Shown: positions 1 to 32,702 of the stretch, piece after piece
How the letters are laid out: every line of letters starts with the position of its first letter
Numbering within the stretch: position 1 is the first letter of the stretch
Assembly (NCBI GenBank): GCA_030837345.1
Contig: JAUPKQ010000225.1
Coordinates: forward strand, 1 to 32,702
Length of the DNA stretch: 32,702 nucleotides
Source: Actinomycetota bacterium
GTDB lineage: Bacteria; Actinomycetota; Actinomycetes; Actinomycetales; Kineosporiaceae
Direction of reading: 5' to 3'
Translations under genes and position numbers: made by a program
Notes under the pieces: generated by a model
The model's database searches: none
Told to the model about the DNA's origin: nothing
Seen by the model: only the letters and a program-made list of their open reading frames with translations

Positions 1-86
1 ACCGCCCGCTCGGCGATGACGGATGTCCCGTCGTGCAGCGCGGCGGTGACCGTGGCGCCGGAGGTGTCCAGGGCGAGCAGCAACAT
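1..86 (-). CDS. tsaB: TsaB, tRNA t6A biosynthesis partner protein (5' fragment)
   Basis: Only the first 28 codons lie in the window; the gene runs off the left edge. The N-terminus reads MLLLALDTSGATVTAAL, the typical opening of the ASKHA-fold protein TsaB (YeaZ), which pairs with TsaD and TsaE to make threonylcarbamoyl-adenosine at position 37 of ANN-decoding tRNAs in the cytoplasm. Its ATG overlaps the tsaE TGA stop as ATGA, so the two are probably translationally coupled. Co-localisation with tsaE makes the assignment firm despite the short fragment. rimI and tsaD often follow in this gene order but cannot be seen here. Confidence 0.85.
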   Translation of the reverse strand, partial: MLLLALDTSGATVTAALHDGTSVIAERA

Positions 87-670
87 CAGTTCCCCTCGGG
101 GTTCCCGGCGGGCCGGGGATCGGGTCGCGTCGGCGACGGGCCGGGCCCGACCCGTGACAGGTCGGTTCCCTCCCAGCGCGGGCCGACGGCGGTCAGGCGC
201 ACCCGCCGGACTTCGTCACCGTCCAGGGAAGCGTCCAGGGAACCGCCGGAAGGATCGGCCCGCCCCTGGTCCTCCCCGCGCGGCCGGATCAGGCGGATCT
301 CCAGGCGGCTGCCCGCGAGGTCCTCGACGAGGCCCGTCCCCCACTCGACGACGGTGACCGAGTCCGCGAGAGAGGTGTCGAGGTCGAGGTCGTCGACCTC
401 GACGAGCGACCCGAGCCGGTAGGCGTCGACGTGGACCAGGCCAGGACCGCCCGCGGACGAGGGATGTTCCCGGGCGATGACGAAGGTCGGGCTGGTCACC
501 GCGCCACGGACCCCGAGGCCGACGCCGATCCCCTGGGTGAGTGTCGTCTTGCCCGCACCGAGGTCGCCGGTGAGCAGGACGAGGTCCCCGGGCTCCAGGA
601 CCGTGGCGAGCCGTTCTCCCGTCGCGCGCATACCGGCGGCCGTGCGCACCTCGAACTCGACGGACCCCAT
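86..670 (-). CDS. tsaE: TsaE, tRNA t6A biosynthesis ATPase
   Basis: Encodes 194 residues. TsaE is the small ATPase that regenerates the TsaB-TsaD complex during t6A37 tRNA modification. The sequence shows a P-loop GDLGAGKTT at residues 35-43, the family motif SPTF near residue 60, the HVDAYRL segment, and the VVEWG box near residue 108. The core ends near residue 135. The remaining 60 residues are a polar, Pro/Arg/Gly-rich tail not typical of the minimal family (about 150 residues), so the C-terminus may be disordered. It starts 2 bases after the alpha/beta-hydrolase stop and overlaps tsaB by ATGA, placing it in one operon with alr and the nicotinamide-repair gene. Confidence 0.93.
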   Translation of the reverse strand: MGSVEFEVRTAAGMRATGERLATVLEPGDLVLLTGDLGAGKTTLTQGIGVGLGVRGAVTSPTFVIAREHPSSAGGPGLVHVDAYRLGSLVEVDDLDLDTSLADSVTVVEWGTGLVEDLAGSRLEIRLIRPRGEDQGRADPSGGSLDASLDGDEVRRVRLTAVGPRWEGTDLSRVGPGPSPTRPDPRPAGNPEGN

Positions 671-672
671 GG

Positions 673-1848
673 TCAGGCCGCCCCGTCATGCCGGTGGTGA
701 CGCAGGGACGTGACGGTGCGGCGGACCGACGGCAGCAGGCGGCCGTGGTGATGGCCGGAGTCGAGGGACCGGACCGACCGCTCGATCAGCTCCGTGAGGT
801 GGCCCGTGACCACCTCCGGGTGCTCCAGCATGATCAGATGCCCCCCGTCACGGACGACGACGTGCTCGGCGTGCGGCAGCAGCTCGACGATGGCGACACT
901 GTGCGACGACGGGGTCATCAGATCATGGTCGCCGACGATGACGAGGACCTCCCGTCCGAGCAGGGCGGCCAGGGCTTGGCGCCTGTCGTGGTCGGAGAAC
1001 GTCGGCAGGAAGTCCCCGATCACTCCGAGCTGTGTCCCGGAGATCATCGCCCCCGTGAACCGCAGCAGTTCCCGGGAGACCGGCGAGCCGAACGAGTAGT
1101 GCCGCACGAACACGGCCTCGATCTCGCTGCCGAGGCGCCGCCCCTGCTCGACGAGCCGCGGGACCCGTGTCAGGACCCGGAGGGTTCCCGGGGCGAGTTG
1201 CTGCACGAGACGGCCGAGCGGGGTGAGCCCGAAGTCGACGTCGCTGAGTCCGCCCGCGCTCGTCGACACGAGACCGACGCCGAGAACACGCTCGGTGAAC
1301 AGCTCGGGCCGCTGATCCGCGAGTGCCATAATCGTCATTCCGCCCATCGAGTGGCCGACGAGCACGAGCGGGCCGGCGGGGGCGACGGCGTCCAGGACGG
1401 CACCGAGGTCGGAGCCCACCTGGTCGATCGTGGCGGACCCGAGCGGTCCGGTCCCGGACCGGCCGTGGCCCCGCTGGTCCCAGAGGACGAGCCGGTAGCG
1501 GCCGCGCAGTGCCTTCCGCTGGAAATGCCACGAGTCCATGCTCAACGCGTAACCGTGGCAGAGGACGACGGTGAGCGGAGGGTGAGACCCGCCGGAGTGC
1601 GCGGGATCGGGCTCCTCGACCTCGACGTGCAGGATCGTCCCGTCGTCCGCGGTGACCTCGGTCCCCGGGATGTGCACCTCGCCGTAGTCCTCGTCGTCCT
1701 TCCCCGGGCGGATGCCGAGCTGCGGCAGGACGGGTCGCCCACCGGCGAGCCGGTCGGCCGCGACGCCGACGGCCGCCCCCGCCCCGGCGACGGCCAGACC
1801 CACTCCGAGCGAGATCAGCCCCGCCCTGGCCCAGGGATGCTCGTTCAC
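673..1848 (-). CDS. alpha/beta-hydrolase, membrane-anchored or exported
   Basis: Encodes 391 residues from a GTG that overlaps the alr TGA (GTGA), with GAGGAG upstream. Residues 8-36 form a Gly/Ala-rich hydrophobic segment, either an N-terminal membrane anchor or an uncleaved signal. The hydrolase domain follows: oxyanion-loop HGYALSMDSW near residue 99, the WDQRGHGRS strand near 123, a GHSMGG nucleophile elbow with Ser167, the acid in VGDHDLMTP (Asp309), and His337 in DGGHL. The complete triad suggests an active enzyme, but the substrate is unknown. A hydrolase at this position between alr and tsaE is recurrent in actinobacterial genomes (recalled, not checked). The frame is open far upstream, but that part is antisense noise over alr. 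Confidence 0.85.
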   Translation of the reverse strand: MNEHPWARAGLISLGVGLAVAGAGAAVGVAADRLAGGRPVLPQLGIRPGKDDEDYGEVHIPGTEVTADDGTILHVEVEEPDPAHSGGSHPPLTVVLCHGYALSMDSWHFQRKALRGRYRLVLWDQRGHGRSGTGPLGSATIDQVGSDLGAVLDAVAPAGPLVLVGHSMGGMTIMALADQRPELFTERVLGVGLVSTSAGGLSDVDFGLTPLGRLVQQLAPGTLRVLTRVPRLVEQGRRLGSEIEAVFVRHYSFGSPVSRELLRFTGAMISGTQLGVIGDFLPTFSDHDRRQALAALLGREVLVIVGDHDLMTPSSHSVAIVELLPHAEHVVVRDGGHLIMLEHPEVVTGHLTELIERSVRSLDSGHHHGRLLPSVRRTVTSLRHHRHDGAA

Positions 1849-3071
1849 CGCGGCTCCTCCTTCGGCAGCACATCCTCCGGTGACCCGCCACCGACGTAGT
1901 GCCTCGGGACACGGGCTCCCAGACGGGTGACGATCTCGTAGCTGATGGTTCCGCAGGCGTCGGCCCAGTCCAAGGCCGTGGGCTCGCCACCGGTGCCCGG
2001 GCCGAAGAGGACGGCGACGTCGCCCACCCGGACGGCGTCCGTCAGGCCGTCGAGGTCCAGGACGACCTGGTCCATGCAGACACGCCCGGCGATCACTCTG
2101 CGGCGTCCCCCGAGCAGGACGGGCCCGGACCCGCTCGCGTGCCGGGGAAGCCCGTCGCCGTAGCCGAGAGGCAGCAGGGCGAGGGTGGTCGCGGTCGAGG
2201 TGACGTGCGTGAGGCCGTACGAGACGCCCTGGCCCTCGGGGACGTCCTTGACCATCACGACCCGGCTCACCAGCGACATGGCGGGCCGGAGGCCGAGCTC
2301 GGCGCTCGTCGCGAGATCGGGCATGGGGCTCAGACCGTAGACGGCGAGACCCGGCCGGACGGCGTCGAACCGGGCGTCCGGGAGCGCGAGGGTCGCCGCG
2401 GAGTTGGCGAGGTGCCGCAGGGTCAACTTGGCCCCGGCCCGCTGGACGAGCTCGACGGCGTCGGTGAACTGGGTGATCTGCGCCGACACCGAGGGGTGGG
2501 TGGGTGCGTCCGCGAAGGCGAGGTGGGAGAAGATCCCGACCACCTCGACGAGACCTTCGGCCTGGTGGCGGAGGGCGGCCGCGATCAGGTCGGGCAGGTC
2601 CGCGGGCAGGCAGCCATTGCGCCCGAGACCCGTGTCGATCTTGAGGTGCAGGCGGGCGGGCACACCCGTCGTCCGTGCCGCGGCGGCGGCCTCCTCCAGC
2701 GTCCACAGCGCGCTGATCCCCAGATCGACCCCGGCCGCCACCGCCTCGGTGAAGCGGTCCCCCGGCACGAGCAGCCAGGCGAGGACCGGTTCGGTGATCC
2801 CCGCGGCCCGCAGCGCCAGGGCCTCTGACAGCAGGGCGACCCCCAGCCAGCCCGCTCCCCCGCGGAGGGCGGCGCGGGCGGTCGGGACCATGCCGTGCCC
2901 GTAGCCGTCCGCCTTGACGACGGCGATGACCGCCGCGTCACCCGCCACGAGGCTCAGGGATCGGACATTCTCCTCGATCGCGTCGAGATCGACGATCGCG
3001 CACGCGGCGATCCCGGGCGGCATCCGCCCCTCGGACGTGATCTCCTGCGGGACGGTCTGTGCCTTCGTCAC
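1845..3071 (-). CDS. alr: Alanine racemase
   Basis: A 408-residue PLP-dependent fold-type III racemase that converts L-alanine to D-alanine for peptidoglycan. The PLP lysine is Lys53 in VVKADGYGHG, and the second catalytic base is Tyr285 in GVSYGLTHV. The KIDTGLGRNG motif (near residue 144), RPGLAVYG (near 239) and CMDQ in the C-terminal beta domain are all present. I chose the GTG at 3071 because it overlaps the upstream TGA as GTGA with GGAG before it. An ATG at 3089 would add six residues and has a weaker ribosome site; a later ATG (17th codon) is also possible. It is translationally coupled to the hydrolase downstream. Confidence 0.95.
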   Translation of the reverse strand: MTKAQTVPQEITSEGRMPPGIAACAIVDLDAIEENVRSLSLVAGDAAVIAVVKADGYGHGMVPTARAALRGGAGWLGVALLSEALALRAAGITEPVLAWLLVPGDRFTEAVAAGVDLGISALWTLEEAAAAARTTGVPARLHLKIDTGLGRNGCLPADLPDLIAAALRHQAEGLVEVVGIFSHLAFADAPTHPSVSAQITQFTDAVELVQRAGAKLTLRHLANSAATLALPDARFDAVRPGLAVYGLSPMPDLATSAELGLRPAMSLVSRVVMVKDVPEGQGVSYGLTHVTSTATTLALLPLGYGDGLPRHASGSGPVLLGGRRRVIAGRVCMDQVVLDLDGLTDAVRVGDVAVLFGPGTGGEPTALDWADACGTISYEIVTRLGARVPRHYVGGGSPEDVLPKEEPR

Positions 3072-4594
3072 CGGTCCAGTCTCCAGCATCGGTCCCGGCG
3101 CAGCTCGGCGACCACGTCGGGGACGGCCGCGACGACGTCCCCGGCCACGATCGGAGCGATGCCCCCTCGCGAGGCGAGCGCCGCCGCGCGGGCGTGGGCG
3201 AACGCCGCGACCCCGGCGGCGTCGAACGGATCGAGGCCCGCGGCGAGGAGGGTTCCGGCGATCCCGGCGAGGACGTCGCCCGCACCGGCCGTGGCGAGGA
3301 CGGCCGGGGCGTCCGCCGAGGTCCGGCACCGGCCGTCGGGGGCCGCGATCACCGTGATCGAGCCTTTGAGGAGGACGGTCGTCCCCGTGAGCTCGGCGGC
3401 CCACCGGGCATGGGCGAGCGGCGCGGCCCGGACGTCGTCCGCCGAGGTCGCCCCCACGGACCCGCCCCAGGTTGTCAGGAGCCTGGCGAGTTCCCCGGCG
3501 TGCGGAGTCGTCACGTGCCAGGAGTTCAGCAGGGAACGCGGCCCCGGGCGACTGATCACCTCCAGGGCGCCGGCGTCGACGACCGCCGGCAGGCCTGAGC
3601 CGAGGGCTTCGGCGATCACGGTGTCCTGGCCGTCGCCGGCGCCGGGATCGACACCGCTGCCGAGAACCCAGGCCTGCACCCGCCCCCGGCCGACGACGGC
3701 CTCAGGCCACCGGGCGCGCACCTGGTCGGCGGCCGCCGTGGGACCGGTGTACCGGACCATTCCGGCACCGGCCCGCAGGGCACCGCCGACCGAGAGGACG
3801 GCCGCGCCGGTGTAGGACGCGGAGCCGGCGACGACGCCCACGACCCCGCGCGTGTACTTGTCGTCCTCCGGGCCCGGCCGCGGCCAGAGCCGCGCGGCGT
3901 CGGACCCGGTGATCCTGTCGACGGCGGGGGCCGCCGGCAGGTACGGGCGAAGACCGATGTCGACCAGATGGACCACCCCGGCCGCGCGCGCCGCCGGGGG
4001 GAGCAGCAGGCAGGGCTTGAGGGCACCGAACGTCACCGTGACGTCCGCGCGCACATGCGGGGCCGGGGTGGTCCCGCCGTCCGCGTCGACCCCGCTGGGC
4101 AGGTCGACGGCGACGACGCACGGGCGCCGCGCCACGCCGTCCAGCGCGGCGACGAGGGACGCCGCCGGTTCCCGCAGGCCGGGGGCACCGCCGAGGCCGA
4201 CGATACCGTCGACGACGAGATCGGCACGGGTGAGCAGCTCGCGGGCACGGTCACCGCCGTCCGGGCTCACGACGACCACCCGGGCACCGGCGGCACGCAG
4301 GGCCGTCAGACCTTCCGCGTGCGCCGACCGGGCAAGAAGCAGGGCGTCGACCCGGACACCGCGTCCGGCGAGGCTGCTGCCCGCCCACAGAGCGTCACCG
4401 CCGTTGTTGCCCGCCCCGACGAGCAGGACGACGCGGGAACCGGTGACCCTCCCCCGGCGGGACCGAAGCTCCGCGAGACAGACCGTGGCGAGCCCGGCGG
4501 CGGCCCGCTGCATCAACGCGCCCTCGCTCGCCGCCGCGAGGGCGGCCTCCTCGGCCGCCCGGACCGTGGCGACGTCGTGGGCGATCTCGTTCAC
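3068..4594 (-). CDS. nnr: Bifunctional NAD(P)H-hydrate epimerase / ADP-dependent dehydratase
   Basis: A 508-residue fusion that repairs hydrated NADH and NADPH. The N-terminal YjeF_N epimerase half carries GAGNNGGD (residues 60-67) and VDLPSGVD (163-170). The C-terminal ribokinase-like dehydratase half starts near residue 240 and has GVVGVVAGS (250-258), TPHAGELARL (363-372), LLKGS (408-412) and the catalytic AGAGD with Asp440. The glycine usually following NNGGD is alanine here, a mild variation. GTG start, 4 bases after the acpS stop; the stop overlaps the alr start. The sequence shows no separate promoter, so it is likely cotranscribed with acpS and alr. Confidence 0.93.
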   Translation of the reverse strand: MNEIAHDVATVRAAEEAALAAASEGALMQRAAAGLATVCLAELRSRRGRVTGSRVVLLVGAGNNGGDALWAGSSLAGRGVRVDALLLARSAHAEGLTALRAAGARVVVVSPDGGDRARELLTRADLVVDGIVGLGGAPGLREPAASLVAALDGVARRPCVVAVDLPSGVDADGGTTPAPHVRADVTVTFGALKPCLLLPPAARAAGVVHLVDIGLRPYLPAAPAVDRITGSDAARLWPRPGPEDDKYTRGVVGVVAGSASYTGAAVLSVGGALRAGAGMVRYTGPTAAADQVRARWPEAVVGRGRVQAWVLGSGVDPGAGDGQDTVIAEALGSGLPAVVDAGALEVISRPGPRSLLNSWHVTTPHAGELARLLTTWGGSVGATSADDVRAAPLAHARWAAELTGTTVLLKGSITVIAAPDGRCRTSADAPAVLATAGAGDVLAGIAGTLLAAGLDPFDAAGVAAFAHARAAALASRGGIAPIVAGDVVAAVPDVVAELRRDRCWRLDR

Positions 4595-4598
4595 CCGC

Positions 4599-4967
4599 TC
4601 ACGCCCGGCCCGGATCGGCCCGCTCGGCGACGACGACCGCGCTGGCGATCCCCGCGTCGTGGGACAAGGAGAGGTGGAACCGCTCCACGCCCAGTTCCGC
4701 CGCCCGGGCCGCCACCGTGCCGGTCACCTCCAGCCGTGGAGCCCCGTTCGGCTCCCGCACGACGGTGACGTCGGTCCAGCGCAGGCCCACCGGGGCGCCG
4801 AGCGCCTTCGCGATCGCCTCCTTCGCGGCGAACCGGGCGGCGAGGCTCTGGGCGGGCAGGCCCTGCTCCGACTCCGTGAACAGCCGCGCGGCGAGCCCCG
4901 GGCTGCGGGCGAGTTGCCGTTCGAACCTGGCGATGTCGACGACGTCGATCCCGACCCCCGCGATCAC
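4599..4967 (-). CDS. acpS: Holo-[acyl-carrier-protein] synthase
   Basis: A 122-residue phosphopantetheinyl transferase of the AcpS type. It moves the 4'-phosphopantetheine of coenzyme A onto acyl carrier protein. The two Mg-binding acidic residues are visible: Asp8 in GIDVVD and Glu50 in [12 protein letters not shown]. The SLSHD motif is near residue 99. The length is normal for this trimeric family. It starts with GTG, 31 bases after the glmS stop. A coenzyme A-making enzyme, coaA, lies 3 kb away on the other strand, so CoA supply and CoA use are neighbours. Confidence 0.95.
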
Positions 4968-4998
4968 GATGCAGAGCCTGTCACGTCCGGTGGTCCGA

Positions 4999-6855
4999 CT
5001 ACTCGACCGTGACGGATTTGGCCAGGTTGCGGGGCTGGTCGACGTCCAGGCCCTTCGCGGTGGCGAGCTCGCAGGCGAAGACCTGGAGCGGGACGACCGT
5101 CACGAGAGGGGCGAGCAGGGTGGGGGTCGGGGGGATCCAGATCACGTCGTCCGCGTAGGGCACGACGTCCTCGTCGCCCTCCTCGGCGATGACGATCGTC
5201 CGGGCTCCACGCGCGTTGATCTCCTGGATGTTGGAGACGACCTTGCTGTGCAGGACATCCCGGTTACGCGGCGAGGGGACGATGACGAACACCGGCTGGC
5301 CGGGCTCGATCAGGGCGATCGGGCCGTGCTTGAGCTCACCGGCGGCGAAACCCTCGGCGTGGATGTAGGCGATCTCCTTCAGCTTGAGCGCGCCCTCCAT
5401 CGCGACGGGATACCCGACGTGACGGCCGAGGAAGAGGACCGAGCGGGTGTCGGCCATCCAGCGAGCCATCGCGCGGACCTGCCCGATGCCGTCCAGCACC
5501 TTCTGGATCTTCTCGGGCATCGCCTGGAGCTGCCCCATGATCTCGCTGATCTCGTCGGCGAACTTGTTGCCCCGAAGCTGTGCCAGGTAGAGCCCGAGCA
5601 GGTAACACGCGGTGATCTGGGCGAGGAACGCCTTGGTCGACGCGACAGCGATCTCCGGACCGGCGTGGGTGTAGAGCGCGGCGTCGGACTCGCGGGGAAT
5701 CGTCGATCCGTAGGTGTTGCAGACGGCGACGACCCTGGCACCCTGCTCGCGCGCGTGCCGGACGGCCATGATCGTGTCCATCGTCTCGCCGGACTGGGAC
5801 ACCGCCACGACCAGGGTCTTCTCATTCACCACCGGGTCGCGGTACCGGAACTCGTGGGCGAGCTCGACCTCGCACGGGATCCGGCACCAGTGCTCGATGG
5901 CGTACCTGGCCACCTGGCCCGCGTACGAGGCCGTCCCACAGGCGATGATCACAATCTTGTCGATGCTGCGCAGGACGGTCTCGTCGATGTGCAACTCGTC
6001 GAGCACGAGACGCCCAGAGGGATCGACGCGGCCACGCAGGGTGTCCGCGACGGCTTGCGGCTGCTCGTTGATCTCCTTCGCCATGAAGCTCGGGAAGCCA
6101 CCCTTCTCGGCGGCCGCCGCGTCCCAGTCGACGTGGAAGTGGACGCCGTCGGCGGGGACACCGTCGAAGTCGGTGATCGAGACCGAGGACGCCGTGATCG
6201 TCACGACCTGGTCCTGGCCCATCTCGATCGCTTCCCGCGTGTGCCCGATGAAGGCGGCGACGTCGGATCCGAGGTAGTTCGCGCCGTCCCCGAGCCCGAC
6301 GACGAGGGGGGAGTTACGACGGGCCGCGACCACCGTGCCGGGGACGTCGGCGTGCACGGCCAGCAGGGTGAAGGCCCCCTCCAGGCTGCGGGCGACGGCA
6401 CACATCGCGGCGGGCAGATCGCCGGTCTCCGCATAGGCCTTCGCCAGCAGGTGGGCCGCGACCTCGGTGTCGGTCTGGCTGGCGAACCCGACCCCGTCGG
6501 TGAGGAGCCCGGCCTTCAGCGAGGCGAAGTTCTCGATGATCCCGTTGTGGATGACGGCGACGGTCCCGTCACCGCCCAGGTGGGGATGGGCGTTGGCGTC
6601 GGTGGGGGCGCCGTGCGTCGCCCACCGGGTGTGGCCGATACCCGTGACCGACGGGGGCAGCGGGTCCTCGTCCAGGAACTCGACCAGCCGCGCGAGCTTG
6701 CCCGCCTTCTTGGCGGTGACCAGCCGTCCGTCCGTCTGGAGCGCGACGCCCGCCGAGTCGTATCCCCGGTACTCCAGGCGCCGCAGTCCCTCAAGGACGA
6801 CATCCTGGGCCTGAGGACCCGCCGCCGTGCCTGCGTACCCAACGATTCCGCACAT
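4999..6855 (-). CDS. glmS: Glutamine--fructose-6-phosphate aminotransferase (isomerizing)
   Basis: Encodes 618 residues, the first enzyme of the UDP-GlcNAc route, making glucosamine-6-phosphate from fructose-6-phosphate and glutamine. Met-Cys-Gly-Ile opens the class II amidotransferase domain, with Cys2 as nucleophile. GHTRWATHG, the HNGIIEN box and the TDTE motif follow. Two SIS sugar-isomerase domains follow, with SQSGETMDT near residue 354 and [13 protein letters not shown] near 495. The C-terminus ends [11 protein letters not shown], the family signature. No glmS ribozyme structure is evident upstream. A TACGCT box 7 bases before ATG could be a -10 element giving a leaderless mRNA (weak evidence). 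Confidence 0.97.
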
Positions 6856-6953
6856 GGGGACCAGCGTATCGGCCGCTCCCGAACGCCCGGTAGCACCACA
6901 CGAGGCGCCGAGGCGCCAGCCATCGAGCCGCCCTCGCGCGAGCAGCCCACACG

Positions 6954-6988
6954 CGAGGGGCCCGTCCGCGCGACGGACGGGCCCCTCG
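6954..6988 (-). terminator. Terminator hairpin after chitosanase
   Basis: A perfect 15-bp inverted repeat (arms 6954-6968 and 6974-6988, 5-nt loop) lies 10 bases beyond the chitosanase stop. No U-tract follows, which is common for high-GC actinobacterial terminators. It separates chitosanase transcription from glmS. Confidence 0.85.
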
Positions 6989-6997
6989 GACCGGTGA

Positions 6998-7852
6998 TCA
7001 GGAGAGAATCTCGAACTGATCGCCGTATACGGCCCACTTCAGAGGTGGGTTGAGATCCAGGTTCCCGTTCTTGAGGAAGACCCGTTGGGCGGTGTCCACG
7101 CGGCTCGTGTCGGAGTGGGCCTCCTCAGCGCGCATGGCATCCGCCCGGACGTCGAGGAAGGCGTTCAGGTAGGCGGTCTCGTCGCCGCCCTCGGACGGCG
7201 GGTCGGCCTTGTCGAGCGCCGCGGCCCGGATCCCGCCGAACGAATCCGAGCTCTCACCGGGCCCGTGCATGACGATGGCGTCGTAGTAGATGAACTGGCC
7301 CAAGGCGTTCAGACCGTCCGCCTTGGCCTGATTGACGGCCGGGTCGAAGTACATCGAATCCCGCAGATCGTCCTGGGCCTTCGTGAACTCCGCCGTCGCC
7401 GCCGCAGCCTTCCACGCCTGGGGGTACCCGTCGAGCCCGGCGTGCGAGGACGAGCCGTCGACCTTCCGCAGTGCCGGGAGGTACCTGGCGAGGGGGTTGT
7501 CCGGTACCCGGCTCGTGTAGAGCGTGACGAGTTCCAGGGCGTCCCCGGTCCCGGTCGTGAACCCGATGATGCCGGAGGTGTAGCCGCGTCCGTCCCCGAT
7601 GTCCTCGATGTAGGAGTACTGGGCCTTCCAGTCGAGGGAGGAGTTCTCCGCGCTCGACACCAGCTTCATCGCGATCTCCTTGCGCGCCGGGTCGCTGAGG
7701 TCGGACCGGGAACCCTGCGTGGAGACCTCTGTGGTCGAGGAGGCGGCGGCCTGGGGCGCGGCGGCCTGGGACAGCGACGGGACGGCGACCGCGATCCCTC
7801 CGGCGAGGACGGCGACTGTCGCGACGGAGGCGACGCGGGACGGCAGGTACAT
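6998..7852 (-). CDS. csn: Secreted chitosanase, glycoside hydrolase family 46
   Basis: A 284-residue endo-chitosanase that cleaves beta-1,4 glucosamine links in chitosan outside the cell. Residues 1-30 look like a signal peptide: MYLPSR, a hydrophobic stretch, then SLSQAAA as a probable cleavage zone. The catalytic pair aligns with Glu22/Asp40 of the Streptomyces N174 enzyme: Glu69 in SSAENSS and Asp87 in [10 protein letters not shown]. The conserved [16 protein letters not shown] and [11 protein letters not shown] blocks are intact, so it should be active. The ATG at 7852 is chosen over upstream possibilities because it begins the signal peptide and has GGAG upstream. It is monocistronic, ends at a strong terminator, and diverges from coaA. 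Confidence 0.95.
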
Positions 7853-8155
7853 GGCGACTCCAGAAGACCCCGGGAACGAACCGGGCCGATCGGACTCCGG
7901 CCTCACCCACCTTGGCCGGGATCACCTGAAGGTGGTCTTATGTCAGGCTTGTCTTTCGCCCAGGCGTTGATCGAGCCACCGGGGACACCCTCCGGACGTC
8001 CTCGCCGAAGTCCCCTGACGCGCGACCCGGACCGCTGCTTCCGGCGCTCCCGGCGGACCAGGCAGAATGCCACGGTGCGAGTGCCCGCGAAGTCGCAGGA
8101 GAACGCCCCCCGCAGGCGCCGCCCGGTGCCACGCGATCCCCATCGGGAGAACCCG
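7853..8155. promoter_or_regulatory. Divergent intergenic region chitosanase / coaA
   Basis: About 300 bases without a gene. It holds CCACCTT (7907-7913) and AAGGTGG (7929-7935), a perfect 7-bp inverted repeat, and inside it the dyad CACCTGAAGGTG (7923-7934), which extends imperfectly to 18 bp. These sit 70-83 bases before the chitosanase start and could be an operator. A TAAGAC box for the minus strand lies just upstream of them (weak). On the plus strand CAGAAT (8063-8068) resembles a -10 box for coaA. Confidence 0.45.
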
Positions 8156-9100
8156 ATGGCCCGTCTCGTCGGCTCTCCCTTCGTGGAACTCGACAGGCCC
8201 GCCTGGAGCCGGCTGCGGGAGAACACCCCCCTGACGCTCACCGAGAACGACCTCCAGCGGCTGCGCGGTCTCGGTGACCTCATCGACCTGACCGAGGTCG
8301 AGGAGGTCTACCTCCCGCTCAGCCGGCTGATCGACCTCTATGTCGCGGGAACGGACCATCTGCACAACGCCACCTCGACCTTCCTCGGCGAGGCGCCCGC
8401 ACGGACTCCGTTCGTCATCGGGATCGCCGGCTCCGTCGCGGTCGGCAAGTCGACGACCGCCCGGATCCTGCGGGAGCTGCTCAGCCGCTGGTCCCACACC
8501 CCGCGGGTGGAACTGATCACGACGGACGGCTTCCTGCTCCCCAACGCCGAGCTCACCCGCCGTGGCCTGATGCACCGCAAGGGGTTCCCCGAGTCGTACG
8601 ACCGGAGGCGGCTGCTGCGGTTCGTCAGCGACGTCAAGTCGGGGGTCCCGGAGGTGCGGGCCCCGGACTACAGCCACCTGACGTACGACATCGTCCCGGG
8701 GGGGGAGGTCGTCGTCCGATCGCCCGACGTCCTGATCGTCGAAGGACTCAACGTCCTCCAGCCGACCCGGCCGCGCGCCGACGGCCGGACAGGGCTGTCG
8801 GTGAGCGACTTCTTCGACTTCTCGATCTACGTCGACGCCCGGACGGAAGATGTGCGCAGCTGGTACGTCCAGCGTTTCCTGCGGCTGCGGGAGACGGCGT
8901 TCAGCAGGCCGGAGTCGTATTTCCACCGCTATGCCTCACTGAGCGACGACGAGGCGGTCCTGCGGGCGGAACAGATCTGGCGCGACATCAACGAGGTCAA
9001 CTTGGTCCAGAATGTGCTGCCCACCCGGGCCCGGGCGACGCTCGTGCTCGCGAAAGGCGCCGACCACACCGTCCGGCGGGTGCGCCTGCGCAAGCTCTGA
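8156..9100 (+). CDS. coaA: Pantothenate kinase, type I (CoaA)
   Basis: A 314-residue kinase phosphorylating pantothenate, the first and controlling step of coenzyme A synthesis. The P-loop [12 protein letters not shown] covers residues 89-100. The typical [33 protein letters not shown] and [10 protein letters not shown] segments follow in order. The length fits prokaryotic type I PanK. The ATG at 8156 has GGGAGAA upstream. An in-frame GTG at 8075, 7 bases after a possible CAGAAT -10 box, would give a leaderless start with a basic 27-residue extension, so the start is not certain. It is the only housekeeping gene on the plus strand in this window. Confidence 0.94.
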
Positions 9101-9102
9101 CG

Positions 9103-9130
9103 GGCCTCTACTGACAGGCCTCAACTGACA
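9103..9130. repeat. 14-bp tandem near-duplicate
   Basis: GGCCTCTACTGACA (9103-9116) is followed directly by GGCCTCAACTGACA (9117-9130), one mismatch, just after the coaA stop. It looks like a local slippage duplication and has no evident function. Confidence 0.7.
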
Positions 9131-9158
9131 GCCCCGGGCGGGAACGCTTCGAACGACG

Positions 9159-9190
9159 AAGGCCCCGGACGGTTGCCGTCCGGGGCCTTT
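9159..9190. terminator. Bidirectional terminator coaA / rpsI
   Basis: Perfect 14-bp stem (arms 9159-9172 and 9176-9189) around a TTG loop, with T residues after the plus-strand arm. It lies between convergent coaA and rpsI, so it probably ends both transcripts. Confidence 0.88.
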
Positions 9191-9207
9191 CGATGATCCG
9201 TGAGGGA

Positions 9208-9705
9208 TCAGCGCTTGCTGTACTGAGGCGCCTTGCGGGCCTTCTTGAGACCGGCCTTCTTGCGCTCCTTCACCCGGGCGTCACGGGTGAGGAAACCGGC
9301 CTTCTTCAGGTTCGGGCGGTTCGCGTCGGCGTCGATCTCGTTCAGGGAGCGGGCCACCCCGAGGCGCAGCGCGCCGGCCTGGCCGGAGCTGCCGCCGCCG
9401 TGGATCCGGGCGATGACGTCGAAACGACCCTCGAGGTCGGTGACCCGGAAAGGCTCGTTCACGAGCTGCTGGTGCACCTTGTTGGGGAAGTACTCCTCAA
9501 GGGTGCGGCCGTTGATCTTCCAGGTCCCGCTGCCCGGGACCAGGCGGACCCGGGCGATGGCCTCCTTGCGGCGACCCGTCGCGGCACCGGGAGCGGTGAT
9601 GCTGGCCCCGCCACCGCGGGTCTCCGGGGTGGTGGTGGTGTAGCTGCTCGGCGCCTCTTCGACGTCGACGACGTCGGCCTCGGGCTCGCCAGTGGTCTCG
9701 GCCAC
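9208..9705 (-). CDS. rpsI: Ribosomal protein uS9
   Basis: A 165-residue small-subunit protein whose C-terminal tail reaches the P-site tRNA. The S9 core begins near residue 40 ([13 protein letters not shown]) and ends in the invariant YSKR tail. Residues 1-40 are an acidic, Thr-rich extension ([12 protein letters not shown]) of the kind seen in many actinobacterial S9 proteins. GTG start, 43 bases after rplM, with which it forms the usual L13-S9 pair. It ends at the bidirectional terminator. Confidence 0.97.
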
Positions 9706-9748
9706 GGTTCTCCTCGTTCTCCTTCGGTGCGATCCAGGCCGTGGCTGA

Positions 9749-10213
9749 CTACTGCGCGACCTGCGTAATGGTGAAGGGCTGCGGCTTCTGAGCGGCGTGC
9801 GGGTGCTCGGCGCCGCGGTACACCTTCAGCTTGGACAGCTGGTGCCGGCCCAGCGTGTTCTTGGGGATCATGCCCCGCACGGCCTTCTCGACGGCGCGCT
9901 CGGGGAACTTGTCGAGCAGCTCGGCGTAGCCGACGGCGCGCAGGCCGCCCGGGTAGCCCGAGTGCCGGTAGGCGAACTTCTGGTCCCGCTTCGACCCCGT
10001 CAACGCCACCTTGTCGGCGTTGATGATGATGACGAAGTCACCCGTGTCGATGTGCGGGGCGTAGATGGCCTTGTGCTTGCCCCGCAGCAGCGTGGCCGCC
10101 TGCGTGGCCAGCCGGCCGAGGACGACGTCGGTAGCGTCGATGACGTGCCAGCGCCGCTCGATGTCGGCAGGCTTGGGGGTGTACGTGCGCACAGTCGTAG
10201 CCTTCGTCCTCAT
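9749..10213 (-). CDS. rplM: Ribosomal protein uL13
   Basis: A 154-residue large-subunit assembly protein. Recognisable segments are [18 protein letters not shown] near residue 20, [16 protein letters not shown] near 57, the RHSGYPGG box near 83, and [10 protein letters not shown] near 113. The C-terminus ends with HPHAAQKPQ, as usual in actinobacteria. It leads the two-gene rplM-rpsI operon. A well-formed promoter (TTGACC, 18 bases, TAACGT) lies upstream, leaving a leader of about 105 bases that contains a GACGCC/GGCGTC hairpin (10255-10283) and the palindrome CCGTCGACGG (10287-10296), which may take part in control. Confidence 0.97.
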
Positions 10214-10325
10214 CCGGATGGTCTCGTGGAGCGCCCCGCGCTTCTCGCGAACGAGACGCCGGACGACCGCACGCTCTGGCGTCCCGCCGTCGACGGACCG
10301 TAAACCCAGAGCACAACGACCTCAC

Positions 10326-10355
10326 ACGTTACCGGTGCGCCCCTCGGAGGGTCAA
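10326..10355 (-). promoter_or_regulatory. rplM-rpsI promoter
   Basis: On the minus strand, TTGACC (10355-10350) and TAACGT (10331-10326) are separated by 18 bases, a good match to the housekeeping sigma consensus. The start of transcription is predicted near 10319. The rest of the gene-free stretch 10214-10556 holds the rplM leader and an AT-richer patch (10415-10452, two ACAATT copies) that may promote the plus-strand lipoprotein genes, but no clear -35/-10 pair is visible there. Confidence 0.7.
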
Positions 10356-10556
10356 AACGCGTCACGACGACGCCGGTCTCCAGTGATGAGCCCATGGTCA
10401 GACGGCGGCACGTATCACAATTCGTGAGGCGCGACAACGACAATTGGGATATCGGCCGCCGTGGACGTCGCGCTCTGCAACGATGCTGCGGGCCAGCTGC
10501 ACCTGTGGACCTGTCTCCCGACAGCACCGCAGGACCGCAGAACACCAGGAGGTCAC

Positions 10557-11102
10557 ATGTCCAGCTCAGGCAGCCCGGCACCGCAGCCACGAGCGCTGAC
10601 GTTCCACGCCCGCAGATCGGTCGTGGCGTTCGCCGCCGTCGTGGCGCTCCCCCTGTCCTTGACCGCGTGCGGCCTGCTCGGAGGCAACAAGGAGGACGAA
10701 GCTCCCGTCGTGATCCCCGGCGAGGCCGTTGACGAGAGCGTCAACTCGTCGTCACCGGCGCCGTCCCTGCCGCCCCAGGCTGCGGCATCACCCGTTCAGG
10801 TTACCGTCACGGCCGAGGCGGCGGCGGCAGCTCCGGGCGAAACGGTCGTCAAGACCGGAGTCGTCGTCCAGAAGTCGACGCAGTACCTGATGCGTACCCG
10901 CACGGCGACGTCCGTCGCGATAGTGACGCTTCCCCGGGCGACCGTCGTCCAGACCCCTCTCGGGGGCACGGTGACCGATGTGAGGACGGCGACCAAGATG
11001 TCGACGATCACCCGCACCGGCGACCCGACGACGATCACCGTCACCGTCAGGGTGCCTGGAGGCACCGCCACGGGTCAGAACGGCGGGGCGGGGGGCCAGT
11101 GA
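10557..11102 (+). CDS. Thr/Val-rich lipoprotein, paralog 1
   Basis: Encodes 181 residues; I recognise no family. AGGAGG sits 5 bases before ATG. The N-terminus has two arginines, a hydrophobic core and a lipobox LTAC with Cys38, so it should be lipid-anchored on the outer face of the membrane. After Cys38 comes GLLGGNKEDEAPVVIPGE, then a low-complexity Ser/Pro/Ala region. The C-terminal 90 residues are rich in Thr-Val alternation (VTVTAEA, RTRTATSVAIVT, ATKMSTITRTGD, ITVTVRV), suggesting extended or beta structure. No catalytic motif is seen. It shares the N-terminal layout and PVVIPGE with the next gene, and its TGA overlaps that gene's GTG, so the pair is an operon. Confidence 0.8.
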   Translation: MSSSGSPAPQPRALTFHARRSVVAFAAVVALPLSLTACGLLGGNKEDEAPVVIPGEAVDESVNSSSPAPSLPPQAAASPVQVTVTAEAAAAAPGETVVKTGVVVQKSTQYLMRTRTATSVAIVTLPRATVVQTPLGGTVTDVRTATKMSTITRTGDPTTITVTVRVPGGTATGQNGGAGGQ

Positions 11103-11722
11103 ACGACGTGACGCCCGCGCCGCCGGTGACGCCGACGGCGCGGCCCGCCCGGACCGCGCCCGGTCCCGGTCCCGGGTCCCCCCGCGCCCTGAGAGTCCAG
11201 AAGACCTTGAGGGTCCGGAAGGCCGGGATGCTCCTGGTGTCCACTCTGGCGTTCCCCCTCGGGCTCACCGCCTGCGGCCTGGTGAACTCCGGCGGCGACG
11301 ACACCCAGGCGCCGGTGGTCATCCCCGGAGAACAGGTCCCGGGTTCCGAGTCCGTCACGAGCGACACCAGTGACGTCGCGAGTCTCTCCTCCGCGGCGGT
11401 CACCGGCTCCGTCGCAGGCTCCGTCGCGGGCTCGACGGCGCCGCCGGCCGCCGTGTCCTCCGTCGCGGCGGCACCGGCCCCCGTCACCGTCACCTCGACG
11501 GACGTCGTCGTCCGGCGCGAGACCCGTCTTCGTACCGTCACCAAGGTGCCCCCGGCGGTGACGAGGACGCCGCCCCCGGTGACACAGACGACCACCCAGA
11601 CGCAGACCGAGACCGAGACGCAGACCCAGACGCAGACCCAGACACTGATCTCGGTGCTTCCCGCGAAGACCCTGACGAGGACGGCGACCAAGACGGTCAC
11701 CAAGACCGTCACGAAGAAATAG
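11099..11722 (+). CDS. Thr/Val-rich lipoprotein, paralog 2
   Basis: Encodes 207 residues; family not recognised. The lipobox LTAC ends at Cys59, preceded by a 43-residue Pro/Arg-rich region, unusually long for a lipoprotein signal. A start at TTG 11207 or ATG 11228 would give a normal length, but the GTG at 11099 overlaps the upstream stop as GTGA. After Cys59 it has GLVNSGGDDTQAPVVIPGE, matching paralog 1, then a Ser/Ala/Val linker with SVAGSVAGS. A run of Gln-Thr and Glu-Thr dipeptides follows near residues 161-182, and the basic tail is TKTVTKTVTKK. It may be a cell-envelope stalk or spacer, but that is a guess. Convergent with the phytase. Confidence 0.75.
   Translation: MNDVTPAPPVTPTARPARTAPGPGPGSPRALRVQKTLRVRKAGMLLVSTLAFPLGLTACGLVNSGGDDTQAPVVIPGEQVPGSESVTSDTSDVASLSSAAVTGSVAGSVAGSTAPPAAVSSVAAAPAPVTVTSTDVVVRRETRLRTVTKVPPAVTRTPPPVTQTTTQTQTETETQTQTQTQTLISVLPAKTLTRTATKTVTKTVTKK
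11581..11646 (+). repeat. Gln-Thr / Glu-Thr coding repeat
   Basis: Degenerate tandem hexamers of the form CAGACC, CAGACG or GAGACC encode about ten alternating Gln/Glu-Thr pairs inside lipoprotein paralog 2. Copy number could vary between strains through slippage. Confidence 0.8.
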
Positions 11723-11730
11723 GTCACCCG

Positions 11731-11788
11731 GACACCGCGCGCCGGGAGGACGCGCCGAGAGGGCGCGGGGTCGGGGGCTCCCGGTGTC
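11731..11788. terminator. Nested bidirectional terminator
   Basis: GACACC (11731-11736) and CCGGGAG (11742-11748) can pair with CTCCCGG (11778-11784) and GGTGTC (11783-11788), partly as alternatives. They enclose a second hairpin, CGCGCC-gagag-GGCGCG (11751-11767). It sits between the convergent lipoprotein operon and phytase. Confidence 0.75.
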
Positions 11789-13157
11789 AGGAGTCCAGGG
11801 CGAAGACCTGGTCGAATCTCACGAGTTTCAAGTTGGAGCTTCCGTCGCCGCCGACGTTGTCGGCGTCGTGGACGACCATGAGCCCGTTGGGATAGGACGG
11901 CCCGAGGTCTCCCGCGCCGATCGAGAGCCCGTCGGTCTCGCTGACAGCGTCGATCGACCCCTTGGTGCCGACGGCGAAGTTCCCACGGAAGGCATTGCCG
12001 CCGCCGAGGTCGTAGACCGCGAACGTCGAGTTGCCCTGGCTCGACGCGACGATCACGCCCTTGCCGTCCTTGCCGCGGCCGATCGCCAGCCCTTCGACGT
12101 CCGCGTCGAGATGGTCGCCGACGCGGTCCACGGCCGTCCTCGACGCTCCCGCCGACGGTGCCAGCGGGTATTTCCAGATGCCGACGTCCTCCTCGGCGAT
12201 GTACAGCGTGTTTCTGGCGTCGTCGACGACGCAGCCTTCCGACAACGAGCCGACGTTGAGGGAACGCACCTTGGCCGCGTCCACCTTTCCGCCGGTGAGC
12301 TTGAGCTCGTACTGCTCGAAGACCCCCGACTCCTCCCCGGAGACGAAGGCGTACGTGTGGGCGCCGTCCGAGCTGCGACCGAGGCAGAAGCCGTAGTTCT
12401 GGTCGACAGAGGCCAAGGGCCTCGCCTCGATCGAGGAGAGCGTTCCGCGCGTCCCGTCGAGGGACCAGAAACGCATCGTGTTGTTCGAGCGATCGTTCGC
12501 CCCGACCAGGTTGATCGTCCGGCCGCCGAGCTTGACGCCGGAACGCACGTCGACGTTCCCGATCTTGCCGCCGGGCGAGTAGTGCACCAATTTGCCGCGC
12601 AGGTCGAAGACCGCCACCCCACCGGAGTCGGCCTTGTTGTCCGCCAGGATGAAGCTGCGGTCGGGCCGGGCCGGGTTGCGCCACACGGCGCTGTCGTCGG
12701 CGACGTCCTCGCGGGGCTGGTCCGGGAAGAGTTCGGTCTCCACGGACGCGAACACCGGCGGCGGCCCGCCGGGTCCGGAGGTCGGTGGCGCCCCGCCGTC
12801 CTTGATCAACGGCTCGACCCCGCCCCGGGCCGACCGGGTCGTCGTCCGGGTGGCCGCGGCGGGCTGGCTCGGGCCTCCGGCCAGGGCGGTCCGGCGCTTC
12901 GGGTCGCCGGCTGGCCGGGTCTGCGACGGCGGCGAGGACGACGACGGCGAGGACGACGTGGTGACGGACGGTGACGCGGTCGCCGAGGAGGAGGGCGACG
13001 GGACAAGACCGCTCTCGCTGGCGGACGAGGCCGCCGCCACGGGCACGATGTAGTCGTCCGGCGTCCGGGATCCGTAGCCGGACGTCGCCACCTGGACGGC
13101 GATCGTCGACAACCCCGCCAGGATTCCCGCTGTGATCATCCTGGTCCTGCGTCGCAC
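11787..13157 (-). CDS. Secreted beta-propeller 3-phytase
   Basis: A 456-residue calcium-dependent phytase that releases phosphate from phytate outside the cell. GTG at 13157 has AGGGGAG upstream and opens VRRRTR plus a hydrophobic signal segment (residues 7-25). A Ser/Pro/Thr-rich linker spans about residues 40-135. The propeller domain begins near residue 137 with DDSAVWRNP, typical of beta-propeller phytases, followed by SFILADNKADSGGVAVFDL, GKIGNVDVR, GFCLGRS, a SEGCVVDD block and DVEGLAIGRG, and ends SNLKLVRFDQVF. Length and motif order fit an intact enzyme. An alternative start is ATG 13139. The upstream region has an elaborate promoter with inverted repeats, suggesting regulation, plausibly by phosphate. 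Confidence 0.9.
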   Translation of the reverse strand: MRRRTRMITAGILAGLSTIAVQVATSGYGSRTPDDYIVPVAAASSASESGLVPSPSSSATASPSVTTSSSPSSSSPPSQTRPAGDPKRRTALAGGPSQPAAATRTTTRSARGGVEPLIKDGGAPPTSGPGGPPPVFASVETELFPDQPREDVADDSAVWRNPARPDRSFILADNKADSGGVAVFDLRGKLVHYSPGGKIGNVDVRSGVKLGGRTINLVGANDRSNNTMRFWSLDGTRGTLSSIEARPLASVDQNYGFCLGRSSDGAHTYAFVSGEESGVFEQYELKLTGGKVDAAKVRSLNVGSLSEGCVVDDARNTLYIAEEDVGIWKYPLAPSAGASRTAVDRVGDHLDADVEGLAIGRGKDGKGVIVASSQGNSTFAVYDLGGGNAFRGNFAVGTKGSIDAVSETDGLSIGAGDLGPSYPNGLMVVHDADNVGGDGSSNLKLVRFDQVFALDS

Positions 13158-13183
13158 CGCCGGCTCTCCCCTGTCGCTGCGAA

Positions 13184-13252
13184 TACCGCCGATCTGCACA
13201 CTATTCGGAAGATCGGCGGTACCAAAGCCCGAAGGTTAACTCCTGCGTTAAC
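13184..13252 (-). promoter_or_regulatory. Phytase promoter with inverted repeat and twin GTTAAC boxes
   Basis: The -10-like TAGTGT (13203-13198) sits between two arms of a perfect 11-bp inverted repeat, 13184-13194 and 13211-13221 (spacer 16 bases). A TTGGTA lies 16 bases upstream of the -10. Two identical GTTAAC boxes (13235-13240 and 13247-13252, offset 12) are just upstream. Their position and direct repetition recall phosphate-regulator boxes, which in this phylum usually repeat every 11 bases. Confidence 0.6.
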
Positions 13253-13301
13253 GGAACGAAAGATTCCCGGGCAGGGCCGGTGGCCGACCGGGACGCCGGC
13301 G

Positions 13302-14219
13302 TCAGGGACAGGTCCGGACGGCGCGCGACTCCGCCACCCGGGCGGCGAGCCCGTCGTCGTCCGGGTAGACGACCTCCTCCAGAACGAGCCCCCGTGCCGG
13401 TGCGACCGTGACTCCGGGGTGCCGGACCTTGCCCTCAAGCACCTCGTACGGCCACTCGACCGGACGTCGCCCGTCCCCGACGGCGAGAGCTCCCCCGACG
13501 AGTGCCCGCACCATCGAGTGACAGAACGCGTCCGCCCTGACCGTCGCGACGGCGAAACCGTCGACGTCACGGGCCCAGGTGTACTCGAGGAGGGTCCGGT
13601 AGGTCGTGGCTCCGTCACGGCGTCGGCAGTACGCGGCGAAGTCACGCAGACCGGTGAGGGTCTGGGAGGCCTCACCCATCGCCGCGAGGTCGAGCGGACG
13701 GCGGTACGCGACGACGTCCCGGCGGCGCAGGGGCGGGACCCCGGCCGGATCGTCGCAGATCCGGTAGGCGTACCGGCGGCTCCGCGCCGCGAACCGCGCG
13801 TCGAACCCCGGCGGCGCCGGACGGACCTCGCGGATCCGGACGTCGGCGGACAGCAGTCCCGCCAGGCGGCGACGGAGCGACGAGGCGGGATCGGAGTCGG
13901 AACGCCCGGGAAGGGATCGCCACGCGGGCTCCGGGACGTCGACGTGGCAGACCTGGCCACGGGCGTGCACCCCGGCGTCGGTCCGGCCCGCGACGACGAG
14001 GCCGAGGGACTTCCCCTGGACCCTCAGCACGGTCGCCAGCGCGGCGGTCAGGTCCCCGGCGACGGTGCGCAGCCCCGGCTGGACCGCCCAGCCGGAGAAG
14101 TCGGTGCCGTCGTACTCCAGATCGATCCGCAGACGAAGAAGACCGCCCTTCCCCGGCTCCGCCTGGGCGGATCCGGGAAGGGCGGTCCCGTTCGAACCGT
14201 TCGGTGCCGTGGTGCTCAG
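13302..14219 (-). CDS. truA: tRNA pseudouridine(38-40) synthase TruA, start uncertain
   Basis: Makes pseudouridine at positions 38-40 of the tRNA anticodon arm. The protein core begins [19 protein letters not shown] and includes the catalytic Asp in [13 protein letters not shown]. It continues with RRYAYRI, the DFAAYCRR region and [11 protein letters not shown]. No ATG, GTG or TTG is found in frame before the conserved N-terminus. The first GTG, at 14030, would remove the YDGT motif. Candidate starts are CTG at 14219, overlapping the rplQ stop as CTGA (305 residues), or CTG at 14132 directly before the core (276 residues). The coordinates use the former. A long terminator hairpin lies within the 5' part. 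Confidence 0.85.
14141..14187 (-). terminator. Terminator of the infA-rplQ operon, inside truA 5' region
   Basis: A perfect 13-bp inverted repeat (14141-14153 with 14175-14187) is extended inward by GG/CC and TCCGCC/GGCGGA pairing, followed on the minus strand by TTCTTCGTCT. It begins 29 bases after the rplQ stop and ends just before the TruA core. Confidence 0.8.
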
Positions 14220-14725
14220 GCCTTGTCCTCGTCGGTCACGGCCTCGTCGATCACGGCCTCGTCAGCCGCGTCGTCGTCAGCCACGGCCTGGACGGGAGCG
14301 TCCTCGGCGGGAGCGGTACGGCGGGTGGCGGCCTCGGCCTCGCGGACGGTCGCCTGCTTCGCCGTCAGGGGCTCGAGAACGAGCTCGATGACCGCCATCG
14401 GGGCGTTGTCACCCTTACGGTTACCGATCTTGGTGATCCGCGTGTACCCGCCCTGCCGCTCGGCCATGACCGGAGCGATCACGGTGAACAGCTCGTGGAC
14501 GACACCCTTGTCTCGGACGACGGTGAGCACCCGGCGCCGGGCGGCGAGGTCCCCACGCTTGGCGAAAGTAATCATCCGCTCGGCCAGCGGGCGGACCCGC
14601 TTCGCCTTGGCCTCCGTCGTCGTGATCCGGCGGTGGGCGAACAGCTGCGTGGCGAGGTTGGCCAGCAGCATCCGCTCGTGCGCCGGACCGCCACCGAGCC
14701 GGGGACCCTTGGTGGGCGTGGGCAT
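14216..14725 (-). CDS. rplQ: Ribosomal protein bL17
   Basis: A 169-residue protein of the large-subunit exit-tunnel region. It opens with [21 protein letters not shown] and holds the [22 protein letters not shown] core and the [24 protein letters not shown] block ending near residue 118. The last 50 residues are an Ala/Asp/Glu-rich acidic tail ([18 protein letters not shown]), an actinobacterial extension absent from E. coli L17. Last gene of the infA-rplQ operon, 65 bases after rpoA, followed by a strong terminator. Confidence 0.97.
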
Positions 14726-14790
14726 GTCTGTCGTGTCTCCTCGGTATCACCCGCCCGCCGCGCACCGGGCGCGGCGAGCGGTGCGGTTGA

Positions 14791-15807
14791 TCAGAGCTGC
14801 TCGTCCTCGGCGTAGGACATGTCATCGTCGGTGCCGAAGCTGTCGACGACGAGCGCGGGGTCGAACCCGGGCGGGCTGTCCTTGAGGGCGAGACCCATGC
14901 CGTGCAGCTTGGCCTTGACCTCGTCGATCGACTTGGCGCCGAAGTTCCGGATGTCGAGCAGGTCAGCCTCGCTGCGGGCGACCAGCTCGCCGACGGTGTG
15001 AATGCCCTCGCGCTTGAGGCAGTTGTAGGAGCGGACGGTCAGGTCCAGCTCCTCGATCGGGAGCGCCAGGTCGGCCGCGAGAGCGGCGTCGGACGGCGAC
15101 GGGCCCATGTCGATGCCCTCGGCCTCGACGTTGAGCTCACGGGCGAGCCCGAACAGCTCCACGAGAGTCTTGCCGGCGCTGGCCATGGCGTCCCGCGGCT
15201 GGGTCGAGGGCTTGGTCTCGACGTCCACGATCAGCCGGTCGAAGTCGGTGCGCTGCTCGACACGGGTCGCCTCGACCTTGTAGGTGACCTTGAGCACGGG
15301 CGAGTAGATCGAGTCGACCGGGATCCGGCCGATCTCCGCCTCACCGCTCTTGTTCTGCTGGGCGGAGACATAGCCACGGCCCCGCTCGACCGTCAGCTCC
15401 ATCTCGAGCTTGCCCTTGCCGTTCAGCGTGGCGATGTGGAGGTCGGCGTTGTGGACCTCGACGCCCGCCGGCGGTGCGATGTCGGCGGCGGTGACGGTGC
15501 CCGGCCCCTGCTTGCGCAGGTACATGACGACCGGCTCGTCGTGCTCGCTGGAGACGACCAGCTGCTTGATGTTCAAGATCAGCTCGGTGACGTCCTCCTT
15601 CACCCCCGGGACGGTGGTGAACTCGTGCAGGACGCCGTCGATCCGGATGCTCGTGACCGACGCGCCGGGGATGCTCGACAGCAGCGTGCGCCGCATCGAG
15701 TTACCCAGCGTGTACCCGAAACCCGGCTCCAGCGGCTCGATGACGAACCGGGACCGGTGCTCGCCCACGACCTCTTCGGTCAGCGTGGGCCTCTGTGCGA
15801 TGAGCAC
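14791..15807 (-). CDS. rpoA: RNA polymerase subunit alpha
   Basis: A 338-residue subunit that dimerises to nucleate RNA polymerase assembly and contacts upstream DNA and activators. The N-terminal domain (residues 1-235) has [20 protein letters not shown] near 29 and [13 protein letters not shown] near 66. The C-terminal domain (about 250-320) contains [20 protein letters not shown] with the DNA-contact Arg, and [16 protein letters not shown]. The tail [12 protein letters not shown] is acidic. It lies in the conserved order rpsD-rpoA-rplQ, 88 bases after rpsD. Confidence 0.98.
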
Positions 15808-15854
15808 TGTTCATTCCCTTCTCAGGGCATCCGCCATATGACGCCCCGCAGAAA

Positions 15855-15886
15855 CCCCGCCCCGGCATCGGTCCGCCGGAGCGGGG
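15855..15886 (-). promoter_or_regulatory. Intercistronic hairpin rpsD-rpoA
   Basis: CCCCGC-c-CCGGC (15855-15866) pairs with GCCGG-a-GCGGGG (15875-15886), 11 bp with one mismatch and an 8-nt loop, 10 bases after the rpsD stop. It could act as a partial terminator or protect mRNA ends, setting relative rpoA levels. Confidence 0.6.
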
Positions 15887-15895
15887 GCGGTGCTA

Positions 15896-16522
15896 CTACT
15901 TCGAGTAGAGCTCGACGATGAGCTGTTCCTGGACGGCGGTGTCGATGACGGCGCGAGCCGGCAGGCCGTGGACCAGGATCCTCAGGCGGGTGGGGATCAC
16001 CTCGAGCCAGGCGGGCACCGTGCGCTCACCGGCGGTGGCCCGGGCGACGACGAACGGCGTCAGTTCCACGCTGCTGGCGCGGACCTCGACGATGTCGTTC
16101 TCGCTGACCCGGAAGCTCGGGATGTCGACCTTCGTACCGTTGACGATCAGGTGGCCGTGGCGCACGAGCTGGCGCGCCATGTCCCGCGAGGCGGCGAAGC
16201 CCGCGCGGTAGACCACGTTGTCGAGGCGGGACTCGAGGATGCGCAGCAGGTTCTCGCCGGTCTTGCCCTGCTTGCGGTTCGCCTCCTCGTAGTAGCCACG
16301 GAACTGCTTCTCGAGGACCCCGTAGATGCGCGCGGCCTTCTGCTTCTCGCGCATCTGGAGCAGGTACTCGCTCTCCTTGGTGCGCGCGCGCCCGTGCTCA
16401 CCCGGGGGGTAGGGCCGGATCTCGATCGGGCACTTCGGGGAGTCGCACTTGGACCCCTTGAGGAAGAGCTTCGTCTTCTCGCGGCGGCAGCGCTTGCAAT
16501 CAGCGCCGGTATAACGCGCCAT
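15896..16522 (-). CDS. rpsD: Ribosomal protein uS4
   Basis: A 208-residue 16S rRNA-binding primary assembly protein. It opens MARYTGADCKRCRREKTKLFLKG, with Cys-x2-Cys (C9, C12) and a second cysteine pair in CDSPKCPIE near residue 26, so this is the zinc-binding C+ form. The S4 RNA-binding domain lies near residues 95-155 (RLDNVVYRAGFAASRDMARQLV). The C-terminus ends IVELYSK. S4 regulates its own operon in several bacteria; a hairpin 40-67 bases before its start (16562-16589) may be relevant. Confidence 0.98.
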   Translation of the reverse strand: MARYTGADCKRCRREKTKLFLKGSKCDSPKCPIEIRPYPPGEHGRARTKESEYLLQMREKQKAARIYGVLEKQFRGYYEEANRKQGKTGENLLRILESRLDNVVYRAGFAASRDMARQLVRHGHLIVNGTKVDIPSFRVSENDIVEVRASSVELTPFVVARATAGERTVPAWLEVIPTRLRILVHGLPARAVIDTAVQEQLIVELYSK

Positions 16523-16561
16523 GGCTGGTCTTTCTCCTTCGACAAGTCTGGTAGGTGGCGT

Positions 16562-16589
16562 CGTCCGGTCCCGTCACAGTGGCCGGACG
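16562..16589 (-). promoter_or_regulatory. rpsD leader hairpin
   Basis: A perfect 7-bp inverted repeat CGTCCGG/CCGGACG (16562-16568 and 16583-16589), extendable by three more pairs across one mismatch, in the 113-base rpsK-rpsD spacer. It is a candidate S4 autoregulatory or mRNA-processing structure. Confidence 0.5.
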
Positions 16590-16635
16590 GCGCGAAGCCG
16601 CCGCGAGCAGGGCAGACCCGCCCGCGGCCGGTGCG

Positions 16636-17043
16636 TCAGACGCGGCGGCGCTTCGGGGGACGGCACCCGTTGTGCGGGGTGGGCGTGACGTCCTGGATCG
16701 AACCGACCTCAAGGCCCGTGGCCTGGAGGGAACGGATCGCCGTCTCGCGGCCGGAACCGGGACCCTTGACGAAGACGTCGACCTTGCGCATGCCGTGCTC
16801 CTGGGCCCGGCGGGCAGCGGCCTCGGCGGCCATCTGCGCCGCGAACGGGGTCGACTTGCGGGACCCCTTGAAGCCGACCTGGCCGGCGGAGGCCCACGAG
16901 ATCACGGCGCCGGTCGGGTCCGTGATGGACACGATCGTGTTGTTGAACGTGCTCTTGATGTGCGCGTGGCCGTGGGAGACGTTCTTCTTCTCCTTGCGGC
17001 GCGGCTTCCGCGCCGAGGACTGCTGTCGGGACTTGGGGGGCAT
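16636..17043 (-). CDS. rpsK: Ribosomal protein uS11
   Basis: A 135-residue platform protein of the small subunit. It carries the family segments [20 protein letters not shown] near residue 24, [19 protein letters not shown] near 52, and [17 protein letters not shown] near 90, and ends [11 protein letters not shown]. The basic N-terminus ([18 protein letters not shown]) is normal. It follows rpsM after a 69-base gap and precedes rpsD. Confidence 0.98.
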
Positions 17044-17112
17044 CTGGATGAGCTCCTGGAAGGTGAGGTCGTCGGTCCGGACCAGCGCGAGCGGCGGACT
17101 CGGCGGATCGGA

Positions 17113-17493
17113 CTACTTCTTGCCGGCCTTCTTCTTGCCTGCGACGGTGCGCTTCGGACCCTTGCGGGTACGGGCGTTCGTCTTGGTGCGCTGACCACGC
17201 ACGGGCAGGTGGCGACGGTGCCGGAGGCCCTGGTAGCAGCCGATCTCCATCTTGCGGCGGATGTCGGCGTTCACCTCGCGGCGGAGGTCGCCCTCCACCT
17301 TGAGGTTGCCCTCGATGTAGTCGCGGAGCCTGACGAGATCCTCGTCGCTCATGTCACGGACACGGAGGTCCGGGCTGACGCCGGTGGCCGCGAGGGCCTC
17401 GGCCGCACGCGTCCTGCCGACGCCGTAGATGTAGGTGAGTGCGACTTCCAGCCGCTTGTCGCGGGGGAGGTCGACACCGACGAGGCGTGCCAT
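17113..17493 (-). CDS. rpsM: Ribosomal protein uS13
   Basis: A 126-residue head protein contacting tRNA and forming intersubunit bridges. It starts [20 protein letters not shown] at 17493; 24 further in-frame codons upstream are not conserved S13 and are excluded. The helix-hairpin IYGVGRTRA, the [14 protein letters not shown] segment and [25 protein letters not shown] are canonical. The tail is Lys-rich (KKKAGKK). The gap to rpmJ upstream, 190 bases, is unusually long for this operon and contains a long-range inverted repeat. Confidence 0.98.
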
Positions 17494-17525
17494 GGTTCTC
17501 TCTTCTGTGCTTGCAGTGGTGTGGT

Positions 17526-17625
17526 GCAGTACCGGCCCCGGATGGCTGTCCGGGTCCCCGGCCACTGCTGCCGGGGGTGTCGTCCCGGACGGTCCGCAGG
17601 CGGAGGTCCGGGGGTCGGGTACTGC
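17526..17625 (-). promoter_or_regulatory. Structured rpmJ-rpsM spacer
   Basis: GCAGTACC (17526-17533) and GGTACTGC (17618-17625) are perfect complements closing an 84-base GC-rich domain. It lies just before rpsM, where the E. coli alpha operon carries the S4-binding regulatory pseudoknot. Confidence 0.5.
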
Positions 17626-17683
17626 GTGGGCGGTGCGACGGTCAGAAGCGGCCCGGACGGCGCCGGGACGGGTCCTGCGGGAA

Positions 17684-17797
17684 TCAGCCCTGGCGCTGCT
17701 TGTGGCGCAGGTTCTCGCAGATCACCATGACCCGCCCGTGACGGCGGATCACCTTGCACTTGTCGCAAATCTTCTTGACGCTCGGCTTGACCTTCAT
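17684..17797 (-). CDS. rpmJ: Ribosomal protein bL36
   Basis: A 37-residue zinc-ribbon protein of the large subunit. The reading is [15 protein letters not shown], then [13 protein letters not shown] and LRHKQRQG. Zinc ligands Cys11, Cys14, Cys27 and His32 are all present, making this the C+ form. It lies between infA and rpsM, its standard place. Genomes with this zinc form may carry a zinc-free second copy elsewhere, which cannot be judged here. Confidence 0.97.
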
Positions 17798-17873
17798 GGG
17801 TCTCTTCCATCGGGGACGCCAACGCCGCGGTGACGCTGCGGCGAGGCGGCGTCGAGCGAGGGTGTCGGGCGGG

Positions 17874-18095
17874 CTACTTGTAGCGGTAGACGATGCGACC
17901 GCGAGAGAGGTCGTAGGGGCTCAGCTCCACCACGACCCTGTCCTCGGGGAGGATCCGGATGTAGTGCTGGCGCATTTTGCCCGAGATGTGAGCGAGCACC
18001 TTGTGGCCGTTCGAGAGTTCGACCCTGAACATCGCGTTCGGGAGAGCCTCGACCACGGTGCCCTCGATCTCGATGACCCCGTCCTTCTTGGGCAT
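17874..18095 (-). CDS. infA: Translation initiation factor IF-1
   Basis: A 73-residue OB-fold protein that occupies the A site during initiation. It begins [20 protein letters not shown] and includes [21 protein letters not shown] and the end [15 protein letters not shown] lies just before ATG 18095; an in-frame extension to 18170 is leader sequence, not IF-1. It opens the operon infA-rpmJ-rpsM-rpsK-rpsD-rpoA-rplQ, with its own promoter about 135 bases upstream. Confidence 0.98.
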
Positions 18096-18227
18096 GTCCT
18101 CCGCAATCCTTCTGGCCACCGCAAAGGCGGCCTCTGTTGACCTTCCAGGCACACGTGTGACGGCGTCCATGATGGCCAGACCAGCCGCGGGGCCACCGGG
18201 ACGTGAATGCTCGTGAGCCGAAGATGG

Positions 18228-18256
18228 AGTCTACGCGAGGAACCGCTCACATAAGA
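18228..18256 (-). promoter_or_regulatory. infA operon promoter
   Basis: Minus-strand TAGACT (18233-18228) is an excellent actinobacterial -10. A weak -35, TCTTAT (18256-18251), lies 17 bases upstream. The predicted leader to infA is about 125 bases. The gap 18096-18307 shows no other gene. Confidence 0.65.
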
Positions 18257-18307
18257 AATCGGCCCCGGATCCCGCGAGCCCGACGGGAGCGATCGCGACG
18301 AAAGCCG

Positions 18308-19153
18308 TCAATCGGCGAGCGGCGCGAAGGTGAGGCCGAGCTCGGCCAGACCGGCCTCTCCGCCGTCCCTCGCCGTCAGAACCCACAACCCTCCGTCGTG
18401 CAGCGCCGCGGTGTGCTCCCAGTGGGCGGCCCGGGAGCCGTCGACCGTCGCGACGGTCCAGTGGTCGGGCAGCACCCGGGTCTCGGGGTCCCCCGCCGTC
18501 AGCATCGGCTCGATCGCGAGGCACAGCCCTGAGCGCATGCGACGTCCGGCCTCGCGGGTGCGGTAGTTCAGGACATGCGGATCCTGGTGCATCTCGGTCC
18601 CGATGCCGTGACCGCCGTACTCCTCGACGAGCCCGAAACGCTCGTCGACGAAGTCCTCGATGGCCCCGCCGATCGCGTTGAGCCTCGCTCCGGCGGCGAT
18701 CGCCCGGATACCGCGCCACATCGCCTGCCGCGTGGTCTCCACCAGATCCCGGTCCGCGTCGGAACCGGCCCGCGACGGATCCTCGCCGTCGGCCGGGACG
18801 ATGACGGAGAAAGCCGAATCACCGTGCCAGCCGGCGAGAATCGCGCCGCAGTCGACCGAGACGATGTCCCCGGCTTCCAGCGCCCGGTCGCCCGGGATCC
18901 CGTGCACGACCTCGTCGTTGACCGAGATGCACGTCGTCGACGGGTACGGCGGATGCCCGTACTTCAAGAACGACGGGACGGCTCCGGCCGAACGGATGAC
19001 GTCGTGCGCGACGTCGTCGAGTTCCCTGGTGGTCGCCCCCGGTCGCACCGCCGCGAGAACGGCGTCCAGCGCGTCGGCGACCACCAGCCCGGCCCGCCGC
19101 ATCAGGCGGATCTGGTCAGGCGTCTTGTACTGCGTACGATCCCGTCCGAGCAC
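18308..19153 (-). CDS. map: Methionine aminopeptidase, type I
   Basis: A 281-residue dinuclear metal enzyme that removes the initiator methionine from nascent proteins. Metal ligands are all visible: Asp101 (VDCGA), Asp112 (HGDSAF), His182 (GHGIG), Glu215 (AIEPM) and Glu246 (HWEHTAAL). The substrate His84 is in NDEVVHG. The length matches the type I core without the SH3-binding zinc-finger extension found in some actinobacterial paralogs. GTG start, 6 bases after adk, in the operon secY-adk-map. Confidence 0.97.
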   Translation of the reverse strand: MLGRDRTQYKTPDQIRLMRRAGLVVADALDAVLAAVRPGATTRELDDVAHDVIRSAGAVPSFLKYGHPPYPSTTCISVNDEVVHGIPGDRALEAGDIVSVDCGAILAGWHGDSAFSVIVPADGEDPSRAGSDADRDLVETTRQAMWRGIRAIAAGARLNAIGGAIEDFVDERFGLVEEYGGHGIGTEMHQDPHVLNYRTREAGRRMRSGLCLAIEPMLTAGDPETRVLPDHWTVATVDGSRAAHWEHTAALHDGGLWVLTARDGGEAGLAELGLTFAPLAD

Positions 19154-19159
19154 GCGGGC

Positions 19160-19723
19160 TCAGCCCTCCAGCGCCGCGAGGATGCGGCCCGTCACGTCGT
19201 CGACCGCCCCCATGCCGTCGACCCTGTGGACGATCCCCCGGCTGCCGTAGAGGCTCGTCAGGGGCTCCGTCTGCTCGGCGTAGACCTCCAGCCGACGCCG
19301 GATGACGTCCTCGGTGTCGTCCGCCCGGCCCTCGATCTCGGCACGCTTCAGCAAGCGGCCGACGACCTCGTCGGCGTCCGCGGTGATCTCGACGACGGCC
19401 TCGACCGTGAGACCTGACGTCGCGAGGATCGCGTCGAGGACTTCGACCTGGGCCGTCGTCCGGGGATACCCGTCGAGCAGGAAACCACGCTCGGCATCCG
19501 GCTCGGCGAGCCTCGCCCGCACCATGTCATTCGTGACCGAATCCGGGACGTACTCGCCGGCGTCCATGTAGCGCTTCGCGAGAACACCGAGTTCCGTCCC
19601 CGCGGACACGTTCGACCGGAAGATGTCACCGGTCGAGATGGCGGGGATCGACAGGTTGTCCGCCACACGGCGCGCCTGCGTGCCCTTGCCGGCCCCGGGG
19701 GGACCGAGGAAAACGAGCCTCAC
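19160..19723 (-). CDS. adk: Adenylate kinase
   Basis: A 187-residue kinase interconverting ATP + AMP and 2 ADP. The P-loop GPPGAGKGT spans residues 7-15. TGDIFR (AMP site), LLDGYPRT and RADDTEDVIRRRL follow. It is the short-LID form without the zinc-binding cysteines, normal for high-GC Gram-positives. Its GTG overlaps the secY TGA (GTGA), so it is coupled to secY. Confidence 0.98.
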   Translation of the reverse strand: MRLVFLGPPGAGKGTQARRVADNLSIPAISTGDIFRSNVSAGTELGVLAKRYMDAGEYVPDSVTNDMVRARLAEPDAERGFLLDGYPRTTAQVEVLDAILATSGLTVEAVVEITADADEVVGRLLKRAEIEGRADDTEDVIRRRLEVYAEQTEPLTSLYGSRGIVHRVDGMGAVDDVTGRILAALEG

Positions 19724-21021
19724 CGGAGGAACCCTTCGTAGTGCCGCTGCTGGAGCTGCGACTCGATCTGCTTGACCGTCTCCAGGCCGACGCCGACGAC
19801 GATCAGGATCGAGGTACCACCGAACGGGAAGTTGTTGGTGTTCGCGTTCAGCAGCGCCAGGGCCACGAGGGGAATGAGCGCCACGAAGCCGAGGTACAGG
19901 GCACCGGGTGCGGTGATCCGGGAGAGCACGAAGTCCAGATACTCGGCAGTGGGGCGGCCCGCCCGGATACCGGGGATGAAGCCGCCGTACTTCTTCATGT
20001 TCTCGGCGACCTCGTCCGGGTTGAACGTGATCGACACATAGAAGTACGTGAAGAAGATAATCAAGGCGAAATAGGCGAGCATGTAGACCGGGTCGTCACC
20101 CTTGACCAGATGGGTGTTGATCCACTGGACCCACCCCGCGGTACTGCCCCTCTGGAACTGCGTGATCAGAGCGGGCAGGTACAGCAACGACGAGGCGAAG
20201 ATGACCGGGATGACACCGGCCATGTTCACCTTGATGGGGATGTAGGTGCTCGTCCCGCCGTACTGCCGGCGACCGATCATGCGCTTGGCATACTGCACGG
20301 GGATGCGGCGCTGGGACTGCTCGACGAAGACGACCAGGCCCATGATGACCAGACCCATCGCGATGACGATCAGCATGATGTCCGTGCTGCGCTCCGAGCG
20401 GATCGCCCAGATCGACTGCGGGAACCCCGCGGCGATCGACGTGAAGATCAGCAGCGACATGCCGTTCCCGATCCCGCGCTCGGTGATCACCTCACCGAGC
20501 CACATGATCAGGCCGGTACCCGCGGTCATGGTGACCACCATGATCAGGGCCGTGACGATCGAGCGGCTCGGCACGATCTCCTGCGGGCAGGGGGTACCGA
20601 ACAGCTGGTTGGCCCGCGCGATCGCCACGAGGGTCGTCGACTGGAGGATCGCGAGACCGATGGTGAGGTAGCGGGTGTACTGGGTCAGCTTCGCCGTCCC
20701 GGTCTGCCCCTCCTCCTTCAACGTCTCGAAGCGAGGAATCACCACGGTGAGCAACTGAACGATGATGCTCGCGGTGATGTAGGGCATGATCCCCAAGGCG
20801 AATACCGACAACTGCAGCAGTGCACCACCACTGAACAGGTTGATCAGGGCGAGGGTCCCCGTGGAGTCCCCCCGATTGATGCACTGCCGCACGTTCTGAT
20901 AGTCGACCCCCGGCGTGGGGATGAAGGACCCCAGCCGGAAGACGGCCATGATCCCGATCGAGAACAGCAGCTTTCGCCTCAGATCGGGGGTGCGGAACGC
21001 CCGAGCGAACGCGGTGAGCAC
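19720..21021 (-). CDS. secY: Protein translocase subunit SecY
   Basis: A 433-residue channel subunit with ten hydrophobic segments, forming the membrane pore of the Sec pathway. It starts MLTAFARAFRTPDLRRKLLF. The plug region follows TPGVDY. The signature GIMPYITASIIVQLL lies near residue 77, and the conserved basic cytoplasmic loop QRRIPVQYAKR near 216. TFNPDEVAENMKKYGGFIPGIRAG begins near 332. GTG start with AGGAGG upstream. Its own -10 box and two hairpins after rplO suggest a separate transcript carrying secY-adk-map. Confidence 0.98.
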   Translation of the reverse strand: MLTAFARAFRTPDLRRKLLFSIGIMAVFRLGSFIPTPGVDYQNVRQCINRGDSTGTLALINLFSGGALLQLSVFALGIMPYITASIIVQLLTVVIPRFETLKEEGQTGTAKLTQYTRYLTIGLAILQSTTLVAIARANQLFGTPCPQEIVPSRSIVTALIMVVTMTAGTGLIMWLGEVITERGIGNGMSLLIFTSIAAGFPQSIWAIRSERSTDIMLIVIAMGLVIMGLVVFVEQSQRRIPVQYAKRMIGRRQYGGTSTYIPIKVNMAGVIPVIFASSLLYLPALITQFQRGSTAGWVQWINTHLVKGDDPVYMLAYFALIIFFTYFYVSITFNPDEVAENMKKYGGFIPGIRAGRPTAEYLDFVLSRITAPGALYLGFVALIPLVALALLNANTNNFPFGGTSILIVVGVGLETVKQIESQLQQRHYEGFLR

Positions 21022-21100
21022 GGAACCTCCTGCGCGCCGCCCGTGGGACGGCTCGTCGACTCAACGGGTGGCCCTGAGCACAGGTGCCGCCTCGGTCGTG

Positions 21101-21106
21101 ACACTA
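21101..21106 (-). promoter_or_regulatory. Candidate secY -10 box
   Basis: TAGTGT on the minus strand, 80 bases before the secY GTG, fits TANNNT. No convincing -35 is visible, so this is a modest call. Confidence 0.4.
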
Positions 21107-21116
21107 ACATCCCTGC

Positions 21117-21165
21117 TCCCCCAGCGGCCGGACCGCACGTGTCCTCGTGCGAACGGCCGGGGGGA
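21117..21165 (-). terminator. Long hairpin between rplO and secY
   Basis: TCCCCC, CGGCCG and CGCACG (21117-21139) pair with CGTGCG, CGGCCG and GGGGGA (21146-21165): 18 base pairs interrupted by two small internal loops, TGTCCT apex. It sits just upstream of the secY -10 box. No U-tract. Confidence 0.7.
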
Positions 21166-21198
21166 CCGGGCATATGCGTAGTAGCAAGCTCCATCGAT

Positions 21199-21242
21199 GC
21201 AGAACAGGGACCCACCCCAGGTGCGGCCGGATCCCTGTCTGC
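21199..21242 (-). terminator. Hairpin after rplO
   Basis: ACAGGGA/TCCCTGT (21204-21210, 21232-21238) extended by GCAG/CTGC across one bulge. It lies just beyond the rplO stop, after a T6 run. Probably ends or attenuates the spc-operon transcript. Confidence 0.6.
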
Positions 21243-21255
21243 GTGAAAAAACTGC

Positions 21256-21726
21256 TTACAGCGTGGAGACGGACCCTCCGGCAGCGGAGATCTTCTCCTT
21301 GGCGCTCGCCGAGAAGGCGTGCACCGTCACCTGGAAGGCCGCAGTGGCCTCCCCGGTCCCGAGGACCTTGACGGGGAGCCCGTCACGAACGGCTCCCGCG
21401 TCCACCAGACGCTCGACCGTGATCTCGCCGCCGTCCGGGAACAGCGCCGAGAGACGGTCGAGATTGACGACCTGGTACGTCACCTTGGCCGGGTTCTTGA
21501 ACCCGCGCAGCTTCGGCAGGCGCATGTGCAAGGGCATCTGGCCGCCCTCGAACGCCGCCGAGACCTGGTAGCGGGCCTTCGTTCCCTTGGTACCGCGTCC
21601 AGCCGTCTTGCCCTTGCTGCCCTCACCGCGACCCACGCGGATCTTCGCGGTACGCGCGCCCGGCGCCGGACGAAGGTGATGCACCTTCAGCGCGTGCTCG
21701 CGAACCGTGGACGACTCACCTGCCAT
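21256..21726 (-). CDS. rplO: Ribosomal protein uL15
   Basis: A 156-residue large-subunit assembly protein. It contains [22 protein letters not shown] near residue 12, the glycine-rich [15 protein letters not shown] loop, and [20 protein letters not shown] near 58. Length and order are standard. It is the last gene of the S10-spc run, one base after rpmD, with two hairpins following. Confidence 0.98.
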
Positions 21727-21727
21727 C

Positions 21728-21910
21728 TCAGTCCACCTCCTCCACGACGACGAGGTGCCGGACGGTGTGGACCATCCCCCTGATCTCGGGGCGGTCCTCC
21801 TTCACGACGACGTCGCTGATGCGCTTGAGGCCGAGCGACCGCAGGGTTTCCCGCTGGTTCCGCTGGCCGCCGATCTCCGACTTGATCTGAGTGACCTTCA
21901 GCCTGGCCAT
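21728..21910 (-). CDS. rpmD: Ribosomal protein uL30
   Basis: A 60-residue protein, [15 protein letters not shown] through the conserved [13 protein letters not shown] and [12 protein letters not shown] blocks. Its ATG overlaps the rpsE TGA (ATGA). The frame stays open further upstream, but the start is set by the conserved N-terminus and the coupling overlap. Confidence 0.97.
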
Positions 21911-22545
21911 CACGCCCCCGCCCCGGCCCGGGCGCGCAGAAGCGCGGCGGGCGCGACGTCCTCGATAGGAAGCCCACGACGGGCGGCGACCGCCTCGGGC
22001 CGCTCGAGACCGCGCAGGGCGGCCACCGTCGCGTGGACGATGTTGATGGGGTTGTCCGAGCCGAGGGACTTGCTCAGGACGTCGTGGATACCGGCGCACT
22101 CGAGGACGGCGCGCACGGGCCCACCGGCGATGACACCGGTACCGGGCGACGCCGGCTTGAGCAGCACGACGCCGGCCGCGGCCTCACCCTGGATGGGGTG
22201 AGGGATGGTCCCGGCGATCCGCGGAACCTTGAAGAAGTGCTTCTTGGCCTCCTCGACACCCTTGGCGATCGCCGCGGGCACCTCCTTGGCCTTCCCGTAG
22301 CCGACGCCGACGGTTCCGTCGCCGTCGCCCACGACCACGAGGGCGGTGAAGCTGAAGCGACGGCCGCCCTTGACGACCTTGGCCACGCGGTTGATGGTGA
22401 CGACGCGCTCGACGAACGCATTCTTGTCGGCGGAGTTGTCCCGGTCGCGCCGGTTGTCGCGGTCACGACGGTCCCGGCGGGGGGAGCCCTCGCCGCCGCC
22501 ACCGCCCTGAGGGCCGCCGCCGCCGCGGCGCTGGGGTCCAGCCAT
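21910..22545 (-). CDS. rpsE: Ribosomal protein uS5
   Basis: A 211-residue protein involved in mRNA helicase activity and decoding fidelity. The first 40 residues are a Gly/Arg/Asp-rich low-complexity extension ([25 protein letters not shown]), typical in kind of actinobacteria. The double-stranded RNA-binding fold begins [20 protein letters not shown] near 48, with [18 protein letters not shown] near 78 and [22 protein letters not shown] near 141. It ends in an Ala-rich tail and overlaps rpmD. Confidence 0.97.
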
Positions 22546-22591
22546 CAGACGTTCCTTCTCTCGATCGAGTCGACGGTCGAAGCAGCTTCGG

Positions 22592-22981
22592 TCACAGCGT
22601 CAGACCACCCTCACGCGCGCCGTCCGCCACCGCGGCCACCCGGCCGTGGTAGCGGTTGCCACCCCGGTCGAAGACGGCCGCGTCACAGCCGGCCGCCTTG
22701 GCCCGCTCCGCGAGGAGCTGTCCGACCTTCTTCGCCTTGGCGGTCTTGTCGCCGTCCAGGGCCCTGAGGTCGGCCTCGAGCGTCGAGGCCGAGACCAGCG
22801 TGTGTCCGACGGTGTCGTCGACCAACTGGGCGACCATGTGTCGCGAGGACCGCGTGACGACCAGGCGAGGACGCTCTGTCGTGCCCGTGACCTTCTTGCG
22901 CACCCGCAGGTGACGACGGGTACGGGCCGCGTCCTTGCCCTTACCGGCGCCCCCGCCACTGCGCTTCACACCGATGGTCAC
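22592..22981 (-). CDS. rplR: Ribosomal protein uL18
   Basis: A 129-residue 5S rRNA-binding protein. It shows [20 protein letters not shown] near 20, [12 protein letters not shown] near 45, and the [24 protein letters not shown] ending. GTG start overlaps the rplF TGA (GTGA). An N-terminal Gly/Lys-rich stretch (GGGAGKGKD) is somewhat longer than in E. coli. Confidence 0.97.
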
Positions 22982-23517
22982 TTCTTGCCCGCCTTCCCGA
23001 CCTTGCGACGGATCAGCTCGCCCGCGTACCGCACGCCCTTGCCCTTGTACGGGTCGGGCTTCCGCAGCTTGCGCAGGTTCGCGGCGACCTCGCCGACCTG
23101 CTGCTTGTCGATGCCGGACACGGTGAACCGCGTCGGGCCCTCGACGGTGAACGTCACTCCCGCCGGGGGCGTGACGGTGATGGGGTGGCTGTATCCGAGA
23201 GCGAACTCAAGACCTGCGCCCTTGGCCACCACACGGTAACCAGTGCCGACGATTTCGAGCTTCTTCTCGTATCCCTGCGTCACACCGGTGACCATGTTGG
23301 CGATCAGGGTGCGGGTCAGCCCGTGCAGCGAGCGTGACAGGCGCTCGTTGTCAGGACGCTTCACCAGCAGGATCTCGCCTTCGCGGGAAACCTCGATGGG
23401 TGCTGCGACCGCGTGGGTCAGGGAGCCCTTGGGGCCCTTCACCGTCACGTCGCGGCCGTCGATGGCGACATCAACGCCGCCGGGCACGGTGATGGGCAGT
23501 TTGCCGATGCGGGACAT
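22978..23517 (-). CDS. rplF: Ribosomal protein uL6
   Basis: A 179-residue protein near the sarcin-ricin loop. It opens [20 protein letters not shown] and carries [10 protein letters not shown] near 28, [19 protein letters not shown] near 65 and the C-terminal [25 protein letters not shown] signature. It is 17 bases from the rpsH stop and overlaps rplR by GTGA. Confidence 0.98.
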
Positions 23518-23534
23518 GCTCCTCCTCCCCCGGC

Positions 23535-23933
23535 TTACCAGACGTAGGCGAGGACTTCCCCGCCCACGCCCTTCTTGTTGGCCTGACGATCGGTGAGGAG
23601 GCCGGACGACGTGGACAGGATCGCCACGCCGAGGCCACCGAGCACCCGCGGCAGGTTGGTCGACTTCGCGTAGACACGCAGACCGGGCTTGCTGATCCGC
23701 CGGATACCGGCGATCGAGCGCTCCCGGTTGGGGCCGTACTTGAGCGTCAGGGTCAGCGTCTTGCCGACCTCGGCGTCCGACACGGACCAGGAAAGGATGT
23801 ACCCCTCCTGCTGGAGGATCTCCGCGATCCGCGCCTTGAGCTTGCTGTACGGCATGGTGGACACGTCGTGGTACGCCGAATTGGCGTTCCGGAGCCGCGT
23901 CAGCATGTCCGCGATCGGGTCGGTCATGGTCAT
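23535..23933 (-). CDS. rpsH: Ribosomal protein uS8
   Basis: A 132-residue 16S rRNA-binding protein, the autoregulator of the spc operon in E. coli. It starts [18 protein letters not shown] and ends with [35 protein letters not shown], both canonical. ATG 23933 overlaps the stop of the unknown small gene upstream as ATGA. Its ribosome site, AGGAAGGG, therefore lies inside that gene, so S8 translation is probably coupled to it. Confidence 0.98.
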
Positions 23934-24163
23934 CGGGCTTGCACGCCCTTCCTCACCGCGGTTTCGCCGGCCTGTGCGGCACCGGCGACCTTCGGCGTAG
24001 TGGTTGTCTCCAGGCTGTCGAGGATGTCCTGAACGTCATCCCCGCCGTCCAGCGAGAGGTCGAAAGGAATGTCCGGGTGAATGACGGGCATCGTGTGACG
24101 CAGCGTCATGTGCCCGGTGTAGGGGTACTTCGACCGCAGCGGTACGAGCTCAAGGGTGGCCAT
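23930..24163 (-). CDS. Unknown 77-residue protein embedded between rpsN and rpsH
   Basis: I recognise no family. The ATG at 24163 follows GGTGAGGGAGGG by a normal spacing, 11 bases after the rpsN stop, and the TGA overlaps the rpsH ATG (ATGA). This packing argues for a real translated gene. The protein begins [19 protein letters not shown], has a Pro/His-rich middle ([12 protein letters not shown]), an acidic stretch ([18 protein letters not shown]), a Thr4 spacer, and an Ala/Gly-rich basic tail. It has no signal, membrane segment or cysteines. Third positions are less GC-rich than in the flanking genes. It may be a lineage-specific ribosome-associated or regulatory protein, or only a coupling leader for rpsH. 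Confidence 0.7.
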
Positions 24164-24174
24164 CGTGCCCTCCC

Positions 24175-24360
24175 TCACCAGCTGCTCTTCGTGACGCCGG
24201 GAAGCTCGCCACGGTGCGCCATCTCGCGCACGCACACGCGGCACAGCCCGAACTTGCGGTAGACGGAGTGCGGGCGCCCGCAGCGCTGGCAGCGGGTGTA
24301 CGCACGGACGGCGAACTTGGGCTTGCGGTTGGCCTTGTTGATCAGCGCGGTCTTGGCCAC
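24175..24360 (-). CDS. rpsN: Ribosomal protein uS14, zinc-binding type
   Basis: A 61-residue small-subunit head protein. Cys24-x2-Cys27 and Cys40-x2-Cys43 form the zinc site, placing it in the short C+ class (also called rpsZ). It ends [12 protein letters not shown], the class signature. GTG start, one base after rplE. The short form is the usual one in the spc operon of Gram-positives. Confidence 0.98.
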
Positions 24361-24361
24361 G

Positions 24362-24946
24362 TCAGTTCTCCTTGAAGGGGAAGCCGAGTCGGCGCAGCAG
24401 CGCCCTGCCCTCGTCGTCCGTTACGGCCGTGGTCACCACGGTGATGTCCATGCCCCGCACCCTGTCGATCCGGTCGGCGTCGATCTCGTGGAACATCGAC
24501 TGCTCGTTGAGACCGAAGGTGTAGTTGCCGCGCCCGTCGAACTGCTTCGGCGAGAGTCCGCGGAAGTCACGGATCCGCGGGAGGGCCACGGACAGCAGCC
24601 GGTCGACGAACTCCCACATGCGGTCGCCGCGCAACGTGACGTGAGCGCCGATCGGCATTCCCTCACGCAGCTTGAACTGGGCGATGGACTTGCGGGCCTT
24701 CGTCACCTGCGGCTTCTGACCGGTGATCGCGGCCAGGTCGCGAATGGCGCCCTCGATGAGCTTGGAGTCACGAGCCGCCTCGCCGACGCCCATGTTCACC
24801 ACGACCTTGACCAGGCCGGGGATCTGCATGACGTTGCCGTAGCCGAACTCCTTCTCGAGCTCCGGCTTGACCTGCTCGCGGTACCGGCTCTTGAGACGAG
24901 GCGCGGCCGAGGATGCCGAGGAGGTTGGGGAGAGAGTGTCGGTCAT
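24362..24946 (-). CDS. rplE: Ribosomal protein uL5
   Basis: A 194-residue central-protuberance protein binding 5S rRNA and P-site tRNA. It starts [16 protein letters not shown], a short Ser-rich extension, then [33 protein letters not shown] is near residue 40, [15 protein letters not shown] near 85, and [19 protein letters not shown] near 168. ATG 24946 is one base from the rplX stop. Upstream in-frame codons over rplX are excluded. Confidence 0.97.
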
Positions 24947-24947
24947 C

Positions 24948-25301
24948 TCAGATGTCCTTACCCGACCGCTTGGCGACACGGATGCGCACGGTCTTGGTGC
25001 GCCCGTCCCGCTCGACGGTCTCGGTCCTGATGCCCACTCGCGTCGGCTTCTTCGTCTCGGGGTCGACCAGCATGACGTTGCTGATGTGGATCGGCGCCTC
25101 GGTGGTGACGATGCCCCCGGTCCGCGCCCCACGGTTGGACTGACCGACCTTGGTGTGCTTCTTGATCCGGTTGATGCCCTCGACCATGACCCGCGACGTC
25201 TCGGGGTAGACGGCGATCACCTTGCCGGTCTTGCCCTTGTTCTCTTTGGGACCGGTGATCACCTGAACGGTGTCACCCTTCTTGATCCTCAACTTCGCCA
25301 T
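24948..25301 (-). CDS. rplX: Ribosomal protein uL24
   Basis: A 117-residue assembly initiator with the KOW motif at the N-terminus: [20 protein letters not shown] and [22 protein letters not shown] and the [19 protein letters not shown] block follow. The C-terminal 15 residues are basic. ATG 25301 lies one base after the rplN stop. Confidence 0.97.
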
Positions 25302-25302
25302 C

Positions 25303-25671
25303 TCAGAGCACCTCCGGAGCCAGCGAGATGATCTTCATGAACTTCTTCTCGCGCAGCTCGCGGCCCACCGGACCGAAGATGCGGGTTCCGCGGGGGTCGC
25401 CGTCACCCTTGAGGATGACGGCCGCGTTCTCATCGAAGCGGATGTAGGAGCCGTCCGGACGGCGACGCTCCTTCACGGTGCGGACGACGACGGCTTTGAC
25501 CACGTCGCCCTTTTTGACGTTTCCGCCCGGGATCGCGTCCTTGACGGTGGCCACGATGACGTCGCCGATGCCGGCGTAGCGACGTCCCGAGCCACCGAGA
25601 ACGCGAATGCAAAGAATCTCCTTTGCACCCGTGTTGTCGGCGACACGCAGTCGCGACTCCTGCTGGATCAC
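25303..25671 (-). CDS. rplN: Ribosomal protein uL14
   Basis: A 122-residue intersubunit-face protein, of exactly the common family length. It reads [18 protein letters not shown], then [27 protein letters not shown], and the [26 protein letters not shown] ending. GTG start with AGGAG upstream. It opens the spc half of the cluster; the 100-base spacer from rpsQ carries a palindrome and a repeat. Confidence 0.98.
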
Positions 25672-25698
25672 TTTCGTACTCCTGTCGTCGCGTCGGTT

Positions 25699-25764
25699 CT
25701 CTGATCAGAGCCTGACGGAACTGCCGTACCGGACCTAACTGTCGTGCGATCGTTCCCGTACCGG
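25699..25764. promoter_or_regulatory. Palindrome and direct repeat before rplN
   Basis: CTCTGATCAGAG (25699-25710) is a perfect 12-bp palindrome 28 bases upstream of rplN. CCGTACCGG occurs twice (25724-25732 and 25756-25764, offset 32). No clear -35/-10 pair is seen, but the spacer could house an internal spc promoter or regulatory site. Confidence 0.4.
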
Positions 25765-25771
25765 CGTGGGA

Positions 25772-26089
25772 TCACTTCGCCCGTTCGAGGACCTCGACCA
25801 CACGCCACCGCTTCGTGGCGGACAGCGGCCGGGTCTCCATGATCAGGACCAGGTCGCCGACCGAGGCGGTGTTCTGCTCGTCGTGCACCTTCACCTTGCT
25901 GGTGCGCCGCATGACCTTGCCGTAGAGCGGGTGCTTGACCCGGTCCTCGACCTCGACCACGACGGTCTTCTCCATTTTGTCGCTCACGACGTACCCGCGG
26001 CGGGTCTTGCGGTAGCCCCGGGTCGGGGCCGCCTTTCCCGCGCTGGTCTCGGTGCTGGTCTCGCTGCTCACAGCCGTTTCCTCGCTCAT
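25772..26089 (-). CDS. rpsQ: Ribosomal protein uS17
   Basis: A 105-residue 16S-binding OB-fold protein. The first 22 residues are a Ser/Thr/Glu-rich extension ([15 protein letters not shown]). The core starts [22 protein letters not shown] and has [20 protein letters not shown] and [29 protein letters not shown]. It lies 4 bases after rpmC, last of the S10-type block. Confidence 0.97.
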
Positions 26090-26093
26090 CGGA

Positions 26094-26330
26094 TCACCCC
26101 TGCGGCCCGGACGTGATGCCGAGCTCGCGCTCCCGCATCGTCGTATAGATCCGGGCGATGTCGCGACGGACGGCGCGCAGCCGCCCGTGGTTCTCCAGCT
26201 GCCCGGTGGCGGACTGGAAGCGGAGGTTGAACAACTCCTCCTTGGCCTTGCGCAGTTCCTCGACGAGACGCTCGTCGTCGATGCCCCGCAGCTGGCTGGG
26301 GGTCAGGTTCTTCGAGCCGACGGCCATCAC
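26094..26330 (-). CDS. rpmC: Ribosomal protein uL29
   Basis: A 78-residue exit-tunnel protein, mostly helical: [31 protein letters not shown], then [18 protein letters not shown]. The GTG at 26330 overlaps the rplP stop (GTGA). An ATG one codon later is an equally possible start. Confidence 0.97.
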
Positions 26331-26746
26331 GCCTCACCACCCTCGCGCCGGACGATCCGGCACTTCATCGGCAGCTTGTGGATCGCACGGGTCAGTGCGT
26401 CCCGAGCCACCTTCTCGTTGGGGAACGACAGCTCGAAGAGCACGCGCCCCGGCTTCACGTTGGCGATCCACCACTCGGGTGAACCCTTACCGCTACCCAT
26501 ACGGGTCTCGGCCGGCTTCTTGGTGAGCGGACGGTCGGGGTAGATGTTGATCCACACCTTGCCACCACGCCGGATGTGACGGGTGATGGCGATACGCGCC
26601 GACTCAATCTGCCGGTTGGTCACGTAGGCGGGCTCGACAGCCTGGATGCCCCACTCGCCGAACGTCACCTGCGTGCCGCCCTTGGCGGCGCCGCTACGGC
26701 CGGGGTGGTGCTGCTTCCGGTGCTTGACCCGACGTGGGATGAGCAC
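26327..26746 (-). CDS. rplP: Ribosomal protein uL16
   Basis: A 139-residue protein near the peptidyl-transferase and A-site. It begins [19 protein letters not shown] and includes [50 protein letters not shown] and [26 protein letters not shown] start, 3 bases after rpsC. It overlaps rpmC. Confidence 0.98.
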
Positions 26747-26749
26747 GGC

Positions 26750-27610
26750 TCAGGCCTCCGTTCCAGAGCTGGTCGAGGGTGCCGACGCCTCCGCCTGCGC
26801 GGGAGCGGCGGACGTCGCGGGAGCGGTGTCCCGTGCCGTGGTCTCCCGTGCGGCGTTGTCACCGCCACCGCCACGACGGGCGCGCTGCGGGCGGTTGGCC
26901 CGTCCGTCGCCCCGGCCACCCTCGCGGCGAGGAGCCCGCGGAGCGGCGGCCTGCTCACGAGCGAGCTCGCGCTGGGTGACGTCGCCCTTGTAGATCCACA
27001 CCTTGACGCCGATACGGCCGAACGTCGTGCGGGCCTCGTAGAAGCCGTAGTCGATGTTCGCCCGCAGCGTGTGCAGCGGCACCCGGCCCTCGCGGTAGAA
27101 CTCGGACCGGCTCATCTCCGCGCCGCCGAGACGGCCGGAGCACTGCACCCGGATGCCCTTGGCACCGGCGCGCAGCGAGGACTGCATGCCCTTGCGCATC
27201 GCCCGCCGGAACGACACCCGGCTGGCGAGCTGCTCGGCGATGCCCTGGGCGACGAGCTGAGCGTCGATCTCCGGGTTCTTCACCTCGAGGATGTTCAGCT
27301 GCACCTGCTTGCCGGTCAGCTTCTCCAGCTCGCCCCGGATACGGTCGGCCTCGGCGCCACGGCGACCGATGACGATGCCCGGACGCGCGGTGTGGATGTC
27401 CACCCGCACGCGGTCCCGGGTCCGCTCGATCTCCACACGGCTGATGCCCGCACGTTCCATGCCCTTGGACATGAGCTTGCGGATCGCGACGTCTTCCTTC
27501 ACGTAGTCGCGGTACCGCTGCCCGGCCTTGGTGCTGTCGGCGAACCACCGGCTCTTGTGGTCGGTGGTGATGCCCAGTCGGAACCCGTGCGGGTTGACCT
27601 TCTGCCCCAC
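26750..27610 (-). CDS. rpsC: Ribosomal protein uS3
   Basis: A 286-residue protein at the mRNA entry. The GTG at 27610 shares one base with the rplV TAG and gives [20 protein letters not shown], the S3 N-terminus. The KH domain ([18 protein letters not shown]) is near residue 70, and the C-terminal domain ([31 protein letters not shown]) near 130. The last 70 residues are Arg/Gly- then Ala/Thr/Ser-rich, an actinobacterial-type tail. Longer open frame upstream is antisense noise over rplV. Confidence 0.97.
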
Positions 27611-28014
27611 TATCGGGTCCTCCCCTTCGTGCTCGCCGCCGGGGTGACCGGGGCTGAGGTTTTCGCCGCACGAGGTGCGACGACCACGGTGATGTGGCTG
27701 GTGCGCTTGTTGATCCTGTACGCCCGGCCCTGCGCCCGCGGCCGGAACCGCTTCATCGTCGGGCCCTCGTCCACGTAGGCGGACTGCACGACGAGCAGAC
27801 GCTCGTCGAACGGCTCCGATGCCCGCTCCGCCTTCACCCGCGCGTTCGCGATCGCACTCTGCACGACCTTGCGCACGGGCTCGCTGGCGGCCTGCGGCGC
27901 GAACTCCAGCACCGCCAGCGCCTGCACCGCCTGCTTGCCACGGATGAGGTCCACGACGCGGCGGGCCTTCATGGGCGTGACGCGGATGTACCGCGCCTGC
28001 GCCTTGGCTTCCAT
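27610..28014 (-). CDS. rplV: Ribosomal protein uL22
   Basis: A 134-residue protein whose beta-hairpin lines the exit tunnel. It starts [27 protein letters not shown]. The hairpin segment is [29 protein letters not shown]. The C-terminal extension ([15 protein letters not shown]) is short. The macrolide-relevant hairpin looks unmodified. One-base overlap with rpsC. Confidence 0.98.
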
Positions 28015-28055
28015 CGCTGTCCCTTGTCCTTCGTCGAGTTTCAGTTCTTGGTCTC

Positions 28056-28078
28056 GTTCGGTGTCGAGTTCGGTGTCG
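28056..28078. repeat. Tandem 11-mer before rplV
   Basis: GTTCGGTGTCG occurs at 28056-28066 and 28068-28078 (offset 12) in the rpsS-rplV spacer. It is a small local direct repeat with no clear role. Confidence 0.6.
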
Positions 28079-28124
28079 GGCCGGTGCCGAGATGGTGACG
28101 GCCTCCGGTCCGGCCCCGGCCGAC

Positions 28125-28406
28125 TCAGCGGCGGCGACCCTTGCGGTCGTCCTTCTCGTGGCCGCGGAACGTACGGGTCGGGGCGAACTCACCGAGCTTG
28201 TGGCCGATCATCGACTCGGTGATGAAGACCGGGACGTGCTTGCGACCGTCGTGCACCGCGAAGGTGTGCCCCAGGAAATCCGGGGTGATGACCGAACGGC
28301 GCGACCAGGTCTTGATGACGTTCTTGGTGCCCTTCTCGTTCTGGACGTCCACCTTCTTCTGCAGGTGGCCGTCGACGAACGGGCCTTTCTTCAGACTGCG
28401 GGGCAT
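28125..28406 (-). CDS. rpsS: Ribosomal protein uS19
   Basis: A 93-residue head protein: [68 protein letters not shown]. All parts are canonical and the length is standard. It lies 14 bases after rplB. Confidence 0.98.
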
Positions 28407-28420
28407 GACGCGGGCTCTCC

Positions 28421-29257
28421 TCAGCGCTTCTTGCCGGTGCGACGACGACGGACGATCAGCTTGTCGCTGGCCTTCCCTGGACGGCGGGTGCGGCCCTCCG
28501 GCTGACCCCAGGGGCTGACCGGGTGACGGCCACCGGACGTCTTGCCCTCACCACCACCGTGCGGGTGGTCGATCGGGTTCATCGCGACACCACGGACGGT
28601 GGGGCGCTTGCCCTTCCAGCGCATACGGCCGGCCTTGCCCCAGTTGATGTTCGACTGCTCGGCGTTCCCGACCTCGCCGACCGTCGCCCTGGCGCGGACG
28701 TCCACGTTGCGGATCTCACCCGAGGGGAGCCGCAGCTGGGCGAAGGCGCCCTCCTTGGCGACGAGCTGCACCGAGGCACCGGCCGAGCGCGCGAGTTTCG
28801 CGCCGCCACCGGGCCGGAGCTCGATCGCGTGGATGACGGTACCGACGGGGATGTTGCGCAGCGGCAGGTTGTTCCCCGGCTTGATGTCCGCGCCCGGACC
28901 GTTCTCGATCCGGTCACCCTGCTTCAGCTTGTTCGGGGCGAGGATGTACCGCTTCTCGCCGTCCGCGTAGTGGAGCAGCGCGATGCGCGCGGTCCGGTTG
29001 GGGTCGTACTCGATGTGCGCGACCTTGGCCGGAACGCCGTCCTTGTCGTGACGGCGGAAGTCGATCAACCGGTAGGCGCGCTTGTGCCCGCCGCCCTGGT
29101 GACGGGTGGTCACCCGGCCGGCGTTGTTACGACCACCGCTCTTGCTCAGCGGGCGGACCAGGGACTTCTCCGGCTCCGTCCGGGTGATCTCGACGAAGTC
29201 GGCGACGCTGCTGCCGCGCCGTCCCGGCGTCGTCGGCTTGTACTTGCGGATTCCCAT
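28421..29257 (-). CDS. rplB: Ribosomal protein uL2
   Basis: A 278-residue protein needed for subunit joining and peptidyl transfer. It starts [20 protein letters not shown] and has [14 protein letters not shown] near 57 and [28 protein letters not shown] near 132. The peptidyl-transferase-proximal signature is [26 protein letters not shown] near 225. GAGGAC upstream of ATG. Confidence 0.98.
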
Positions 29258-29307
29258 TGCTCAGTCCTCGCGTCAGTCTCTCCGTCGGATCGGCTACCGG
29301 GCTGCCC

Positions 29308-29619
29308 TCAGGCGGCCGGCCCGCCGAAGATGTCGATGGTCCCGTCCGCCAGCGTGACGACGGCGCGCTTGGTGTCCTTGCGCCGGCCGATGCCGTTGCG
29401 GGTCCGGCGCGCCTTGCCCTGCCGGTTCAGCGTGTTCACCGACTTGACCTTGACACCGAAGACCTGCTCGACCGCGATCTTGATCTCGGTCTTGTTCGCC
29501 CGGGGGTCGACGACGAAGGTGTACTTACCCTCGTCGAGAAGCCCGTAGCTCTTCTCGGACACGACCGGGGCGAGCAGGATGTCGCGCGGGTCCTTGTTGA
29601 TGCCGCCGATGGCGCTCAC
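29308..29619 (-). CDS. rplW: Ribosomal protein uL23
   Basis: A 103-residue tunnel-exit protein, docking site for trigger factor and SRP. It contains [25 protein letters not shown] and [30 protein letters not shown] start overlaps the rplD TGA (GTGA). Confidence 0.97.
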
Positions 29620-30302
29620 TTGCCGGCCTCCTCGCTGGCCCGGCCGACGGCGGACGCGCTCTTCCCGGTCGCCGGACCGGCCAGGAAGGCCTCCAGCGCT
29701 CCGGAGGTGAACACGATGTCGTCGGAGATCAGCACGTCGTAGGTGTTGAGCTGGTCCGGCGCGATCACGTGCACGGTCGGCACGTTACGCACGCTCTTCC
29801 AGGTGACCAGGTCGTTCCGCTCGACGACGACGAGCAGGTGCTTCCGCTCCGTCACCCGTGCCAGCGTGGTGACGGCCACCTTGGTCTTCGGCGACTCGCC
29901 GTCCACCAGAGCGCTCACCACGTGCACCCGGCCGTGGCGGGCCCGGTCGGACAGCGCACCGCGAAGCGCGGCCGCCTTCATCTTCTTGGGGGTCCGCTGG
30001 CTGTAGTCCCGCGGGGTCGGCCCGTGGACGACGCCGCCGCCTGCGAACTGGGGGGCGCGGGTCGAACCCTGGCGGGCGCGACCGGTGCCCTTCTGCTTGT
30101 AGGGCTTCCTGCCGCCACCGCTGACCTCACCACGGGTCTTGGTGGAGTGCGTGCCCTGCCGTGCCGCGGCGAGCTGCGCGACGACGACCTGGTGGATCAG
30201 CGGGATGTTCGTCTGGACGTCGAAGATCTCTTCGGGCAGCTCGGCCGTGCCGGCCTTCTGGCCCTCGATGTCGACGACGTCGACCGTGAGCGTGGTGGCC
30301 AT
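29616..30302 (-). CDS. rplD: Ribosomal protein uL4
   Basis: A 228-residue protein with a tunnel-lining loop; in E. coli it represses the S10 operon. The loop segment is [38 protein letters not shown], near residue 53. It has [25 protein letters not shown] near 94. The C-terminal 15 residues ([18 protein letters not shown]) are an extension. Starts 5 bases after rplC. Confidence 0.97.
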
Positions 30303-30307
30303 GTCGG

Positions 30308-30964
30308 TCAGGCTCCCTTCGCGGCGGTCTTGACCAGGACGACGGAACCCCTGGCGCCGGGCACCGCACCCTTGATGAGGATGAGGCCACGCTCGACGTC
30401 AACGGCGTGAACCGTCAGGTTCTGAGTGGTCTGGCGGACTCCACCCATACGGCCCGCCATGCGGACACCCTTGAAAACGCGGCCCGGGGTGGCGCAGGCG
30501 CCGATCGAACCGGGCGAGCGGTGCTTGCGCTGCGTGCCGTGCGAGGAGCTGAGGCCCTTGAAACCGTGGCGCTTCATGACGCCCGCGGTTCCCTTGCCCT
30601 TGGTCCGGCCGACGACGTCGACCTTCTGACCGGCCTCGAACACATCGGCGGTGATCTCCTGGCCGAGCGAGTACTCGCCGGCGTCAGGGGTACGGATCTC
30701 GATGAGGTGGCGACGCGGGGTGACTCCGGCCTTGGTGAAGTGGCCGCTCTCCGGCTTGTTCACCTTGCGCGGGGCAACGGCGCCGAAGGCGAGCTGGACG
30801 GCGGAGTAGCCGTCGGTCCCGGCGTCGCGCACCTGCGTGACCACATTGGCGGTCGCCTGGACGACGGTGACGGGCACCAGGCGGTTCTCGGCGTCCCACA
30901 CCTGAGTCATGCCGAGCTTGGAACCCAGCAGACCCTTGACGGGGTTGTTCGACTGATTGGTCAT
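30308..30964 (-). CDS. rplC: Ribosomal protein uL3
   Basis: A 218-residue protein reaching the peptidyl-transferase centre. The ATG at 30964 gives [23 protein letters not shown]; twelve earlier in-frame codons over rpsJ are excluded. The signature [40 protein letters not shown] is near residue 130 and looks unmodified. Confidence 0.98.
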
Positions 30965-30974
30965 CGCTTGGGCC

Positions 30975-31283
30975 TCAGAGCTTGATCTCGATGTCGACAC
31001 CCGCCGGAAGGTCGAGTCGCATCAGCGAGTCGACGGTCTTGGGCGTTGGGTTAATGATGTCGATCAGCCGCTTGTGCGTTCGCATCTCGAAGTGCTCGCG
31101 GCTGTCCTTGTACTTGTGCGGAGAACGAATCACGCAATACACGTTCTTCTCCGTCGGCAACGGCACCGGACCGGCCACCGACGCACCAGTGCGGACCACC
31201 GTGTCGACGATCTTGCGCGCCGAGCTGTCGATGACCTCGTGGTCGTAGGCCTTCAGCCGGATGCGGATCTTCTGTCCCGCCAT
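30975..31283 (-). CDS. rpsJ: Ribosomal protein uS10
   Basis: A 102-residue head protein, also NusE in transcription antitermination. It starts [25 protein letters not shown] and has [39 protein letters not shown]. First gene of the S10 cluster, preceded by a 450-base spacer with a structured leader. Confidence 0.98.
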
Positions 31284-31315
31284 GGCTTCTCTGTGCTCTC
31301 TCTCTCAGATCCGGT

Positions 31316-31436
31316 GCTAGCCGTGCAGTGGCTAGCGGTTCGATGCGTCGTCCCGGTCCTCCTCCGACCCCCGAGGTCGGGTGTGTCGCGATCATCTCGC
31401 GACCTGCACAGGCGCTTTCGCGCCCCCCTACCAGGG
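31316..31436 (-). promoter_or_regulatory. rpsJ 5' leader with a chain of hairpins
   Basis: The gene-free stretch 31284-31683 holds five short inverted repeats in a row: GCTAGCC/GGCTAGC (31316-31336), CCGACC/GGTCGG (31364-31380), GTCGCGA/TCGCGAC (31385-31403), GGCGC/GCGCC (31411-31424) and CCCT/AGGG (31426-31436). Further upstream are an AT-richer patch (31501-31545) that may hold the promoter, without a clear consensus, and the dyad CACCCG/CGGGTG (31635-31648). Confidence 0.5.
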
Positions 31437-31683
31437 AATCTTCGGTCGAGCCGGGGTCGGCCGCGGAGCGCAGGCCCGCCAGGGCCAGGGCGCACCGAAC
31501 AACCTGAATAGTGTGCCAGACCAGGTAGCGAGTCTCATAATCCGCGCGTGCCGCCCGTGACCATGGAACCCCTGCGTGCCCTGCCGACCCGGTACCGACC
31601 AGGTCCTCACGCAGGAATTGCATGATCACGGGGACACCCGCACGGGTGACCCGTCTCGCCGGCCGGACCTCGATCCGTCCTGC

Positions 31684-31733
31684 ACGGGCCCGCCGCCCGG
31701 GGCCAGGTTCCTCGCCCCGGGCGGCGGGCCCGT
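31684..31733 (-). terminator. tuf terminator
   Basis: A perfect 20-bp stem (31684-31703 with 31714-31733) and a 10-nt loop, 4 bases after the tuf stop. No U-tract. Confidence 0.9.
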
Positions 31734-31737
31734 CAAC

Positions 31738-32702
31738 TCACTTGAGAATCTTCGCGACCCGGCCGGATCCGACTGTACGGCCACCTTCGCGAATCGCGAA
31801 CTTCAGGCCTTCCTCCATCGCGATGGGCTGGATCATCTCGACCCGCATCGCGGTGTTGTCGCCGGGCATGACCATCTCGACGCCCTCGGGAAGGTGGACC
31901 ACACCGGTGACGTCCGTCGTCCGGAAGTAGAACTGGGGACGGTAGTTGTCGTAGAACGGCGTGTGCCGCCCGCCCTCGTCCTTGCTCAGGATGTAGACGG
32001 TCGCCTCGAACTCGGTGTGCGGGGTGATCGAACCCGGCTTGGCGACGACCTGGCCGCGCTCGACCTCCTCGCGCTTGATGCCACGCAGGAGCAGACCGAC
32101 GTTCTCACCGGCCTGGGCGGTGTCGAGCAGCTTGCGGAACATCTCGATGCCGGTGACCGTGGTGGTCTGCTTCTCCTGCTTGATACCCAGGATCTCGACG
32201 GTCTCGTTGACCTTGAGAATGCCGCGCTCGACCTTCCCGGTCACGACGGTTCCACGACCGGTGATCGTGAAGACGTCCTCGATCGGCATGAGGAACGGCT
32301 TCTCGGTCTCGCGCACGGGCTCCGGGATCGCGGTGTCGACCGCTTCCATCAGCTCCGCGACGGACTCGCTCCACTTGGCGTCGCCCTCGAGCGCCTTCAG
32401 CGCCGAGACGCGGACCACGGGAAGGTTGTCGCCGTCGAACTCGTAGTCCGTGAGGAGCTCACGAACCTCCATCTCGACGAGCTCCATGATCTCCTCGTCG
32501 TCGACCATGTCGGCCTTGTTGAGGGCCACGACGATGTAGGGCACGTTGACCTGGCGGGCCAGGATGACGTGCTCCTTCGTCTGCGGCATCGGGCCGTCGG
32601 TCGCCGCGACCACGAGGATCGCGCCGTCCATCTGAGCGGCACCGGTGATCATGTTCTTGATGTAGTCGGCGTGCCCGGGGCAGTCCACGTGCGCGTAGTG
32701 CC
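31738..32702 (-). CDS. tuf: Elongation factor Tu (3' part)
   Basis: The last 320 codons of EF-Tu; about 75 N-terminal residues, with the P-loop and switch I, lie beyond the right edge. EF-Tu delivers aminoacyl-tRNA to the ribosome as a GTPase. Visible motifs are the switch II motif DCPGH, the guanine-specificity NKAD, the SALKAL loop, the domain II segment [13 protein letters not shown], and the C-terminal [20 protein letters not shown]. No obvious elfamycin-resistance change is evident in the part seen. fusA and rpsL-rpsG would be expected upstream. Confidence 0.98.

Follow-up and report, generated by a model that had tools for sequence, protein, structure and literature searches.

In the available text of two sources, the O-glycoproteins of Streptomyces coelicolor include lipoproteins (PMC6593405), and the targets of protein O-mannosyltransferases (PMTs) are described as serine and threonine residues of proteins secreted through the Sec or TAT pathway (PMC12757957). 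In the same portion of the former study, lipoproteins of named function are mostly binding proteins, enzymes and signalling modulators, and CseA and AfsQ3 are glycosylated Streptomyces lipoproteins for which a role in modulating two-component systems is proposed (PMC6593405). Here, two adjacent genes were analyzed in a window of 32,702 nucleotides, which is the whole stretch of DNA examined, from an actinobacterium of the family Kineosporiaceae. The initial annotation had described their products as tandem paralogous lipoproteins without a recognised family, and our analysis confirms the observation of a duplicated lipoprotein pair; it is an orphan pair, ordinary in kind. The locus is organized as follows.

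9208-9705, upstream and divergent from the pair: rpsI (PF00380)
9749-10213, upstream and divergent from the pair: presumably rplM (named by reading)
10557..11102, forward strand: lipoprotein precursor 1, 181 aa, ATG start, predicted lipid cysteine C38, APVVIPGE at residues 49-56, Thr/Val/Ala/Gly tail
10701..10724, forward strand: codons of APVVIPGE in gene 1 (pattern match)
11099..11722, forward strand: lipoprotein precursor 2, 207 aa, GTG start, predicted lipid cysteine C59, APVVIPGE at residues 71-78, Thr/Val/Ala/Ser tail with a TQTQ stretch and the C-terminal end TKTVTKTVTKK
11309..11332, forward strand: codons of APVVIPGE in gene 2 (pattern match)
11594..11643, forward strand: hexanucleotide array ACCCAG, 8.3 copies, encoding the TQTQTETETQTQ stretch in the gene 2 tail
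11687..11717, forward strand: 12-base repeat, 2.6 copies, encoding the TKTVTKTV end of protein 2
11723..11786: 64-base gap to the phytase gene, with a strong hairpin
11787-13199, reverse strand: phytase (PF02333, E 2.2e-75), downstream and convergent
Beyond the phytase: truA (PF01416), rplQ (PF01196) and, presumably, rpoA (named by reading)

The claim of two coupled genes at 10557-11722 proved exact in its coordinates. The frames overlap by four bases (11099-11102, GTGA), with the GTG start of gene 2 overlapping the stop of gene 1. An overlap of this start/stop type is a usual sign of coupled translation, and the two lipoprotein genes are probably translated in this way. An AGGAGG sequence stands ahead of the ATG of gene 1 (10557). 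The promoter scan returned no sigma-70-like site, although such a scan says little for a GC-rich actinobacterium, and no Rfam match reached the gathering threshold within 10100-11900. Third-position GC is 0.85 in gene 1 and 0.91 in gene 2 and is unchanged in the low-complexity tails, compared with 0.61-0.69 in the upstream gap, whichever of the three positions is taken. Because DNA shuffled to the same make-up also gave open frames in 161 (gene 1) and 178 (gene 2) of 5000 trials, frame length by itself is not decisive; both frames are regarded as real genes because of the protein sequence that they have in common.

This common sequence establishes the two proteins as paralogs. They align by BLASTP with 46% identity over 63 aa (E 8e-12), and none of 2000 shuffles of protein 2 reached the observed score, either for the whole protein or for the signal part up to the lipid cysteine. 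The mature N-terminus, taken to 12 residues past PGE, scored 67 against 59 for the best shuffle (0/2000), and the likeness of the pair therefore extends beyond two signal peptides. The matching N-terminal layout noted at the outset (PRAL, LTACGL and APVVIPGE) is present in both translations. Within its own genome, protein 1 matches only itself and its neighbor, and protein 2 matches the pair and two further places at E 0.7 and 1.4. A Nei-Gojobori count gave a dS of about 1.3 and a dN of about 0.55 for the core block, and about 1.0 and 0.78, respectively, for the tail, the alignment of which is uncertain. Given these dS values, the duplication is not recent. The pair seems to have arisen by ordinary gene duplication within the lineage and does not look like a novel type of system. 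The APVVIPGE peptide is identical in both proteins and begins 11 residues past the lipid cysteine in protein 1 and 12 residues past it in protein 2. Six of its eight codons differ between the genes, and every change is silent, leaving no residue changed. For comparison, dN is 0.35 in the block holding the peptide and 0.78 in the tail; the stretch was chosen after being seen, and this contrast in constraint is therefore descriptive.

The tails are rich in threonine and valine, with 19% Thr, 15% Val and 14% Ala in the first and 25% Thr, 16% Val and 12% Ala in the second. The initial annotation had called them divergent Thr/Val/Lys repeat tails, and this holds for threonine and valine. Lysine enrichment is confined to the end of protein 2 (3 Lys in 125 tail residues of protein 1 versus 6 in 129 of protein 2). 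The tails are not fully divergent but show a weak likeness; 7 of 2000 shuffles reached the score observed for the tail alone. Frame-neutral repeat units such as those in gene 2 could alter tail length without a frame shift. AlphaFold2 models built from two-row alignments had a mean pLDDT of 36.9 for the first protein and 49.5 for the second; the second model contains low-confidence strands between residues 130 and 206. These low-confidence models fit disorder but do not separate it from a lack of alignment. Both proteins are small, predicted to be lipid-anchored and probably disordered.

By reading, a positively charged start, a hydrophobic stretch and a lipobox (LTAC) ending in cysteine are present in both HARRSVVAFAAVVALPLSLTAC and RVRKAGMLLVSTLAFPLGLTAC. 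Lgt and LspA, of which both proteins would be substrates, are encoded in the same genome. The genome (G000) also encodes a PMT-type protein O-mannosyltransferase (C42:15442-16701, reverse strand), in which PF02366 and PF16192 lie on the same strand and in the same register of one 597-aa open frame. Among 14 control genomes, PF16192 is matched only in Corynebacterium glutamicum. A second PF02366 match was found on another contig of the genome (C73). Because Lgt, LspA and a PMT are present, because the tails are of low complexity and rich in threonine, and given the cited facts on PMTs and glycoproteins, we infer a lipid-anchored, flexible and possibly mannosylated wall chain.

Database searches bore out the statement that the proteins belong to no recognised family. 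Neither protein had a match above the curated cut-off in Pfam or NCBIfam, the mature parts (144 and 149 aa) included, and PADLOC and the PDB sequences returned no match. Below the cut-off, Pfam gave LPAM_MltD (E 0.063) and FAM75 (E 0.049), and NCBIfam gave GltJ (E 1.5). Weak PHROGs matches were to families without an assigned function (phrog_21399 at E 0.0074 and phrog_542 at E 0.021 for protein 2; phrog_542 at E 0.45 for protein 1). Plasmids searched with protein 1 and phages searched with protein 2 gave no match, and pattern searches yielded 55 matches in viral contigs and 20 in GTDB genome contigs, none confirmed as a homolog. Among the literature titles listed, none concerned such a lipoprotein pair.

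Profile searches across related genomes likewise confirmed no homolog among 98 relatives, 396 genomes of the order and 396 genomes of the phylum. Four of the 98 relatives matched, including the own genome; by reading, two of the three foreign loci, L003 and L004, encode solute-binding lipoproteins, and the third (L005) has no lipobox near the match. Among the order genomes, 18 matched, the own genome counted, with a best foreign E of 3.4e-5; G006 and G010 among them belong to the same family. At 14 of the 17 foreign loci, the frame has a lipobox but continues into a different mature protein, and three (L033, L039 and L041) contain no readable lipoprotein frame. Five phylum genomes matched, again including the own genome, and the five foreign places in the other four (L126-L130; best E 4.2e-7) are all lipoproteins with other mature parts. 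Overall, 21 of the 25 foreign places are lipoproteins with other mature parts, and four are without a readable lipoprotein frame. Neither VVIPG nor two aliphatic residues followed by PGE occurred in any lipoprotein frame read at the foreign loci; the readable profile matches are alike only around the signal peptide. The sample includes 13 genomes of the family, the own genome being the sole one of its genus. All 13 carry rplM, and the stretch upstream of it, covered in 9 of the 12 relatives, holds other genes in all nine according to a simple gene finder, with the motif absent from both strands. On this evidence, the pair looks lineage-restricted.

A search for PVVIPGE behind a lipobox in other actinobacteria, as proposed earlier, was run on the 396 order genomes. 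The exact APVVIPGE pattern occurred at two places in the own genome and at one in G296, which belongs to another family of the order, and the peptide is therefore not a widely shared element. When 89 loci around rplM (1,529,368 bases) were scanned on both strands, the single match was in a short L115 frame that does not look lipoprotein-like. In G296, EAPVVIPGE also lies behind a lipobox (L131:1345-1926, forward strand), and the protein that carries it contains an AMIN-like domain (PF24837, 48.5 bits). When this protein was searched in 121 genomes of its family, matches were found in 55. The matches listed comprise 29 other loci (30 including that of G296 itself), of which 25 are readable as a lipoprotein frame, all without APVVIPGE; L142, L146, L152 and L165 had no frame passing the readable-lipoprotein filter. 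Several of these relatives carry phrases such as FIEGDSQSPNYP in place of the VVIPGEESQSANYP of G296. APVVIPGE was rejected as a shared element. The occurrence in G296 is probably due to chance, although a lipobox precedes the motif at all three places in the sample.

The pair lies between core ribosomal loci, as had been noted: rplM-rpsI flanks it on one side, and the phytase gene and then truA-rplQ flank it on the other. These neighbors give no pointer to a shared pathway. Folding of 11700-11800 gave a z of -2.68, with 3 of 200 shuffles folding as well. The hairpin in 11723..11786 is a possible terminator; no terminator-like site with a T run was found there. Elsewhere in the window, a GH46 (chitosanase family) protein is encoded beyond rpsI (6998-7906, reverse strand; E 3e-98), and a probable glmS, with SIS and glutamine-amidotransferase domains (4999-6855, reverse strand), lies near a gene that combines YjeF N-terminal and carbohydrate-kinase domains in a single protein (3068-4594, reverse strand; PF03853 and PF01256). 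Across genera, the stretch from rplM to truA/rplQ holds a hydrolase gene of varying kind: the phytase in the window, a pullulanase in L019 (genus g6, 3915-9815), a GH53 protein with CBM2 in L022 (g5, 818-2401), and endonuclease/exonuclease/phosphatase proteins in L023 (g2, 4341-6410) and L025 (g3, 5547-7421). In the fifth other genus (L024, g4), a cation-transport ATPase takes the place of the hydrolase. This stretch may be a variable accessory-gene site inside the ribosomal region.

The reading as a duplicated envelope component is supported, its placement in the envelope resting on the predicted lipobox. Neither of the two outcomes named beforehand as refuting it, a clear match to a known family or an absence of paralogy, was observed. 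We tentatively favor, at somewhat less than an even chance, the explanation that the genes encode tandem, lineage-restricted, lipid-anchored lipoproteins whose flexible and possibly mannosylated tails serve as a passive coat, spacer or tether in the wall. Both proteins would be exported, most likely by Sec, lipidated by Lgt and cleaved at the cysteine by LspA. The tail, as a flexible chain, would then project from the membrane into the cell wall, and its many threonines might be O-mannosylated by the genome's own mannosyltransferase. The role of this wall-spanning chain would be passive, and short in-frame repeats could let its length drift. Partner binding, or the setting of the tail's orientation, would fall to a single site, the APVVIPGE kept beside the anchor. 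However, the retained duplicate and the conserved anchor-near motif argue for a more specific role than a passive coat. APVVIPGE could be a docking peptide for a lineage-particular envelope partner, displayed by the pair on two tails differing in length and charge, a proposal we consider unlikely. If it were true, the pair would represent a small taxon-restricted lipoprotein family with its own partner.

An alternative is that the pair modulates an envelope sensor or enzyme. APVVIPGE would then dock on a partner in the membrane, with the tail acting only as its spacer. The peptide near the anchor shows no residue change while changes occur elsewhere, the two genes overlap, and CseA and AfsQ3, in the available text of PMC6593405, offer a precedent of glycosylated lipoproteins proposed to modulate two-component systems. 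However, the adjacent genes, divergent rplM-rpsI and the convergent phytase, include no sensor or regulator, and neither Pfam nor NCBIfam gave a match to such a family. This role appears rather unlikely. That the lipoproteins are accessories of the nearby hydrolases (the phytase at 11787-13199 and the GH46 protein at 6998-7906), for example by keeping them at the cell surface, draws on proximity only and on the hydrophobic, export-signal-like stretch with which, by reading, both hydrolases start. It is highly improbable: the phytase gene is convergent and set apart by a hairpin-rich gap, the GH46 gene lies beyond rpsI, and neither lipoprotein has a carbohydrate-binding or anchoring domain in Pfam. 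Low-complexity tails, the lack of a homolog found elsewhere and the open frames in shuffled DNA (161 and 178 of 5000 trials) could suggest that the frames are decaying or arose by chance, with a start that resembles a signal peptide. This suggestion is barely credible, as adjacent frames share a lipobox and APVVIPGE with silent codon changes in the motif, third-position GC is 0.85-0.91, and AGGAGG precedes the first ATG.

The locus is a clear example of in situ duplication of an orphan lipoprotein gene within a ribosomal neighborhood, with one peptide held constant and the tail drifting. It can serve work on orphan surface genes and on O-mannosylation in actinobacteria, but it opens no long-standing question; closer attention to the kept peptide is warranted only if relatives are found. 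Among known systems, solute-binding and other lipoproteins, the nearest being L126 of G417 (E 4.2e-7), have a signal peptide and lipobox in common with the pair. L126 reads PLSLAACGLVDSVGDDAKAPS and resembles the window proteins up to about 12 residues past the cysteine. However, it is a protein of about 400 aa, sugar-binding-like by reading and without VVIPGE, whereas the window proteins lack such a domain, no periplasmic binding-protein domain being found above the cut-off in either by Pfam or NCBIfam. The AMIN-like lipoprotein of G296 has a lipobox, then a Ser/Thr/Pro linker and then EAPVVIPGE. Its AMIN-like domain (48.5 bits) sets it apart, as the window proteins are not listed for PF24837 up to E 5, and its readable relatives have other letters where G296 has APVVIPGE. 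For the O-mannosylated actinobacterial lipoproteins, no sequence relation of the pair to a named member was found, and glycosylation of the pair is putative; as far as the available text of PMC6593405 and PMC12757957 describes them, the pair resembles these proteins in its lipobox, its Thr-rich region and the presence of a PMT in the host.
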